From positions 1,299,999 through 1,363,998 of the forward strand of contig NZ_LMPS01000001.1 of the NCBI RefSeq assembly GCF_001424405.1: a stretch of 64,000 bases of DNA, written 5' to 3'. This document shows positions 1-64,000 of this stretch, one piece after another; position 1 is the stretch's first letter; every line of letters begins with the position of its first letter. A model generated the notes under the pieces. It was not told the DNA's origin, ran no database searches, and was given only the letters and a program-made list of their open reading frames with translations. The position numbers and the translations under genes are program-made. This DNA is from Dyadobacter sp. Leaf189. GTDB lineage: Bacteria > Bacteroidota > Bacteroidia > Cytophagales > Spirosomataceae.

Positions 1-2
1 AA

Positions 3-161
3 CTGGGAAGTCACAGCTATATGAAAAACAAAAAGCTGGTTTCAGTAATTATCAATTACCGTAACCAGCATGGAAGCTTTAAAAACAGCGCCGATCTGCG
101 CAATGTAAAAATACTTGACGAGGAGCAACTGCGGAAAATAGAGCCTTACCTCGACTACTGA
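3..161 (+). CDS. Helix-hairpin-helix (ComEA-like) protein, C-terminal fragment
   Basis: The gene runs in from the left edge, so only about 52 C-terminal codons are visible, ending in TGA. The reading frame shows a basic helix, the stretch IINYRNQHGSF, then KNSADLRNVKILDEEQLRKI and the end EPYLDY. This is the layout of a ComEA/HhH repeat, a non-specific DNA- or protein-binding fold found in ComEA, GspK-like and other secreted or DNA-associated proteins. The rest of the protein, and so its role, cannot be judged here. It converges with the LOG-family gene only 4 bp away. Confidence 0.7.
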   Translation: MGSHSYMKNKKLVSVIINYRNQHGSFKNSADLRNVKILDEEQLRKIEPYLDY

Positions 162-165
162 ACCA

Positions 166-945
166 TTAAAAGTTAGGTTTCAGCAGGTATTTGGAATAGA
201 ATGTATCGATCACCTTCACAGCCTCGTCGGGTGTATCTACAACGCTGATCAGTTTCAGATCTTCCGCATTGATATTCCGCTCCGTGAGCATTGTGCCTTT
301 GATCCAGTCCAGCAGCCCGGTCCAGTAAGAACTTCCAACCAGCACGATCGGGAAGCGGCCGATTTTCTTGGTTTGGATCAGGGTTAATGCTTCAAAAAGC
401 TCATCCAGCGTACCAAAACCGCCCGGCATCACTACAAAACCTTGTGAGTATTTGACAAACATTACTTTCCTCACAAAGAAGAAGTCGAAGTTGATGCTCT
501 TGTCATGGTCAATGTAAATGTTGCTGTGCTGTTCAAAAGGCAATTTAATATTGAGCCCGACAGACTTACCGCCTTGCTCGGATGCGCCTTTGTTACCCGC
601 TTCCATGATACCCGGCCCACCACCGGTGATCACCCCGTACCCGTGCCTTACCAGCTTTGCAGCGATTTCCTCAGCTGTTTTGTAATGCGGGTTATCTGGC
701 AATGTCCTCGCCGAACCGAAAAGGGAAACGCAGGGGCCGATCTTGGCCAGTTTGTCAAACCCTTCCACAAACTCGGCCATTACTTTAAATATAACCCACG
801 AATCGGCACTTTTTATTTCATTCCAGTTCCTGTCTTCAAATGCTTCCTTGATCCTTTTTTCATCTTCGGGCACTGCCGGATTAAGAAGGGAAACGTCAAC
901 CAACTCTGCATTGGTTGGTTTTGTTTGTTCACTCATATCACTCAT
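166..945 (-). CDS. LOG-family (TIGR00730) nucleotide phosphoribohydrolase
   Basis: 259 residues. The Rossmann-type fold carries both signatures of the lysine-decarboxylase-like/LOG family: GGGPGIMEA at residues 108-116 and PGGFGTLDE at 174-182. Proven members hydrolyse nucleotide 5'-monophosphates (cytokinin ribotides in LOG, AMP or IMP in other bacteria) to base plus ribose 5-phosphate; old 'lysine decarboxylase' labels are wrong. The N-terminal 65 residues are longer than in the shortest LOGs and fit the bacterial long form. A second in-frame ATG three codons in (MSEQTK) is an equally good start. The true substrate cannot be read from sequence. rpiB starts divergently about 120 bp away; a shared ribose 5-phosphate theme is only suggestive. 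Confidence 0.85.
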   Translation of the reverse strand: MSDMSEQTKPTNAELVDVSLLNPAVPEDEKRIKEAFEDRNWNEIKSADSWVIFKVMAEFVEGFDKLAKIGPCVSLFGSARTLPDNPHYKTAEEIAAKLVRHGYGVITGGGPGIMEAGNKGASEQGGKSVGLNIKLPFEQHSNIYIDHDKSINFDFFFVRKVMFVKYSQGFVVMPGGFGTLDELFEALTLIQTKKIGRFPIVLVGSSYWTGLLDWIKGTMLTERNINAEDLKLISVVDTPDEAVKVIDTFYSKYLLKPNF

Positions 946-982
946 ATTCTAAACTCCATTTAATTGTTAAACCATATAATGG

Positions 983-990
983 TATTTTTG
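983..990 (+). promoter_or_regulatory. Candidate -7 promoter element for rpiB
   Basis: TATTTTTG fits the Bacteroidota TAnnTTTG consensus and lies about 80 bp before the rpiB ATG. A TTG at 964-966 could be the -33 element, but the 16-nt spacer is shorter than the usual 17-20, so the call is tentative. Confidence 0.4.
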
Positions 991-1068
991 TATTACAAGC
1001 GTGCCTTGGAGCCGCTCGCTATTCACCCGACCGTCTGCAAAAGACGGGCCTTAATTAACAGAAAAGTA

Positions 1069-1500
1069 ATGAGAAAAATTGCTATTGGTTCAGATCACGC
1101 CGGATTTCCATACAAAGAACCGATCATTGAATGGCTGACTGCAAATGGTTTCGAAACCAAGGATTTCGGGACTTACAGCCCTGACTCTGCAGACTATGCA
1201 GATTTCGCACATCCTGTTGCCAGTGCTGTTGAAAGCGGCGAGTTTGAAAAAGGGGTTTTACTATGCGGAAGCGGCCAGGGGGTTTGCATTACTGCCAATA
1301 AACACCAGGGAATCCGCGCTGCATTGGTGTGGGATACTCCGCTGGCAGCATTGACGAGGCAGCACAATGATTCCAATGTAATCTGCTTTCCGGTACGTTT
1401 TATGGAGCTGGAAACCGCATTGGCGAGCCTGGAAGCTTTCCTGGCTACCGAATTTGAAGGCGGCCGTCACCAGACGCGGGTTAATAAAATCGCTTGCTAG
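1069..1500 (+). CDS. rpiB: Ribose 5-phosphate isomerase B
   Basis: 143 residues from the ATG that opens MRKIAIGSDHAGF; the frame is open further upstream, but this start gives the normal family length. RpiB interconverts ribose 5-phosphate and ribulose 5-phosphate in the non-oxidative pentose phosphate pathway in the cytosol. Diagnostic parts are the N-terminal GSDHAG, the catalytic-cysteine segment LLCGSGQGV, and the NKHQGIRAA and RQHNDSNV segments that bind the sugar phosphate. The stop overlaps the convergent downstream gene by 4 bp (ctag), leaving no room for a conventional terminator. Confidence 0.95.
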   Translation: MRKIAIGSDHAGFPYKEPIIEWLTANGFETKDFGTYSPDSADYADFAHPVASAVESGEFEKGVLLCGSGQGVCITANKHQGIRAALVWDTPLAALTRQHNDSNVICFPVRFMELETALASLEAFLATEFEGGRHQTRVNKIAC

Positions 1501-2909
1501 TTGGTGCGTTCGTAAATGCCTTTCCAGGGGCTCAGCTTATACTGCTTCTGTAATGCCGGAACTCTGCTGAGCAGTTTCGGCATTAAATTCACTTTGTCGA
1601 TCACGTAATCCGGCGGGTCCTTTTTGAAATTATCATAAACATGGATCACGCTGTCGAAGTTATCCAGGCTTCGCAAATCGTAGCTCGCCAATTCCCAGTT
1701 CAGGTAGGGTGTGGCGGTGTAGTTATCGATATACTCTCCTGAGTGACTTCCCAAAACAAGAATGCGTTTCCCGGTAATCTGTTCAGGCAGGTTAGCCGGC
1801 TTGGTGCGCAGGTTTTCCAGTCTTCCCATTGAAATACCCGGAATAATTCCCCGTAGTCCCTGGTACTGAATCAAAATAATCACCGCACCCATTAAGGTGA
1901 ATTGCAGCTCGTCGGCCCAGCTGTTTTTCTTGAAACTCTGAAAATAATGGGTAGCAAAGAATGCAGCTGGCGGAATGAAGATCACAAACTGCATAGGAGC
2001 CAGAAACTGCATGAGCGGAATTGTAAATACCGCGACAATGAACCACAGCGCCATTACCTGCTGAATGCGGGTTTGATAGTTGACAAACCTAAGCGTGGTG
2101 AATATCCGCATAAAGCCCATGATCCCGAAACCAAGCGGCAGCAAGAGTGAAGCAAGCAGCGACGAGAAATCGTTGAGGTTATATTGTTTTACCTGAAACA
2201 CCGAAGTAAGCAGGTTCCTGTTCAAGCTTTCAATGCCGTTGTTCAGATAGAAAAAGAGCACGACCATTAACAATGGAAACAGGGAGCCGAAAAGACCCAG
2301 TAAGTGGTGTCGGATCGTGGAGCCCGTGTAGAACAGCAGCGCCAGAAACGCCCAGATTACAAACAGAGATGCAGGCAGATAAAACAAGGTCGCGATCCCG
2401 ATATAGAGCCCCATTTCAAAAACCTGCGTAGTAACCTCCCGCCTTACCAGCATTTTGACGATCGACCCGAATGCAAAAAGCAGGAATGTGTTGGCCATCA
2501 ACATGGGTGAAAGTGTACCCATATCAAAGGAGATGTTGAGGAAAAGGGTGTAGAGCGCCCCGGGCAGGAATGTGCGTTCGGGGAATACTTCCCGCGAATG
2601 GATGACATAGTTAAAATACAGGATCTGGACAATGGATACCGTCATCGCGGCGATCTGATAAACCCATTGCGTGCGGCCGAAGAGGCTGTCGATCAGCCAG
2701 TATGTTAAGCCCGAGAATGGGCTTACATTGTCCCACACATCCCGGTAAAGCATGAAGCCGCGGCCCATTTGTTCACCCACGAGCATCCAGCTCAGTTCAG
2801 GGATCAGCAGGGGTGCGCCACCCAGGAAAAAGGGGAGGCGGAGCAGCAGGAAGAATACTACCAGGCTGATGGTCTGATACCTTGCATTGACTCGGAAAAA
2901 ACTAAGCAA
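1497..2909 (-). CDS. Multi-pass membrane protein, GT-C/DUF6427-like
   Basis: 470 residues with about 10-11 hydrophobic segments and a soluble C-terminal tail of roughly 90 residues. Near residue 55 the sequence LYRDVWDNVSPFS resembles the first-loop motif of GT-C glycosyltransferases of the ArnT/PMT type, which use polyprenyl-phosphate sugars outside the membrane; the aspartates are the expected acidic residues. Overall size and hydrophobicity also suit the Bacteroidota DUF6427 family, which has no known function. I infer an envelope role, possibly glycan transfer, without proof. It overlaps the rpiB stop by 4 bp and diverges from rbfA across about 200 bp. Confidence 0.6.
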   Translation of the reverse strand: MLSFFRVNARYQTISLVVFFLLLRLPFFLGGAPLLIPELSWMLVGEQMGRGFMLYRDVWDNVSPFSGLTYWLIDSLFGRTQWVYQIAAMTVSIVQILYFNYVIHSREVFPERTFLPGALYTLFLNISFDMGTLSPMLMANTFLLFAFGSIVKMLVRREVTTQVFEMGLYIGIATLFYLPASLFVIWAFLALLFYTGSTIRHHLLGLFGSLFPLLMVVLFFYLNNGIESLNRNLLTSVFQVKQYNLNDFSSLLASLLLPLGFGIMGFMRIFTTLRFVNYQTRIQQVMALWFIVAVFTIPLMQFLAPMQFVIFIPPAAFFATHYFQSFKKNSWADELQFTLMGAVIILIQYQGLRGIIPGISMGRLENLRTKPANLPEQITGKRILVLGSHSGEYIDNYTATPYLNWELASYDLRSLDNFDSVIHVYDNFKKDPPDYVIDKVNLMPKLLSRVPALQKQYKLSPWKGIYERTN

Positions 2910-3115
2910 GTACGATGCGGATTATGTAGCTTACGGGAATAACTTTTACGAAATTACAACGCTGCATTCTACAAAAACAAAATAAGTGCGGATATTTGTG
3001 ATCATTGGAAAAACGTGGAAGGATGATTTAGGAATGTAGTTTACATTACCCTAACTTGAGAAGCAGACAGTCTGAGTACCGCAAACGCGACCCTTCTCCG
3101 ATAAAGAATTTACAC

Positions 3116-3499
3116 ATGGAATCGAAAAGACAACAAAAAGTAGGCAGGCAAATACAAAAAGATCTGGGCGAGATTTTTCAAAAAGACGCACAGCATTTGA
3201 TCAACGGATCGATTGTGACGATTACTGCAGTGAGAGTTACACCAGATCTGGGCATAGCAAGAGCCTACCTGAGCTTTTTACCGGATAATAAAAAGACCAT
3301 TTTACTGGAAACGATCAAGGAGAATACGCGCTTTATCCGCCAGAAGCTTGGCGAGCGTGTTCGCCACCAGCTGAGGATCGTACCGCACCTTCAATTTTAC
3401 ATGGATGACACAGCAGAATATGCGGCCAAAATGGAACTGCTGTTCTCCGATATTGTAATACCTCCTGCAGCGCCGGACGAGGAAGAAGAAACAAATTGA
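3116..3499 (+). CDS. rbfA: Ribosome-binding factor A
   Basis: 127 residues starting at MESKRQQKVGRQIQ; a 20-codon in-frame extension upstream is unlikely to be translated, because family members begin at this point. RbfA is a single KH-fold protein that binds the 30S subunit and helps mature the 5' end of 16S rRNA, with a role in cold adaptation. The sequence shows the RQIQKDLGEIF helix, the VTITAVRVTPDLG strand region and the conserved IVPHLQFYMDDTAEYA end. It sits 16 bp before a LolC/E-like permease gene, so the two are probably co-transcribed, as is common in this phylum. Confidence 0.93.
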   Translation: MESKRQQKVGRQIQKDLGEIFQKDAQHLINGSIVTITAVRVTPDLGIARAYLSFLPDNKKTILLETIKENTRFIRQKLGERVRHQLRIVPHLQFYMDDTAEYAAKMELLFSDIVIPPAAPDEEEETN

Positions 3500-3515
3500 T
3501 TCAATCCTCCCGGTC

Positions 3516-4742
3516 ATGGATCTTTCTTACCGAATTGCCGTTCGCTATTTTTTCTCGCGCAACAAAAGAAGTTTTATCAGCCTGATTGCCCGGATTGCGA
3601 TGGCCGGCGTGGCTGTCGGAACAATGGCAATGGTGGTGGTACTCTCTGTCTTTAATGGAATGGAGGATCTTAACCGGAAAATCTTCAAGACTTTTGATTC
3701 TGACATCAAAATAGCACCGGCGGCCGGAAAGCGGTTTACGATTACGCCTGCCATGCTCACCAGCATTAAAAAGGTGAATGGAGTGAGTGTGATCACCGAA
3801 GTGATTGAGGACAATGCGCTGGCAAGGTACGGTCATCAGCAGACTATTGTTCGTCTAAAAGGAGTAGACCGCACTTTTGAGCAGCAGGAAAGACTTGATA
3901 CGGCGATGATCGAAGGTTCTCTAACATTGCGCGGCACAAATGGAACTCCGTATGCGATCGTATCAGAAGGTATCCGCAATGCATTGTCTATTTCGCTGGA
4001 AGACATTCTTACACCCCTCGAATTCCTATATCCCAGAACAAGTACAAAGGCACTGAACCTCACCTCGCCGGAAGCTTTCAATCAGTTGGCGTTGAGGCCG
4101 GGTGGCGTATTTTTTATAGAAACCCGCTACGACGATTACGTGATCGCGCCGGTGGACCTGGTCGATTCGCTGATGCAATACCGGGGTGACAGGTCGGCGA
4201 TCGAGATCAATGTAAGTCCGGGATTTCGTGAACAGGCAGTGAGCGCGCAGCTTGCGAGTGTGTTGGGCAAGGATTTTGTGGTAAAAGACCGGGATTCCCT
4301 GAATGCTGATTTGCTGCGTGCGATCAAAATGGAAAAGCTTTTTGTGGCTGTTACCCTGTCCCTGATTATTTTAGTTGCCGCAATCAATATTTTCTTTTCA
4401 TTGAGTATGCTGGCAATCGAGAAGAAAAAGGATATATCCATGTTGTATGCACTTGGCGCGACGCCTTCGCTGATCAGGAAGATTTTTCTGACAGAAGGTG
4501 CCATCGTAGCGCTTTCCGGAGCAATATTCGGCTTAGTCGGAGGTGTCCTGATTTGCTGGTTACAGATTAAATACGGCTTTGTTTCAATGGGAATGACTAC
4601 TTCACTGGTGGATGCATACCCGGTCAAATTAATATGGGAAGATATACTCTATACAGGCATTGTTGTCGTTATGATTACCATGATAGTCTCTTACATACCA
4701 GCCCGGCGCGCAGCCGAGGCGGGCGCTATTTTGCGCGTTTAA
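3516..4742 (+). CDS. LolC/E-like FtsX-family ABC permease
   Basis: 408 residues. One N-terminal membrane helix (about residues 20-45) is followed by a large extracytoplasmic MacB-PCD domain and three C-terminal helices (about 275-400). This is the LolC/LolE topology of permeases that extract lipoproteins from the inner membrane together with the ATPase LolD. The segment AIEKKKDISMLYALGAT is the cytoplasmic coupling region typical of FtsX permeases. It follows rbfA closely and precedes the M1 peptidase gene by 77 bp. No ATPase gene is adjacent. The lipoprotein substrate is inferred from the family. Confidence 0.85.
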   Translation: MDLSYRIAVRYFFSRNKRSFISLIARIAMAGVAVGTMAMVVVLSVFNGMEDLNRKIFKTFDSDIKIAPAAGKRFTITPAMLTSIKKVNGVSVITEVIEDNALARYGHQQTIVRLKGVDRTFEQQERLDTAMIEGSLTLRGTNGTPYAIVSEGIRNALSISLEDILTPLEFLYPRTSTKALNLTSPEAFNQLALRPGGVFFIETRYDDYVIAPVDLVDSLMQYRGDRSAIEINVSPGFREQAVSAQLASVLGKDFVVKDRDSLNADLLRAIKMEKLFVAVTLSLIILVAAINIFFSLSMLAIEKKKDISMLYALGATPSLIRKIFLTEGAIVALSGAIFGLVGGVLICWLQIKYGFVSMGMTTSLVDAYPVKLIWEDILYTGIVVVMITMIVSYIPARRAAEAGAILRV

Positions 4743-4819
4743 GTACTTCCGAGAACAGAAAACGACTTATTAAATTCGATAATTTGAATCACTCCCCAGC
4801 TAACAATTCGAAAGCAGAT

Positions 4820-7417
4820 ATGACCGGTCGCAATACCTTACTTTTGAGCCGACTAATCGCTACAATCTTTGCATTCAATTTACTTTTGACCTCCGTCTCG
4901 GCCGCTCCTGATAACCGGGTTCCGGCTGATACAGTTTACCGGAGAAATCCCGGTTCTATCACTAAAAAAGGTCCTTACCGCCCTGAACGTACCAAAAAGA
5001 GCGATATCATTTACACGCGCCTTGACGTACAGTTTGACTGGGTCAAGCAGCAGGTACCTGCCTCGGCTGTAATCGCATTCAAGTCACACTTCCATCCCCA
5101 GAATACATTGGAACTGGATGCAAAAGGTTTTGATATCAAAGGCGTATCAATGCTGGACACTGTCGGAGATTATGGCGCACTTACTACGGAGGAAATTGCC
5201 GGAAAGGTGATCAAAAAGCTGAATTTTACTTATGAGGATAAACGAAAGCTGATCATCAAGCTTGATAAGAACTACACACGAAATGACACGCTGCTTGTTA
5301 AAATCGACTACGTAGCCAAACCAAACGATCTGCCTAGAAACAAGCCCGACGATAGTCAGACCGATAAGGGATTGTACTTCATCAATGCAGACGGGCTGGA
5401 CGAGGGCAAGCCGCGGCAAATTTGGACGCAGGGAGAAACCGAGGGCAGCTCCTGCTGGTTCCCGACTATCGACGCGCCAAATCAGAAATTCACCCACGAT
5501 TTTTACATTACTGTAGACAGTACCTTTAAGACACTGTCGAATGGACTGCTGATCGGGCAGAGCGAAGGTAAAAAGGGAACACGGACAGATCACTGGAAAC
5601 AGTCCATTCCCCACGCGCCATACCTCGCTATGATGGCAGTAGGCGACTTCGTGGTTGCCAAGGATATGATGCCCAACGGGCTTGAATTAAGTTATTACGT
5701 AGAGCCCAAGTACGGAAAGGATGCACATGCGATCTTCGGCCGCACTCCTGAAATGATGGGTTTCTTTTCCAATATATTCGGCGTTGAGTATCCCTGGGAA
5801 AAATACGCGCAGATAGCAGTGCGCGATTTTGTGGCGGGAGCGATGGAAAATACAACGGCTACCGTACATGAAGAAGGTGTGCAAAATGATACGCGTTCGC
5901 TGGTGGACGGGAATTCGGATGCGGTAATTGCCCACGAGCTGGCGCATCACTGGTTTGGCGATTATGTAACCTGTGAGGAATGGGGCCAACTTCCTTTAAA
6001 TGAATCTTTTGCCAATTATTCCGAATACCTGTGGAGCGAGTATAACGACGGGAAGTATGAAGCTGACTGGGGTAACTTACAGGAAATGAAGAGTTACATG
6101 CTTGAATCAGAGACCAAGCAGGTGCCAATGATCCGCTATTTTTATAAGGATCGTGAGAATATGTTTGACAGCCACTCTTATGCAAAGGGCGGGCGCATTT
6201 TACATATGCTGCGGTCGTATGTGGGCGACGATGCTTTTTTTGCTTCCCTGAAATACTATCTGCGTAAAAATGCATTGGGAACAGTTGAAATTGATGATCT
6301 GAGAACTGCATTTGAAAAAGTGACCGGTGAAGATCTCAACTGGTTTTTCGACCAGTGGTTCCACCGTCCGGGGCACCCTAACCTGAAAATACAGCAGGAA
6401 TATATGGCCAATACAGGCAAGGTGGTATTGAAGGTGAAACAGGCTCAGGATACACTTGCGACTACTGTTTACCGGCTTCCGCTCAAAGTGGATGTGTGGG
6501 TGAGCGGTAAAAAAAACCAGTATAATGTGGTGATTGACAAAGTAAGCCAAACCCTGGAATTCCCTGCTGCCAAAAAGCCTGATCTGGTTGTATTTGATGC
6601 AGACGCGCAGCTGCTAGCTGTAATCGAGCATGAGAAAAACCGTCCTGAAATGCAGTTTCAGTATTTGAATGCAGATCGCTTTCTGCATAAGTATGATGCG
6701 TTGTCTCAACTGGAAGGCGCGCTCTCCGACACAACGGTGAAGAATATACTCGAGAAGGCAATGGGAGACCCGTTCTGGAAATTCCGTCAAATGGCGGTGA
6801 GTAATTTCGCCGAATATGCAGGCGCTGGTTTCGCCGACATTGAAACTAAAATTCAGAGCCTGGCCCGCAAGGATCCGCATCCGCAGGTTCGCTCCGAAGC
6901 GATTATTACTCTGGCTTCGTTTGGCGATAATAACAGTGATTCGATTTTTAAGGAGGCGCTTAGCGACAGTTCCTATCTGGTGGTATCCGTTGCGATTGAA
7001 AAATACCTGATGTCACAGCCGAATGATGCCAACGAGATAGCTGCCCAGTTTGAAAACTCACCCAACGACGCGATCGTGACGTCGGTTGCTAACTACTACG
7101 CAGGTCTAGCTCAGCCGGAGCGGTTTGACTGGTTCCTTGAAAAAATGCGGGCGATGAAGCCTACTGAGAAGTATAACTTCCTGCAGGTGTTTGGGAAATA
7201 CCTCATTAAGTCAAAGCAGGATATTCAACGGAAAAGCATTCCGGTACTTGAAGGTCTGGCGCGGGACAATTCCTCTTATTTTGTCAGATTCGGCGCATTC
7301 CAGGCACTAGGGCTTCTGACGGACATTCAGGGTGTCACCGCACTCAGAAAAGATATCCGTGCGAAAGAAACCGAGCCAAAGCTTAAAGAAATGTACGCAC
7401 AGTTCGGAGATCTTTAA
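4820..7417 (+). CDS. M1-family zinc aminopeptidase with HEAT-like C-terminus
   Basis: 865 residues from MTGRNTLLLS. The frame is open upstream inside the permease gene, but only this start gives a signal peptide, cleaved near SVSAAPDN. The protein should be exported. The aminopeptidase motif GAMEN is at 340-344 and the zinc site HELAH at 372-376, with the second glutamate 19 residues further in NESF (E395), all intact. The last 250 residues are helical and repeat-like, resembling the ERAP/HEAT part of the family. It probably trims peptides in the periplasm. The stop lies 9 bp from the convergent lacI-type gene. Confidence 0.93.
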   Translation: MTGRNTLLLSRLIATIFAFNLLLTSVSAAPDNRVPADTVYRRNPGSITKKGPYRPERTKKSDIIYTRLDVQFDWVKQQVPASAVIAFKSHFHPQNTLELDAKGFDIKGVSMLDTVGDYGALTTEEIAGKVIKKLNFTYEDKRKLIIKLDKNYTRNDTLLVKIDYVAKPNDLPRNKPDDSQTDKGLYFINADGLDEGKPRQIWTQGETEGSSCWFPTIDAPNQKFTHDFYITVDSTFKTLSNGLLIGQSEGKKGTRTDHWKQSIPHAPYLAMMAVGDFVVAKDMMPNGLELSYYVEPKYGKDAHAIFGRTPEMMGFFSNIFGVEYPWEKYAQIAVRDFVAGAMENTTATVHEEGVQNDTRSLVDGNSDAVIAHELAHHWFGDYVTCEEWGQLPLNESFANYSEYLWSEYNDGKYEADWGNLQEMKSYMLESETKQVPMIRYFYKDRENMFDSHSYAKGGRILHMLRSYVGDDAFFASLKYYLRKNALGTVEIDDLRTAFEKVTGEDLNWFFDQWFHRPGHPNLKIQQEYMANTGKVVLKVKQAQDTLATTVYRLPLKVDVWVSGKKNQYNVVIDKVSQTLEFPAAKKPDLVVFDADAQLLAVIEHEKNRPEMQFQYLNADRFLHKYDALSQLEGALSDTTVKNILEKAMGDPFWKFRQMAVSNFAEYAGAGFADIETKIQSLARKDPHPQVRSEAIITLASFGDNNSDSIFKEALSDSSYLVVSVAIEKYLMSQPNDANEIAAQFENSPNDAIVTSVANYYAGLAQPERFDWFLEKMRAMKPTEKYNFLQVFGKYLIKSKQDIQRKSIPVLEGLARDNSSYFVRFGAFQALGLLTDIQGVTALRKDIRAKETEPKLKEMYAQFGDL

Positions 7418-7426
7418 CAAATCTCG

Positions 7427-8491
7427 TCACTGCGGATCGAGGTAGTAATCCAGATTTTCCTTCGTGATAATATCGAGCGGAAGGAATTTAATGGGTGCTA
7501 CCTCTTTTTTAAATACGAGGTGATTAGCCAGCTGGTGTATTCCCCAGTATCCCTGACCAAGCGGATTTTGGTTGATAAGGAAATGGATCACCTCTTTGTT
7601 GAGATAATCGAGGTTCGCTTCCACCAGGTCGTATCCTACCAGCTTGATGTCTTTCAGGCTGTTCTTTTCCAGGTAAGCCGCTACTTCAAAGGCTTTGGAA
7701 TTAGTAACGTAAATCGCCTTCAAATCCGGGTTTTTGCTTCTGATCGCGTCAAGCTCACGGTCAGGACCTTCTTCATCTGAAAAATGAACTTCCCTGCTGA
7801 TTACCTCAAAGCTTCTTCCATTCCCGAGACTTTTGAAATAATCTTTAAAACCTTCCTCTTTGGTGATCAGGTGAGCTGAGTTGGATATGTCTTCATTGAT
7901 ATGCGCAATCAGGATACTGCCGGAAGATTGCAATCCGAAACTCAGGATTTTGGCTGCCAGCGAACCACTCCGGTAGGAATCCTGCCCGATATAACACAGC
8001 GGATTAACGTGCTCGATCTGCGTATTGAAGAGCACATACGGAATGTTCATGTCTGCCCACTCCTTGAAAAACGGTAGTACCTCCTTGTAAAACACCGGTG
8101 CAATCAGCAGCCCGTCGGGTTTCTCGGCAGTTACCTCCTGCGCGCGCTCGATAAAAGATTGATCGTCGTGCGGATCGAAAATGAATTGTGTAATGGACAA
8201 ACCGTATTGCCGGAGTTCCTTCTCTGCTTTCTCCAACCCCAGGCGTGGCGCCTGCCAGTAGGGGTCGAGTGCCGGATCAGGAACAAGTACTGCCAGATTA
8301 TAGGTACGCTGCGATTTAAGTGACTGCGCAATGAAGTTAGGTTCGTAGTTCAGCTCTTTGATAATGCTCAATATCCTTTCCCGTACATCGTCGGCAACCC
8401 TTCCGCGGTTGTGTAGTACACGGTCAACAGTCCCTTTGGAAGTTTGTGCACGCTCGGCTATATCTTTTATTCTTACGATTTTCTTTTTCAC
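7427..8491 (-). CDS. LacI-family transcriptional regulator
   Basis: 354 residues. The N-terminal helix-turn-helix (RIKDIAERAQTSKGTVDRVL, residues about 7-26) and hinge are followed by a periplasmic-binding-protein-like effector domain with YNLAVLVPD, PDGLLIAPV and KAIYVTNSK segments. This subgroup (close to PurR/rhizopine-type binders) usually represses sugar or polyol genes and is released by a small ligand. No catabolic operon lies next to it; the nearest sugar gene is the FGGY kinase 13 kb away, so the target is unknown. Its own promoter probably lies at 8528-8535, and palindromic sites upstream could be self-operators. Confidence 0.92.
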   Translation of the reverse strand: MKKKIVRIKDIAERAQTSKGTVDRVLHNRGRVADDVRERILSIIKELNYEPNFIAQSLKSQRTYNLAVLVPDPALDPYWQAPRLGLEKAEKELRQYGLSITQFIFDPHDDQSFIERAQEVTAEKPDGLLIAPVFYKEVLPFFKEWADMNIPYVLFNTQIEHVNPLCYIGQDSYRSGSLAAKILSFGLQSSGSILIAHINEDISNSAHLITKEEGFKDYFKSLGNGRSFEVISREVHFSDEEGPDRELDAIRSKNPDLKAIYVTNSKAFEVAAYLEKNSLKDIKLVGYDLVEANLDYLNKEVIHFLINQNPLGQGYWGIHQLANHLVFKKEVAPIKFLPLDIITKENLDYYLDPQ

Positions 8492-8527
8492 AATTTAATC
8501 AGAGGTAGTTAGCTTCTGTGAAGCATG

Positions 8528-8535
8528 CAAAAGTA
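8528..8535 (-). promoter_or_regulatory. -7 promoter element for the lacI-type gene
   Basis: On the minus strand this reads TACTTTTG, a perfect TAnnTTTG, 37 bp before the start codon. No clear TTG lies 19-20 nt upstream, so only the -7 half is supported. Confidence 0.5.
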
Positions 8536-8740
8536 GTAATTAACAGCACTTTCAGGAACAGGATCACTGGCTGATTGGCTGATTAATAATTACTTTTCGA
8601 ATCTTTTTTATAACAAAACAGGGAATGTGGAATTTACAAGCTAAATTTATGTGCTGGATCCAATTATGCAGTTGTCAAATCGTGTACGATAACGATGGTC
8701 ACTTTTTATTGCGTGTTCGTGCACTTTTTCACAATTTCGC

Positions 8741-8770
8741 TTTGTAAATCTAATTTTACGATTAATTTTG
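8741..8770 (+). promoter_or_regulatory. Consensus promoter with no annotated downstream gene
   Basis: TTTG (8741-8744), an 18-nt spacer, then TAATTTTG (8763-8770): a full match to the Bacteroidota primary-sigma promoter on the plus strand. Transcription would start near 8776 and run into an intergenic space that ends at a hairpin and a gene on the opposite strand. Confidence 0.6.
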
Positions 8771-8775
8771 TAATC

Positions 8776-9005
8776 AGTTAATCAAGTAGAAGATTATTCG
8801 TCATTTTCGAAGTTTAACATCTCTGATTAATGTCCATTCGAACAATACGTTTAAGAACTAAATAGCATTTGACGTTCCTTGCTCTTATACCTGAAATCCG
8901 CCTTTAACCTTTTCTATATTTCCTAAATTTTAATAATTCCTAAGTTTAAGACCCACTTATCCTAAATCCTGAGAAAGCGTAAGTCCGCCCGACTTGCGCT
9001 TTCTC
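8776..9005 (+). ncRNA. Candidate small RNA between consensus promoter and hairpin
   Basis: A transcript started by the promoter at 8741-8770 would be about 230 nt long and end at the hairpin 8971-9005. The only start-codon frame inside encodes 11 residues (MSIRTIRLRTK). The combination of a full promoter, no credible protein and a strong 3' stem suggests a small RNA, possibly regulatory. I do not recognise a family, and the hairpin lacks a U-tract on this strand, so it could instead serve only the opposite gene. Confidence 0.35.
8971..9005. terminator. 15-bp stem hairpin after the ferredoxin reductase gene
   Basis: GAGAAAGCGTAAGTC pairs with GACTTGCGCTTTCTC around a CGCCC loop (one T-G position). 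It lies 8 bp beyond the stop of the minus-strand reductase gene and could also end plus-strand transcripts from 8741-8770. Neither side has a long T-run, so it may work as a stabilising 3' structure. Confidence 0.6.
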
Positions 9006-9013
9006 ATTATGGG

Positions 9014-10060
9014 TCAGGGAATTTCGATAGTTACATTGTCGCTGTCGACGTAGGCCGAGCACGTCAGGACCCAGCCTTCCGCTAAATCCTTATCCGTCAG
9101 AACTTCATTTACGCTCATGTGGACAGAGCCCGTCTTGCAAATGCCTGCGCAGGTAGAGCAGCGGCCGCCTTTGCAGCTATATGGAAGGCGAATACCCTCG
9201 GCGAGCGCGGCATCTAGCACGGTTGTATGCGCGGGTACATGGAGGTGGTACAATTTTTCGCGGAAATTGAGCACAATGTTATGCGGGTATGATTCAGGCG
9301 GGGGAGAGGGCGCGGAAGTGATCACGAAGTTCTCTTTTCTGATCTGATCTTTGGAAAACCCCATAAAATGGAGTGTGATCTCCGATGAGCGCATCAGATC
9401 AAATGGTCCGCAAATAAAAAAGCGCGCGTCTGCGGGACTGTATTTTAGCGACTTATTTACAAGCTGTTCCAGCCGCGTGTTGTTGATCCTTCCCCGGATC
9501 CCGTTCCATTCATCGGTAGGTTGACTATGAATGTGAATAGCGCGGAAACGCTCCTGGTATTTGCTTTCAAGGTCAAGTATCTGCTGCCAAAATAGGGTGG
9601 TTTTTATATTACGGCTTGCGTAAATAAGCGTTACGTGCAGCTGTGGACCCTCGCTGAGGGTTTGTTTCAAAATAGAAAACAAGGGTGTAATTCCGCTTCC
9701 CGCGCCAATCAGTACAATGTCGCGCTCGCCGGAAATACTTTCTTCAAGCACAAACCTCCCGGAGGGAAACAGGGTAGTGAAAATGTCACCTTCCTGAACA
9801 TGATCAATCCAGAAACGCGAGATTTCGCCATTGGGTACGCGCTTGACGGTAATGGAAGGATAAGTGTCCACATCAGGCGCCGAGCTCATGGAGTAGGAGC
9901 GCCGTACTTCGTGACCGTGCATTTCGATCAGGAAGGTCAGGAACTGGCCAGCTTTGTAGACAAGCGGCTTTCCATCTGTTCTTTCGAAAACAAAGGTTTT
10001 TGCATCGTCAGCCTCTTTGATAATCTGCCTGACCTTTATGGATATCGTCGAATCTGACAT
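9014..10060 (-). CDS. PaaE-like ferredoxin-NADP reductase with C-terminal 2Fe-2S domain
   Basis: 348 residues in three domains: an FAD-binding barrel with RRSYSMSS (residues 53-60), an NAD(P)-binding domain with GAGSGITPL, and a C-terminal plant-type ferredoxin with cysteines 296, 301, 304 and 334 (CX4CX2CX29C). This is the electron-transfer component layout of PaaE and other class IA oxygenase reductases, passing electrons from NAD(P)H through FAD and 2Fe-2S to an oxygenase or desaturase. No paa genes are present. The start lies 1 bp after the stop of the DxDDTA gene, so the two are tightly co-transcribed and may work together. The electron acceptor is unknown. Confidence 0.92.
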   Translation of the reverse strand: MSDSTISIKVRQIIKEADDAKTFVFERTDGKPLVYKAGQFLTFLIEMHGHEVRRSYSMSSAPDVDTYPSITVKRVPNGEISRFWIDHVQEGDIFTTLFPSGRFVLEESISGERDIVLIGAGSGITPLFSILKQTLSEGPQLHVTLIYASRNIKTTLFWQQILDLESKYQERFRAIHIHSQPTDEWNGIRGRINNTRLEQLVNKSLKYSPADARFFICGPFDLMRSSEITLHFMGFSKDQIRKENFVITSAPSPPPESYPHNIVLNFREKLYHLHVPAHTTVLDAALAEGIRLPYSCKGGRCSTCAGICKTGSVHMSVNEVLTDKDLAEGWVLTCSAYVDSDNVTIEIP

Positions 10061-10061
10061 G

Positions 10062-11177
10062 TTACTTTTTCAATTGGTTTGACACGTCGGCGGCAGTATT
10101 TTCAACCTGCGCCCACAGCATTTCGTACTCCGCCAGCAAAGTCCACGAATGCGCTTCACATACCCATTTCATGTGGAAGAGCGGAGATATAGACAGTTTA
10201 TAAAGCAGCGGATTCTCATAGGCGGTGAGAAGGCCGGCAATGAAAAAGCCGAATCCTTCAAAATGTTTCGCGCTGAATTGCTCAACCGGGATACGTTTTG
10301 TGGCTACACCAAGCCGCATGAGAGAAATGGATAGCAAAACCCAGTCCATATCGTGCAGGGAAGTGGTGAGCAGCTGTTGCGTATCGGCTATCAACTTGAT
10401 CCTGACAGATTCAAGTGCAGCAGGTTCGAATGCAGCTATCAGACGCGCCACGTGGTAAATGATCAGCGGAGTCCGCGGGTACTGGTGTGCGCAGCGAAAG
10501 GGGACTTTGATGTACCGATCGGTTGCTATTACTGAGCGAATGTATTCCAGACTGGCGTGGTCGTGTTCATTGAGCGGCAGCCCGTATTGATGGATACAGT
10601 AGAGCATGTTGCTCAACACACACACATCGAACTCTACATACATATTCTTACCAAACCAGGTGGAATAGGCTTTCAGGTTCCGGTACTCGGGGTAAGTATT
10701 CCTGATCCACAATTTGTATCCATTGGAATGTATCGCCAGCTTTTCTTTCAACCAGGCAAGTTCCTCCCGCGTCGGATTACTTGTCAAGTAGATGAAAGCA
10801 GTGTCATCTATGTCGTCGGGAATGCGGAAATGCTCGAAGCGGCGGAAAATGTAACCGTTCGGGAAGTGTTTAGAAGGTTTCGTTTTCCAGAAATTGTAGG
10901 TTTTCAGTCCGTCTTTATTTCTGAAATCGGGATAGTTGGCAATGATCTTTTCACAAATACGATCGATCTGCGCCGCGGTTTCTCCGGTAACGTGCCTGCG
11001 AATGGATTGCAGTGTAAAGCAGATAATGGCTGAGAAGAATATCGTTGTATCCTGCCGTTTGTAGCCGATCAGCGGGTTAATCCGCTGCGCGGGAAAAATC
11101 CCTGCTGGAAAATAGTTGTCTCCCGTGGATTGCAGTTTTTCAATCTCTGTAATAAATCGATGCAGCGGCTGCTTCAT
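10062..11177 (-). CDS. Unknown protein with a class II terpene-cyclase-like DxDDTA motif
   Basis: 371 residues, no signal peptide, predicted mostly helical. I do not recognise a named family. The segment IPDDIDDTAFIYL (residues 119-131) contains DxDDTA (D122, D124, D125), the acid motif with which class II diterpene and triterpene cyclases protonate their substrate in an alpha/alpha-barrel. Aromatic and repeat-like helices (LKTYNFW, LKAYSTWFG) fit a toroid fold, but the length is shorter than full cyclases and no QW repeats are clear. It is the first gene of a two-gene operon with the PaaE-like reductase. Cyclase or prenyl-chain chemistry is a hypothesis; a short motif could be coincidence. 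Confidence 0.5.
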   Translation of the reverse strand: MKQPLHRFITEIEKLQSTGDNYFPAGIFPAQRINPLIGYKRQDTTIFFSAIICFTLQSIRRHVTGETAAQIDRICEKIIANYPDFRNKDGLKTYNFWKTKPSKHFPNGYIFRRFEHFRIPDDIDDTAFIYLTSNPTREELAWLKEKLAIHSNGYKLWIRNTYPEYRNLKAYSTWFGKNMYVEFDVCVLSNMLYCIHQYGLPLNEHDHASLEYIRSVIATDRYIKVPFRCAHQYPRTPLIIYHVARLIAAFEPAALESVRIKLIADTQQLLTTSLHDMDWVLLSISLMRLGVATKRIPVEQFSAKHFEGFGFFIAGLLTAYENPLLYKLSISPLFHMKWVCEAHSWTLLAEYEMLWAQVENTAADVSNQLKK

Positions 11178-11200
11178 GTCCTGAAACTAACAAAACATTA

Positions 11201-11234
11201 AAAAAAAAGAAACCCTGCCTCACGACAGGGTTTC
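11201..11234 (-). terminator. Rho-independent terminator after the Nfu gene
   Basis: GAAACCCTG and CAGGGTTTC form a perfect 9-bp stem with an 8-nt loop. On the minus strand the stem is followed by eight T residues. It ends the nfu transcript just before the next minus-strand gene. Confidence 0.88.
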
Positions 11235-11254
11235 CAAAAGAAATCGGGAAAAGC

Positions 11255-11851
11255 TTAAACGCCTTCTGCAACTACTTCTTTTACATCGGGTACCATTCTG
11301 GTCAGCAAGTTTTCAATGCCTGCTTTCAATGTCAATGTAGAAGACGGGCAGCCGCTGCACGAGCCTTGCAGCAATACTTTCACAGTGCCTGATTCTTCAT
11401 TGAATGAATGGAAGTTGATCGCTCCACCGTCTGACTCCACTGCCGGCCTCACGTACTGGTCTAGCGCTGCTTTGATTTTCTGCACGGTGTCCGAATCGCG
11501 GGAATCTACGATCAGGGTATTTTTATCAATAGTTTGCTGTTCAAAAACAGGGTGGTTTTCTTCGAAATATATTTTAATGAATTGCTTGGTATCTCTCAAC
11601 ACATCTTCCCATGCAATGTTGTCATCTTTCGTAATTGTGACGAAGTTACTGGCAATAAATACGCGCTTTACGTGCGGAAACTGAAACAGGTCGGACGCAA
11701 GCGGAGAAGCTTTTCCTTCTTCAAGGGCGGCCTGAAGGGAAGGGTAGTCAAAAGAAAGCCCGTCGGGTACCAGCTCGAAGTTCAGTACAAACTTCATTGA
11801 ATTCGGGTTGGGGCTTAATTCGGTATATACAAAAACTGGACGTGTAAGCAT
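11255..11851 (-). CDS. Nfu-type iron-sulfur scaffold/carrier protein
   Basis: 198 residues. The N-terminal Nfu_N domain begins near TELSPNPNSMKFVLN, and the C-terminal NifU-like domain carries the cluster-binding CSGC (C165, C168) in GSCSGCPSSTL. Such proteins receive a 4Fe-4S cluster from the SUF machinery as a dimer and deliver it to target enzymes. The two-domain order (Nfu_N plus NifU_C) is the common Bacteroidota and mitochondrial NFU1 arrangement, unlike E. coli NfuA with its A-type domain. It sits alone between terminators, followed by the DxDDTA/ferredoxin-reductase operon. Confidence 0.92.
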   Translation of the reverse strand: MLTRPVFVYTELSPNPNSMKFVLNFELVPDGLSFDYPSLQAALEEGKASPLASDLFQFPHVKRVFIASNFVTITKDDNIAWEDVLRDTKQFIKIYFEENHPVFEQQTIDKNTLIVDSRDSDTVQKIKAALDQYVRPAVESDGGAINFHSFNEESGTVKVLLQGSCSGCPSSTLTLKAGIENLLTRMVPDVKEVVAEGV

Positions 11852-11935
11852 GTCAGTAGAATGATTGGAAATAGGTTGTACTCAATTCAAACAAGCAAAG
11901 CGTGCTTTTGGTTTTCCATTGGGTTGTTGTAAAAG

Positions 11936-11972
11936 AAAAAACCCGTAAGGTGCGGGACCTGACGGGTTTTTT
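11936..11972. terminator. Bidirectional terminator after rpmA
   Basis: AAAAAACCCGT pairs with ACGGGTTTTTT around a 15-nt loop. The A-run and T-run make it usable on both strands; it lies directly after the rpmA stop and so ends the rplU-rpmA operon. Confidence 0.85.
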
Positions 11973-11990
11973 AAGAGCATTAACTAAAAA

Positions 11991-12281
11991 CTAAGCTTCT
12001 GCAGTAGCAGTAGTTTCAGCAGCAACTGCGATCGGCTCGATGTGAACGTAAGATCTGTTTTCACGTGTTTTGCGAAAAACAACATTACCATCAACCAATG
12101 CAAACAAAGTATGGTCACGACCGATACCTACGTTTTTGCCAGGATTGTGTTTGGTACCACGCTGACGAACAAGGATATTTCCTGCTTTGGCAACCTGACC
12201 ACCGAATAATTTTACTCCAAGACGCTTGCTTTCCGATTCACGTCCGTTTTTCGAGCTACCTACACCTTTCTTATGTGCCAT
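11991..12281 (-). CDS. rpmA: 50S ribosomal protein L27
   Basis: 96 residues beginning [16 protein letters not shown], the invariant N-terminus that reaches the peptidyl-transferase centre, followed by [20 protein letters not shown] and [10 protein letters not shown]. There is no cleavable N-terminal extension like that of Firmicutes L27. The last 15 residues are an alanine/threonine-rich tail that varies between species. It lies 74 bp downstream of rplU in the usual L21-L27 operon. Confidence 0.98.
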
Positions 12282-12355
12282 GATATCTTAACTATTAGTT
12301 GTTATTTCCTGATTGAATAAAACTCCGGCTTCGATTTCTGTTGCCGGAAGCTGCA

Positions 12356-12667
12356 TTAAGCTACGATCTCGTCGATGCTGATTTTGGTCAGATATTGACG
12401 GTGACCGTTTTTAACGCGGTAGCCTTTACGTCTTTTTTTCTTGAAGACGATCACTTTCTCACCTTTAAGGTGTTCAAGGACAGTTGCCTTTACAGAAGCG
12501 CCTGCTACTGTAGGTAGTCCAACCGATACTGTGCCTCCGTTGTCAACGAGAAGGACTTTGTCAAATACAAGTGCAGCGTTCACGTCACCTTCAAGCCTAT
12601 GCGTGAAGATTTCGCGACCCTTTTCAACTTTAAATTGCTGACCTGCGATTTCTACGATTGCGTACAT
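12356..12667 (-). CDS. rplU: 50S ribosomal protein L21
   Basis: 103 residues starting [17 protein letters not shown], with the typical VLLVDNGG and the basic C-terminus [15 protein letters not shown] that binds 23S rRNA. It is the first gene of the rplU-rpmA operon. A consensus promoter lies 37 bp upstream of the start codon (12704-12734), leaving a short leader without an evident regulatory structure. Confidence 0.98.
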
Positions 12668-13019
12668 GTTAATAAATTAAGTAAGCTGTTTCAAAATGAG
12701 GTGCAAAGATAAACAGCTAAACACAGAATGACAATATTTTAGCAATATTATTGAGCCCGGATAGGGGTACCTGCGTATATTATTTGTTCGTTGAATAGGG
12801 AAACCGCTGTATTGGTTGTCTTTTGTTACATTTACCTGTGCAGCCAGCAACAAAGCAGGTCCCGGAATGCGCCTGCAAAAAGGCTTTTATAAGATTGCAT
12901 GACGCCCGAACGTTTTGTTTCTGTGGCACTTGCCGGTCTTTAACAAAAATTAACAGTACTGATTGTTACTTTTCCACGGGAATTCCGTCTCAATAGAGAA
13001 TGCATTTAAATTCGACATT
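12668..13019. other. 350-bp divergent intergenic region
   Basis: It separates rplU (minus) from the redoxin gene (plus). The rplU promoter lies at 12704-12734. The remainder is moderately AT-rich; I see no credible short gene, repeat or RNA in it and no clear promoter for the redoxin gene. Confidence 0.6.
12704..12734 (-). promoter_or_regulatory. Promoter of rplU-rpmA
   Basis: On the minus strand: TTG (12734-12732), 20-nt spacer, then TATCTTTG (12711-12704), matching the Bacteroidota consensus. The position, 37 bp before the L21 start, suits a strong ribosomal-protein promoter. Confidence 0.75.
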
Positions 13020-13673
13020 ATGAAAATTGGTTTATGGATTTCCCTGGTGCTATGTACGGGATTGTCGTTCTCATCTCACGGCGAAGATCGGCGCGGGCGG
13101 GAAGCGGCTGTCTATGAGCAAGGCCAAGGCGGGTACCAGATCGGCGATGCGGTAGCAGGTTTTCAGCTCAAAAACACGAACGGGAATACGGTATCCCTGA
13201 ATGATTATGGTAATGCAAAAGGTCTGATCGTCGTATTTACAAGCAATCATTGTCCATTTGCCAAAGCTTACGAAGACCGGATTATAGCGCTTAACAGCAA
13301 GTTTTCGGGTCAGGGATTTCCTGTTGTAGCAATCAATCCAAGCGATCCCGGTACGCATCCTGATGATACTTTTGAAAAAATGAAAGAACGGGCATTGTCC
13401 AAGAATTACGGATATCCCTACCTGTCAGACCAGGCCCAGCAGGTATCCCGGGCTTTTGGCGCAGCCAGGACACCGCAGGTTTTTGTAGTACAAAAAAGCG
13501 GTTCAAAGTTTATTGTACGCTATATTGGCATGATCGACGACAATCCGCAGGATCCAGGCTGGGTTACAAAGCTGTATGTTGAAGACGCCGTGAACAACCT
13601 GCTTGGCGGGAAGCCCGTGGTAACTACCATCACAAAACCCGTAGGTTGTCCGATCAAATGGAAAAACCAGTAA
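13020..13673 (+). CDS. Secreted redoxin (AhpC/TSA, thioredoxin-fold) protein
   Basis: 217 residues from MKIGLWISLVLC, which gives a signal peptide; the frame is open upstream, but the extension would bury it. The thioredoxin-fold redoxin domain has a peroxiredoxin/TlpA-like FTSNHCPFAKAYEDR segment with one cysteine instead of CxxC; a second cysteine lies only near the C-terminus (PVGCPIKW). It could act as a periplasmic thiol peroxidase or redox carrier. The substrate is unknown. The stop lies 19 bp before the SMP-30 gene, so the two form an operon. Confidence 0.85.
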   Translation: MKIGLWISLVLCTGLSFSSHGEDRRGREAAVYEQGQGGYQIGDAVAGFQLKNTNGNTVSLNDYGNAKGLIVVFTSNHCPFAKAYEDRIIALNSKFSGQGFPVVAINPSDPGTHPDDTFEKMKERALSKNYGYPYLSDQAQQVSRAFGAARTPQVFVVQKSGSKFIVRYIGMIDDNPQDPGWVTKLYVEDAVNNLLGGKPVVTTITKPVGCPIKWKNQ

Positions 13674-13692
13674 AATCATTGCATTCATCCCG

Positions 13693-14601
13693 ATGAACAA
13701 ACGTATCCTTCTCTTCGCGACCGTTTTCTTATTATTTGTTCAGATTGCCTGGGCACAAACCAAAAGCAAGAAATTTTCGAGCGAAGGCGAGTTTACCAGT
13801 AATTGCGAAGGCCCTGCTGTGGACGATGAAGGCAATGTATATGCTGTAAACTTTGCACGTGACGGTACGATCGCGATCATGAATGGAAAAGGCAATGCAA
13901 GCTTTTTTGTGACTTTGCCGAAAGGAAGTACCGGCAATGGTATCCGGTTTGGGGATAAAAACACATTCTACGTGGCCGACTTCACCGGGCACAACATCCT
14001 GAAAGTGGACCTGATCACGAAGAATATTTCGGTTTTTGCCAATGAACCGAAGATGAACCAGCCTAATGATCTTGCGATTACCGCGTCGGGAAACATTTTT
14101 TGTTCAGATCCGAACTGGAAAGAAGGTACAGGGCAGATCTGGCACGTTTCCCCAGATGGAAAGGTGAAACTCGCGGCGGAGAATATGGGTACCACCAATG
14201 GAATAGACGTGAGCCCCGACGAAAAGAAATTGTATGTCAATGAGAGTGTACAGCGCAATGTATGGGTATTTGACCTGGCTGCTGACGGTACGCTAAGCAA
14301 TAAAAAGCTGCTGTATCATTTCGAAGATGGAGGAATGGACGGTATGCGCTGCGATGTGAATGGGAATCTCTACATCGCGCGGCACGGAAAAGGCGAGGTA
14401 GCGATCCTCTCACCAGAAGGCAAGATCATTCAAACAGTTACTACGATCGGGAAAAAGGTCTCCAACATCTGCTTTGGTGGCCGTAATGGAAAAACCTGCT
14501 ACATCACATTGCAGGACCGCGGCTGTCTGGAAACTTTCAAAGCGCCCACAGCCGGTAGGGAATGGGCGATGATGAAAGCATTTGCCAAAAACAACAAGTA
14601 G
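13693..14601 (+). CDS. Secreted SMP-30/gluconolactonase-like beta-propeller
   Basis: 302 residues. The signal peptide ends at IAWAQ. The remaining six-bladed propeller has the family's metal-site residues in CEGPAVDDEG (Glu), QPNDLAIT (Asn), TNGIDVSPDEK (Asn/Asp) and DGMRCDVNG (Asp). Relatives hydrolyse sugar lactones or other cyclic esters with a divalent metal. The export signal places it in the periplasm. It is the second gene of the redoxin operon; the actual lactone is unknown. Confidence 0.88.
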   Translation: MNKRILLFATVFLLFVQIAWAQTKSKKFSSEGEFTSNCEGPAVDDEGNVYAVNFARDGTIAIMNGKGNASFFVTLPKGSTGNGIRFGDKNTFYVADFTGHNILKVDLITKNISVFANEPKMNQPNDLAITASGNIFCSDPNWKEGTGQIWHVSPDGKVKLAAENMGTTNGIDVSPDEKKLYVNESVQRNVWVFDLAADGTLSNKKLLYHFEDGGMDGMRCDVNGNLYIARHGKGEVAILSPEGKIIQTVTTIGKKVSNICFGGRNGKTCYITLQDRGCLETFKAPTAGREWAMMKAFAKNNK

Positions 14602-14705
14602 CAACTCCTTAGTTTTTCATTAAAAATTCTTAATCATAATTGTCAGCTGGTATTTTGTAACTTACTTTGCAGCTCAAAGTACTTTTCAATTTTATCATCA
14701 AAATT

Positions 14706-15389
14706 ATGATAATGGAAATTCTAGCAGGCTATTTACAGCGTAACCAGAAAATTGCATTGATCGCATTCGTGTCGGCTGCGGCAATGAGCTTATTGTTGTT
14801 TCGGATTTTGCTGCACGACTGGGATTTTGTCTTCCTGTCCTGGAACCTGTTTCTGGCCTGGGTACCCCTGATTTTTATTAAATGGGTGGACGAAATGGAA
14901 GCGCAGCGCCGGGCTCCTTTTGGTCTGCTGATGTGCTACCTTCTTGTCTGGTTGCTGTTCTTTCCTAATGCACCTTACATTATCACGGACCTGAAACATT
15001 TGCGCGGGATCGGCGACAATATCATCTGGTACGACTCACTGATGATCTTTACTTTCTCGGTCGCGGGATTTTTAGCCGGGCTCTACAGTATCCGCATTGT
15101 ACACCGTATTATCAATGCACGCTGGAATGAGGCACTGGCCTGGACTGTGATCCTGTTTTCGATGATACTGAGCGGATTCGGTGTATTTCTTGGCCGCTAC
15201 GGTCGTTGGAACAGCTGGGATATTCTGACAAAACCAGTGTCTTTGTTAAGGGGTATTTTTGAAAGTATGCAAAATCCACTGGCTATAAAACACACCATCA
15301 CGTTTTCGTTCGTGCTGATGTTATTGTACTTTGCGTTCCACATTTTCGCAGAACTAAAACAAAATGAAGGGACCCATCGATATCCGTAA
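14706..15389 (+). CDS. DUF1361 integral membrane protein
   Basis: 227 residues if translation starts at MIMEILAG (a second ATG two codons later is possible; an ATG 13 codons upstream is less likely). Six or so hydrophobic helices with the DUF1361 hallmarks FFPNAPYIITDL and FLGRYGRWNSWD. The family is widespread and has no known function. The 3' end overlaps the next gene, a diacylglycerol kinase, by 26 bp, which suggests translational coupling and perhaps a shared role in lipid or envelope metabolism. Confidence 0.85.
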   Translation: MIMEILAGYLQRNQKIALIAFVSAAAMSLLLFRILLHDWDFVFLSWNLFLAWVPLIFIKWVDEMEAQRRAPFGLLMCYLLVWLLFFPNAPYIITDLKHLRGIGDNIIWYDSLMIFTFSVAGFLAGLYSIRIVHRIINARWNEALAWTVILFSMILSGFGVFLGRYGRWNSWDILTKPVSLLRGIFESMQNPLAIKHTITFSFVLMLLYFAFHIFAELKQNEGTHRYP

Positions 15390-15738
15390 GGCACTGCGCA
15401 GTTTTACCTTCGCCGGTGTCGGGATCTTCAACCTATTCCGGTACGAAAACAACGCCAGAATCCATTTGATTGCCTGTCTCGCCGTAGTCGCTGCCGGAGT
15501 GGGATTCCAGATTTCAGCCACGGAATGGATGATCCTTGTCATTCAGATTGCCCTGGTTTGGGCGGCAGAAGCATTTAATACTGCGCTTGAAAAGCTGGCT
15601 GATCTCGTGTCACCCGGCTATCACCCGGTGATCAAAGTAGTAAAAGATACTGCGGCTGCCGGTGTGCTGATCCTCGCTATTTCGGCGGTGATCGTGGGCG
15701 CCATCATATTTTTCCCAAAACTCCTTGTATTGCTCTGA
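15364..15738 (+). CDS. dgkA: Diacylglycerol/undecaprenol kinase family protein
   Basis: 124 residues: a short cytoplasmic N-terminus then three membrane helices, the normal DgkA size. The catalytic region EAFNTALEKLADL, with the two acidic residues that bind Mg-ATP, and the conserved ENNARIHL and VKDTAAAGVL segments are intact. Gram-negative DgkA phosphorylates diacylglycerol, while Gram-positive and many Bacteroidota forms act on undecaprenol; which applies here is not decidable. The gene starts inside the end of the DUF1361 gene. Confidence 0.92.
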   Translation: MKGPIDIRKALRSFTFAGVGIFNLFRYENNARIHLIACLAVVAAGVGFQISATEWMILVIQIALVWAAEAFNTALEKLADLVSPGYHPVIKVVKDTAAAGVLILAISAVIVGAIIFFPKLLVLL

Positions 15739-15774
15739 TTTGTACTACTCGCATTTATTAATGTAAATATATTT

Positions 15775-16890
15775 ATGAACTCCAACCAGGATTCCCTGCA
15801 CACGCTGACCGAGATCCGCGATTTAATGGAGCGCTCGTCAAAGTTCCTTTCGCTCAGCGGGCTGAGCGGTGTATTCGCTGGCTTGTTTGCATTGATTGGT
15901 GCCGCAGCGGCTTATTTAAGATATAAAACAGATTGGTTTGAAGAAATCCTGAGTCCCTTCGGCGCTTACCATGGACCTTCGGGAAAGCCGCTGATCGGCT
16001 TTTTGTTCGTCGACGGACTTCTGGTTTTGATCCTGTCGCTGGCAGTCGGTATCCTGCTGACGGTGCGGAAAGGACGAAAAAAAGGGTTGACAGTCTGGAA
16101 CAGCAGCTCCCGCCGTTTGCTGGTCAGTATGCTGATCCCGCTCGGTACCGGAGGCGTATTTTGCCTGGCGATGCTGCATTACGGCTTTATCTGGCTGGTT
16201 TTTCCGGCAACATTACTCTTTTACGGGCTGGCTTTGGTGAATGCGAGCAGGTTCACTTACCCGGAGCTTTTCTACCTGGGAATGCTGGAAATTACAATCG
16301 GCTGCATTGCGCTCTTTATGACGGGTTATTCACTGCTTTTCTGGGCTTTCGGGTTTGGAGTACTTCATATTATCTACGGACTTACGATGCACAATCGTTA
16401 TGACCGGGACAAGAGCAAAACCGGCAATACAGCTGCAAAAGGCTTGATCGTGGTGTTAATGCTGCTGTTTTCTGCCAAAAGCAATGGGCAGGTGGCGCCG
16501 GATAGTACCATCAAACAAGCTATTAAGTGGTATGACAAGGAGACGATCTATTTGCGCGGCGCTAACAGCTACGTCAAGGATAATGTCGTTTATTCGGGTC
16601 AGCGTGCATTGAAAAGGGAGTTTTTAGTGTCGACTCGCGGATTTGATCTTTATATGAGATCGCGGCGTACACGAACTATCGGTCTGGTGATTTCGGTTGC
16701 AGGTTCAGCGGGGTCCATTATTTCCCTGATTTCAGGAAACCGGGACAACCTGCGGACATTTTTTTGGGTTTCGGTTGGAACAGGTCTTGTTTCGGCCGGC
16801 CTCACAGGCAGAGCTAATAACCTGCGTGATGAAGCAGTTTGGGTAAGAAATCGCGATGCGATGCGCTTTATGCAACCCATTGTAGAGTAA
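15775..16890 (+). CDS. Membrane protein fused to a second secreted-like domain
   Basis: 371 residues of unrecognised function in two dissimilar halves. Residues 1-220 start with a cytoplasmic helix (LTEIRDLMERSSKFLSLSG) and hold about six membrane helices, as in proteins often paired with small winged-helix regulators in Bacteroidota. At about 221-240 comes a stretch that looks like a signal peptide (GLIVVLMLLFSAKSNGQ), followed by a 130-residue domain with two further hydrophobic segments. This reads like two genes fused in frame. The winged-helix gene follows 20 bp later and probably regulates or is regulated with it. Confidence 0.65.
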   Translation: MNSNQDSLHTLTEIRDLMERSSKFLSLSGLSGVFAGLFALIGAAAAYLRYKTDWFEEILSPFGAYHGPSGKPLIGFLFVDGLLVLILSLAVGILLTVRKGRKKGLTVWNSSSRRLLVSMLIPLGTGGVFCLAMLHYGFIWLVFPATLLFYGLALVNASRFTYPELFYLGMLEITIGCIALFMTGYSLLFWAFGFGVLHIIYGLTMHNRYDRDKSKTGNTAAKGLIVVLMLLFSAKSNGQVAPDSTIKQAIKWYDKETIYLRGANSYVKDNVVYSGQRALKREFLVSTRGFDLYMRSRRTRTIGLVISVAGSAGSIISLISGNRDNLRTFFWVSVGTGLVSAGLTGRANNLRDEAVWVRNRDAMRFMQPIVE

Positions 16891-16910
16891 TTTGATGGGA
16901 GGCGAACAAA

Positions 16911-17207
16911 ATGGAATGGTTAGAGAAATTCAATAAGGTATTTGAAAGTAAGATCAGGCTGGGATTAATGTCAGTGCTGGTGGTGAATGATGCTGTCAGC
17001 TTCAACGAGCTGAAAGAGCTTCTGCAGCTGACAGACGGGAATCTGGCGTCGCATTTGAAAGCTTTGGAGGAAATCAAATATGTTGAGGTTCAAAAACAGT
17101 TCGCCGGCAGAAAACCTTTAACAACCTACAAAGCCACCGAACTGGGGCACAAAGAATTCACCGAACATTTGCAGGTACTTGAAAACATGATCAAGGCGAA
17201 TTTGTAG
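16911..17207 (+). CDS. Small winged-helix transcriptional regulator
   Basis: 98 residues, almost entirely one winged helix-turn-helix of the HTH_34/ArsR-like type: SFNELKELLQLTDGNLASHL is the recognition region and KPLTTYKATELG the wing. No effector domain or metal-binding cysteines are present. Such regulators are commonly encoded next to a multi-pass membrane protein beginning with LTEIRDLME, as here (20 bp gap), forming a conserved two-gene unit whose signal is unknown. Confidence 0.85.
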   Translation: MEWLEKFNKVFESKIRLGLMSVLVVNDAVSFNELKELLQLTDGNLASHLKALEEIKYVEVQKQFAGRKPLTTYKATELGHKEFTEHLQVLENMIKANL

Positions 17208-17245
17208 AAGGAGGAAAGGGAGGAAGGAGAAAAGGGAGGAACAAC

Positions 17246-17285
17246 AAAAAACCGGAAGCTGGCTCACCCAACTCCCGGTTTTTTT
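17246..17285. terminator. Bidirectional terminator after the winged-helix gene
   Basis: The outer arms of the ACCGG/CCGGT hairpin extend into A and T runs, and inner pairs AGCTGG with CCAACT add to the stem. It is the left copy of the DUF2911 terminator and now ends the plus-strand wHTH transcript. Confidence 0.75.
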
Positions 17286-17302
17286 ATTATAGAGATATTA
17301 CC

Positions 17303-17369
17303 TCAGAACTTTACAGGTACTGAAAACCCTTCTTTGTCCCACTGGAAATCAACAGATTTGTCGGTTACA
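17303..17369 (-). pseudogene. Duplicated 3' remnant of the DUF2911 gene
   Basis: The minus strand encodes the last 22 residues of the nearby DUF2911 protein (VTDKSVDFQWDK ... VPVKF, stop TGA) and then loses similarity abruptly at 17369. Immediately upstream and in frame comes a TAA and a 20-codon frame starting with ATG at 17434 (MIFKAVSNYPMAEMKDVTAE), so the remnant itself is not translated. It marks the edge of a duplication or insertion event. Confidence 0.85.
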
Positions 17370-17488
17370 ATTTATTCTGCCGTAACATCTTTCATCTCTG
17401 CCATTGGATAATTGCTTACTGCCTTGAAAATCATGTTAAACTAACTTGATACAAGAGTTTGTTTTGTTCACTTAATCCCGGTAACACA

Positions 17489-18574
17489 ATGGAGAAAGTT
17501 AAACCATATTACTTTGCTGAGTTTCAATTATTAGCTTTTGTAGTGGTTTTTATTCTTGCAATTTCTTGCAAGCATGAGATACCTATCGCTAGCGAGGCGT
17601 CAGCAGGCAGCATAGATTGCCATGAGAACCCCATCGATAGTACAGTTGCATATGACTCAGTAAACGTGCTTATCGCAGGAGCAATAAATGTTTCTAATAA
17701 CAAATGGAACGCATGCTTTTGGAAGAATGACTCTATGCAGGTTTTAGAATCGAATCATTCTATTGCAAATGATATTCTCACGGCAGATGATAAGATCATC
17801 ATCGGTGGAGAGTATGAAGATAAGCCGTGCTTTTGGATAAATGGAAATTTAGAGATCCTAGATCACTTGCATGATGGCAAAGTGAAGGCAGTTGGATATC
17901 ATCAGGGAAAAATTTACATGGTTGGTCAAATCTATGAAGATGGTTCATATCCGAGACCATTTATATGGAAGGATGGAAAAGTAAGCTATTTGTCTCAAGG
18001 CAGAGGTTATGCAAGCGACATTGCATTCAGCGGAAAAGATATTTATGTCTCAGGGATGGATTCTGATAAAGCTTGTTATTGGAAGAACGGAGTGAAAGTA
18101 GAGCTCTCAGAAACTCTGGGACACGGGTATGCGATTGAGGTAAGGGGAGCCGACGTTTATGTCGGAGGAGAATATCGACCCACAAACGGAGGATATTTTA
18201 TTGCTGGATATTGGAAGAATGGAAAGTTTGTTTCACCACAGGGTAATTCGGTTTACGTATGGAATTTGGGGATAAATGGAGGGCAAATTGTCTTGGTTGG
18301 AAATCAAGTACTCTTTGGCAATAGTGTTGTCGAGAATGCCATTTGTATCAGAGGGAATGACAAGGCTAATCTAAAAACAGAAGAAAATGTCTCTTCTGGT
18401 GCTATTGACATCACGTTCAACGGAAAAGACGAATATGTGTTGGGTACAAACAACAGAACCGCTGGTTCGAAACAGGTATCTCACCCCTGCTATTGGGTAA
18501 ATGATAAACTTCATGATATTCCCTCCCCATTAACAGCCATAGCGTCAGCTATTTTCCTGGAACCTGCATTGTAA
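17489..18574 (+). CDS. Propeller-like repeat lipoprotein flanked by direct repeats
   Basis: 361 residues from MEKVKPYYFAEF. A hydrophobic N-terminus ends in the lipobox AISC (Cys27), so an exported lipoprotein. The rest holds about seven degenerate repeats of 40-50 residues built around A/C-x-W-K-N/D-G (ACFWKND, PCFWING, PFIWKDG, ACYWKNG, AGYWKNG, PCYWVND) with IYVSG/VYVGG strands, as expected for a beta-propeller of unknown function. Base composition is visibly more AT-rich than its neighbours. It lies between two 124-bp direct repeats, which suggests recent acquisition. No start-proximal Shine-Dalgarno. Confidence 0.75.
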   Translation: MEKVKPYYFAEFQLLAFVVVFILAISCKHEIPIASEASAGSIDCHENPIDSTVAYDSVNVLIAGAINVSNNKWNACFWKNDSMQVLESNHSIANDILTADDKIIIGGEYEDKPCFWINGNLEILDHLHDGKVKAVGYHQGKIYMVGQIYEDGSYPRPFIWKDGKVSYLSQGRGYASDIAFSGKDIYVSGMDSDKACYWKNGVKVELSETLGHGYAIEVRGADVYVGGEYRPTNGGYFIAGYWKNGKFVSPQGNSVYVWNLGINGGQIVLVGNQVLFGNSVVENAICIRGNDKANLKTEENVSSGAIDITFNGKDEYVLGTNNRTAGSKQVSHPCYWVNDKLHDIPSPLTAIASAIFLEPAL

Positions 18575-18586
18575 ACAAACAATAAT

Positions 18587-18628
18587 AAAAAAAACCGGAA
18601 GCTGGCACACCCAACTCCCGGTTTTTTT
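18587..18628. terminator. Bidirectional terminator between lipoprotein and DUF2911 genes
   Basis: AAAAAACCGG pairs with CCGGTTTTTT, with inner AGCTGG/CCAACT pairing. It serves the convergent lipoprotein (plus) and DUF2911 (minus) genes and is repeated at 17246-17285. Confidence 0.8.
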
Positions 18629-18712
18629 ATTTTAGGGATATTACCTCAGAACTTTACAGGTACTGAAAACCCTTCTTTGTCCCACTGGAAATCAACAGAT
18701 TTGTCGGTTACA
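18589..18712. repeat. Right copy of the 124-bp direct repeat
   Basis: This is the native copy: it continues without a break into the intact DUF2911 coding sequence at 18713 and beyond. It differs from the left copy at only three positions, all in the terminator loop and spacer, none in the coding tail. Confidence 0.9.
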
Positions 18713-19146
18713 GTAAAGGTCAGCTTCTCGGCTGATGTTGGGTATTTTTTGGCAGGTACAGAGACTTTCAAAACATCTTTTTCTTTGTTTTTCTCATATT
18801 CATAAGCACCTGACTGGCCAAGTACACTGTTCAAAATCACTGTCCATTGCTTCTCGCCAGGGATTGTGAACAAGCTGTAAGTTCCGGCTTTTACATCTTT
18901 ACCACCAAACTTGCCATCTTTTTTGAAGGTAATTTCGGTAGACGCATTTGCACCGGTTCTCCAAATCTTGTCATATTTTTCAAGGCTCTCGCTACCTTCT
19001 TTTCCAAACAGCACACGTCCTTTTTTAGACGGTTGTCCATACGCAACGCTGACATTCTTGCCTTCGGCTGTTACGCGCGGGCTTTGTGCGGAAGCCCATG
19101 TGAATGCAACCAGGGAGAAGAAAAGCGCTAAAAATGATTTTTTCAT
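18646..19146 (-). CDS. DUF2911 secreted protein
   Basis: 166 residues. The signal peptide ends at ASAQ. The mature part has the DUF2911 pattern: VSVAYGQPSKKGR, IWRTGANASTEITF, and VKAGTYSLFTIPG. The family is common in Bacteroidota, probably periplasmic, and without known function. The last 22 codons and the terminator are duplicated at 17246-17369. The upstream region to recG is about 185 bp and divergent. Confidence 0.92.
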   Translation of the reverse strand: MKKSFLALFFSLVAFTWASAQSPRVTAEGKNVSVAYGQPSKKGRVLFGKEGSESLEKYDKIWRTGANASTEITFKKDGKFGGKDVKAGTYSLFTIPGEKQWTVILNSVLGQSGAYEYEKNKEKDVLKVSVPAKKYPTSAEKLTFTVTDKSVDFQWDKEGFSVPVKF

Positions 19147-19320
19147 AAAAACGAAAATTAGTTAAACAAAATAGGTGATTGGGAAACTTAAATTTCACGA
19201 AGTAATGAATTCAAAAGTTGTTAATCAAGTGGCTATGCGCCAATCGCAGCGATACGTGACCACATTAACGTTGATTAACATATCGGAAAACCAAAAACAG
19301 TGGTTTTAGCGATTTCACAC

Positions 19321-19328
19321 TATATTTG
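19321..19328 (+). promoter_or_regulatory. -7-like element directly before recG
   Basis: TATATTTG matches TAnnTTTG and ends 4 bp before the recG ATG. If used, the mRNA would start at or near the start codon (leaderless). There is no clear TTG at the right upstream distance, so this may be chance. Confidence 0.3.
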
Positions 19329-19332
19329 AAAA

Positions 19333-21453
19333 ATGACATTTGATACAAATCCATCTGTAAGAACCCGCTTTTTCGATACCAAAATCGAATTCCTGAGAGG
19401 AGTAGGGCCGCAAAAGGCAGCTTTGCTCAATCAGGAACTGAGCATTTTTACATTTGGCGACCTGATCCAGCATTATCCTTTCCGCCACGAAGACCGCACC
19501 GTTTTTCATCAGATTTCAAGTCTGAACGAACAAATGCCCGCTGCCCAGATCAAAGGCAGGCTCAGGGAAATGACGACGGTAGGTGAGGGTGGCAAAAAGC
19601 GGTTAGTAGCTTACTTTTCAGATGGTACCGGCATCATGGAGCTGGTGTGGTTCCAGAGCATCAACTGGTACGAAAAAAGCCTGCGTCCCAATGCCGAATA
19701 CATTGTCTACGGTAAGCCGGTGCTTTTTGGCGGCAGGTGGAACATCACGCATCCTGATATTGAGATGCTCACTCAGGAGAATGAACGGGGCGGGTTTTGG
19801 CAGCCGATCTATCCACTGACTGAAAAGCTGAGGAGGAAATTTGTCGACAGCAGGGCGATCAGCAAAATGATGCGCAGCCTGCTCGAAATATCCCGGGCCC
19901 ATATCAGGGAAACACTTCCTGAAACACTTACACAGAAGTACAGGCTTATCTCAAAAGCCGATGCACTCTGGCATTTTCATTTGCCCGATAGCCAGAAGTC
20001 GCTTCACCAGGCACAAAGGCGGCTTAAATTCGAAGAGCTGTTTTATAATCAGTTCAGGCTGATCAAGAACAAGCTTTTACATAAAACGGAATACCCGGGG
20101 CTGGTGTTTTCAAAAACGCATTTAGTCAAAGAATTTTACGAGCATTTTCTTCCTTTTCAGCTTACCAATGCACAAATCCGGGTTTTGCACGAGATCCGTG
20201 AAGACCTGAATACAGGTAAGCAGATGAACCGGCTTTTACAGGGTGACGTAGGTTCGGGTAAAACGATTGTGGCCTTTATCAGTATGCTTTTCGCATTGGA
20301 TAATGAGGCGCAGGCCTGCCTCATGGCACCGACGGAGATTCTGGCAGACCAGCATTACCAGGGTTTGAAAAAGTTTGCCGACCTGCTCGGCGTGAACATT
20401 GGCAAGCTGACGGGCTCTACGAAAAAAAAGGAACGCGAAATCATACATAAGCAGCTGCTCGACGGTACCATGCAGATCATCGTCGGCACGCACGCACTGA
20501 TTGAAGATATTGTACAGTTCAGGAACCTGGGATTGTGCATTATCGATGAGCAGCATCGGTTCGGGGTTGCGCAACGTGCTAAGTTGTGGGCAAAAAACAG
20601 CCGCATTAATCCGCATATGCTCGTGATGACAGCCACGCCGATTCCGCGAACGCTGGCAATGACGCTCTACGGAGATCTCGACATTTCCGCAATCAATGAA
20701 CTGCCAGCCGGCAGGAAGCCCATTAAAACAGTACACCGCTACGACGCGCACCGACTATCCGTATTCGGTTTTTTGAAAGAGGAAATTGCGAAAGGACGGC
20801 AGGTTTATATGGTTTACCCGCTGATCGAAGAGTCTGAAAAAATGGACTTGAAAGATTTAATGGATGGGTACGAAAGTGTGTCGCGCGCGTTCCCGGATGT
20901 GCCGCTGAGTATTTTGCATGGTAAAATGAAAGCGCAGGACAAAGATTTCGAAATGGGACGGTTTGTTCGGAACGAAACCAAGATCATGGTCGCTACCACG
21001 GTGATCGAAGTTGGGGTCAATGTGCCGAATGCGTCGGTTATGGTGATTGAAAATGCGGAGCGATTTGGTTTGTCCCAATTGCACCAGCTACGCGGCAGGG
21101 TAGGGCGCGGTGCCGAACAATCCTATTGCATTCTCATCACGGATTACAAGATTTCGAAAGATACCAAGCTGCGCATTGAAACCATGTGCCGCACCAATGA
21201 CGGTTTTGAAATTGCGGAAGTGGATTTGCAACTACGGGGGCCGGGGGATATTTCAGGAACGCAACAAAGCGGACTTGTGGATTTACTGGTGGCGAACCTC
21301 GCGCAGGATGGCGAGATTCTGAAAGCAGCGCGCCAGTCTGCAGAGGAGATCCTGGAAAAAGATCCGGATCTTTTGGAAGCTGTCAATCAGCCGATCCGGC
21401 TACATTTGGCAAATCTCCGGAAAGAGGAAACCAACTGGAGCCGGATCAGCTAA
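19333..21453 (+). CDS. recG: ATP-dependent DNA helicase RecG
   Basis: 706 residues, normal for RecG. The N-terminal wedge/OB domain (KIEFLRGVGPQKA, then QIKGRLREM) grips branched DNA; the helicase core has Walker A GDVGSGKT, Walker B IIDEQHRFGV, motif III TATPIPRTLAMT and the C-terminal GRVGRG and LRGPGDISGTQQSG motifs. RecG remodels stalled forks and Holliday junctions by fork regression. It is transcribed alone and its stop lies 3 bp from the convergent sugar kinase gene. Confidence 0.97.
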   Translation: MTFDTNPSVRTRFFDTKIEFLRGVGPQKAALLNQELSIFTFGDLIQHYPFRHEDRTVFHQISSLNEQMPAAQIKGRLREMTTVGEGGKKRLVAYFSDGTGIMELVWFQSINWYEKSLRPNAEYIVYGKPVLFGGRWNITHPDIEMLTQENERGGFWQPIYPLTEKLRRKFVDSRAISKMMRSLLEISRAHIRETLPETLTQKYRLISKADALWHFHLPDSQKSLHQAQRRLKFEELFYNQFRLIKNKLLHKTEYPGLVFSKTHLVKEFYEHFLPFQLTNAQIRVLHEIREDLNTGKQMNRLLQGDVGSGKTIVAFISMLFALDNEAQACLMAPTEILADQHYQGLKKFADLLGVNIGKLTGSTKKKEREIIHKQLLDGTMQIIVGTHALIEDIVQFRNLGLCIIDEQHRFGVAQRAKLWAKNSRINPHMLVMTATPIPRTLAMTLYGDLDISAINELPAGRKPIKTVHRYDAHRLSVFGFLKEEIAKGRQVYMVYPLIEESEKMDLKDLMDGYESVSRAFPDVPLSILHGKMKAQDKDFEMGRFVRNETKIMVATTVIEVGVNVPNASVMVIENAERFGLSQLHQLRGRVGRGAEQSYCILITDYKISKDTKLRIETMCRTNDGFEIAEVDLQLRGPGDISGTQQSGLVDLLVANLAQDGEILKAARQSAEEILEKDPDLLEAVNQPIRLHLANLRKEETNWSRIS

Positions 21454-21456
21454 CGA

Positions 21457-22800
21457 TCAAAGTACTATCTCCCTTATTTCTTCTATAAAATCAAATGTCT
21501 GCGGACGCGTAACGTGCAGGGCAGCTCCGAGCGAAGTTGCGTAAGGCAGGTCTGTCGCGTAGACTTTATGATTAGAATAGTGACGTGCTATCAGTTTGGT
21601 GAAAATTTCATTGCGAGCAAAGCCACCATCGATATAAATAGCCTGCACATCATTGACCGCAATCAGATCCAGCGAAACAAACAGCAGTTCGGTTAATCCT
21701 TTGATCAGGTGATGATAGGCGATTTCAGCCGAAGAGAATGCACTTACCTGCCATTCCTGTGTATTTGGCTCAGGAAACGGACCATTTCCGGTCATGCATG
21801 CTGAATAGAATTTCGGAGTATCCAGGTCAAGATAAGCTTCATTGAACGCTACCCGTTTGTAAAAATCAGGTTCAACCCGGAAGTAATCCGCAATGCGTGC
21901 AACCTGGAAATCGTGCTCACGTCCCATAAACAAACGCGATGCAGTAACCCCGCTTCCTTCCGGTGTGAGGTAATTCATACAATCACGTTCAAGCTGGTAA
22001 GAGGTAAGCGGCTTGGATGCAAAAGAGTTGAAATTAATGCACCAGGTACCAGTTGAAAGCAGCACAAATGGTTTTTTAACGGCCATTCTGTACGGTATCA
22101 ATGCAGAGGAACTGTCGTGCAGACCGAATCCCGATTGTACACCCTTGTCGCCGTGACGGTAAATGAAAGACGATGAAGCGAGTACCGGAGCCAGCTTTTT
22201 GTGAATGCCTTCTTCCTTCACCCACTCGTGATAATCCCACATTTCGAAGCTCCAAAGCGCAGTATGGCAGCCCAGGGAAGTATAATCGCTCACTTTGCGA
22301 CCAGTGAGCAGGTACAAAATGTATTGGGGCAGGTGCAGCGTAGTAGCTATCTGCTTGTAAATGTCAGGTTTGGTATGTTTAAGCCAGTACAGCTGCATTC
22401 CCGAGTTCAGCATGCCCATTGCAGGTGAACCGGTTTGAAGCGAAATCCTCGTCGGATCGCCATAGGTGCTGTAAAACTGCCTTAACAGATCCTCAGGAAA
22501 CGGTTTCAGATAAGAGTAAAGCGGGGTAAGTGGCTTATTGGCAGCGTCCAGGTGAACGAGGCTCGCTCCGTAAGCAGCTACATTAACAGCCTTGATATCG
22601 TATTCGGGATTGGCCAGCAGCTCGTTCCATCGGTCCTGGACCCACTTGGTCAGCAGCTCGCAGTCCTCGGTAGGAAACCCGTCCTCGTCGGTCGTCTCCG
22701 GCAACGACTCGGAGAATTCTTTAACGATATCGTACTTTTCATTGAAGAGCACATACTTTTTATTAGTCCTTCCAATGTCAAAAACCGCTGTTACTTTCAT
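21457..22800 (-). CDS. FGGY-family carbohydrate kinase
   Basis: 447 residues with the sugar-kinase ASKHA fold: the N-terminal phosphate-1 loop VFDIGRTNKK, the catalytic region GFGLHDSSSALIP (an Asp acting as base), LLSTGTWCINF and the C-terminal adenosine loop YIDGGFARNEIFTKL. The GTW and DSS patterns resemble the L-fuculokinase/L-rhamnulokinase branch, so a deoxy-sugar ketose such as rhamnulose is likely, but no isomerase or aldolase is adjacent. The sugar therefore remains unknown. It converges with recG. Confidence 0.85.
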   Translation of the reverse strand: MKVTAVFDIGRTNKKYVLFNEKYDIVKEFSESLPETTDEDGFPTEDCELLTKWVQDRWNELLANPEYDIKAVNVAAYGASLVHLDAANKPLTPLYSYLKPFPEDLLRQFYSTYGDPTRISLQTGSPAMGMLNSGMQLYWLKHTKPDIYKQIATTLHLPQYILYLLTGRKVSDYTSLGCHTALWSFEMWDYHEWVKEEGIHKKLAPVLASSSFIYRHGDKGVQSGFGLHDSSSALIPYRMAVKKPFVLLSTGTWCINFNSFASKPLTSYQLERDCMNYLTPEGSGVTASRLFMGREHDFQVARIADYFRVEPDFYKRVAFNEAYLDLDTPKFYSACMTGNGPFPEPNTQEWQVSAFSSAEIAYHHLIKGLTELLFVSLDLIAVNDVQAIYIDGGFARNEIFTKLIARHYSNHKVYATDLPYATSLGAALHVTRPQTFDFIEEIREIVL

Positions 22801-22926
22801 TAGCTAATGTTGTATCACTTTTTACCCGGAAATGTATTTTTTCGGTTAATATAGTGACTTTACGTTAAAACCTATACCCTTATTCTTTGTTTGTAAAATC
22901 TTGTTAATTGGCCCAATTTCACGTTA

Positions 22927-23622
22927 TCAGGATGTTTTTTCAAGAATAGGTCTAAAAACCCTGGTCCACCTGCGGTAGCCTTCTTCATTCATGTGGAGAC
23001 TGTCGCCAAGGAAAATGCTTCCATCGGGACGGCCATCTTTCAGCATAACCGGCCACACATCAATGTATTTGTGGTTCTTGTCGGATTTGATAAAATCCTG
23101 AATCAGCCGGTTGGCTTTGATAACATCCTCTTTTCTGTCCCAGCGCGAGGGAGAAGGTTTCAGAGATACGCCGTAAATGAGTACGTCAGGCTGTTTGTCA
23201 CGGATTGTCTTTGTGAGTGTCACATACGCGTCACGTACCTGCTCGGGTGTTTTCTTCTTTTTACCAAACATATCGTTCTCACAATAGATCACCACGGTTT
23301 TCGGCTTGTATTTGGTAATGGTACGGTCGGCATAATGGATTACTTCCGGCAATGTGGAGCCGCCAAACCCGCGGTTAATGATCGGAAGCGGCGCGAGGTC
23401 CTGTGCCGCCGACTGCCACTTTGTAAATGAGGAGCTACCCGTAAATACTATTCCGCCGGGGGCAGGCATTTTTTCAGCATCCTTTTTCTCGAAATTCAGG
23501 ATTGAACTTTCGGATCTGTCAACCTTATAATCAGGCTCCCAGGGAGCATCGAGGCTATTGTAATTGGGCTTGTGGCAGGCGGTCAGTCCGGCAATAAAAA
23601 GTAACAGGAAGTATTTTTTCAT
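22927..23622 (-). CDS. SGNH/GDSL-type esterase lipoprotein
   Basis: 231 residues. N-terminal lipobox LTAC (Cys16) predicts a lipoprotein. The SGNH blocks are present: GSSSF with the nucleophilic Ser, NRGFGG, CENDMF with the Asn, and DSLHMNEEGY with the Asp/His pair. Relatives hydrolyse acyl or acetyl esters on glycans or lipids; several act as carbohydrate acetylesterases. The gene stands alone, downstream of two beta-barrel genes from which a terminator separates it. Confidence 0.9.
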   Translation of the reverse strand: MKKYFLLLFIAGLTACHKPNYNSLDAPWEPDYKVDRSESSILNFEKKDAEKMPAPGGIVFTGSSSFTKWQSAAQDLAPLPIINRGFGGSTLPEVIHYADRTITKYKPKTVVIYCENDMFGKKKKTPEQVRDAYVTLTKTIRDKQPDVLIYGVSLKPSPSRWDRKEDVIKANRLIQDFIKSDKNHKYIDVWPVMLKDGRPDGSIFLGDSLHMNEEGYRRWTRVFRPILEKTS

Positions 23623-23629
23623 TCTAACT

Positions 23630-23663
23630 AAAAAGTGGATATGCCCAAAAAAGGCACATCCAC
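23630..23663 (-). terminator. Terminator after the beta-barrel gene pair
   Basis: GTGGAT-TGCC pairs with GGCA-ATCCAC (one mismatch) around an A-rich loop; on the minus strand the stem is followed by TTTTT. It ends transcripts from the 24400/23699 gene pair before the SGNH gene. Confidence 0.7.
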
Positions 23664-23698
23664 CGCGTTTTTAATGTATATGGTGCAATTATCTTTTA

Positions 23699-24394
23699 TT
23701 ATTTCAAACCATAAAAATACCGCAAACCCAGTCCGATACTTCCTGATGAAATGTTCGGCGAAAAGAAATAATTAATTCCGTGTCCTTCGTATTTGACATT
23801 TTCCCCGTTGGGGTATTTATTCTGAAAATATTCGGTGGTCGTAAATCCATAACTAATACTGATCGGATTCAGGAATGCAAAGCCGCCTTCAACTGCCCAT
23901 TTGGGCGATAACCGCCAAATTACCCCCGCACTGATGCCGGCACTTAAATTGATTGAATTGATCTTGCTTTCATAAACCAGCTCATTATTGTTGACCGCAT
24001 TGTTGGTTTTGAACTGATACCCGAGATTCAACGCAGGTCGGGCGTATAAAGCAAATTTTTCACCCACCGACTTGTAAAACTCAGCAAAGCGCTCAACTCC
24101 TAAGCTGAGCTCCCCTAAAGTGTTGGGATCTGGTTTGTAGTAGCTGTTGCTCTGAATATTCAAAGAGTGTGTCAGGCCCCAGCCGGTTGCCCGATTGTCT
24201 TTGGTAAATTTGCCCAAAGAGATATTGATATAATGATTATAGGCATTTGTATTGGGCTCGCTGCCTTTTTGCCTCACATTATTGAGGTTGTTATAAAACG
24301 ACCCGCTGATAAACGATTCGCCTGCCTGAAACTGTGCCGTTGCAATATGGTTCAATAAAACCAGCAGCAGGAATGTAAGTATGGAATTTCTCAT
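23699..24394 (-). CDS. Outer-membrane beta-barrel-like protein, first of a pair
   Basis: 231 residues. The signal peptide ends at ATAQ. The mature part has alternating hydrophobic/polar strands separated by polar turns and ends in an aromatic strand (LGLRYFYGLK), as expected for an 8- to 10-strand outer-membrane barrel. I do not recognise a named family. It lies 5 bp after the similar 24400-25080 gene. Both begin with Q-x-G-x-x-x-x-x-G and are probably diverged duplicates co-transcribed as one unit. Function unknown. Confidence 0.7.
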   Translation of the reverse strand: MRNSILTFLLLVLLNHIATAQFQAGESFISGSFYNNLNNVRQKGSEPNTNAYNHYINISLGKFTKDNRATGWGLTHSLNIQSNSYYKPDPNTLGELSLGVERFAEFYKSVGEKFALYARPALNLGYQFKTNNAVNNNELVYESKINSINLSAGISAGVIWRLSPKWAVEGGFAFLNPISISYGFTTTEYFQNKYPNGENVKYEGHGINYFFSPNISSGSIGLGLRYFYGLK

Positions 24395-24399
24395 GGCTC

Positions 24400-25080
24400 T
24401 CAGTTTTTAGGGAAGATATATTTGGCGACGCGGAGAGTAATTACATTGGGGAATGCCGTAGCAATACCGGTATTAAGTGTAAATACGCTGGGAGCGTCAT
24501 TTTTGAAAGGAACATAATTAGCATTCAGAGAGAGGATATCTGCATAACCTTCGATGGCCCAGCCATTTTTCTTCGAAACATAGGCAATACCCGGTTTGAT
24601 ACTCACTCCGTATTGCCAGAAATCCCTGTACTCGTTAACCGGCGTGCTGCCCTGGATATTAGTAGTTCTGATCCACTGATATTGAGGACCAAGCTCACCG
24701 TGCAGGAACACCGACCAGTTGCTGCTTCCCAGCGATTTGTACTGGCGGATAAAGGGCAGTAACGCAATGCCCTGAGAGAGTTGGCTGTTCGCAAGATCGT
24801 TTTCGTCGTATTTTGTGCGGTTATAAGTTACATTATACCGTACGCCCAGTCCCATCATGGTCCGGTCCCCGATCATTTTTCCAAACTGGATTTCCGGCGC
24901 AATGGTGTGTCGCCGGGTCCTCGCAGAATTAAGAGGATCAGCGGGTTCTTCACTCCTTGAAGTTTCCCCGTCGAAACTGATCGTACCGCCGAGATAACAG
25001 GCCCCTTTCTGTATTTGTCCAAAAGCATTCCCGACCAGGAACCAGGTTCCGAGCAAGGCAAATAGAAGAAGTTTTCTCAT
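24400..25080 (-). CDS. Outer-membrane beta-barrel-like protein, second of a pair
   Basis: 226 residues starting at MRKLLLFALLG; a 12-codon upstream extension would disrupt the signal peptide, which ends at AFGQ. The rest is strand-rich (VRYNVTYNRT, FLHGELGPQY, LRVAKYIFPKN) and fits a small barrel. It precedes its likely paralogue by 5 bp. No known family or enzyme motif is visible. Upstream lies a 250-bp stretch holding the tolC terminator and a nested inverted repeat. Confidence 0.7.
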   Translation of the reverse strand: MRKLLLFALLGTWFLVGNAFGQIQKGACYLGGTISFDGETSRSEEPADPLNSARTRRHTIAPEIQFGKMIGDRTMMGLGVRYNVTYNRTKYDENDLANSQLSQGIALLPFIRQYKSLGSSNWSVFLHGELGPQYQWIRTTNIQGSTPVNEYRDFWQYGVSIKPGIAYVSKKNGWAIEGYADILSLNANYVPFKNDAPSVFTLNTGIATAFPNVITLRVAKYIFPKN

Positions 25081-25162
25081 GACTGTCGTTGTTAGTTTGA
25101 CGAGGGCAATATACATAGCATTAAGTCACCTGAGAATTATTTAATTTATTTTAACTATAAGA

Positions 25163-25198
25163 CAAAAAAAGAGGCCGCCCCAGCAGGACAACCTCTTA
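25163..25198 (-). terminator. Terminator downstream of tolC-like gene
   Basis: AAGAGG (25169-25174) pairs with CCTCTT (25192-25197); on the minus strand the stem leads into seven T residues (complement of 25164-25170). It is the likely end of the ABC-ATPase/TolC transcript. Confidence 0.6.
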
Positions 25199-25246
25199 AA
25201 AATTACCGATACCAAATTTAACCTAACAAGAACATTGGGGGAACAT

Positions 25247-25313
25247 CGGCTGTCGGCAATCGGCTGCCGGCTTTTACTTTGCAACTTCATCGCAAGCCGA
25301 AGTATGACAGCCG
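25247..25313. repeat. GC-rich nested inverted repeat (REP-like)
   Basis: CGGCTGTC (25247-25254) pairs with GACAGCCG (25306-25313), and inside it CGGCTT (25268-25273) with AAGCCG (25294-25299). Short GTCGGCAATCGGC-type units are repeated within the arms. It lies between the tolC stop and its terminator. It looks like a dispersed intergenic repeat, but only one copy is visible in this window. Confidence 0.5.
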
Positions 25314-25330
25314 ACGGCCGAAGTCTCCCC

Positions 25331-26641
25331 TTAAAATACCCCTTCCCAGTTTCCCTGGCGATAATATTGTAACAGTCTTTGCTGCATTAAGAAATCATAT
25401 TTTGCCTGGATCGCATTGGCCTGAGCTTTTCCCAGGTTTGCTTTTGCGAGTGTATATTCATAGCTGTTGGCAATGCCCGCATTCAGCTTGCTTTCTACTA
25501 CCGCAAAGCTGGCTGTGAGCGACTCTACCTGATCGCGGGCTGCTGCGTATTTGTCCGCCAGCGCATCCAAATTAAGTACAGCCTGCTCGATCGCTTGTCT
25601 GAGCTGCTGGTTGGTTACATCCAGCGTATTCTGCGCAAGCCGCTCCTGGACTTTGGCGAACTCCACACGTGGCCGGGTTACCCAGCGACCCATAATCGGA
25701 ATGTTCAGACTGAGCATCAACGACCCGTTTCGGGTAGAGTTCAGCTGGTTCAGATAATCCAGTTTCCGGTTACTGGTCGCGTAAAATGCTCTCATATTTG
25801 CGCTCAAACTAAGCGATGGATAATTAGCCGCTTTAATCGATTTGACTTGATATTTGAAGCTTTCCCTGTACAGCTCCGCACTTTTTATTTCAGGAAAAAT
25901 TCTCTGGGCACTTTCATAAAGCGCCAGTGCATCCTCTTTTCGCTGCAAAGTGTCTTTAGGAGCGAGTATTTCAAATTGGATTTTATCGTCAGGCGTGATG
26001 TTCATCCGCTGGAAAAGCGACAGCCGGGCAGTACGGTAATTGTTCAATGCGGTAATCTGCGCGAATTTATCATTGGAAAGCTGCGCCTTGATCTCGTAGA
26101 GCAGATTAGCACCCACCGTACCTGCATTCACCTGCTTCGAAACACGATCCACCTGCTGTTCAGAGGACAGTACCTGCTGTGTTGCCGCGTCGAGCAATGC
26201 ATTGGTGGCGAGTACATTTACATATCCCTGCATTAAAAGGATAGTCTGTGCATTCAGCACCGCAGTACGGTTTTCCATCGCCGATTCTTTCAGCAAAACA
26301 CCCTGACGGATCTGGTTCTGTAATTTGAAACCCTGAAAAACGGGTATTGAAAAGCCGGTTCCAATCGCATTCAGACCATAAACCTCATCTATATACGCAT
26401 TGGTATACTGGTCGATGCTCCGGCCCATATTAAAGCTTTGATCGGCGCCAATGTAAATCTGCGGTAAGATCTGCGACCTCGTTTGCCGCAGCTGTGCCTG
26501 CGCTGATTCGGATTGCAGGTTGCCCTGCTGGTAAATCAGGTTGTTCTTGATCAGCAGATCGACGCAATCTGCCAGGCTAAGGGTATCCTGGGCCTGGCTG
26601 AACAGAGGCAGCAGGCAAATAAGTAGAAGAATACGTTTCAT
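25331..26641 (-). CDS. TolC-family outer-membrane efflux protein
   Basis: 436 residues; the signal peptide ends at SQAQ. The mature protein shows the TolC pattern of long amphipathic helices and two repeats (LADCVDLLIKNNLIYQQ near the start; ALALYESAQRIFPEIKSAEL in the middle; QAVLNLDALADKYAAA). TolC trimers form the outer-membrane exit duct of tripartite pumps. The gene lies 15 bp after an ABC ATPase gene, so both belong to one operon; no periplasmic adaptor gene is adjacent. Confidence 0.92.
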   Translation of the reverse strand: MKRILLLICLLPLFSQAQDTLSLADCVDLLIKNNLIYQQGNLQSESAQAQLRQTRSQILPQIYIGADQSFNMGRSIDQYTNAYIDEVYGLNAIGTGFSIPVFQGFKLQNQIRQGVLLKESAMENRTAVLNAQTILLMQGYVNVLATNALLDAATQQVLSSEQQVDRVSKQVNAGTVGANLLYEIKAQLSNDKFAQITALNNYRTARLSLFQRMNITPDDKIQFEILAPKDTLQRKEDALALYESAQRIFPEIKSAELYRESFKYQVKSIKAANYPSLSLSANMRAFYATSNRKLDYLNQLNSTRNGSLMLSLNIPIMGRWVTRPRVEFAKVQERLAQNTLDVTNQQLRQAIEQAVLNLDALADKYAAARDQVESLTASFAVVESKLNAGIANSYEYTLAKANLGKAQANAIQAKYDFLMQQRLLQYYRQGNWEGVF

Positions 26642-26656
26642 GGCTAATAGGTATTT

Positions 26657-27319
26657 TTAGGCTAACCAGCCGTCTTTCAGGCGGACGACGCGATTGCCGT
26701 ATCCCGCATTTGTTTCTGAATGAGTTACTTGTACAATTGTTACTTTGTCTTCCTGGTTGAGTTTTTGAAACAACTCCATTATTTCTATTGACTGTTCCGA
26801 ATGCAGGTTTCCGGTCGGTTCGTCGGCAAAAATCACCTTTGGGTTATGAACAATCGCTCTGGCAACGCCCACCAGCTGCTGCTGGCCTCCCGATAACTGG
26901 TGTGGGAAAAGGTCTTTTTTAGCTACCATATTGAACCTGTCCAGCAATTCGGCCACCCGGCTTTTCCGCTCCGAAGAAGAAGTGCCTTTGTAGAGAAGCG
27001 GCGTTTCGATGTTTTCATAGACCGTAAGCTCGTCGATCAAATGGTAAGCCTGGAACACGAAGCCAATGTGGTGGCGGTGCAATTCCGTGCGCTTCTTTTC
27101 TGACAATTTCTGAACAGGCTCGTCGAGGAAAAGGTATTCTCCTTCCGAAGGCTCTTCGAGCAAGCCCAGGATATGTAAGAGGGTAGATTTCCCCGAACCC
27201 GACGGGCCCATAATGGAAACAAACTCACCTTCTTTTATATGTAAATCGATGTGACGCAAAACGTAAGTCTTGCCAAATCCTGCCGGGTAGTACTTTGATA
27301 TCTTTTCTAACTTAATCAT
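26657..27319 (-). CDS. ABC transporter ATP-binding protein (LolD/MacB type)
   Basis: 220 residues: Walker A GPSGSGKST, Q-loop, Walker B VIFADEPTGNL, H-loop VTHSE. The C-loop reads LSGGQQQLVGVARA, with Leu where LolD/MacB ATPases normally have Arg (QQRV). This family drives FtsX-type permeases in mechanotransmission exporters. No permease is in the operon; instead TolC follows. The two MacB-like permeases at 30402 and 32938 are the nearest partners, and both lack an ATPase of their own. I infer a split system. Confidence 0.92.
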   Translation of the reverse strand: MIKLEKISKYYPAGFGKTYVLRHIDLHIKEGEFVSIMGPSGSGKSTLLHILGLLEEPSEGEYLFLDEPVQKLSEKKRTELHRHHIGFVFQAYHLIDELTVYENIETPLLYKGTSSSERKSRVAELLDRFNMVAKKDLFPHQLSGGQQQLVGVARAIVHNPKVIFADEPTGNLHSEQSIEIMELFQKLNQEDKVTIVQVTHSETNAGYGNRVVRLKDGWLA

Positions 27320-27593
27320 AAAAAATGTTGGGTTTGAGATTCAGGTTGTAATTACGGACAAGCGTTTTTAAAAACAAATCCAGAACCATCGTCTCTTATA
27401 CCAATGCTATTTTAAAAAGCCTTGCCAAAGTAGTATTAAGCTGATATATAGTGATTTGAGATTGATATAATGCATTTGATCGTTCAAAAACGTACAAATG
27501 TGTACGGTATCGGACGACCAAAACTACTGTTGTAAAATGGGTAGGGTAGCTTCCCGCGTGGCGATTCAGAAGTGTGATTTTCAGGACATAATG

Positions 27594-28499
27594 TCAGGAA
27601 TGGATTTCCATTTTGTAGCCGACGCCGTGAATGGCGGTAATTTTTACAGCCGGATCGGCAGCCAGCAATTTGCGCAGCCGGGATACAAAAACGTCGACGC
27701 TCCGGCTTACGATAATGCCTTCATCTTCCCACACCGCTTTTAGGATAAAGTCCCTTTCCAACACTTGATTGCTGTTTTTTACAAAAAGACCAAGCAGCTT
27801 CGCTTCCCGGTAAGTAAGCTGATTTTTTACATTGCCGCACATGAGTACCTGATTCGGACTATTCAGTGACGAGTTCCCGAAATGGAGTTCAGAAGCAGCC
27901 AATGGAGTTATTTCTGTTTTGGTCAAATGCGTTTTCTGCTGGTTCCTTTTCCAGAAAAACAAACCGATCCCGGCAAGGCCGCATACAAATGGCAAGATCC
28001 ATAAACGGCGATCGGAATTAGCGGTCGCAAGCTGTGGCTGGGGCTCAAAACTGATCTGAAGTGTAAAACAACCATTTTCGTCAGCCCTGTCTTCGCAGGC
28101 TACCCCACCTTTCTGACTGAGATCCTGAAAGTTATAACCGAGCTGCAACTCGCTTGTCTCGCAGTTAAAAACCATCACATTGTACCCACGATCAATGTTC
28201 TGGATTTGTAAAGATTGCTGCATCAGCGCGGGTAACTTTTCATAGTCACCCAGATTTTCAATGCGCACGGAGAAGGTGTTTGCATCAATTTGTTTGACAG
28301 CCGGAATCTTTGTTACTGAATCACCCGTTGCCAGGAGCAAATGGTGCGCGGTCCGCCTTAATGCGAGATTTACCTTTTCAGCAAAACGGACTGTTTCATT
28401 GTTTGCAGAAACAGTTTGAAACGCCGGCAACAAAGCGAGCAATGCTGCAAAGCAGAGCAGTGTGAATGAAAAAGCAGATTTGTTGCCGGTGTCTGTCAT
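27594..28499 (-). CDS. Membrane-anchored regulator with C-terminal OmpR-type DNA-binding domain
   Basis: 301 residues. An N-terminal hydrophobic segment (about 10-30), a 135-residue extracytoplasmic part with three cysteines (113, 135, 144), a second membrane helix (about 166-184), then a cytoplasmic winged helix (215-301: LTYREAKLLGLFVKN, SRSVDVFVSRLRKLL, VGYKMEIHS). This is ToxR/CadC logic with the order reversed: the DNA-binding domain comes last. It probably senses an envelope signal directly. It is preceded, 14 bp away, by a small secreted-protein gene. Neighbouring transporter genes are likely targets, which is not shown. Confidence 0.82.
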   Translation of the reverse strand: MTDTGNKSAFSFTLLCFAALLALLPAFQTVSANNETVRFAEKVNLALRRTAHHLLLATGDSVTKIPAVKQIDANTFSVRIENLGDYEKLPALMQQSLQIQNIDRGYNVMVFNCETSELQLGYNFQDLSQKGGVACEDRADENGCFTLQISFEPQPQLATANSDRRLWILPFVCGLAGIGLFFWKRNQQKTHLTKTEITPLAASELHFGNSSLNSPNQVLMCGNVKNQLTYREAKLLGLFVKNSNQVLERDFILKAVWEDEGIIVSRSVDVFVSRLRKLLAADPAVKITAIHGVGYKMEIHS

Positions 28500-28513
28500 T
28501 TGTCAAAAATCGA

Positions 28514-28738
28514 TTAGCAATTATCCCGTTGACCTTTCTTTTGTTCCAAAGGTCCGAACCAGTGAAATACCGGCGTAATGATTTTCTGTTTGGCCGGCTC
28601 AGTAACTTCCGCCGCGGTATTCTTCTGGGCAGCTTCCGGTTTTTTGACAGCTTTTTTTACTGGTTTATCCGAAGGCAGCGCGATAGAAGTCGTTACTGCG
28701 AGCAGGATCGCACAAATAAAGCCTGATGCATTTTTCAT
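28514..28738 (-). CDS. Small secreted Lys/Ala-rich protein
   Basis: 74 residues. The N-terminus (ICAILLAVTTSIAL) is a good signal peptide; the mature part of about 50 residues is a Lys/Ala/Pro-rich linker (KPVKKAVKKPEAA) followed by ITPVFHWFGPLEQKKGQ. No family recognised. It lies 14 bp upstream of the membrane-anchored regulator on the same strand, so it could be the signal or a partner for the regulator's periplasmic domain; that is a guess from position only. Confidence 0.6.
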   Translation of the reverse strand: MKNASGFICAILLAVTTSIALPSDKPVKKAVKKPEAAQKNTAAEVTEPAKQKIITPVFHWFGPLEQKKGQRDNC

Positions 28739-28894
28739 AGTTCCGATGTTTTTGTGAATGGAACAAATCTATCAGCCGGGGAATGAATGCGGGTAAAAGG
28801 GTTGTAAAAGCTTGTTAAGGAAATGTAAAACCGTTTCTTGCGGCACAAACTTCATTAATTTTCCACAAAAACAGAACATTATTGCCGACGTGTC

Positions 28895-30172
28895 GTGTTA
28901 CGGTTTCAGAACACCACCACATCCGAATTGAAAACAGTTTCTTCCCACGATCCTTACGCGGCACTTCGCTATTCTGATTTTCGTTTTTTCATTTCAAACA
29001 CTTTTCTCTTCTCAGCCACGATCCTCATTCAGGAGGTTATTGTTGGTTATGAATTGTATAAAATGACGCACGATCCGCTGGCATTAGGACTGGTGGGTCT
29101 GGCTGAGGTAATCCCGTTTATCATCACGTCACTTTTCGGGGGACATATCGCCGATCAAAAGAACAAGATCACGATTATGCACGTGAGTCTGGTTGTGATT
29201 TTACTGGGCTCGGTGATCCTTTATGTTGCTTTTCAGCCGGGAATTTACAATTCTTTAACCCAGGGCGAGCATCTGGCCGTTATCTATTCGGTTTTCGCAT
29301 TGATCGGTTTTGCAAAAGGCTTTTATTCACCCGCCTCCAATTCTTTAAAACCCTTCCTTGTTCCCCGCACTATCTATCACAATTCATCTACGTGGAGTAG
29401 TTCATTCTGGCAGGCGGGATCAATTACGGGACCCGCCATTGCAGGTTTTCTTTACGCATATCTCGGTCTGGCCAACGTATTGCTGATCGTAATTGCCAAT
29501 TTTGTGATCTGCTGGATTTTGCTGGGTATGATCAAAACGCGGCCCGAGTTTCCGAAGATCACCATACCTATTGTGGAGAGCCTGAAAGAAGGATTCCGCT
29601 TTGTTTTCAAAACCAGGATTGTGCTTTACGCGATTTCTCTTGATCTGTTTTCTGTGCTTTTTGGCGGAGTTGTCGCAATCCTGCCTGTTTTCGCGGAGGA
29701 TATATTGAAAGTCGGGCCAGAGGGATTGGGTTTGCTGCGCGCAGCGCCTTCCATTGGTTCACTGCTGACGATGTTCGCAATGGCTTATTATCCTCCAACC
29801 CACAATGCATGGCGGAATATGCTCATTGCGGTAGCTGGTTTTGGAATATTCACGATCGTTTTCGCACTATCGACCAGCTTTTTGCTATCCTGCGCCGCAC
29901 TTTTCGCGACGGGCGTCTTCGACAGTGTGAGTGTGATTGTTCGGCAAACGATCTTACAGATCTATCCGCCTGATGAAATGCGCGGCCGGGTCGCCGCAGT
30001 AAATGGGATGTTTGTAAGCTCCTCCAACGAGCTCGGCGCGTTTGAATCAGGCGTAATGGCGAAAGCTTTCGGGACCGTGCCATCCGTAGTAATCGGCGGC
30101 ATATTCACGATGGTTGTAGTAACCTGGATCTATTTCCGGTCAAAAGACTTGTTTTCGGTGCGGCTGAGTTGA
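28895..30172 (+). CDS. MFS transporter (EntS-like exporter group)
   Basis: 425 residues with about 12 membrane helices. The N-terminal YSDFRFFISNTFLFS and the loop GGHIADQKNK between helices 2 and 3 are typical of the EntS/MefA-like MFS exporter group, which pumps out siderophores or drugs. The reading frame opens with GTG: there is no ATG between the upstream in-frame stop near 28857 and the first membrane helix. The substrate is unknown. It diverges from the small secreted protein gene. Confidence 0.88.
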   Translation: MLRFQNTTTSELKTVSSHDPYAALRYSDFRFFISNTFLFSATILIQEVIVGYELYKMTHDPLALGLVGLAEVIPFIITSLFGGHIADQKNKITIMHVSLVVILLGSVILYVAFQPGIYNSLTQGEHLAVIYSVFALIGFAKGFYSPASNSLKPFLVPRTIYHNSSTWSSSFWQAGSITGPAIAGFLYAYLGLANVLLIVIANFVICWILLGMIKTRPEFPKITIPIVESLKEGFRFVFKTRIVLYAISLDLFSVLFGGVVAILPVFAEDILKVGPEGLGLLRAAPSIGSLLTMFAMAYYPPTHNAWRNMLIAVAGFGIFTIVFALSTSFLLSCAALFATGVFDSVSVIVRQTILQIYPPDEMRGRVAAVNGMFVSSSNELGAFESGVMAKAFGTVPSVVIGGIFTMVVVTWIYFRSKDLFSVRLS

Positions 30173-30193
30173 TTGACGATAGCTTTGGTGCAA

Positions 30194-30396
30194 ATGGTTG
30201 AAGCAGTTATTGATACTAATTGTCTTAGAGCCTCCATTCCTCCGAAAAGCCCATACTATCAGCTATATTTAGATTTTATGGCTGGTAAATTTAAATGGTG
30301 CGTCAGTAATGAAATTCTATTTGAATATTTAAAACACTAGCTTTCCCAAAGCTTGAAGTGGTGAATCTCGAATCCTTCTTGAGACACCTTCGATGA
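30194..30396 (+). pseudogene. Internally deleted PIN-domain toxin gene
   Basis: An ATG frame gives MVEAVIDTNCLRASIPPKS, then YLDFMAGKFKWCVSNEILFE and stops at 30340. This is the N-terminal third of a COG1569-type PIN toxin (VIDTN catalytic Asp, SNEIL-E). From about 30340 a shifted frame reads LAFPKLEVVNLESFLRHLR to the TGA at 30396, matching the usual PIN C-terminus. About 60-70 middle residues, with the remaining catalytic acids, are gone. So it is a dead PIN ribonuclease. No antitoxin remnant is visible. Confidence 0.6.
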
Positions 30397-30401
30397 TATC
30401 G

Positions 30402-32804
30402 TCACTCCGACCGCAAGCTCTTAACCGGGTTCATTAAGGCCGATTTATAGGTTTGGATGCAGACCAGCAGGATGATAGTTGCAGAGAAAGCAAGCGCTAT
30501 TACCGAGAACGTGGGCCAGTCTGGCGCGATTCTGTAAGCATAGTTGTTCAGCCAGTTTTTCATTACAAAAAATGCCAGTGGGAATGCTATTGCCGCGCCT
30601 GTGAGTGTTACCAGCAGGAATTCCTTCAAGAACAGCATCACTACATTGATCCCCGATGCCCCGAGCACTTTCCTGATTCCGATTTCCCGCGTTCGCCGCG
30701 CTACACTTAATGAAACCATGCCGATTATGCCAAGCACAACAATGACCAGCGCCAGCAATGTGGCCAGTTGTGCTGCCCTTTGCAACCGAATCTCCGATTG
30801 ATAAAGCTTTTGCAGCGTTTGGTCCATGAAAGTATATTCAAAAGGTGCGTCCGGCATCAGCGCAGACCATTTTTGCTGAATTGCCGCCATAGCCGACCCA
30901 ACATTGCCATTCAACCTGAAACTCAGATACCTGTATGTATTTCCGCCTTTTATGTGGCTAATCGCCAGTGGCTTGATCTGTTGGTGCATGGATTCAAAGT
31001 GAAAATCCTGGATAACTCCGGCAATGGTTGCAGGTTGAGGAGAAAAATGGATCCTGACCTGTCTGCCGACAGCATCTTCGGGAGACTTGAACCCCAGCGA
31101 CTTCACTGCTGAACGGTTGATCACAATGCGGTCTGTCTGAATACCGGCATTTGGCTTCGCAAAGAAATCACCGGCCAGTACTTTGATCCCAAAGGTTGAT
31201 GCGAATTTTTCATCAGTTGAAAAAAACTGGGTGTGGATCGCCTGTGCGGAGTCCTGTCCTGGCTGGTAAATACCGTATTGAGCGCCCGTGTTCCCGTTTG
31301 CTATTTCATAAGATAAACTCACATCCGCTACTTCGGCCATGTTTGCCAGCTCATTTCGGATACCTTCCATTTTAGCCAATCCCTCTGGTGTCCAGTCGCG
31401 CGGTACTGCTATTGACACCAATGCATTTTTCTCAAAACCCAGACTTTTGTTGAAGAAATAATCGACCTGCTGGGTGATGATGGCAGCCGCTACAAAAACA
31501 AACAATGCGATCGTAAACTGCATGACAAGCAGAGATCTCCGAAAACCCACATGCTCTTTGACAGATTTCAACTTCCCCTTCATCGAATCCACCGACGGGA
31601 TCGCCGATAATATGAAAGCAGGGTAGGAGCCAGCCAGTAAGCCGATCAGCAATGCACAAAGTACCGGTAAGATTATAACCCAGGGAAAAAGGGAAATGCA
31701 GGAGACAAGTTCTTTACCGACAATTTCACCAAAATAGCCCCGTGATAATTCATAAAATCCGATGGATAACAAGCTCGCGAATGCAGCCAGCAGTATGGAT
31801 TCAGCTAAAAACTGTCCGATGATCTGCGCTTTGATTCCGCCCAATACCTTCCTTACGCCGATTTCCTTCAACCTGGAAGAAGAGCCCGCCACGGAAATGT
31901 TGACGAAATTGACAACCGCCATCAGCAGGATAAAAGCCGTTACTGCGGCCAGGATGTAGATCATCTTCTGGACCAGCCCATTGTTGGCCTCGCGATAATA
32001 GTCTTTGAGTGGGGTAAGGTATATGTGCAGATTTTCGCGCGCACTGGCAGGTGCATTCGTTTTCAGTATCTGGGAGATGGGTTTTTCAAGTGCTTTCGGT
32101 TCAATGCCTTTTTGCAGCTGAATAAACGTTACCATAAATGGAAAATTCCAGTCGCTCTCTGATCCTTTGCGCCCTTCAAGTGAGCTCAGCGGGATGAATA
32201 TGGAAGATGGATTATTAAGTAAGTGGCTGACTGAGTTGGATTTGAGATCTTTCAAAACAGCTGTTACCTGATACTCCTGCTTGCCTCCGACAAAGTTGTG
32301 CAAAGTCAGGTTTTCGCCAACTACATCACTTTTTCCAAAGTATTTAAGTGCTTTTTCTTCGGTAATTACAATGGAATTAGGCTGTTGAAATGCAGTTTTT
32401 ACATCGCCGTGCAATGCTGGAAAACCGTACATCGAAAGCAGTGTGGTATCTCCTGTTTGTACATCTTCCCGAAAGTGCCTGTCGCCGTGGGACACTGCAA
32501 CTGTAATGGCATCGTAGCGATAATAGCCGGCTACGAGATTAGGATATTCGTCGCGGAGTGTCTTTCCAAGCGGACCGAATGTAGCAAAGTCGATCCCCAT
32601 TTCCGGTACCTTCCATTTGCTGCGGACAATGTACTGCTGATCCGCATTCCGGAGATCAGCATTTACCTGCAATTCACCAAGAATGTAACTGCCCACCAGG
32701 AAAGTAAACGTAATCCCGACCGCAAGTCCAAAAATGGTCAGAACAGAATAGAATTTACGTTTCAGCAAATTCCGCCAGGCTATCGTAAAGTAGTTGTGCA
32801 GCAT
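30402..32804 (-). CDS. MacB-like FtsX-family permease (800 residues), copy 1
   Basis: 800 residues from MLHNYFTIAWRNLLKRK; the 32 codons upstream are unlikely to be translated. Topology: one helix (about 20-40), periplasmic MacB-PCD domain, three helices, a fourth near 430, a second periplasmic domain and three C-terminal helices, each FtsX unit ending in a RLKEIGVRKVLGG or RTREIGIRKVLGAS coupling segment. This doubled form is common in Bacteroidota and acts with a LolD/MacB-type ATPase in exporting small molecules or in stress signalling. It follows the similar gene at 32938 and may use the ATPase at 26657. Confidence 0.88.
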   Translation of the reverse strand: MLHNYFTIAWRNLLKRKFYSVLTIFGLAVGITFTFLVGSYILGELQVNADLRNADQQYIVRSKWKVPEMGIDFATFGPLGKTLRDEYPNLVAGYYRYDAITVAVSHGDRHFREDVQTGDTTLLSMYGFPALHGDVKTAFQQPNSIVITEEKALKYFGKSDVVGENLTLHNFVGGKQEYQVTAVLKDLKSNSVSHLLNNPSSIFIPLSSLEGRKGSESDWNFPFMVTFIQLQKGIEPKALEKPISQILKTNAPASARENLHIYLTPLKDYYREANNGLVQKMIYILAAVTAFILLMAVVNFVNISVAGSSSRLKEIGVRKVLGGIKAQIIGQFLAESILLAAFASLLSIGFYELSRGYFGEIVGKELVSCISLFPWVIILPVLCALLIGLLAGSYPAFILSAIPSVDSMKGKLKSVKEHVGFRRSLLVMQFTIALFVFVAAAIITQQVDYFFNKSLGFEKNALVSIAVPRDWTPEGLAKMEGIRNELANMAEVADVSLSYEIANGNTGAQYGIYQPGQDSAQAIHTQFFSTDEKFASTFGIKVLAGDFFAKPNAGIQTDRIVINRSAVKSLGFKSPEDAVGRQVRIHFSPQPATIAGVIQDFHFESMHQQIKPLAISHIKGGNTYRYLSFRLNGNVGSAMAAIQQKWSALMPDAPFEYTFMDQTLQKLYQSEIRLQRAAQLATLLALVIVVLGIIGMVSLSVARRTREIGIRKVLGASGINVVMLFLKEFLLVTLTGAAIAFPLAFFVMKNWLNNYAYRIAPDWPTFSVIALAFSATIILLVCIQTYKSALMNPVKSLRSE

Positions 32805-32937
32805 AATCCCGGTATTTTTATCAGGTATGACAAAAATAGCCGGGATTGCAGGCCGAGATTTTTCTTTAACTTTTTTTAACCAACAAAGAGGACAGAGCAA
32901 AGCCGCTAGGTGCTAACAGCCAACCCAACAACCCAAT

Positions 32938-35331
32938 CTACTCCGTCTTCAGACTCTTCACCGGGTTCATCAATGCGGATTTAAATGCCTGGGCACTGAC
33001 GGTTGCCAGGGCGATCAGAATGGCGACGAGGCCGGCACCTGCGAAGATCCACCAGGAGAGTGGTTCGCGGTATTCGAAGTTTTTAAGCCACTCGCCCATG
33101 GCGTAGATCGATACCGGCGTTCCAACCACAATTGCGATCAGAACCAGCTTGACAAAATCTTTGGACAGCAGCAGCACCACACTCTGGATACTCGCACCCA
33201 ACACTTTGCGGACACCAATTTCCTTCGTTCTCGACTCGGCAGCAAATGCAGCCAGACCAAATAAACCAAGACACGCAATTAAAACCGCCAGCACTGCAAA
33301 AGTGAGCATTACGTTTCCCTGGCGCTGTTCAGAAGCATATTGCTGGGCAAAGTTCTCGTCCAGAAAATGAAAGTCCAATGTCGCTTCCGGGTCAAATTCC
33401 TTGTAAGCCTGACGCATATAAGCCAATGCTTCTTTGGTCTTTTCAGGCGCAATTCTAACGTAAATATTGTCGCCGTCACCAGGCGCAGGTGCCTGTAAAA
33501 CCAGCGGTTCGATTTTGTGCTGGAGTGAATAAGTATGGAAATCTGCCACCACGCCTACGATGGTCGCTTCTTTCGTGTTGCCCTCGCCATCTATAAAGTA
33601 CTTGATCCGCTTACCCACAGGGTTTGTCCAGCCTTGCTTTTTGACCAATGCTTCATTGACCATCGCTGAACCCAGCAGATCAGCCTCAGAATCGGAGTTA
33701 AGATTACGGCCAGCTATCAGCTTGATTTCCATTGTCTTGAGAAAATCCCCGTCAACTGCAAACTTCTGAACCATTTGGGTACCCGGGCTCATTTGGCCAT
33801 TTTCTTTTTCCATAAACATCCCCGCAGATCCCATATAGTTGGTCCCGATTGGGTTACTGGAAGACGCCATACTTTCAATGAACGGACTTTCGGAAAGCTT
33901 TTGTTTCACCGCACGGACCTGATTCCTGACTTCATTTTTATCAATGTGAAACACAAGTACCTGGCTTTTGTTAAAGCCCAGGTCTTTATTGTTGACATAG
34001 TGCATCTGGCGGTACACCACTGCCGAGCAGGCGATCATTACTACCGTGGCTGCAAACTGAAATACGACCAGCGATTTGCGAAAATAAGCGCTGCTGACCT
34101 GACTGCTGATCTGGCCTTTTAATGCATTCACAGGACGAAAAGCAGAAAAGCGAAGTGCGGGATACAAGCCACTTATCAGCCCTACCAGCAGTACAAATGC
34201 AATTGCGACCAATGCGCTCATCAGGTCACTGCGGTAGCCGGGTGAAAGCGACTTTTCTGCCAGTTTGTTGAACAGCGGCAGTGATACAATGACCAGAATG
34301 AATGCAACCAAACCCGCCAGGATCGTCAAAATCATTGATTCTGTTAAAAATTGCCCGATCAGCTGGCCCCTTTCGGAACCGATAGATTTTCTGACACCCA
34401 CTTCGCGTATCCGCTTCATTGAGCGGGCGGTGTACAGATTTACATAGTTGATACAGGCGATCAGCAGGATCAATGCGGCGATTGCAGAGAACACGTAAAC
34501 GGTATTGGCATTTCCATTAGGGCCGATCTCGAAATCCAGGTGCGAGTTCAGGTGAATGGAGGTAAGTGGTTGAAGCTCCATTTGATAGTTCACATTGCCC
34601 ATCTCTTTTTTCAGGTAGTTCGGGAAAAAGCCTGCCAGCTTTTTCCCGAACTTTTGAACATCGGTACCGTCTTTAAGCAGCAGGTAAGTATACAGTTCAA
34701 ACTGTTGCCACCCAGTCGAATAGTCTTTCGGTAAAGATCTTAATGCACTGAACCTGAGGTGCGAATTGGTTGGTATATCTTCAATTACTGCCGTTACAAC
34801 ATTGGGATAGTTATTGCTGAACAGTACTGTTTTTCCGACAGCCTGGGAAGCATCCTTGAAAAGCGTCTCTGCCATTGTTTTGGTCAAAACGATTTTTTGC
34901 GGCTCCGCCAGTGCGCTTTTTGCATCGCCGTATAAGACAGGAAAGGAAAATACATTGAAAATAGACGGATCGGTAAAGTAAATGTCATTTGCTACGACCT
35001 CGTTTTTACCATACTTCATCGCACCGCCGCCTTCCGAGCTAATGCGAACCGTGCCTTCGACTTCGGGGTAATCCGTTTGCAGGGCTGTGGCAAATGGCGC
35101 CGAGGTAAGCGGAATGTGGAAGCTGCTTTCGTCCCAGGTAGCCCGCTGTACAACCCGTACAATGCGGTCTGCATTCTTGTGAAAACGGTCGTAGCTCAGT
35201 TCATCGGCAACATAAAGCAGCATCAGCCACACTGCTGCCATGCCTATACCAAGTCCGAAAATGTTGAGTCCGCTGAACAGTCTCTGTTTACTGAGGTTGC
35301 GAAAACTGATTTTGATATAGTTGAACAGCAT
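32938..35331 (-). CDS. MacB-like FtsX-family permease (797 residues), copy 2
   Basis: 797 residues starting at MLFNYIKISFRNLSKQR. Same layout as the neighbour at 30402: two MacB-PCD/FtsX units, with RIREVGVRKSIGS and RTKEIGVRKVLGAS coupling segments and the C-terminus ALMNPVKSLKTE, which the neighbour also ends with (ALMNPVKSLRSE). The two are tandem duplicates separated by 133 bp. Neither has an adjacent ATPase. Expression order on the minus strand is this gene first, then the other. Confidence 0.88.
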   Translation of the reverse strand: MLFNYIKISFRNLSKQRLFSGLNIFGLGIGMAAVWLMLLYVADELSYDRFHKNADRIVRVVQRATWDESSFHIPLTSAPFATALQTDYPEVEGTVRISSEGGGAMKYGKNEVVANDIYFTDPSIFNVFSFPVLYGDAKSALAEPQKIVLTKTMAETLFKDASQAVGKTVLFSNNYPNVVTAVIEDIPTNSHLRFSALRSLPKDYSTGWQQFELYTYLLLKDGTDVQKFGKKLAGFFPNYLKKEMGNVNYQMELQPLTSIHLNSHLDFEIGPNGNANTVYVFSAIAALILLIACINYVNLYTARSMKRIREVGVRKSIGSERGQLIGQFLTESMILTILAGLVAFILVIVSLPLFNKLAEKSLSPGYRSDLMSALVAIAFVLLVGLISGLYPALRFSAFRPVNALKGQISSQVSSAYFRKSLVVFQFAATVVMIACSAVVYRQMHYVNNKDLGFNKSQVLVFHIDKNEVRNQVRAVKQKLSESPFIESMASSSNPIGTNYMGSAGMFMEKENGQMSPGTQMVQKFAVDGDFLKTMEIKLIAGRNLNSDSEADLLGSAMVNEALVKKQGWTNPVGKRIKYFIDGEGNTKEATIVGVVADFHTYSLQHKIEPLVLQAPAPGDGDNIYVRIAPEKTKEALAYMRQAYKEFDPEATLDFHFLDENFAQQYASEQRQGNVMLTFAVLAVLIACLGLFGLAAFAAESRTKEIGVRKVLGASIQSVVLLLSKDFVKLVLIAIVVGTPVSIYAMGEWLKNFEYREPLSWWIFAGAGLVAILIALATVSAQAFKSALMNPVKSLKTE

Positions 35332-35475
35332 GTTGCAAGTAGGTTTGTTTGTATACCTGGTTAAAAACGTATGCCAATTTTGTATATGCATTGATATTCA
35401 TTGACTTACATCTGATTGTCGCTATATTTTGTCCGGTTTCGAACATTGGGCTTACGTATGTCCGGTCAAAATACC

Positions 35476-35483
35476 TAATTTTG
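35476..35483 (+). promoter_or_regulatory. -7 promoter element for glyS
   Basis: TAATTTTG matches TAnnTTTG 57 bp before the glyS ATG. A good -33 TTG is not at the normal spacing, so the call rests on the -7 half and its position. Confidence 0.5.
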
Positions 35484-35540
35484 CCAACTTCCTAGTTTTG
35501 GATGCATTAACAGTCTTTTCTCTTTGATTTTTTAACCAGA

Positions 35541-37025
35541 ATGAACCCAACACCCGCTACCTCTTTACAAGATATTGTAGGGCACGCCAAAGAATACGGC
35601 TTTGTTTTTCCTTCTTCTGAAATATACGACGGTCTGCAGGCTGTTTACGATTACGGCCAGAACGGCGTCGAACTAAAAAATAACCTGAAAGCCGCATGGT
35701 GGAAAGCGATGACGCAGCTGCACGATAATATCGTGGGTATCGACGCGGCTATCTTCATGCACCCGCTTACCTGGAAAGCTTCCGGGCACGTCGACGGGTT
35801 TAATGACCCGATGATCGATAACAAGGATTCTAAAAAGAGATACCGTGCTGATCAGTTGCTGGAAGGCAAGGCAGAGCAATATGCTGCCGAGGGTAACGAG
35901 GAAAAGTCACAGGCGCTGCTGGAAGAAATGGGGCGGCTGCTGAGCGCCGAAGACCTGAACGGAGTTCGTGAGCTTATCATATCTGAAAATATCAAATGCC
36001 CGGTTTCTGGTACTACCAACTGGACGGAAGTTCGCCAGTTCAACCTGATGTTCAGTACGCAGGTGGGCTCGGTAGCGGAAGATTCCAGCCTTATTTACCT
36101 TCGCCCGGAGACTGCGCAGGGGATATTCGTGAACTTCCTGAATGTACAGAAAAGCGGTCGGATGAAAATTCCGTTTGGTATCGCGCAGATAGGCAAGGCA
36201 TTCAGGAATGAGATCGTGGCCCGCCAGTTTACTTTCCGTATGCGGGAATTTGAACAAATGGAAATGCAATTCTTCATCCGCCCTGGCACTGAAATGGCCT
36301 GGTACGAATCCTGGAAAGAGGCGCGGATGAAATTCCATAAAGCAATCGGGCTTCCTGCTGAGAAGCTTAAATTCCACGATCACGAAAAGCTGGCGCATTA
36401 TGCCAATGCTGCAGTTGATATCGAGTTCCAGTTCCCGTTTGGCTTCCGCGAAATCGAAGGTATCCATTCAAGAACAGACTTTGACCTGCGCAACCACCAG
36501 GAGCTTTCAAAGAAAAAACAACAGTACTTTGATTCCGACCTGGATGAAAATGGTAAACCTTACGGAAACTACATTCCTTACGTGGTTGAAACTTCCGTTG
36601 GTGCTGACCGCTTATTCCTGGCTGCTTTTTGCAATGCTTATACCGTGGAGACAGTAGGAGAGGGAGAGAGCCAAAAAGAGCGGACTTACCTGAAACTGCA
36701 CCCGGCGCTAGCGCCATTTAAAGTAGCGGTGCTTCCATTGGTGAAGAAGGATGGATTGGCAGAAAAAGCGCAGGCGATCGCTAACTCACTTAAATCTTCA
36801 TTCAGGACAACTTATGATGATGGAGCGGCGATTGGAAAACGATATACGCGCCAGGATCTCATTGGAACTCCGTTCTGCGTTGCAGTGGATTACCAGACCA
36901 TGGAGGATGATACCGTTACTATCCGCCATCGTGATTCAATGGAGCAAGAGCGCGTACATATTAGTGAATTGAAAGAGAAAATAGGTTATCAGGTCGCATT
37001 AGAGCGGATACTGGAAGCGATCTAA
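35541..37025 (+). CDS. glyS: Glycyl-tRNA synthetase, single-chain (alpha2) class II type
   Basis: 494 residues. This is the eukaryote/archaea-like homodimeric GlyRS, not the bacterial alpha2-beta2 form. Class II motif 2 is FRNEIVARQFTFRMREF, motif 3 is VGADRLFLAAF, and an early ALKNN-like segment (GVELKNNLKAAWW) matches family members. The C-terminal anticodon-binding domain (PFKVAVLPLVKKDGLAEKA) is complete. It charges tRNA-Gly in the cytosol and is monocistronic, ending at a strong terminator. Confidence 0.95.
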   Translation: MNPTPATSLQDIVGHAKEYGFVFPSSEIYDGLQAVYDYGQNGVELKNNLKAAWWKAMTQLHDNIVGIDAAIFMHPLTWKASGHVDGFNDPMIDNKDSKKRYRADQLLEGKAEQYAAEGNEEKSQALLEEMGRLLSAEDLNGVRELIISENIKCPVSGTTNWTEVRQFNLMFSTQVGSVAEDSSLIYLRPETAQGIFVNFLNVQKSGRMKIPFGIAQIGKAFRNEIVARQFTFRMREFEQMEMQFFIRPGTEMAWYESWKEARMKFHKAIGLPAEKLKFHDHEKLAHYANAAVDIEFQFPFGFREIEGIHSRTDFDLRNHQELSKKKQQYFDSDLDENGKPYGNYIPYVVETSVGADRLFLAAFCNAYTVETVGEGESQKERTYLKLHPALAPFKVAVLPLVKKDGLAEKAQAIANSLKSSFRTTYDDGAAIGKRYTRQDLIGTPFCVAVDYQTMEDDTVTIRHRDSMEQERVHISELKEKIGYQVALERILEAI

Positions 37026-37050
37026 ATTTGATTTTCATAGAAAATTGAAA

Positions 37051-37080
37051 GCGGGCTGACTCTAAATGAGCCAGCCCGCT
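37051..37080. terminator. Terminator between glyS and the XRE gene
   Basis: GCGGGCTGACTC pairs with GAGCCAGCCCGC (one mismatch) around a 5-nt loop, shared by the convergent glyS and XRE-type genes. Plus-strand flank TTCTGTTTGTT is moderately T-rich. Confidence 0.8.
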
Positions 37081-37095
37081 TCTGTTTGTTGATGG

Positions 37096-37353
37096 TTACT
37101 CTGCGGTGTGCAGGCGCACCAGATCTTCTGCATTCCCTCTGATCAGGTCCACCGAGTCTACTTCAAGAATTTGCGCGATCTGGATCAATCGCTCCAGCGT
37201 AATGCGGGTGTAGGCAAGCTCAATTTTACTATAAGCATTTTGAGATATGCCCAACTTCATTGCGAGATATTCCTGTGTGTAATCCCTGTACTCCCTGATT
37301 TTCCGGATATTCAGCGCCACGGATCTGATCTTCGCCTCTATCGATTGGTCCAT
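37096..37353 (-). CDS. XRE-family DNA-binding protein
   Basis: 85 residues, a single Cro/C1-type helix-turn-helix: IRKIREYRDYTQEYLAMKLG, ISQNAYSKIEL is the recognition part, and LIQIAQILEVD is helix 5. No sensor or protease domain. It lies next to glyS but transcribes away from it, and 700 bp of non-coding DNA separate it from the divergent peptide-export cassette. It could regulate that cassette, as many small XRE proteins near peptide exporters do; no binding site was identified. Confidence 0.88.
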   Translation of the reverse strand: MDQSIEAKIRSVALNIRKIREYRDYTQEYLAMKLGISQNAYSKIELAYTRITLERLIQIAQILEVDSVDLIRGNAEDLVRLHTAE

Positions 37354-38056
37354 GAAACTTCTTTTTTGTTCGTAAAAATTCAGCTTTACGGATACATACG
37401 ACCAGCGCCCTGCGAAAAGATCAATAGCCCAAATCCCGTTAAATCATCCGTTTATATACGTTAGGTAATCTTCCAGTCTCTATAACATATATAAATTATT
37501 GTAAATACCTGAAATTCAGCCTGTAAGTTTTAAAAGATAGCTTTAAGGAATAAAGCTGAATTTTTTTTGTAAAAAATTTAAACCTGCTCCTGCAAACAGC
37601 CAATGCCCTTATGCAGCTTGCTTGAAAGGTACCATCGTTTAAACCACAAATGGGAAGAACAGCAGGGTGGAACTGATTTCACTGAATGTAGACAAATTCG
37701 ACAATTTACTTCTGCCACTTTTCACCCGAGAACAATACAGCTAAGCAACTGAACCCTGATGTTGCGTAAATCTCGCTTTTATCAAAGTCAAACTCCCATT
37801 TACGAGCCACATAGCATTCTGCAAAAAGCGCCTGTTAGATATAATGAACGCGCACAGGATACGACACGAAGAACTTCACAGATCAGTTAGGTTTACACAT
37901 TTTAGTTGTATTTTATTCAAGTTAGTTGTTTCATTATCAATATGTTAGCTTGATATTGGCACGTATGTTTCAGGATATTCTGCGAACGTGAGTTCAAACA
38001 GGGGGAGCTGAAAACCTGAAACAGAGTAGGCTATTTTTCATTTAATTGTATGTATT
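37354..38056. other. 700-bp AT-rich gap before the peptide cassette
   Basis: It holds an orphan plus-strand terminator at 37539-37568 but no convincing gene. Two ATG frames on the plus strand, about 49 codons from near 37602 and 43 codons at 37759-37890 (cationic), have no recognisable features. No perfect TAnnTTTG promoter is visible for the peptide gene; TATGTTTC near 37963 is the closest. The gap probably includes the control region of the cassette. Confidence 0.55.
37539..37568 (+). terminator. Orphan rho-independent terminator
   Basis: AGCTTTA and TAAAGCT form a perfect 7-bp stem with the loop AGGAA, followed by GAA and eight T residues. On the plus strand no gene precedes it after the glyS terminator, so it may end a short unannotated RNA. 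Confidence 0.65.
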
Positions 38057-38275
38057 ATGAAATTCCAAGAATTGAATTCCGCAGAAATGAAACAAATCAA
38101 TGGTGGTCTTTTAGGACTAGGTAGCAGTAGCGATTCTGCATCATCAGGAAGCCTCATCGGATCACTGGGTATCGCATTCAGCAATGAATCGGTAGACGAT
38201 GATGGTTCATCTGAAAAAACACAGTTCGGCCTAGGTCTTGACCTGGGTGGAATCTTTAACTCTATAACTGAGTAA
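38057..38275 (+). CDS. Double-glycine-leader secreted peptide precursor
   Basis: 72 residues. The first 17, MKFQELNSAEMKQINGG, are a classic double-glycine leader (hydrophobic positions F3, L6, M11, I15 and Gly16-Gly17), the signal removed by C39-peptidase ABC exporters. The predicted mature peptide is 55 residues, rich in Gly and Ser, without Cys, Trp or Arg, with GxxxG-like LLGLG, SLIGSLG and GLGLDLGG stretches, and strongly acidic (8 acidic residues, 1 Lys). Classic class II bacteriocins are cationic, so this could be a bacteriocin, a signal or an adhesive/surface peptide. No immunity gene is seen. Matching exporter genes follow directly. Confidence 0.8.
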   Translation: MKFQELNSAEMKQINGGLLGLGSSSDSASSGSLIGSLGIAFSNESVDDDGSSEKTQFGLGLDLGGIFNSITE

Positions 38276-38300
38276 CAAAGTGGATAACATCGAGAAGAGT

Positions 38301-38327
38301 GGGGGTAGCTAAGCTACCCCCGTTTTT
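38301..38327 (+). terminator. Terminator between the peptide gene and its exporter
   Basis: GGGGGTAGCT pairs perfectly with AGCTACCCCC across a single-base gap (effective loop 3-5 nt), followed by GTTTTTGTT. It should end most peptide mRNAs, allowing much peptide and less exporter by read-through. Confidence 0.85.
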
Positions 38328-38360
38328 GTTATAAACCAGCCTAAATCGGACTTCACCAAC

Positions 38361-39575
38361 ATGGAAAAGGAAATCAATACCGCCCGCAACAAGATTTTCC
38401 CTCCCGAAATACTTGAACATACCGCCGACTATCATTTCCACGAGCACAACACAAGGTCGAGCCTCGTTTATCAGCTTTCAATGGCAATTATGATCGTCGC
38501 GTTCATTTCGCTCTTTGTTATCACAGTAGATGTAAGTGTAAAAAGTACCGGCATTATCCGCGCCACCGACGATCGCAATGAGATCAAAGCGCTGGTAAGC
38601 GGGCGACTGGACTCGGTTTTTGTTTCCGAAAACCAGCGAGTTGTCAAAGGTCAGACACTCCTGAAAATTGAATCTGAGATCCTCAAAGAGCAAAATCAGC
38701 TTGTGAAGGCACAAAAGCAAGATTACGACAAGCAGATCGACGACTTAAATGTGCTGCTTCATTTGAGCCGCACCAACAACTGGAGTAAAAAGCCCGGCTT
38801 GACTAGCGGGTTGTATAAGCAGGATTTCGCATTGTTCTGGCAAAAGATCACCGATGCAAAAACGACCCTGATGACGGTGGAGAAGGATTTTGCAAGAAAT
38901 AAAAAGTTGCATGATGTAAAAGCCATTTCGGAAGCAGAGTTTGATCGTGCCCAGCTGCTTTACGCGACGGCAAGCAATAAGATCAAGACCATCATGGAGG
39001 AGGAAGAAGCAAGGTGGGAGTCTGAACTTACGCAGTTGCAAATGAAAACGCGTGAGCTGAACTCTCAGGACAAGCAATACCTGCGCGAGAAAGATTTCTA
39101 TGTGGTAAAAGCGCCGATCAGCGGTACAATCCAGCAGCTCAAAGGTTTGCAGCCAGGAAGTATCGTTTCTTCCAATGAATTTTTGGCAGATATATCACCT
39201 GATGAAATGATGGTAGCCGAGATGTACGTGCTGCCGAAAGACATTGGCCTTATACACCCGGGAACCAAAACCCGTTTGCAGGTGGATGCATACGATTACA
39301 ATCAATGGGGGCTGGTGACAGGGGAGGTAATATCGATTTCAAATGATGTGTATACCAATGGGAAAGAGCCACCATTCTTTAAGGTCCGGTGTAAGCTGGA
39401 TGCCAATTCCCTCACATTAAAAAACGGGTATGTAGGAAAACTGAAAAAGGGTATGACGCTGCAAGCGCGTTTTCTGGTCACAGAAAGGACACTTTTTCAG
39501 CTGCTTTACGACAAAGCCGACGATTGGCTGAATCCAAACCTGATCGCAACAACTGAAACACCACCCCTAAACTAA
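38361..39575 (+). CDS. HlyD-family periplasmic adaptor of a peptide exporter
   Basis: 404 residues: cytoplasmic N-terminus, one membrane helix (about 36-56), a barrel-sandwich lipoyl half (STGIIRATDDRNEIKALVSGRLDSV), a long coiled-coil hairpin (about 90-230), the second lipoyl half (FYVVKAPISGTIQQL) and a beta-barrel domain. This is the membrane-fusion protein that links an ABC exporter to TolC. It lies 4 bp before the C39 ABC gene, so both are co-expressed. It is a typical partner of bacteriocin/microcin-type exporters. Confidence 0.93.
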   Translation: MEKEINTARNKIFPPEILEHTADYHFHEHNTRSSLVYQLSMAIMIVAFISLFVITVDVSVKSTGIIRATDDRNEIKALVSGRLDSVFVSENQRVVKGQTLLKIESEILKEQNQLVKAQKQDYDKQIDDLNVLLHLSRTNNWSKKPGLTSGLYKQDFALFWQKITDAKTTLMTVEKDFARNKKLHDVKAISEAEFDRAQLLYATASNKIKTIMEEEEARWESELTQLQMKTRELNSQDKQYLREKDFYVVKAPISGTIQQLKGLQPGSIVSSNEFLADISPDEMMVAEMYVLPKDIGLIHPGTKTRLQVDAYDYNQWGLVTGEVISISNDVYTNGKEPPFFKVRCKLDANSLTLKNGYVGKLKKGMTLQARFLVTERTLFQLLYDKADDWLNPNLIATTETPPLN

Positions 39576-39579
39576 CCTT

Positions 39580-41841
39580 ATGAAATCGAACGGACTTACT
39601 ACGTTATGGAGCGGCATTCAGGAAGTCGGTAATGCCATTTCCAGGAAAATACCTTTTCTGAACACACGCAGCAGGCTAAAAGATGTCGTGATCAAGCAGC
39701 ACGATCTTACGGACTGCGGTGCTACCTGCCTTGCTTCTGTATCGGCATTTTACAAACTGGCTATACCGGTTGCTCGCATCCGGCAATATGCTTCCACGGA
39801 TAAGAAAGGTACCAATGTGCTCGGACTGATTGAAGCCGCTACAAAGCTGGGCTTTGACGCCAAGGGAGTTAGGGCGGAGTTTGACCAACTGCCGCACGTA
39901 CCCGTGCCTGTGATTGCACACGTGATTATCAAGCAGATACTTCATCATTATGTTGTCGTTTATAATGTTACGTCCACAACGGTGGAAGTAATGGACCCTG
40001 CCAGAGGTGAGCTTATACCCATGAGCTACGATGAGTTCAAAAGCATCTGGACCGGCGTTCTGGTATTGCTGCAACCCGGAGATACATTTACCCAGGGCAA
40101 CGAGAAAATTTCTGTTAAGGAGCGTTTCATGTTCTTGCTGAAACCGCACAGGTCCGTGTTGTTCCAGGTCCTGCTCGGCGCGATCATTTACACGGTGCTG
40201 GGCTTGTCCACTTCGATCTTCCTTCAAAAGATTGTAGATAATGTACTTCCGGAAGGTAACCGCAACCTGCTGAACCTGATGGGAGTGATTATGATCGGGA
40301 TTCTGTTTTTCAGGGTAGTTATCAATCACGCCAAGACGCTCCTCACTATCAAAACCGGACAGCAGATTGACGCGCGCCTGATACTGGGTTATTACAAGCA
40401 TTTACTCCGGCTTCCGCAACAGTTTTTCGATAACATGCGGGTAGGGGAGATTATCTCGCGGATCAATGATGCGGTGAAGATCAGGGTGTTTATCAATGAT
40501 GTATTGGTCGGCTTTGCGGTCAATATGTTCATTCTGGTATTCTCATTTGCATTGATGTTCACCTATTACTGGAAGCTTGCGCTCATTCTGCTGGGTGTGG
40601 TCCCATTGTACGCGGTGATCTACTATTTCTCCAACAAAATGAATAAGTCTACGCAGCGCAAACTAATGGAAAGCTCGGCGGAATTAGAGGCGCAGCTTGT
40701 AGAGTCCATTCATTCCGTAAGTACGATCAAGCGTTTTGGTTTGGAGGATTTTACCAATATGCGCACCGAGACGCGCTTTATCGGAATGTTGAAATCGGTT
40801 TATGAATCCAATACCAACTCGCTGTGGATAGGAGATTTCAGCGGCTTTATTTCGAGTGCATTTACCATCATTTTGCTGTGGGCAGGTTCTTTGTTTGTGT
40901 TAAACAAAATCATTACACCGGGTGAGCTGCTGTCGTTTTATGCGATTATCGGCTATTTCACCGGGCCTGTTTCAAGTCTGATCGGGATGAACAGGACGAT
41001 CCAGGACGCCAGTATCGCAGCCGATCGTTTGTTCGAAATCATGGATATCGAGCGTGAATCGATCGAAAATAAAGCGGTACTCACGCCGGATATGATGGGT
41101 GATATTCATTTTCGCGATGTTCATTTCCGTTATGGAACCCGCGTCAATGTGTTTGAGGGTTTAAATCTGGTTATACCCAAAAACAAGATCACGGCAGTTG
41201 TTGGAGAAAGTGGTTCCGGGAAAACCACTTTGCTCGCGCTTTTGCAAAACATCTACCCGGTTGAAAAAGGGAATATTCTCCTCGGCGGTTTTGATATTAA
41301 GTACCTTACCAACGACAGTCTGCGCCAAATGGTAAGTGCTGTGCCGCAGGATGTGCATTTGTTTGCGGGCAATGTGATCAACAATATCGCTGTCGGCGAG
41401 TTTGAGCCGGATATGAAAAAAATCGTGTCTATCTGTCAGGAACTGGATATCATGAAGTTTATCGAAAATCTGCCCAATGGCTTTAATACTTACATCGGTG
41501 AAAATGGTACGAGCTTATCGGGCGGGCAGCGGCAACGGCTTGCGATTGCACGCGCTTTATACCGCGATCCTGAAATCCTGATCCTTGACGAAGCGACCTC
41601 CTCACTGGATTCCAAGTCGGAGCAGCACATTCAGCTTGCAATTCAATCTTTAAGAAAGAAAAACAAAACGATCATCATTATCGCACACCGCCTGAGCACG
41701 GTGATGAATGCAGATAAAATCGTGGTTTTGGAGCAGGGAAAGCTGATTGAAGAAGGTAGCCACAAGAAGTTGTTGAGTAAAAAAGGGAAATATTTCGATA
41801 TGTGGAAGCAGCAATTTCCCATGCTTGAAAGTGTCAACTAA
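39580..41841 (+). CDS. Peptidase-C39 ABC exporter (PCAT)
   Basis: 753 residues in three parts. An N-terminal C39 cysteine peptidase holds Q40, catalytic C46 (TDCGATC), H123 (HHYVVV) and D139 (DPARG), all intact, so it should cleave after Gly-Gly. Then a six-helix ABC membrane domain (about 175-460), and an ATPase with Walker A GESGSGKTT, C-loop LSGGQRQRLAIARA and Walker B ILILDEATSSLD. It removes the leader and moves the peptide outward in one step. The likely substrate is the 72-residue precursor upstream. A TolC partner is not adjacent; the one at 25331 is a possibility. Confidence 0.95.
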   Translation: MKSNGLTTLWSGIQEVGNAISRKIPFLNTRSRLKDVVIKQHDLTDCGATCLASVSAFYKLAIPVARIRQYASTDKKGTNVLGLIEAATKLGFDAKGVRAEFDQLPHVPVPVIAHVIIKQILHHYVVVYNVTSTTVEVMDPARGELIPMSYDEFKSIWTGVLVLLQPGDTFTQGNEKISVKERFMFLLKPHRSVLFQVLLGAIIYTVLGLSTSIFLQKIVDNVLPEGNRNLLNLMGVIMIGILFFRVVINHAKTLLTIKTGQQIDARLILGYYKHLLRLPQQFFDNMRVGEIISRINDAVKIRVFINDVLVGFAVNMFILVFSFALMFTYYWKLALILLGVVPLYAVIYYFSNKMNKSTQRKLMESSAELEAQLVESIHSVSTIKRFGLEDFTNMRTETRFIGMLKSVYESNTNSLWIGDFSGFISSAFTIILLWAGSLFVLNKIITPGELLSFYAIIGYFTGPVSSLIGMNRTIQDASIAADRLFEIMDIERESIENKAVLTPDMMGDIHFRDVHFRYGTRVNVFEGLNLVIPKNKITAVVGESGSGKTTLLALLQNIYPVEKGNILLGGFDIKYLTNDSLRQMVSAVPQDVHLFAGNVINNIAVGEFEPDMKKIVSICQELDIMKFIENLPNGFNTYIGENGTSLSGGQRQRLAIARALYRDPEILILDEATSSLDSKSEQHIQLAIQSLRKKNKTIIIIAHRLSTVMNADKIVVLEQGKLIEEGSHKKLLSKKGKYFDMWKQQFPMLESVN

Positions 41842-41940
41842 TGCGAAAAACTGTATCAAACTGATATTTGAAGAAGAGGCTGGTTAGAAATACCGGCCTT
41901 TTTTTTACAAATTGAGCACCTTATATCACCCATACACATT

Positions 41941-43413
41941 ATGATCAATCAGCTATACGACACTTCTCTGAGCCTGCTTACCGACCTTTATCAGCTCACG
42001 ATGGCTTACGGTTATTGGAAATCGGGCAAGGCCGAGCAGGAAGCAGTTTTCAACTTATACTTTCGAAAACATCCCTTCCAGGGCGGTTTTACGATCAGCT
42101 GCGGACTCAATAGTGTAATCGAATATATCAGGGAATACCGGGTAAGCCAGTCCGACCTGGATTATGTCGGTTCCTTAAAAGGAAACGACGGAAACGCATT
42201 GTTTGAACCGGGCTTTCTTGAATATCTATCCCAAATGGAGCTGCAATGCAGCATCGATGCTATTCCTGAAGGTACCGTTGTATTTCCAAATGAGCCGTTG
42301 ATACGCGTGCAGGGACCTATTCTGCAATGTCAGCTACTGGAAACGCCGCTGTTGAACCTGATCAATTTTCAATCTCTTGTTGCTACCAAAGCTGCACGGA
42401 TGCGGCTCGTGGCCAAGGATGATACCTTACTTGAATTTGGTTTAAGGCGTGCGCAGGGGCCCGACGGTGGGGTAACTGCCAGCCGCGCTGCCTATATCGG
42501 CGGCTTTGATGCTACCTCCAATTTGCTCGCTGGCAAGATTTACGACATTCCGGTGAAAGGAACACACGCCCACAGCTGGGTAATGTCCTTCGATTCCGAG
42601 CTGGAAGCATTTGAAACCTACTCGCAGCATTTGCCCAACAATGTAACCCTGCTGGTAGATACCTACGACTCGCTTGAAGGTGTACGCAATGCGATCGAGG
42701 TTGGTAAAGGGTTGAGAAAGCGCGGCCATGAACTTGGGGCGATAAGGCTGGACTCTGGTGATCTGGCTTATTTAAGTATAGAATCTCGCAAGCTGCTGGA
42801 CGATGCGGGTTTTGCGCAAACCAGTATCGTTGCCAGCAATGATCTCGACGAGTATATTATGGACAGTCTTAAAATCCAGGGTGCAAAAATCGACATCTGG
42901 GGGATTGGTACCAAGCTGGTCACCGCGTACGATCAGCCGGCTTTGGGCGGCGTTTACAAGCTTGCCGCGATCAGGAATAGCAGCGGCGAATGGGACTACA
43001 AGCTGAAACTGTCAGAGCAGCTCGTGAAAGTTTCCACGCCGGGCATTCAGCAGGTGCGGCGTTTTCGGGATAGCAAAGGTTTTGTTTCTGATATGATCTT
43101 CAATATCGAAAATCCGCTGATAGGAAAATCAACGATGGTTGATCCCTACGATTTTACGAAAAACCGGTCATTTGAAGAGCAGATGCATTTTGAAGATTTG
43201 CTGGTGCCCGTTTTTGCAAAAGGCCAGCTCATTTATAGTCAGCCTTCCATTCACGAAACACGGCAGCGGGTAAAGGATCAGCTTGCACATTTTTACAAAG
43301 GGATCAAGCGTTTTGTAAATCCGCATACCTACCCGGTCGGGTTAGAAAAGCACCTTTTTGATCTTAAAACAAACATTATCCTGAAATTAAGACAAGGCCA
43401 GCCTGCTCAGTAA
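41941..43413 (+). CDS. pncB: Nicotinate phosphoribosyltransferase
   Basis: 490 residues. The enzyme joins nicotinate to PRPP to form nicotinate mononucleotide in NAD salvage. Family features include the N-terminal LLTDLYQLTMAYGYWKSGK, the substrate-site FGLRRAQGPDGG, GTHAHSWVMSFDSE with the histidine that is autophosphorylated, and the RLDSGDLAYLS phosphate-binding loop. It is monocistronic, about 100 bp after the exporter gene. Its last codons form the left arm of a hairpin shared with the convergent M16 protease gene. Confidence 0.95.
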   Translation: MINQLYDTSLSLLTDLYQLTMAYGYWKSGKAEQEAVFNLYFRKHPFQGGFTISCGLNSVIEYIREYRVSQSDLDYVGSLKGNDGNALFEPGFLEYLSQMELQCSIDAIPEGTVVFPNEPLIRVQGPILQCQLLETPLLNLINFQSLVATKAARMRLVAKDDTLLEFGLRRAQGPDGGVTASRAAYIGGFDATSNLLAGKIYDIPVKGTHAHSWVMSFDSELEAFETYSQHLPNNVTLLVDTYDSLEGVRNAIEVGKGLRKRGHELGAIRLDSGDLAYLSIESRKLLDDAGFAQTSIVASNDLDEYIMDSLKIQGAKIDIWGIGTKLVTAYDQPALGGVYKLAAIRNSSGEWDYKLKLSEQLVKVSTPGIQQVRRFRDSKGFVSDMIFNIENPLIGKSTMVDPYDFTKNRSFEEQMHFEDLLVPVFAKGQLIYSQPSIHETRQRVKDQLAHFYKGIKRFVNPHTYPVGLEKHLFDLKTNIILKLRQGQPAQ

Positions 43414-43428
43414 GTGCGGCAGGCTGGC
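43397..43428. terminator. Hairpin overlapping the pncB stop
   Basis: GCCAGCCTGC and GCAGGCTGGC form a perfect 10-bp stem with a 12-nt loop that contains the pncB stop codon (43411-43413). It is the shared terminator of pncB and the convergent M16 protease gene. Confidence 0.75.
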
Positions 43429-43438
43429 TTCATCGCTA

Positions 43439-46249
43439 TTATTTCTTCTCAGGCATTAACACCACCTGGATAAAATCGTCATCATTGAAGTACTTACGCG
43501 CTGCTTCCTTGGTGCTGGCGACTGTAACTGATTTCAGCAGACGTTCCTGCTGGAAAATTTCGTCCAGATCGTCTCCCAGGAATGTGTTATCGTCAAGGTA
43601 GCTGAGCCAGAAGCTGTTTGTTTTAACAGCCGTTTCCGTTTGTCTCCGGGTTTCAGCTACATACTTTTCAATGTCCTTCTGGTCGGCCCCGTTTTCTTTA
43701 ACCTTCGCAATTTCCTCTTTTGTGCGCTTGACCAGCTTTTCTACATTCTCGGGCGCACATCCGAATCCGACTGTAAACCGGTATCTTCCTTTTGGAAACT
43801 TGTCGGTGCTTTCTGAAACACTCACTCCATACACCCCACTTTCTTCCTCGCGCAGCGCCTCGATCAGCTTGATCTGAAGTACCTCCTGCAAAGCTTCTAT
43901 CTGAATGTTGTTTTCAGGATTGTAGTCGTATTCTCCGCTCGCAACCAGTGTCACGCGGCTTTTTGGCTCCATTCCTTTGTAAACCATCTTCTCTATTTTT
44001 CCTTTTGGTGGAAAAATATTCGGGTGATTAAAGTCGTCATTCCTTTCAGTCGAGGGCAGGCTGCCGAGGTACTTTTCAATGTAAGGCTTGATAGAATCCA
44101 CGCGGAATGCACCTACAAAGGTGAAAACGAAGTCGGAAGCATCAGAAAACCGATCTTTGTAAATGGCTTCTGCACGGTCGAGGTTTACCTTGTCTACACT
44201 TTCAGGTTTGAGTGGCTGACGTTTTGGATTATGATTTGTCAAAACCGCATTCAATGAATCCGAATAGACTTTCTCGGGAGTCAGCGTTTTCTGGATATTT
44301 TCCAGGTACGCTTTCTGATTTGCCAAAATGCCTTTTACAAGTTCTGCATCTTTGCGCGGTTCCGTGAAATACGCGTAAATAAGCTGTAAAGTAGTCTCCA
44401 GGTCTTTCGGGTTCGTTTCACCGCCGATACCCTCGGTAAGCTCACTGATATAGGGTCCGGCGCTGGCCGTTTTTCCTGCTAAAAACTTTTGCAGCTGCGT
44501 CTGATTGTAAGGCCCCACGCCGCCTGACTGGATCAGGTAGCTGGTGAAAACGCCCGTCTCCCGCTCCTCAGGAAACAGCGAGTAGCCGCCGCGCGCCGTA
44601 GCTTTGATCAGGATTTCGTCATTTTTAAAGTCCGTCGGTTTCAGCAATACCTTCACTCCATTTGAAAGGGTAAGCTCTGTAACGTCCAGCTTATCAAGCT
44701 TCTTCTCCGAAGTAACTTTCCCCGCAACGGGCTCTTTACTCAGCAAGGGAGTATCAACAACATCGTCTACATAGGCGGTCACATCCTTTCCGGCATCTTT
44801 TAACAATGCCCGGATCTCTGGCTCGGTCGGCAATGCGTCTTTGCTTTTCTCTGCGCCCATTACTACTACTGCCCGGTTTTTGTCGGTAATGTATTTTTTG
44901 GCCAACGCATTCACTTCGGCTAGACTTACGCTTTCCAGGTGTTTTTTAACAAACTCAAAATAGGCTGCTGTGCCCATATAAGGCTTTTCCTGCAGAAAGT
45001 GGTTGAGGTACTCCTGTACGTGGTTAGCAGATTTGGTCTTGTCACGCTCCTTGTAATACTGTTCGATGCTGTTAAAAAAATCCTTTTTAGCGCGATCCAG
45101 CTCAGGCTGCGTAAAGCCAAATTTTTGCACGCGCGCATTCTCTTCGAGCAAGGCGGTTAATGCAGTTTTCATTGACGCCGCATCTTTGGCTAGTGCAACC
45201 GAAGTGTAAGAATCGAGGTTGCCCAGGAAATCGCCGTATTCGCTGCCTCCGTAAAGGAAAGGTGGATTAGGCTTCTGAGTTAGCTCCTGCATGCGCTGTC
45301 CCATCATGGCATTGTACAGTCCCTGCGCAAAGTTGTTCCGCACATCTTGCAATGTTTTTTCCTTGCTGTTTGGCTGCTTGTAAATCAGCTGGATCAGGTT
45401 TTGCGGATATTCCGGGTCAGTAACAATCGCAACCTGCGTAGATCCGTCGAGCGGAATGTCATATTTAGTGCGTTTTTTTGGATTGACCGGCGGCGCAATG
45501 GAGCTGAATTTTTGAGTAATGACCGCTTCCACTTTGGCAGGATCAAAGTCACCTACCGCAATCACCGCCATCAGGTCCGGGCGGTACCAGTCTTTGTAAA
45601 AAGCTTTGATCGTTTCTGGTTTAAACGACTTCAGAATGCTGTCCTTCCCGATCGGCAGGCGGGCTGCATACCTGGAATTATTGAGGATTACTTTCAGGAA
45701 TTTATCACGCATTCTCTGCTGCGCGCCCCGGCCCATTCGTGATTCCTCTAATACCACGCCCCGCTCTTTTTCGATTTCCGCCGGGTCGAGCAATGCGCCG
45801 TGTGCCCAGTCTTCAAGTACCTGAATGCCCTTTTCAAGCAATCCGGCAGAATCGGTAGGAATGGGCAGCATGTATACCGTTTCGTCAAAACCGGTATATG
45901 CATTCAAATCGGCGCCGAACCGCACACCGGTTTTTTGCAGAAAATTGACAAGTTCGTTCTTTGGGAAGTTGGTAGTCCCATTGAAATTCATGTGCTCCAT
46001 GAAATGGGCAAGTCCCTGCTGCGCATCCGTTTCCAAAACAGACCCGGCCTTTACGGCCAGCCTCAGCTCTGCCCGGTTTTTGGGTTCGCTATTCTTGCGG
46101 ATATAGTAGGTGATCCCGTTTTTCAGTCTGCCGGTTTTAACGTCCGGATCGAGGGGTATTTTTTGTGAGGCCAGGTCCTGCGCTGAAACCAGCGAAACAA
46201 AACCTGATCCCGTGATAGCGAAGCAAAAAGCGAGAAAAGCCTTTTTCAT
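43439..46249 (-). CDS. M16-family zinc metalloprotease (two M16 units)
   Basis: 936 residues starting at MKKAFLAFCFAITGS; the 25-codon extension upstream would hide the signal peptide, which ends at VSAQ. The first M16 domain has the inverted zinc motif HFMEH (residues 82-86) with the distal Glu in the EIEKERGVVLEE helix. The second half (from about 480) is the inactive M16C-like domain. Such pitrilysin-type enzymes degrade short peptides in the periplasm. It is transcribed alone; a 56-bp inverted repeat lies upstream. Confidence 0.92.
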   Translation of the reverse strand: MKKAFLAFCFAITGSGFVSLVSAQDLASQKIPLDPDVKTGRLKNGITYYIRKNSEPKNRAELRLAVKAGSVLETDAQQGLAHFMEHMNFNGTTNFPKNELVNFLQKTGVRFGADLNAYTGFDETVYMLPIPTDSAGLLEKGIQVLEDWAHGALLDPAEIEKERGVVLEESRMGRGAQQRMRDKFLKVILNNSRYAARLPIGKDSILKSFKPETIKAFYKDWYRPDLMAVIAVGDFDPAKVEAVITQKFSSIAPPVNPKKRTKYDIPLDGSTQVAIVTDPEYPQNLIQLIYKQPNSKEKTLQDVRNNFAQGLYNAMMGQRMQELTQKPNPPFLYGGSEYGDFLGNLDSYTSVALAKDAASMKTALTALLEENARVQKFGFTQPELDRAKKDFFNSIEQYYKERDKTKSANHVQEYLNHFLQEKPYMGTAAYFEFVKKHLESVSLAEVNALAKKYITDKNRAVVVMGAEKSKDALPTEPEIRALLKDAGKDVTAYVDDVVDTPLLSKEPVAGKVTSEKKLDKLDVTELTLSNGVKVLLKPTDFKNDEILIKATARGGYSLFPEERETGVFTSYLIQSGGVGPYNQTQLQKFLAGKTASAGPYISELTEGIGGETNPKDLETTLQLIYAYFTEPRKDAELVKGILANQKAYLENIQKTLTPEKVYSDSLNAVLTNHNPKRQPLKPESVDKVNLDRAEAIYKDRFSDASDFVFTFVGAFRVDSIKPYIEKYLGSLPSTERNDDFNHPNIFPPKGKIEKMVYKGMEPKSRVTLVASGEYDYNPENNIQIEALQEVLQIKLIEALREEESGVYGVSVSESTDKFPKGRYRFTVGFGCAPENVEKLVKRTKEEIAKVKENGADQKDIEKYVAETRRQTETAVKTNSFWLSYLDDNTFLGDDLDEIFQQERLLKSVTVASTKEAARKYFNDDDFIQVVLMPEKK

Positions 46250-46332
46250 TTTTTTAATTTTAAATTGATTTAAAGTCAGTGAAACGAAATATAACGCTTT
46301 TCTATCTGACCGGTTCGCCGACAACAGTTTTT

Positions 46333-46388
46333 AACTTTCCAGACGAAACTATCAGAAAATCTGAAAGGTATGTTTTGTCTGGAAGGTT
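46333..46388. terminator. Long nested hairpin between lipoprotein and M16 genes
   Basis: AACTTTCCAGAC pairs with GTCTGGAAGGTT (11 of 12), with an inner TCAGA/TCTGA stem. On the minus strand it follows the lipoprotein stop by 9 bp and leads into TTAAAAACTG, so a terminator is likely. Confidence 0.5.
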
Positions 46389-46397
46389 GGACGTGCC

Positions 46398-47126
46398 TTA
46401 TTGAAGTGTAGGCGGGCACCTGATGCCTTTGAATACAAGTCCGCGCCGGAATTTGAGTTTTGAACGGTCTTTGAAAATCATCGAACCGTCTTTTTCTTCC
46501 ACTTCCCCGAAGCCTTCAATCCATTGCGGCCCTTTTTTGAGAAACGCTACTTCCCTGGTCGATTCTGTTCCCTCCGATACGAAGGTATATTTTGCATAAA
46601 TCGTATCCCCGCGCATTACCCCATCGATTTTACCCTGATTCCGGTCTTTTTCAAAAAAGGCATAAAACAGTTCACCGGTGACAATGCTGTCGGCTACATT
46701 GACGTGCAGAAATGCCGAATCCTTTCTGGTTTTGTATACAAAGCATTCGTAAAGCTCAAAATCCGAGATCAGTTTATCAGGATTGCCTGTTTTTGCATAA
46801 GTAAGCCGTTTTCCGTCATGCTCCACAACGAGGGTACTGTCCCCGGCAGAGATGATTTTCATGGTATCAGTTACGTCGTCAGTGCGTTCGGTAAACTCGT
46901 TTTTTCCGCTCAGAATCAGCAGGTCACCCTGTTTTTCCCATTTCTCATAAAGTTTGGATTCGAGATTAATGGACGAAGCCCGCCCATCGTCTTTCAAAGT
47001 AAAACCCCTTTTGTGTTGCGGCTGATCGGGTATTTCGGTTACCCAGCTGCCGGTAATGGAGCCGGATTCTTTGGTGCAGGAAGCAATGGCAAGAAACGCA
47101 CAGAAGATCAGGATATGCTTTAACAT
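46398..47126 (-). CDS. Lipocalin-like lipoprotein of unknown function
   Basis: 242 residues starting at MLKHILIFCAFLAIASC, with the lipobox cysteine at 17. The N-terminal half has a lipocalin-type layout (ITGSWVTEIPDQPQHKRGFTL, then LLILSGKNEFTERTDD and LTYAKTGNPDKL), as in Bacteroidota lipocalin-like DUF4488/DUF5640 proteins. The C-terminal half (about 125-242) contains more antiparallel strands. The function is not known, and it is not clearly linked to neighbours. Confidence 0.7.
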   Translation of the reverse strand: MLKHILIFCAFLAIASCTKESGSITGSWVTEIPDQPQHKRGFTLKDDGRASSINLESKLYEKWEKQGDLLILSGKNEFTERTDDVTDTMKIISAGDSTLVVEHDGKRLTYAKTGNPDKLISDFELYECFVYKTRKDSAFLHVNVADSIVTGELFYAFFEKDRNQGKIDGVMRGDTIYAKYTFVSEGTESTREVAFLKKGPQWIEGFGEVEEKDGSMIFKDRSKLKFRRGLVFKGIRCPPTLQ

Positions 47127-47274
47127 CAGGCGGGGTGGTTTGTGGTTGTGCAAAAATGAGCTATTCCAGTGAATAGCAAAACTGTTCTACAACGAAAAAC
47201 AACTCGCCTGCATTATCCCGCGCCCTTTAAATGCAGATTTTAGAAGTTCTTGCCAGACGTTAATATGCCCTCTG

Positions 47275-50247
47275 CTACTTTTCCCTTACCACCGAATCCA
47301 TTCTGCTGATGTCCATCACATCTACCGTCATGAACCCAAACTCTTCCGTTACGATACCCCGAATTTTGTAAACACCCTTCACCGAAAAGTTGACCTTAGT
47401 GCCTCTTGGAAAATGAACTGTATCGATAAACTTCCCTTCCTGGTCCAGAAAAGTACCGAAATGCATTGCCTCGCCCCGGGAAGTCCGGGTGTTCTTAACA
47501 GCCACCAGATACCCATACTGAATTACTTCCTGATTTACATACCGGTGCAGATCCTTGCTCATAACGCTGGGCGGCAGTGGATGTTTAACGAGCGCAAACG
47601 GGCTGCAAAGCGGGTATCCCAGCAACTCTATCTGATCATAGGCATCGTCGATGGGCGACGACTCGAATGAAGGAAGCTCGTAATCCTTGATTTCCGTTTG
47701 AAACAATTGCTTCTGCGGGACCTTCACGGGTGTGGTGCTCAGCCGGAAATGTGCTTTCCATAACAGCGTTTTCTTATCAATACCGGTAAACCGGAAAGCG
47801 TCAATGCGGATTAGGATCGTGAGCTGTTCAATGGAAATGGCGACCCGGTCCAGAAAATTATTCAGTGACAAAAAAGGTCCGTCCGCCTCGCGCGCCTGGA
47901 TGATTTTTGCAATCGTTTTTTCTTCGATCTCATTCAGGAACTGCATTCCAATGTAAATATCCTTTCCTTCGATCACAGTCTGTGCGTAACTGTGGTTTAC
48001 ACAGGGTGCAAGCACATTTCCGCCGAGCATTCGTGCCTCGTGGATATACAACTCCTGGCCGTAAAAACCGCCTCCATTGTTGAGCACCGCCACCATGAAT
48101 TCCAGCGGGAAGTACGTTTTAAGAAAAAGGGTTTGATAGCTTTCCACGGCATAGGATGCAGAATGTCCTTTTGCAAACGCATATCCCGCGAAACTGGCGA
48201 TCTGGTTCCAGATTCCCTGCGTCATTTCTTCATCGTAACCCTTTTCGCGGCAGTTTTTAAAGTACTTGTTCTTCACCCTGTCAAACTCCTCCCTTCCCCT
48301 GAACTTACCACTCATTCCGCGCCGGATCACATCCGCTTCGCCCAGGTCGAGCCCGGCAAAATAATGCGCCACCTTGATCACGTCTTCCTGGTACACCATG
48401 ATACCATAAGTCTCTTCCATTAACTCAAGCAACTTCGGATGTGCTTCTTCACGACGTTCGGGGTGTCGGTGGCGGAGAATGTACTCGCGCATCATCCCGC
48501 TTTTGGCCACGCCCGGTCTGATAATGGAGCTCGCCGCAACCAGGCCGAGGTAATTGTCCACTTCCAGCTTTTTCAGCAACATTCGCATGGCCGGAGACTC
48601 TACATAAAAGCAACCAATGCATTGCGCCTGCTTGATCAGGTCGTTGATCTTGGGGTCTGTTTTAAATTTTTTTACATCATCTATATCGAACTCGGGTGCA
48701 TCCGGGCGGTTGTATCTGATCACTTCCAGTGTCTCTTTGATCTTCGCCAAACCTCTTTGTCCGAGAATGTCATATTTGTTCAGACCGACATCCTCGGCGA
48801 TCACCATATCAAATTGTGTGGTCGGAAAGCCTTTGGGCGGAATGTCAGTAGCAGAAAAGTAATGGATCGGCCGCTCAGAGATCAATATACCTCCCGCGTG
48901 TATGCTGAGGTGGTTTGGCTGATTGTTCTTTTGGAGATAATCCGCGTATCTGATCACCAGCGACCCGTATTGATCGAGTTTTCGGGGATCGTATTTCCCG
49001 TTACTTAATGCTTCAATTTCGTAAGCAGGCAAGCCGAATACCTTTCCCAGTTCCCGCACAGCGGCATTATGCTGGAATGTGCTGTAAGTCGCCAGTAGCG
49101 AAGCCTGGCCTTTTTTGCCGAAAGTGTCGAAGATATATTGGGTCACATCCTCCCGGTCGCGCCAGGAGAAATCAATGTCAAAGTCGGGCGGATTTTTCCT
49201 GTACAAATTCATAAACCGCTCGAAGTAGAGATCAAGCTCGATCGGATCTACATTGGTGATATTCAGCAGATAGGCGATAATGCTGTTTGCGCCGCTCCCG
49301 CGTCCGACGTAGTAGTATCCTTTTTCCCGCGCATAGCTGGTAATTGCGTGATTGACGAGAAAAAAGGGGATGAAATTCTGTTTCTCAATCAGCTCCAGCT
49401 CCATATTGAACCGGTCGAGTATGACATCATTCACATTCGAGCCGTAGCGGTACCTCAGTCCATCACAGCCGAGCTGGAAAATGCGCTGGTAATCGTCCCT
49501 TTTGCTCTGACCAAAGACCTGCAAATTCTGATGTTCACGCTCATCCCCAAATTTGAAATGAACATTACATTCATCCAGCAGCTTTTCGGTATTGTAAATG
49601 ATCGTTGAGAAATCTTTTTGGTTAAAATGGTAAGTCAGTACTTTACGCGGCACGATCTGCTCGTCTTCGCAGCCGGTTTCCGACGGGAGCAATTTGCTGA
49701 GCATTGTATTTCCGTCAACCGCGCGCAGCAGGCGGTGTGCATTGAAATCTTTTTTGTGCCTGAATGTAACTGCTTGCTGAATAACCAGTTTCTCCTTGAA
49801 TTTTATCAAATGCGAGAACTGGATCTTGTTCAGATCTTTCAGCGAAATGCCAATAAATTCATTCTCTCCGAAATGCTGTTTTCTGGCTGTATTTGCTTTT
49901 TCAAAAGGGTATATGAAAGCAGTATCTGTAAGCTGCGGCGCGGTATCTGGAAAGTTGGTCTTCTCGTTCAGGTGTTTGGACAAGAATCCATTCAAAGCCT
50001 GAAATCCTGCATTGCTTTTTGCCAGCCCAATATATTGCTGTTCAATCCCATTGCGGAAGTCTATCCCTACAACAGGTTTAATGTCAAACTTCGGTGCCAG
50101 CCGCACGAAGTTCAGGCAGCCGGAGGTATTATTAATATCCGTCAGCGCCATGCAATCATAATCATGCTCCCTCCCGAGCCGGAGCAACTCCTCCTCCGGA
50201 ATCATCCCAAACCGCAGGCTAAAATACGAGTGACAGTTGAGTAGCAT
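47275..50247 (-). CDS. dnaE: DnaE-like C-family DNA polymerase with degenerate PHP (DnaE2-like)
   Basis: 990 residues, about 170 shorter than replicative DnaE. The catalytic carboxylates are present: PDFDIDF (D357, D359) and the third Asp in LNKYDILGQRG; the RGSGANS nucleotide loop is at 316-322. The PHP domain has lost metal ligands: the HxH start is N-C-H (residues 4-6), and the TDH motif is TDI (36-38), so proofreading or phosphatase activity is unlikely. A C-terminal OB fold remains. Together with the nearby dinB and S24 repressor genes this suits an error-prone, damage-induced polymerase rather than the replicative one. DnaE2 identity is inferred, not proven. Confidence 0.85.
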   Translation of the reverse strand: MLLNCHSYFSLRFGMIPEEELLRLGREHDYDCMALTDINNTSGCLNFVRLAPKFDIKPVVGIDFRNGIEQQYIGLAKSNAGFQALNGFLSKHLNEKTNFPDTAPQLTDTAFIYPFEKANTARKQHFGENEFIGISLKDLNKIQFSHLIKFKEKLVIQQAVTFRHKKDFNAHRLLRAVDGNTMLSKLLPSETGCEDEQIVPRKVLTYHFNQKDFSTIIYNTEKLLDECNVHFKFGDEREHQNLQVFGQSKRDDYQRIFQLGCDGLRYRYGSNVNDVILDRFNMELELIEKQNFIPFFLVNHAITSYAREKGYYYVGRGSGANSIIAYLLNITNVDPIELDLYFERFMNLYRKNPPDFDIDFSWRDREDVTQYIFDTFGKKGQASLLATYSTFQHNAAVRELGKVFGLPAYEIEALSNGKYDPRKLDQYGSLVIRYADYLQKNNQPNHLSIHAGGILISERPIHYFSATDIPPKGFPTTQFDMVIAEDVGLNKYDILGQRGLAKIKETLEVIRYNRPDAPEFDIDDVKKFKTDPKINDLIKQAQCIGCFYVESPAMRMLLKKLEVDNYLGLVAASSIIRPGVAKSGMMREYILRHRHPERREEAHPKLLELMEETYGIMVYQEDVIKVAHYFAGLDLGEADVIRRGMSGKFRGREEFDRVKNKYFKNCREKGYDEEMTQGIWNQIASFAGYAFAKGHSASYAVESYQTLFLKTYFPLEFMVAVLNNGGGFYGQELYIHEARMLGGNVLAPCVNHSYAQTVIEGKDIYIGMQFLNEIEEKTIAKIIQAREADGPFLSLNNFLDRVAISIEQLTILIRIDAFRFTGIDKKTLLWKAHFRLSTTPVKVPQKQLFQTEIKDYELPSFESSPIDDAYDQIELLGYPLCSPFALVKHPLPPSVMSKDLHRYVNQEVIQYGYLVAVKNTRTSRGEAMHFGTFLDQEGKFIDTVHFPRGTKVNFSVKGVYKIRGIVTEEFGFMTVDVMDISRMDSVVREK

Positions 50248-50288
50248 TTTGTTGAGAATTTAAACTTTATACTTACCTTGAACGTTAC

Positions 50289-50303
50289 TAACGCGGTACG
50301 TTA
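50289..50303 (+). promoter_or_regulatory. Candidate HigA operator over the higB start
   Basis: TAACG-CGGTA-CGTTA is a perfect inverted repeat with a 5-nt spacer that runs into the higB ATG. Further CGTTA/TAACG half-sites lie just upstream (50283-50293). HigA proteins repress their own operons through such sites. Confidence 0.55.
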
Positions 50304-50584
50304 TGATTGTGAGTTTTTCGTCCAAAATCACGGAAAGGATCTGGCTTGGAGAGCGGATAACCTCGCTACCTATGGATATTCAATCCGTTGCGAGACGGAA
50401 ATTGAGAATGTTAAATAACTCACAGAATCTGGCTGACCTCCGAATTCCGCCGTCAAACCGCCTGGAAAAGTTGTCAGGCAATTTGAAGGACTTTTATAGC
50501 ATTCGTGTCAATATCCAGTGGCGGATCATATTCAAATGGGTTGATGGAAATGCGCTGGAAGTAGAAATTGTGGATTATCATTAA
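50303..50584 (+). CDS. higB: HigB-type RelE/ParE-superfamily toxin
   Basis: 93 residues. The C-terminal half shows the HigB pattern: LADLRIPPSNRLEKLSGN, YSIRVNIQWRIIF, and VEIVDYH ending in the conserved histidine. HigB enzymes cleave mRNA on the ribosome, with substrate selection set by Arg and His residues (R68/R73-like) present here. It precedes the antitoxin gene by 9 bp, the reverse-order arrangement that defines higBA. It lies head-on between the dinB-like and dnaE-like genes. Confidence 0.93.
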   Translation: MIVSFSSKITERIWLGERITSLPMDIQSVARRKLRMLNNSQNLADLRIPPSNRLEKLSGNLKDFYSIRVNIQWRIIFKWVDGNALEVEIVDYH

Positions 50585-50593
50585 TTATACTCA

Positions 50594-50893
50594 ATGGAAA
50601 AGCTTGAAAATGTTCACCCGGGTGAAGTGCTGCAGGAAGAGTTTCTTGCGCCAATGGGAGTCAGCGCTTACAAACTCGCAAAGGATACTTCAATTCCGCA
50701 AACAAGAATCAGCGAGATCATCAAAGGGCGCCGCAGGATCACTGCGGATACGGCACTCAGGCTTGCGAAGTACTTTGGCACTTCTCCTAAATTCTGGCTG
50801 GGATTGCAGGACGATTTCGATTTGGAAGAAGAGCAGCATTTGATTACCAATGAGTTGAATAACATACAAACCTTGCAGCAAGACGCAGCCTGA
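50594..50893 (+). CDS. higA: HigA-type XRE-family antitoxin
   Basis: 99 residues beginning MEKLENVHPGEVLQEEFLAPMG, then the helix-turn-helix SAYKLAKDTSIPQTRISEII with KGRRRITADTALRLAKYFGTSPKFWLGLQ, the hallmark of HigA antitoxins. It neutralises HigB by direct binding and autoregulates higBA. The C-terminal tail (EQHLITNELNNIQTLQQD) is species-specific. It converges with dinB, 8 bp apart. Confidence 0.95.
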   Translation: MEKLENVHPGEVLQEEFLAPMGVSAYKLAKDTSIPQTRISEIIKGRRRITADTALRLAKYFGTSPKFWLGLQDDFDLEEEQHLITNELNNIQTLQQDAA

Positions 50894-50901
50894 TATTCAA
50901 C

Positions 50902-52131
50902 TCAGGCATTCCTGTGCGCCGGGATAATGGGTGGGTCGCCGTTGAAGGGGTTTCCCATACTTGAAATATTAGGTATGCCCAGCGTGGTTGCCCAGCTGAT
51001 AATGGAGTTTCCGCGCTCGTCAATCCCGTACTTATCACGTATGTAGTCCATGGCCAGGTACAGGTTCAGCCGCTCTTCGGAATCATCAAACATATTGATC
51101 TGGTGATTGCCGGATACCAGGTCGCTAAAATTCACTCCTACCAGTCTTACCATCATTCTGCGGTTATAAAGCTGGTCAAACAACCGCTCTATATGCGGGA
51201 TCAGCACGTGATCTGCCGAAGAGTAGGGGATTTTAACCTGTTTTGAAAAGGTATTGAAATCGGAATACCGGATCTTGACAGAGATGCACGAAGTCAGCTT
51301 GTTGCCTGAGCGAAGCTGGTACGCCAGGTTTTCTCCCATCGCACGGATCATCTCGCGCATTCTTCTGATATCCCCCGTATCTTTCCCAAAAGTGCGCTCA
51401 TTGGAGATCGACTTGCGTTCGTGAAACGGGATAATCGGCGAGTTGTCCAGCCCATTGGCGCGGTTCCAGAGTAGTACGCCGTTTTTACCCAAAACCTGGC
51501 TCATTACCTGCACCGGCATATCCTGAATCGTCTTCACATACCGGATTCCCATATTTTGCAGGATCTTATCCGTCTTTTCTCCCACCATCGGGATCTTCTT
51601 GACCGGCATTGGCGCAAGGAAGGACTTCTCCATTCCTGCTTCCACCTTGCGGTGATTGTTGGGCTTTGCCTCCTCTGTCGCCACTTTCGCGACTATCTTA
51701 CTGGTAGAAAGCCCCAGTGAAATCGGCAGTCCGCTCTCCCGCCTGATGCGCTCTCCCAGGTTGGTAGCAAGCTTGTAGGAGCCAAAGAATTTATCCATTC
51801 CCGACAAATCAGCATAAAATTCATCGATACTGGCTTTTTCGAAAACGGGCACTGTTTCACTGATAATCTCAGACACGATCTTCGATTCCTTGGAATAAAC
51901 ACCCGCGTCGCCACGTATGACGATCGCCTCGGGACAAAGCATTCTAGCTGTTTTCATGGGCATACCGGAATGGACGCCAAATGCTCTCGTTTCATAACTG
52001 CATGCGGCAACTACCCCGCGATCGCCCACGCCGCCGACCATAACCGGCTTATTTTCAAGCCGGCTGTCATTCTTCCGCTCGACTGAGACGAAGAAGGTGT
52101 CAAGATCCAGATGTAATATCGTGCGGTCCAC
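50902..52131 (-). CDS. dinB: Y-family DNA polymerase IV
   Basis: 409 residues. Start codon is GTG (an in-frame TAA lies upstream, and ILHLDLD must be near the N-terminus). The Y-family palm has D9, D11 and D103/E104 (SIDEFYADLS), the steric gate F13/F14, then a little-finger domain. QINMFD (344-349) is a sliding-clamp binding motif. The tail after it is about 60 residues and unusual for DinB. It performs translesion synthesis with low fidelity. It diverges from the S24 repressor gene across 131 bp that holds three matching operator-like boxes. Confidence 0.95.
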   Translation of the reverse strand: MDRTILHLDLDTFFVSVERKNDSRLENKPVMVGGVGDRGVVAACSYETRAFGVHSGMPMKTARMLCPEAIVIRGDAGVYSKESKIVSEIISETVPVFEKASIDEFYADLSGMDKFFGSYKLATNLGERIRRESGLPISLGLSTSKIVAKVATEEAKPNNHRKVEAGMEKSFLAPMPVKKIPMVGEKTDKILQNMGIRYVKTIQDMPVQVMSQVLGKNGVLLWNRANGLDNSPIIPFHERKSISNERTFGKDTGDIRRMREMIRAMGENLAYQLRSGNKLTSCISVKIRYSDFNTFSKQVKIPYSSADHVLIPHIERLFDQLYNRRMMVRLVGVNFSDLVSGNHQINMFDDSEERLNLYLAMDYIRDKYGIDERGNSIISWATTLGIPNISSMGNPFNGDPPIIPAHRNA

Positions 52132-52155
52132 AAATTGGAATTTTTACGTGTTGAT

Positions 52156-52166
52156 GGATTTATTCC
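52156..52166. promoter_or_regulatory. Operator-like box 1 (GGA-N5-TCC)
   Basis: GGATTTATTCC lies directly downstream of the dinB -7 element and covers its likely start site. It resembles boxes 2 and 3 (GGA-N5-TCC, 11 bp) and is probably a binding site for the S24 repressor. Confidence 0.55.
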
Positions 52167-52195
52167 AAATATATGGATCATTTCCATCTGAGAAA
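52166..52195 (-). promoter_or_regulatory. Promoter of dinB
   Basis: On the minus strand: TTTC (52195-52192), 18-nt spacer, TATATTTG (52173-52166). It matches the Bacteroidota pattern (one mismatch at -33) and would start transcription about 30 bp before the GTG. Boxes 1 and 2 overlap or flank it. Confidence 0.6.
52175..52185. promoter_or_regulatory. Operator-like box 2 (GGA-N5-TCC)
   Basis: GGATCATTTCC lies in the spacer of the dinB promoter, 19 bp (start to start) from box 1, about two helical turns, so proteins on both boxes would sit on the same face of the DNA. Confidence 0.55.
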
Positions 52196-52196
52196 A

Positions 52197-52207
52197 GGAA
52201 ATATTCC
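52197..52207. promoter_or_regulatory. Operator-like box 3 (GGA-N5-TCC)
   Basis: GGAAATATTCC is a near-perfect palindrome (GGAA-ATA-TTCC). It lies 22 bp from box 2 and at the -33 position of the repressor gene's own promoter, as expected for autorepression. Confidence 0.55.
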
Positions 52208-52217
52208 AAAATAATAT

Positions 52218-52225
52218 TATTTTTG
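52218..52225 (+). promoter_or_regulatory. -7 promoter element of the S24 repressor gene
   Basis: TATTTTTG matches TAnnTTTG 38 bp before the repressor ATG. The place of the -33 element is occupied by box 3. Confidence 0.45.
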
Positions 52226-52262
52226 AAAAGACATAGGTTTCGAGTAACTGATCAACTGACAA

Positions 52263-53024
52263 ATGCCGACCGAAGAAGAATTTAAACGTTTCAAACAAGT
52301 AAGAGAAGAGTTGAATCTGACCCAGGCTGCATTCGCGGAAGAGTTGGGCATCAGCGCGACTACGGCCGATATAGAACGAGGCCGCACGCGCATTCCGGGG
52401 CAGGTTGTGAAGGAGCTTTTAAAGAAGTATCACATTAATCCGCTCTGGCTTTTTGGTGAAAGCAGCCAGAAATACCTGCATTCAGATAAAGTTTCTGTCA
52501 CCCCGAAAGTAGTGACAGTCGACAGCGAGGGCAAAGAGAATATCGTACTGGTGAATGCAAAAGCGGCTGCGGGTTACCCGAGCAATATCGGTGACGCGCA
52601 ATGGTTTGAGCGTTTGCCGGCATTCGGTATTCCGCTTCCCGAGTACCGGAATGCCACGTTTCGCGGCTTTCAGGTGGATGGAGACAGTATGTCGCCTGTG
52701 CTGCAATCGGGAGAGTGGATCGTGGGGAAAGCTGTTGATGATATGGATGGCCTGAGCAACCGGCGGATGTACGTCGTTGTGACTGCCGATAGTGTGCTCG
52801 TCAAAAAGATCCAGAAAGAAGCGAATTCCGGTTTTGTAAACCTGGTATCCCTGAACCCCGATTACGCACCTATCCGCATAGATCAGAATGAGATCAGGGA
52901 AATGTGGCAGGTGAGCAGTAAGCTGACATTCAATCTGGAAGCCGATACTCAGCAGGTGAGCCTGCAAAGTCTCCACCAGGAAATGAAAGAGCTGAAAGCA
53001 GAGGTAAAAAGGTTGGTGAAATAA
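52263..53024 (+). CDS. XRE/S24-type LexA-like self-cleaving repressor
   Basis: 253 residues. N-terminal Cro/C1 helix-turn-helix (about 15-45: LTQAAFAEELGISATTADIERG), a linker with a likely cleavage site AAAGYP (A103-G104), and an S24 peptidase with the nucleophile in VDGDSMSP (S142) and the general base Lys in VLVKKI (K181 or K182). LexA and phage CI repressors cleave themselves this way when RecA filaments form. Bacteroidota often lack classic LexA, and this hybrid (XRE HTH plus S24) may replace it. Divergent dinB and three shared boxes support this. RecA dependence is not shown. Confidence 0.9.
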   Translation: MPTEEEFKRFKQVREELNLTQAAFAEELGISATTADIERGRTRIPGQVVKELLKKYHINPLWLFGESSQKYLHSDKVSVTPKVVTVDSEGKENIVLVNAKAAAGYPSNIGDAQWFERLPAFGIPLPEYRNATFRGFQVDGDSMSPVLQSGEWIVGKAVDDMDGLSNRRMYVVVTADSVLVKKIQKEANSGFVNLVSLNPDYAPIRIDQNEIREMWQVSSKLTFNLEADTQQVSLQSLHQEMKELKAEVKRLVK

Positions 53025-53030
53025 TCTCGG

Positions 53031-54812
53031 CTAGACTTCCTCGGCCATGAGCTGCTTTTCGTACAGCTCTTTATACGCGCCGTTTTTCGCCATTAGTTCT
53101 GCGTGCGTACCTTGCTCGATGATCTTTCCTTCGTCCAGTACCACGATCCTGTCCGCCAGCTTCGCTGAGGAAACGCGGTGCGAGATAATGACCGAGGTAC
53201 GATGGTCCATAATCCGTTTCAGATTATTGAGAATGATATTCTCGGTATTAGTATCAACAGCCGAAAGACAATCGTCGAGCACCAGAATCTTGGGATCGCG
53301 TGCAATGGCGCGTGCAATGGACAGCCTTTGTTTTTGACCGCCCGAAAGCGTGATACCCCTTTCACCCAGCACCGTATCGTAGCCCTGCGGAAAGTCGATG
53401 ATGTTATTATAAAGATCAGCGTCTTTTACGGCTTGTTCAATGCGTTCAAATGGCATATCGAGTGTGCCAAACCGTACATTGTTCTGGATAGAGTCGGAGA
53501 AGAGGAATACATCCTGAGGTACATATCCTATTTGCCGGCGATACGCGTGTACATCATAATCTTTCATAGGAGTACCGTCTATCAGTATCTGTCCGCCGGT
53601 CGGATCGTAAAGGCGGCAGAGCAAGTGCGCCAGCGTACTTTTTCCTGATCCCGTCGTTCCCAGGATCGCAACCGTTTCGCCGGCTTTAATGTCGAGGTCA
53701 AAGTCATATAACGCCTGGATACCTGAATCCGGATAAACAAAGTTCACGTGCTCGAACCGGATCCCGCCGTCCAGCGGCCTCACAAGATTCTTCTCGGAAA
53801 CCAAAGGCGTTTTTTCATTCAGAAATTCATTGATACGGGCCTGAGAAGTGGCTGCACGCTGGATCTGACTGGTTGTCCAGCCCAGCGCCATTACCGGCCA
53901 GGTAAGCATATTGACATACAAAATGAACTCGGTAATGTTCCCGGGCGTAAGCCGGCCATTGATAATCTCCTGTCCGCCTACATAAATGATCAAGATATTA
54001 CTCAACCCGATCAGCATAATGATCACCGGGTAAAAGAATGCGTCCACTTTGGTGAGCGCGAGAGACTTCACTTTAAATGTTTCGGCCTCTTTTTCGAAAT
54101 TGTCGTAAGAGTGTTTTTCCTGAACAAAAGACTTGATTACACGTATTCCTGAAAAAGCTTCCTGAACATAAGTCGAAAGGGCCGAGAGTTGCTTCTGGAT
54201 TTCCTGGGAACGTTTCATGATCAGGCTATTGACCACATACACACTCACAGAGAGTACAGGCAACGGCAGCAAAACGTAGAATGTCAGCTTGGCACTTACA
54301 GAAACCATATAGGAAATGACCAGCACGAAAAGAACCAGCAGGTTGATCCCGTACATCAATGCCGGGCCCACGTAAATGCGCACATTACTTACGTCTTCCG
54401 AGATCCTCGCCATCAGGTCACCGGTGCTGTGACGGCGGAAGAATGCGGCCGGAAGGGTTTGATAGTGCTGGTAAATGTCGTTTTTAAGTGCAAATTCAAT
54501 GTGCCGCGACATGACAATAATGGTCTGTCGCACCAGAAATAAGAAGATCCCTTTCAGTAAAGCCATCAAAAGGATCAACAGGCCGTAAAGCAGGATACTG
54601 AATGCAAAAATGTCGTACATTTTACTTTGCAGCGACACTCCGTTATAAAGGTAGTAGATATCCAGCGTTTCGATCACCAGATCAAGCGCATAACGCACAA
54701 GTTGTGCGGGGATAATGCCAAAAAGGTTGGAGATTACAGTAAAGATGATACCAAGAATAAGGTACCATTTGTATTTCCATAAGTACTTATTGAGGTACTT
54801 TAATGATTTCAC
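53031..54812 (-). CDS. MsbA-like ABC exporter half-transporter
   Basis: 593 residues: a six-helix ABC membrane domain (about 15-330), then an ATPase with Walker A GTTGSGKST, C-loop LSGGQKQRLSIARA, Walker B ILVLDDCLSAVDTNT and H-loop. Homodimers of this type export lipids, peptides or drugs; close relatives are MsbA/LmrA-like. It has no adaptor or peptidase domain. The stop lies 6 bp from the end of the convergent repressor gene. The substrate is unknown. Confidence 0.9.
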   Translation of the reverse strand: MKSLKYLNKYLWKYKWYLILGIIFTVISNLFGIIPAQLVRYALDLVIETLDIYYLYNGVSLQSKMYDIFAFSILLYGLLILLMALLKGIFLFLVRQTIIVMSRHIEFALKNDIYQHYQTLPAAFFRRHSTGDLMARISEDVSNVRIYVGPALMYGINLLVLFVLVISYMVSVSAKLTFYVLLPLPVLSVSVYVVNSLIMKRSQEIQKQLSALSTYVQEAFSGIRVIKSFVQEKHSYDNFEKEAETFKVKSLALTKVDAFFYPVIIMLIGLSNILIIYVGGQEIINGRLTPGNITEFILYVNMLTWPVMALGWTTSQIQRAATSQARINEFLNEKTPLVSEKNLVRPLDGGIRFEHVNFVYPDSGIQALYDFDLDIKAGETVAILGTTGSGKSTLAHLLCRLYDPTGGQILIDGTPMKDYDVHAYRRQIGYVPQDVFLFSDSIQNNVRFGTLDMPFERIEQAVKDADLYNNIIDFPQGYDTVLGERGITLSGGQKQRLSIARAIARDPKILVLDDCLSAVDTNTENIILNNLKRIMDHRTSVIISHRVSSAKLADRIVVLDEGKIIEQGTHAELMAKNGAYKELYEKQLMAEEV

Positions 54813-55037
54813 CGGCTATGCTTTGGGTAAGAAAAATGTAGCTTTGGAATAGGCAACATCCTATTTATTTAAAACGTTGCAAATTTAAGGCAGGTGTTTC
54901 ATTTTTTCGAATGTGAACAAAATACGCTAATTTCGCGCTAAATTTTAGATGCTCCCGCAGGGTACAAGACCAACCTTGCCTTTATATGAAGAAACGTTCT
55001 TTGAATTACTGTACTTTTATACAATTAGTCCCGGCTT

Positions 55038-56204
55038 ATGCTGAATAGGAGATTATTAAGGACCAAGGCTGTTCAGGCACTTTATGCTAGGCAACTGACT
55101 GCTGACGCAAACCGCCTGCTGGCGTTGGATCACATTGAGGAGGCTTTCGCGCCTGATCTGAATTCGATGGAATTTCAGGACAAACAAAAATTGTCGGGCA
55201 TGAAAAAGCTGGCAAGTATTGCTTTGGACGAATTCATCAAAAACGGCAAACTGAGCGAAGATGAGGAATTGCCAGACCGCGTGGTACGTGTGGCAAGAAG
55301 CGCCTATGAAGCTTATGACAGGCAAACTAAGTCGGACGGAGAAAAGCTGGTAAGAAGGGTTTTAAATGAAACCGAGCTGATCCACGTCGATTTTGTACGG
55401 ATACTTTCCATGCTGATCGAACTTTCGCATCAGGCCAAGATCGACAGGGAGAGAAAATATGATGACCCGGAGTCGCCTTTTCCGAAAGACTCAGGACTGA
55501 ACTCCAATCGGGTAATCCAGCTTCTTGCAGCAGATAAAGGCCTTGAAGAGGAGATCATCCGAAGCGGGATCAACTGGAGTAATGAAATGGGCGTGATCCG
55601 TAAAACATACCGGGACGCACTTCGGAAGGATGAGGTTTATGAAGCTTACTGCCGCCAGGCTTCGCACACTCCGGAAGAAGATCAGGCATTGGTGCAGCAC
55701 GTGCTGCGTCAGGTGATCCTGAAACATGAAGTTCCGCTTGATTACCTTGAACAGCGCGATTTGTACTGGGTGGATCACAGCGAGTTGATCCGGAGCCTTG
55801 CTATCAAAACATTGAAATCAGCTGATGATATCAGTACATTCCAGCTGGCGCCGCTCACAAAAGATTGGGAGGAAGACCGCGAGTTTGTCGAAGAATTATG
55901 CAAGATCGTAGTTGCCGAAAGTGACCAGTATGATCTGTATCTTGATGATCAGCTTAAAAACTGGGAACTGGAAAGGATCGCATTGGTTGACCTGATCATC
56001 CTCAAAACAGCATTGGCAGAGCTCATTCATTTTCCCGGAATACCCGTGAAAGTTACCATCAATGAGTTTATTGAAATTGCAAAAAGGTACAGTACCCCAA
56101 AAAGTGGTAAGTTTGTAAACGGCGTCCTCGACGTGCTTTCGGTGAAACTCGCAAAAGAAGGAGTTATCCGGAAAAGCGGCCGCGGACTGATCGATAATAA
56201 GTAA
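55038..56204 (+). CDS. nusB: Transcription antitermination factor NusB, long form
   Basis: 388 residues, more than twice the usual 140. The C-terminal part (from about 240) is the recognisable NusB fold with YDLYLDDQLKNWELERIALVDLIILKTALAELI and EIAKRYSTPKSGKFVNGVLD; the N-terminal 240 residues, starting LNRRLLRTKAVQALYARQ, are the helical extension typical of Bacteroidota NusB. NusB binds boxA RNA with S10 and supports rRNA transcription. It heads the cluster yajC/YbbR/coaE. Confidence 0.92.
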   Translation: MLNRRLLRTKAVQALYARQLTADANRLLALDHIEEAFAPDLNSMEFQDKQKLSGMKKLASIALDEFIKNGKLSEDEELPDRVVRVARSAYEAYDRQTKSDGEKLVRRVLNETELIHVDFVRILSMLIELSHQAKIDRERKYDDPESPFPKDSGLNSNRVIQLLAADKGLEEEIIRSGINWSNEMGVIRKTYRDALRKDEVYEAYCRQASHTPEEDQALVQHVLRQVILKHEVPLDYLEQRDLYWVDHSELIRSLAIKTLKSADDISTFQLAPLTKDWEEDREFVEELCKIVVAESDQYDLYLDDQLKNWELERIALVDLIILKTALAELIHFPGIPVKVTINEFIEIAKRYSTPKSGKFVNGVLDVLSVKLAKEGVIRKSGRGLIDNK

Positions 56205-56248
56205 TGCCGGCTTTGGCTGTGCATTACAATGGAATAATTTTTGGAGCT

Positions 56249-56275
56249 GTCGGATATAGGAAGCCTATGGCCGAC
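56249..56275. other. RNA hairpin between nusB and the YtxH gene
   Basis: GTCGG-at-ATAGG-aag-CCTAT-gg-CCGAC folds into a hairpin with a symmetrical 2x2 internal loop; outer AGCTGT/ACAGCT (from 56245 and 56279) may extend it. No T-run follows, so it may regulate or stabilise downstream mRNA rather than terminate. Confidence 0.45.
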
Positions 56276-56298
56276 TCAACAGCTAAAACTAGGAAATC

Positions 56299-56601
56299 AT
56301 GAGTAAAACCAGTAACAGTCTAATTGCATTTTTGACAGGTTGTGTCACAGGTGCTGCATTGGGAATCCTTTATGCACCCGATAAGGGCGAAGTGCTCAGA
56401 ACACAATTAACATACCGCCTGTCCAAGTATCGTGAGAAACTTCAGGAGGTAGTTCAGGACCTTATAGACAAGAAAGATCAGCCTGACAATTTTTCACGTT
56501 CAGAAGGAGAGCGTGTTGTAAACGATGCGCGCGAGAAGGCTGAAAAGTTACTTGAAGACGTAGACCGCCTGATGGCGCAGATCAAAGGTCAGGCAAGCTG
56601 A
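56299..56601 (+). CDS. YtxH-domain protein
   Basis: 100 residues. One N-terminal hydrophobic segment with glycines (LIAFLTGCVTGAALGILYAPDKGEVLR), then a charged coiled-coil helix (about 35-98). This is the YtxH (gas-vesicle-like stress protein) family, membrane-anchored and of uncertain function. It lies 8 bp before the DUF1573 gene, in the nusB to coaE cluster. Confidence 0.88.
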   Translation: MSKTSNSLIAFLTGCVTGAALGILYAPDKGEVLRTQLTYRLSKYREKLQEVVQDLIDKKDQPDNFSRSEGERVVNDAREKAEKLLEDVDRLMAQIKGQAS

Positions 56602-56609
56602 GCCGCTAT

Positions 56610-57050
56610 ATGAAACAAATATTCACTTGCATACTCCTTGCAGTTTCGCTGTCCTTTTTCAATTGTTCAAAAAGCGAAAAAGGGGAAAATGAAAAACAGG
56701 CATCTTCAAAAATGCCTGTTTTTGCATTGGTCGACAGTGCATCTTATGATTTTGGGACGATACAGGAAGGCGCAATCGTGGAACACGAGTTCAAGTTCAA
56801 AAATGAGGGTGAATATCCCCTTATTCTGAACAATATCTCATCTTCCTGCGGCTGCACCACACCTGAATGGCCGAAAGAGCCTATCGGGCCGAATCAGACA
56901 TCGAGTATCAAAGTGCGGTTTGACAGTAAAAACAAGAGCGGCCCGCAAGTGAAAACGATCACGGTTTATGCAAATACAGAACCTGCATATTCTGAATTGC
57001 GACTTAAAGGAATTGTGAATGCAGCACCTAAGCCGCAAGAATCCAAATAA
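56610..57050 (+). CDS. DUF1573 lipoprotein
   Basis: 146 residues. A short signal ends in the lipobox FFNC (Cys19). The mature part has the DUF1573 motif: SYDFGTIQEGAIVEHEFKF, the conserved SSCGCTTPEWPKEP with its cysteines, and TITVYANTEP. This immunoglobulin-like domain is common in Bacteroidota lipoproteins and of unknown function. It is co-transcribed with YtxH upstream and yajC downstream. Confidence 0.92.
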   Translation: MKQIFTCILLAVSLSFFNCSKSEKGENEKQASSKMPVFALVDSASYDFGTIQEGAIVEHEFKFKNEGEYPLILNNISSSCGCTTPEWPKEPIGPNQTSSIKVRFDSKNKSGPQVKTITVYANTEPAYSELRLKGIVNAAPKPQESK

Positions 57051-57112
57051 CTCAACTCTATCCATTTAAGACCGGTTTACGGTTTTGAACTTACCTAATC
57101 CATTTAATTCAA

Positions 57113-57415
57113 ATGAAGCTTTCTCTTTTAGCACAAGCAGCAACCGACGGTTCTCAAACAATGATTTACCAGGTTGTAATGTGGGTCGGAATCATCGGTG
57201 TATTCTATTTTTTCATGATCCGTCCGCAACAGAAAAAACAAAAGGAACAGAAAGAGCTGTTGACTAACCTGAAAAAGGGCGACCAGGTGGTGACGATAGG
57301 AGGGATACATGCAAGAATTTATACTGTCGAGGAAGCTACTGTAACGCTTGAACTTGACAAAGGAGTTAAATTAACTGTCGAAAAATCGGCAATTTCACGC
57401 ACAATAGCAGGATAA
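57113..57415 (+). CDS. yajC: Preprotein translocase subunit YajC
   Basis: 100 residues. One membrane helix (about 18-38), then the YajC signature FFMIRPQQKKQKEQKEL and the soluble domain LKKGDQVVTIGGIHARIYTV. YajC associates with SecDF and helps Sec-dependent export. It sits 62 bp after the DUF1573 gene and 6 bp before the YbbR gene, the common Bacteroidota arrangement. Confidence 0.95.
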   Translation: MKLSLLAQAATDGSQTMIYQVVMWVGIIGVFYFFMIRPQQKKQKEQKELLTNLKKGDQVVTIGGIHARIYTVEEATVTLELDKGVKLTVEKSAISRTIAG

Positions 57416-57421
57416 ACCTAG

Positions 57422-58117
57422 TTGGCCGTGAATTACGTACCACCAAACCAAAATCGAATCAAAACCTTTATTGGATGCTTGCTGGCTGCGTCTTTCTTCT
57501 GGCTGATGAATGTGCTGAACAGGGATAATTATTCCATCAAGCTGAATTACCCGCTGGAAATCGAGTACGATAATGCATCGTATGTTCCCATGCAGCCACT
57601 GCCACGCCGGATCTCTGTCAATGTTTCGGGCGACGGTTGGAGATTACTTCAAAAATCATGGCTGAATTTCAATGCCAATCCGGTGGTTTATAAAGTGGTC
57701 AATCCTAATGTGAGGAATGTGATCAATTCCACCGCTCTTACCGACCAGGTTGCCGAGCTCTTTCCCGGATTGCATGTGAACTATGTGGTATCCGATACTT
57801 TTGAGCTGAGTTTTGAACCCAAAATCAGGAAGATTATCCCGATCAGGGTAGATAGCGCCGGGATTGAGGTCAGGGAAGGTTATGTGATTTCCAGCATTAT
57901 CAATGTATCTCCTTCTTTGATTTCAGTCGACGGTCCGGTTTCACTGATCAAAACCTATCCTGATACCATCCGGATCTCTGTGCCCACACCTAAGATCCAG
58001 AACAACTACGACGAAAACCTGCCCATTCCTTTGCCCGTTTCACCGTTGGTCGATGTGAGTCACCGCGATGTGTTCGTAAGTTTTGAGGTAGCTCAATTTC
58101 TGAATGTACCATTGTAA
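57422..58117 (+). CDS. YbbR-like (CdaR-type) protein with non-ATG start
   Basis: 231 residues. No ATG is available: a stop lies immediately upstream (57419-57421) and the first candidates are TTG at 57422 and GTG at 57428. One N-terminal membrane helix (about 12-30), then two or more YbbR-type beta domains (RRISVNVSGDGWRLL, RKIIPIRVDSAGIEVREGY, SPSLISVDGPVSLI). CdaR in Firmicutes controls diadenylate cyclase; here the partner is not adjacent. It stands between yajC and coaE. Confidence 0.85.
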   Translation: MAVNYVPPNQNRIKTFIGCLLAASFFWLMNVLNRDNYSIKLNYPLEIEYDNASYVPMQPLPRRISVNVSGDGWRLLQKSWLNFNANPVVYKVVNPNVRNVINSTALTDQVAELFPGLHVNYVVSDTFELSFEPKIRKIIPIRVDSAGIEVREGYVISSIINVSPSLISVDGPVSLIKTYPDTIRISVPTPKIQNNYDENLPIPLPVSPLVDVSHRDVFVSFEVAQFLNVPL

Positions 58118-58134
58118 GTAAACCGGCTAAGATC

Positions 58135-58740
58135 ATGTCAGCTCCGCTTCAAATTGGCGTTACAGGTGGAATTGGCTCCGGTAAAAGTGTTGTTTGTGAG
58201 CTGTTTAGCTGTCTTGGTATCGCCGTTTATAACGCTGATTCGCGGGCAAAGTGGCTGACAAACTATCACGAAGGTATCAGGCGCGAAGTTACCGGGTTAC
58301 TTGGTCCGGCTGCTTATAACTCCGAAGGTAAATACGATACTGCATTTGTTGCCTCTGTTGTTTTTAAAGACGAAGCTTTGCTCAGAAAGCTGAATGCGAT
58401 CATTCACCCGGTTGTGCAGGAAGATACTGCGCACTGGGTCGCCCGTCATTCCGGCGATGCTTATGTGATCAAGGAAGCTGCGATCATGAAAGCAGCAGGT
58501 GATGGAAATACGCTCGATTTTGTAATTGTGGTAGAAGCCCCGGCGTCACTTCGGGTTGCGAGGATATTAAAGCGTGACAGCAGGTCGGAGCAGGAGATCA
58601 GGGCGATCATAGACCGGCAGGTATCTGACGAAGTCCGAAGTGAAATTGCTGATTTTATTATCACAAATGATGAAAATGCCGCATTGATTCCGCAGGTCGT
58701 ACAGCTTCACCAACAATTTCTGGCCCGCTCCAAATCTTAA
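58135..58740 (+). CDS. coaE: Dephospho-CoA kinase
   Basis: 201 residues. P-loop GGIGSGKS (11-18) opens the P-loop kinase fold; YNADSRAKWL and IHPVVQEDT are the CoA-binding segments, and KRDSRSEQEIRAIIDRQVS the lid. It catalyses the last step of coenzyme A synthesis. The stop overlaps the convergent dnaX stop by 4 bp (ttaa), and it lies 17 bp after the YbbR gene. Confidence 0.95.
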   Translation: MSAPLQIGVTGGIGSGKSVVCELFSCLGIAVYNADSRAKWLTNYHEGIRREVTGLLGPAAYNSEGKYDTAFVASVVFKDEALLRKLNAIIHPVVQEDTAHWVARHSGDAYVIKEAAIMKAAGDGNTLDFVIVVEAPASLRVARILKRDSRSEQEIRAIIDRQVSDEVRSEIADFIITNDENAALIPQVVQLHQQFLARSKS

Positions 58741-60494
58741 AAATCCACGTCCAGGCCGAGCGCCTGTTTCAGTTCAAGCAGATAAGGATTTTTCTCCGCC
58801 ATATAATTGAATTTTTCAGCGGGAGTATATGGAAGGCGGTTTACCTCCTGCGGTGCTACCCGCGCATTCACATCTAATTTTGGTGCATTCAACCGACTTT
58901 TCAAAAAGCTGAGCAGCTCGTAGCGCACATTCTGGAGTGCTTCAAGTTGGTGAGTGTTCGCCAGCGCAATTTCAATGGAAGAACCTTCCAGTTTAAATTC
59001 GCTTCTCAGGGTAAGTTCTTCTGTAGTGGAATTTCCACCTTCCCGGCGTTTTTCAGCAAACTCATACCAAAGTCGTTGAAGTGTTTCAAAGCTTAATTCT
59101 TCCTTTCTGATCCCGTTTGTAAATGCGCCACTATCCTGCTGACGGGTTTCGGCGACGGTTTTTGCTGCTGGCTGGTAGCTGACCGGCGGCGTCATAGCCA
59201 ACGGAATTGTATTTTTCAATTTTGAAGATGTAACCGGCGCAGGTGCAACAGCGGGTGCGGTTACCTGTGCGCTTCCATTACTCTGCGGAACTGAGTTAAT
59301 CTCGCTGGCTGCCGGGCCGCTTCTTACTGGTTCGGGCTCAGGCTCAACTTTTTTTTTTGCCGTTTCATCAACGGCTGCCAGTGAGTTTAATTGAAGGATA
59401 TTGGGAATATTGGCGAGCCTCATCAGGCAGAGCTCTGCATGTAATCGCTGGTTCTTGGCAGACTTGTAATTAATGTCGCACTGACCGGTAATGCTCAATG
59501 CAGAAAGCAGGAAGCTCATATCCGCCGCCGCCGACTGTTCCAGGTACTTGCGCTCAGCAGAGGCGGAAACTTGAAGCAAGGTCACAGTTGCAGGATCTTT
59601 ACAAACTAGCAGGTTTCTGAAATGCTCCAAAAGTCCTACAACGAACAAATGCCCATCAAAGCCTTTTCTCAAGATTTCGTCAAATAAAACCAGGGAACGG
59701 GCAATGCTGCCGGCGATGAGCGCGTCGGTTATTTTGAAATAATAATCATAATCCAGAATGTGCAGGTTTTCCAGAACGGCGGCATAGGTAAGCCGGTTGT
59801 CCGTGGAAAAAGTCACATTAAGGTCAAACATCGAAAGTGCATCGCGCAAGCCACCGTCAGCCTTTTGTCCGATAAGCTCCAAAGCTTCGCTTTCCGTCTC
59901 AATACCTTCTTTTTTGGCGATATCGGCCAGGTGGTAAGCAATGTCCTTGGACTGGATGCGGTTAAAGTCGAAGATCTGGCACCGGGACAGGATAGTGGGC
60001 AGGATCTTGTGCTTTTCTGTGGTGGCTAAAATGAAAATCGCATAGCTGGGTGGCTCCTCCAACGTTTTCAAAAAAGCATTGAATGCAGCCTGCGAAAGCA
60101 TGTGCACCTCATCTATGATGTAGATTTTGTACTTGCCGGTTTGAGGCGGATAACGCACCTGGTCGATCAGGTTGCGGATATCTTCAACAGAGTTGTTGGA
60201 CGCAGCATCAAGTTCATGGATGTTAAATGATGCATTGTTCTGGAAGCTGACGCAGGATTCGCATTCACCGCAAGCTTCTACATCATCTCCAAGGTTTTGA
60301 CAATTAATCGTTTTTGCCAGAATACGTGCGCAGGTTGTTTTTCCAACTCCTCTTGGTCCGCAAAAAAGAAAGGCCTGCGCAAGGTGATTGGTACGTATCG
60401 CGTTTTTTAATGTAGTAGTAATGTGTGATTGCCCAACCACCGAATCAAAGGTAACAGGGCGGTATTTTCTGGCGGAAACAACAAAATTATCCAT
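58737..60494 (-). CDS. dnaX: DNA polymerase III subunit gamma/tau
   Basis: 585 residues starting MDNFVVSARKYRPVTFDSVV; an 11-codon upstream extension is unlikely. The AAA+ clamp-loader core has Walker A GPRGVGKT (46-53), zinc-binding cysteines in CGECESC, Walker B IIDEVHMLS and the SRC sensor (LSRCQIF). A Pro/Ala-rich linker (about 380-450) leads to a C-terminal domain. The linker holds the A-run of a possible frameshift site (AKKKVE), but no slippery signal could be confirmed. It loads the sliding clamp. It is 35 bp downstream of the GH16 gene. Confidence 0.95.
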   Translation of the reverse strand: MDNFVVSARKYRPVTFDSVVGQSHITTTLKNAIRTNHLAQAFLFCGPRGVGKTTCARILAKTINCQNLGDDVEACGECESCVSFQNNASFNIHELDAASNNSVEDIRNLIDQVRYPPQTGKYKIYIIDEVHMLSQAAFNAFLKTLEEPPSYAIFILATTEKHKILPTILSRCQIFDFNRIQSKDIAYHLADIAKKEGIETESEALELIGQKADGGLRDALSMFDLNVTFSTDNRLTYAAVLENLHILDYDYYFKITDALIAGSIARSLVLFDEILRKGFDGHLFVVGLLEHFRNLLVCKDPATVTLLQVSASAERKYLEQSAAADMSFLLSALSITGQCDINYKSAKNQRLHAELCLMRLANIPNILQLNSLAAVDETAKKKVEPEPEPVRSGPAASEINSVPQSNGSAQVTAPAVAPAPVTSSKLKNTIPLAMTPPVSYQPAAKTVAETRQQDSGAFTNGIRKEELSFETLQRLWYEFAEKRREGGNSTTEELTLRSEFKLEGSSIEIALANTHQLEALQNVRYELLSFLKSRLNAPKLDVNARVAPQEVNRLPYTPAEKFNYMAEKNPYLLELKQALGLDVDF

Positions 60495-60529
60495 GATGCA
60501 AGATACCTCCGTGCGGTGGATTTTCAAAG

Positions 60530-61378
60530 TTACTTTTTCTCCGCCAGCGGGTAAACGCGCACGTAATCGACCACCATTTTTTGAGGGAATACACTGTCAT
60601 CCACGCCCTTTTGCCCGCCCCAGTTACCGCCTGCGGCTATGTTCAAAATGAGGTGAAAAGGCTTGTCAAAGGGCCACTCTGCCCATTGATAGGCGGCTTC
60701 TTTCAGGAAAACAAAGTAAGGTTTGTTGTCAACCAGTATCGTAATGGATGCAGGTGTCCATTCGCAGGAATACACGTGAAAGTCCTCCGAAGCCTGGTCT
60801 ACGATCACGTTGTTACCTTTGTTTGTTTTGGCAACATGATTGAATGCTTTGGTGTGGATGTTACCGTGTACGCGATCCTGGTCAAAGCCGACGTGCTCCA
60901 TAATATCGATCTCTCCATTGTCCGGCCAGCTCTTGTTTCCGTAGTTATTCTCGCTGTACAGCATCCAAATAGCGGGCCAGGTGCCTGTTCCTTTCGGCAG
61001 TTTGACCCTTACTTCAATTTTACCATATAGAAAATCTCCTTTGCCTTTGGACACCAGCCTGGCCGAACTGTACTCCGCTTTACCCGACTTCTCTTTGATC
61101 GCGGTAATAACAAGGTTGCCGTCTTCCACTCTGGCATTTTCGATCTTGTCGGTATAGTTCTGTAGTTCATTATTTCCCCAACCGTGATCTCCCAGCGCAT
61201 AAGACCATTTTGCCGGATCCGGCTGCCCGGGTTGGTTAAATTCGTCTTGCCAGGACGGAGTGGAGGCGAAGGTGTATGTTTGATGTTGCTGAGCAATAGC
61301 ATCTGGCCTTGAACATCCCAGCAAAGTTGTAATTGCAAGTCCAAAGATTGCCAAACTCGGTAGGCTTATCTGGCGCAT
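60530..61378 (-). CDS. GH16-family glucanase lipoprotein
   Basis: 282 residues. The signal ends in the lipobox LLGC (Cys22). The catalytic motif of glycoside hydrolase 16 is GEIDIMEHV (E156, D158, E161), with WQDEFNQPGQPDPAKW and GNIHTKAFNH as further family features. GH16 enzymes cut beta-1,3 or beta-1,3-1,4-glucans such as laminarin, or agar; which is unknown. A surface lipoprotein of this type would degrade algal or fungal glucan outside the cell. The start overlaps the end of the small gene upstream by 13 bp. Confidence 0.93.
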   Translation of the reverse strand: MRQISLPSLAIFGLAITTLLGCSRPDAIAQQHQTYTFASTPSWQDEFNQPGQPDPAKWSYALGDHGWGNNELQNYTDKIENARVEDGNLVITAIKEKSGKAEYSSARLVSKGKGDFLYGKIEVRVKLPKGTGTWPAIWMLYSENNYGNKSWPDNGEIDIMEHVGFDQDRVHGNIHTKAFNHVAKTNKGNNVIVDQASEDFHVYSCEWTPASITILVDNKPYFVFLKEAAYQWAEWPFDKPFHLILNIAAGGNWGGQKGVDDSVFPQKMVVDYVRVYPLAEKK

Positions 61379-61512
61379 TCTTCCTTAGCAAGAGTTTTGA
61401 TTTTAGATAAATCAACTTTTTTCAGCATAGCATTTACAATTTGTAATTCATGCTTAATCAGTGTTGCAGCCGACAATCTTGTAACTTCGACTTCGTTCTT
61501 TTTGTCTCTCAT
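61366..61512 (-). CDS. Small protein coupled to the DUF6934 gene
   Basis: 48 residues: MRDKKNEVEVTRLSAATLIK, then HELQIVNAMLKKVDLSKIKT and LAKEECAR. A charged, helical protein with no known family. Its ATG overlaps the TGA of the DUF6934 gene (ATGA), the sign of translational coupling, so it is almost certainly real. Its end overlaps the GH16 start by 13 bp. Such small partners of DUF6934 proteins may act as a complex or as a control peptide; function unknown. Confidence 0.65.
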   Translation of the reverse strand: MRDKKNEVEVTRLSAATLIKHELQIVNAMLKKVDLSKIKTLAKEECAR

Positions 61513-61946
61513 AGCTTATTTGTGATTACGTATAGGTCGTAAGATTGATCTGGTAGAAAGTGCCCAATGCTATCATTGGTTACTCCTAAAATAACATATT
61601 TTTCTGATAATTGTTTTAGTTCTCTTGATATTGCAATCCGATAAAGCCTATGCCTTCTCGGATCATTCCCTCTAAAAACAACTACATAGTCTTTTTCGAT
61701 TTCCAGGAAATCTACAACAATTTTAAAAACGGTGGCCACTACCTTAGCCATATCTTGGTTTCTTGTCTCTGTGTTGTTACTGCATTTCCCAGAATCAAGA
61801 ATGTCGAACAGAGCAAGATTGAACACGTTTTCACTTTCCGTTTCTGAAAACGTGACGAGTTTTCTAACATTTTTGTCTTCGCCGAGACTTACAAATTCAT
61901 ATTGATACTCTTTTTGAAAGGAGAATTGATAAGAGGGTTCTTCCAT
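61509..61946 (-). CDS. DUF6934 family protein
   Basis: 145 residues from MEEPSYQFSFQKEYQYEF; the longer frame starting 19 codons earlier has a membrane-like lead that is not typical. The family pattern is visible: VYEF/FVSLG start, FNLALFDILDSG, DMAKVVATVFKIVVDFL, VVFRGNDPRRHRLYRIAIS and LPDQSYDLYVITNKL. The family is restricted mostly to Bacteroidota and has no known function; it is often followed by a small gene as here. Codon choice is more AT-rich than in the neighbours, suggesting transfer. Confidence 0.8.
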   Translation of the reverse strand: MEEPSYQFSFQKEYQYEFVSLGEDKNVRKLVTFSETESENVFNLALFDILDSGKCSNNTETRNQDMAKVVATVFKIVVDFLEIEKDYVVVFRGNDPRRHRLYRIAISRELKQLSEKYVILGVTNDSIGHFLPDQSYDLYVITNKL

Positions 61947-62028
61947 AATTAGCTGTGTGTTTTGACATCCTAAACCTAAACCTTTCCAGAATAACAGGCA
62001 CAAAGCGATTCTCCAGCGGTTTAAAAGT

Positions 62029-62036
62029 TACCTTTG
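62029..62036 (+). promoter_or_regulatory. -7 promoter element for the GSCFA gene
   Basis: TACCTTTG matches TAnnTTTG. The start of transcription would fall just after 62040, supporting the downstream ATG at 62059 as the true start of the GSCFA protein. Confidence 0.45.
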
Positions 62037-62058
62037 TATGCCCGGACTCAATGTTGTT

Positions 62059-63060
62059 ATGAAAGAAATCAAATTCAGTACAGAAGTAGAAATTGCCGCT
62101 TCCGAATGGAAGATGGACCACCAGTCGAAAGTCCTGACGCTCGGATCCTGCTTTGCGGATGTTCTGGGTCAGCAGCTTGCAGGCTATAAATTCCCGGTGC
62201 TTAACAATCCCCTGGGGACGATTTTTAACCCGCTTACCATCGCCAAAACAATTGATTCAGCCATTGAAGAGCGGTATCCGGCTTCTGAGTTGTTCATGAA
62301 AACAGAAGATGATATCTGGTTACACCACGATTTTCACTCTTCGCAATGGGCGGGCAGTCAGTCAGAGCTGGAAACCAATATCAAGTCGCATTTAATGGAA
62401 GTCGGTGCTTTCCTGAAAGAGGCCGATCTGCTTGTGATCACACTTGGCACTGCGTACGCTTACAGGCACAAGGCCAGCAACATGATCATCGGCAATTGCC
62501 ACAAGCTCCCTGCAGACCAGTTTATTAAGGAGCTCCTGCATCCTGATCAGATCATCAAGGCAATGGAGCCCCTTGTACAGAAACTGCTGATGTTCCGCAG
62601 GAACCTACGCATTGTCCTGACTGTAAGCCCTGTCCGTCATACGAAAGATACTTTGCCGCTTAACCAGGTTAGTAAGTCCATACTGAGGCTCGTTTGTCAC
62701 CGGCTTTGCGAGAAGTATAAGCACATCAGCTACTTTCCATCGTACGAGATTATGGTGGACGAGCTGCGTGACTACCGTTTTTATGAACCCGATCTGATCC
62801 ATCCCAGCAAAATCGCGGAAGATTATATATTTAATGCATTTGCAAAGACCTATGTTGCCTCCGATTCGCAGGATTTAATGCGTCAATGGGATAAAATCAT
62901 GTTGACGCTCAACCACCGTCCACTGCATGGATTCTCGAAAACGCATTTGAAATTTTTGAAAACGCTTTGGAGCAAGCTGAATGAAGTTTCACGAAAAATT
63001 GACGTCACAGAAGAGATGAATGAGGTAGAAAGGAGAATTGGAGAATTTCCCGTTTCATAA
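62059..63060 (+). CDS. GSCFA-domain protein
   Basis: 333 residues from MKEIKFSTEVEI; an ATG 7 codons upstream at 62038 lies where the promoter would place the transcript start. The N-terminal LTLGSCFADVLGQQL carries the name-giving GSCFA motif with the putative nucleophile serine/cysteine region; LVITLGTAYAYR, TVSPVRHTKDTLPLNQ and PDLIHPSKIAEDYIF follow. The fold is SGNH-hydrolase-like, and some relatives act on surface or capsule polymers, but the reaction is unknown. It precedes the Mrp gene by 59 bp, an arrangement seen in other Bacteroidota. Confidence 0.9.
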   Translation: MKEIKFSTEVEIAASEWKMDHQSKVLTLGSCFADVLGQQLAGYKFPVLNNPLGTIFNPLTIAKTIDSAIEERYPASELFMKTEDDIWLHHDFHSSQWAGSQSELETNIKSHLMEVGAFLKEADLLVITLGTAYAYRHKASNMIIGNCHKLPADQFIKELLHPDQIIKAMEPLVQKLLMFRRNLRIVLTVSPVRHTKDTLPLNQVSKSILRLVCHRLCEKYKHISYFPSYEIMVDELRDYRFYEPDLIHPSKIAEDYIFNAFAKTYVASDSQDLMRQWDKIMLTLNHRPLHGFSKTHLKFLKTLWSKLNEVSRKIDVTEEMNEVERRIGEFPVS

Positions 63061-63119
63061 CAAACTCAAAGACCATTTTCTGTGTTGGATAGAATTAGTT
63101 AAGGTCCTCAACCATCGTA

Positions 63120-64000
63120 ATGGGAGAATTTACAATCAATAAAGAAAAAGTATTACAGGCGCTAAGTACTGTCGAAGAGCCGGATTTGAAAAAAGACCTG
63201 GTGACACTCGGTATGATCCAGGATATTGAGATCGGAGTTAATCAGGTTCATTTTACAGTTGTTTTAACAACCCCCGCCTGCCCCCTCAAGGAACTGATCA
63301 GAAGGAATTGCGAGAATGCGATCCACGAACATCTGAGTCCTGATGTTGAGGTAATTATCAAGCTTACAGCGAATGTAACCTCTACGCGGCAAACAGGTCC
63401 GCTGATTCCCGGTGTGAAAAATGTGATCGCTATTTCGTCCGGTAAGGGTGGAGTAGGGAAATCTACCGTGACCGCAAACCTGGCCATGGCACTTCACCGT
63501 TCGGGTGCGAAGGTAGGGATTATCGATGCTGATATTTTTGGCCCGTCTATCCCGGTGATGTTCGGCGCTGAAAACATGCAGCCGACCATTACTCCGAAAG
63601 ACGGAAAAAATTACATCAACCCGATCCGGCAATATGGGATTAAAATGATCTCAATCGGATTTTTGACTCCGCCTGACAGCGCAGTTGTGTGGCGCGGACC
63701 CATGGCGAGCCAGGCTTTGAAACAATTTTTTGCAGATACTGACTGGGGAGATCTCGACTATCTGCTGATCGACCTGCCGCCAGGTACCAGTGATATCCAC
63801 CTTACCCTCGTGCAAACAGTGCCGGTAACGGGAGCAGTAGTGGTTACTACCCCGCAAAAGGTAGCGCTGGCAGACGCAATGAAGGGTTTGGCGATGTTCA
63901 AACAACCACAGATCAATGTCCCCATTTTAGGGATTGTAGAAAATATGGCGTGGTTTACGCCGGAAGAATTGCCGGATCACCAGTACTTCATTTTTGGAGA
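63120..64000 (+). CDS. mrp: Mrp/ApbC-type Fe-S carrier P-loop ATPase, partial at right edge
   Basis: About 293 codons before the window ends. The N-terminal MIP18/DUF59 domain (FTINKEKVLQALSTVEEPDL, with TTPACPLKEL) is followed by a ParA-like ATPase: P-loop GKGGVGKST (108-116), IIDADIFGPSIP switch and LIDLPPGTSDIHLTL. Members bind and transfer 4Fe-4S clusters; the CxxC cluster site should lie further right. The frame is clean to base 64000. It follows the GSCFA gene closely. Confidence 0.95.
   Translation, partial: MGEFTINKEKVLQALSTVEEPDLKKDLVTLGMIQDIEIGVNQVHFTVVLTTPACPLKELIRRNCENAIHEHLSPDVEVIIKLTANVTSTRQTGPLIPGVKNVIAISSGKGGVGKSTVTANLAMALHRSGAKVGIIDADIFGPSIPVMFGAENMQPTITPKDGKNYINPIRQYGIKMISIGFLTPPDSAVVWRGPMASQALKQFFADTDWGDLDYLLIDLPPGTSDIHLTLVQTVPVTGAVVVTTPQKVALADAMKGLAMFKQPQINVPILGIVENMAWFTPEELPDHQYFIFG

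Follow-up and report, generated by a model that had tools for sequence, protein, structure and literature searches.

The closest described systems are found in Bacteroidetes, where GGA-N5-TCC was reported as the operator of the S24 proteins called non-canonical LexA (Sanchez-Osuna et al. 2021, PMC8565304). In that study a GGA-group protein, examined by EMSA and RT-qPCR, bound its box specifically in vitro and was found to be mitomycin-inducible, and cleavage of the non-canonical LexA proteins was deduced from their residues, as it is here. The GGA group was placed mainly in Flavobacteriaceae, the homologs of Cytophagaceae could be assigned to neither cluster, and the main text mentions neither Dyadobacter nor cooperativity. 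An earlier note on the present DNA had called the motif unlike the classic LexA boxes of other phyla; since the operator was published in 2021 with EMSA and mitomycin data, we rejected novelty of the motif.

The locus described here lies in a 64-kb stretch of Dyadobacter DNA (the window, that is, the whole stretch analysed). With a probability of roughly 0.88, we regard it as the region that controls an SOS-type DNA-damage switch of Dyadobacter, run by a GGA-group non-canonical LexA on three boxes. The motif, the type of regulator and the target are already known; what is added is that Dyadobacter belongs in the GGA group, that boxes pair at 19 bp and that the regulon is narrow, together with leads on a small orphan protein, on a box 0 and on a split operon. 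The features are as follows.

47275-50247, minus strand: dnaE-like pol III alpha gene, 990 aa (Pfam), which ancestrally came second, after dinB, in a shared operon
50303-50893, plus strand: HigB-HigA toxin-antitoxin pair, reversed, between dinB and dnaE
50902-52131, minus strand: dinB-type Y-family polymerase gene with GTG start (Pfam IMS, IMS_C)
52137-52147, no strand: candidate degenerate box 0, GGAATTTTTAC, GGA-N5-TAC, in the dinB leader, 19 bp before box 1
52156-52166, no strand: box 1, GGATTTATTCC, over the predicted dinB start site
52166-52173, minus strand: putative dinB -7 element, TATATTTG, of TAnnTTTG type, in the linker of boxes 1 and 2
52175-52185, no strand: box 2, GGATCATTTCC, 19 bp on from box 1, between -7 and -33 of the dinB promoter
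52197-52207, no strand: box 3, GGAAATATTCC, 22 bp on from box 2, in the -33 region of the repressor promoter
52218-52225, plus strand: putative repressor -7 element, TATTTTTG, of TAnnTTTG type, 3' of box 3
52263-53024, plus strand: non-canonical LexA-type repressor gene, 253 aa (Pfam HTH_3 and Peptidase_S24, alignments, tree)

The 131-bp spacer between dinB and the repressor gene holds three GGA-N5-TCC sites, and on rechecking, the positions (52156, 52175 and 52197) and the spacings of 19 and 22 bp given by the earlier note all proved right. Its description of both spacings as about two helical turns is approximate: in B-DNA 22 bp make 2.1 turns, while 19 bp make 1.8, a non-integral number that speaks against the explanation proposed here. 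When one flanking base per side is included, boxes 1 and 2 match TGGA-N5-TCCA perfectly, while box 3 reads AGGA-N5-TCCA; no CTAA-N5-TTAG was found in the spacer. As the bare motif is weakly specific (the genome has 407 WGGA-N5-TCCW sites against 377 of the reversed control), it might be argued that the boxes are chance matches within an AT-rich spacer. However, the window has 23 GGA-N5-TCC sites against 13.3 expected from shuffles, and at the window rate only 0.043 boxes are expected in 131 bp, with P(>=3) of about 1.3e-5, and, more decisively, the boxes are conserved among the relatives. In fact, among 40 distinct spacers chosen from the 52 loci with a dinB/repressor spacer, every one has exactly three boxes with boxes 1 and 2 spaced by 19 bp, whereas boxes 2 and 3 stand 22 bp apart in 27 spacers and 23 bp apart in the other 13. 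All 18 positions of the box cores are invariant, versus 15 of the 75 other positions, many of which belong to promoter elements or to a degenerate fourth box. Chance is thereby refuted as an explanation, its remaining probability being negligible. The comparison with other Dyadobacter spacers, which had been proposed as a check, has thus removed the objection that the boxes might not be conserved, and the sighting itself is confirmed from these sequences as that of a real operator.

As for the placement of the boxes on the two promoters, the -7 element of Bacteroidota promoters is TAnnTTTG. Such an element for dinB is found in 39 of the 40 spacers, its variable columns being the two n positions, and it exactly fills the 8-bp linker of boxes 1 and 2. 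For the repressor gene, the distance from the start of box 3 to such an element is 20-23 bp, again in 39/40, which puts box 3 over the -33 side of that promoter. The start sites of dinB and of the repressor are predicted positions; the geometry supports the placement given earlier: box 1 at the presumed dinB start, box 2 between -7 and -33, and box 3 at the repressor -33 region. Moreover, a pair search allowing one mismatch recovered box 0 by itself; its GGA and final C are kept in 40/40 spacers and its TAC in 37/40. Box 0 is a candidate degenerate box in which TCC has been replaced by TAC, and it may serve as a further operator; since the dinB start codon follows directly, the same sequence may also have a role in translation.

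The repressor carries an N-terminal HTH_3 domain (PF01381, E 5.4e-9) and a C-terminal Peptidase_S24 domain (PF00717, E 3.5e-12), and the winged HTH of LexA (PF01726, LexA_DNA_bind) is not among its Pfam matches. A site Ala103-Gly104 together with Ser142 and Lys181, matched to the LexA positions by motif (GDSM, VLVK), is invariant in alignments of 8 and of 17 orthologs; the ortholog of D. crusticola is 99% identical. An AlphaFold model of the protein was set aside for its mean pLDDT of 56, and a sequence search of the PDB returned a designed HTH as the only match. With canonical LexA of E. coli and B. subtilis it shares the logic of a self-cleaving S24 repressor and dinB as a target, whereas here the N-terminus is a phage-type HTH_3 and the box differs.

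To place the repressor among its relatives, a profile was searched in 395 genomes of the phylum. The best matches outside Dyadobacter are eight proteins from one other family of the same class, with E between 1e-97 and 1e-106, after which E drops sharply to 1e-41. GGA-N5-TCC stands upstream of the repressor gene in all eight of these nearest orthologs outside the family, and five of them carry at least three boxes, 18 and 22/23 bp apart; of the next 21 homologs (<=35% identity), none was found to have it upstream and 7 have CTAA-N5-TTAG. In a quick maximum-likelihood tree, whose support values are without bootstrap and from which the two experimentally studied published proteins were left out, the 16 proteins with GGA boxes (7 of Dyadobacter, 1 of another genus of its family and 8 of the other family) group together in a single clade supported at 100. 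The Dyadobacter repressor thus falls in the GGA group, apart from the CTAA-box regulators, which are the same kind of repressor with the same logic but have another box, belong to another clade, and are at most about 32% identical to it. Moreover, among 200 genomes of its own family, orthologs at E <= 1e-30 occur only in Dyadobacter and in one genome from one other of 36 genera. The latter ortholog (L219) is 45% identical, and its gene is preceded by a pair of boxes at 19 bp, with dinB not adjoining. So scattered an occurrence may point to horizontal transfer or to wide loss.

Compared with the published GGA group (PMC8565304), the locus has in common the box, the HTH_3 and S24 make-up, the Ala-Gly and Ser-Lys residues, autoregulation and dinB (often with dnaE) as the core target, to which umuDC and SRAP are added in sister species; it differs in its three boxes at 19 and 22/23 bp, the divergent dinB and a very small regulon. 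In the same-class relatives outside the family, by contrast, the spacing is 18 and 22/23 bp, and the divergent neighbour, where identified, is a radical-SAM repair-type gene.

Our proposal builds on the boxes, their conservation, the geometry of the promoter elements, the catalytic residues, the association of motif and clade, and the recurrence of the 19-bp pair, all established here. By analogy with the relatives studied in 2021, dimers of the 253-aa HTH-S24 repressor would occupy the three boxes. The pair that brackets the dinB -7 element, boxes 1 and 2, would then keep dinB off, plus dnaE where the operon is intact, while box 3 over the repressor's own -33 region would provide autoregulation. 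Upon DNA damage, RecA filaments would bring about self-cleavage at Ala103-Gly104 via Ser142 and Lys181, again as reasoned for the relatives, and with the boxes empty both arms would be induced. The logic of a self-regulating SOS switch, proposed by the earlier note, is thus well supported at the level of sequence by a GGA box in the repressor's own promoter, the HTH and S24 domains, the Ala-Gly site, the Ser/Lys residues and error-prone polymerases as targets. Its interpretation is partly supported, being right in substance for a kind of system already described.

A box is present upstream of dinB in all the Dyadobacter loci compared, and the missing dnaE box is explained by the structure of the operon. 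The earlier statement that dnaE has no copy before it holds for the intergenic stretch 50248-50302, where no GGA-N5-TCC occurs; dnaE lacks a box of its own since ancestrally it stood second, behind dinB, in one operon, which the reversed HigBA divides here. Among 40 distinct relatives, HigBA between the two genes is complete in 11, partial in 8 and absent in 21. In most of the 21, dnaE lies 18-150 bp beyond dinB and is read the same way, which makes the two an operon presumably driven from the dinB operator. From these complete, partial and absent states, it seems that the operon was split (or rejoined) more than once, or that HigBA decayed in several lines. A box of its own for dnaE in the split genomes was also considered and rejected, as the two GGA-N5-TCC matches in 19 genomes are not conserved. 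In the window, the stretch from dinB to dnaE showed no terminator-like site, and therefore read-through from dinB into dnaE is possible. The divergent dnaE/higB stretch (50248-50302) also contains an AACGT...ACGTT inverted repeat, which could be a HigA operator, so that dnaE might be under control of the antitoxin.

Beyond this locus, box pairs were searched genome-wide at spacings of 19 and 22 bp only, with the reversed pattern as control. In 48 Dyadobacter genomes, 139 pairs at 19 bp were found versus 9 controls, and 51 pairs at 22 bp versus 9. Most of the 51 are the dinB/repressor site itself, to which this spacing is nearly confined, and the 22-bp pair thus finds little support as another unit of general use. 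From the fixed spacing, cooperative binding of dimers at the 19-bp pair may be proposed. On the other hand, the spacing could reflect promoter architecture rather than contacts between dimers, the -7 element having to fit between the boxes, as that of dinB does exactly in its 8-bp linker; this reading bears on cooperativity alone and can stand beside the main explanation. However, when 40 sites with a 19-bp pair other than dinB/repressor were retrieved to inspect their neighbours, TAnnTTTG was found inside the linker in only 3 despite the same linker length, and the other-genus ortholog keeps its 19-bp pair without dinB. The spacing is therefore not set by the promoter element, and we hold the architectural reading to be unlikely; the 3/40 result is the best argument, if an indirect one, for contact between neighbouring dimers.

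The neighbours of these 40 sites give an outline of the regulon. An SRAP gene (PF02586) divergent from an S24 UmuD-like protein occurs at 7/40, in some with a umuC-type gene next to it; an orphan protein of about 65 aa occurs at 10, a GDSL-type lipoprotein at 5 and an orphan of about 135 aa at 4. In the host genome (G000), exact 19-bp pairs stand at three promoters only, namely those of dinB/repressor, of a small protein (C6:316216) and of a secreted protein (C1:418720). A wide regulon with recA and uvr had been suggested earlier, but did not emerge among the genes checked: no box was found upstream of the host recA, nor of its second dinB, umuDC pair, imuB or SRAP gene. A scan for single boxes was rejected as a predictor of the regulon, as nearly all isolated AT-rich host boxes examined fall within coding frames.

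With so small a host regulon (three paired promoters and a recA without box), 'SOS' here may mean only the control of polymerases. One could even suppose that the boxes are real but serve a local, phage-CI-like polymerase switch that answers to a signal other than RecA/ssDNA and stands outside the SOS response, as would fit the boxless host SOS genes and the presence of a secreted and an orphan small protein among the paired targets. Nevertheless, the S24 cleavage site and dyad are intact, umuDC and SRAP carry the same 19-bp pairs in some sister species, and a GGA-group relative is mitomycin-inducible (PMC8565304); we thus consider such a local switch very improbable and retain the SOS-type switch.

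Several of the neighbours merit attention by themselves. In the host stretch C6:316216-316469 a pair precedes a protein of about 65 aa (MEKLHYLIVSEEMVWLWYYD..., C6:316278), which also follows a pair at nine other Dyadobacter loci retrieved and has no Pfam or NCBIfam match; it is a candidate SOS-controlled small protein. The pair at C1:418720-418749 is followed after about 100 bp by a secreted protein of 379 aa, apparently of the sorting-domain type, whose homolog in the nearest relative (L123) has the box pair too. At five Dyadobacter loci (L115, L125, L128, L129, L134) a pair stands before the GDSL-type lipoprotein, which has a Tat-like SRRRFFRQSG signal and is possibly an unexpected SOS target. 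The host umuDC (C1:228 kb) has a relaxase-like mobilisation gene as its neighbour and neither a GGA nor a perfect CTAA box upstream, which suggests that it arrived with a mobile element, outside the control of the GGA-group repressor.

Altogether, Dyadobacter comes from a lineage that the 2021 study (PMC8565304) could not place, and it is now assigned to the GGA-N5-TCC SOS group. The rule of the 19-bp pair makes a weak motif of six bases specific enough for the prediction of targets, and the analysis points to a candidate SOS-controlled small protein and to a regulon apparently without recA. More tentatively, and with the odds somewhat against it, the strictly spaced cooperative operator may define a small rebuilt SOS regulon free of recA, consisting of lesion-bypass polymerases and new effectors, among which the orphan of about 65 aa might be a regulator of a damage checkpoint or of cell division.
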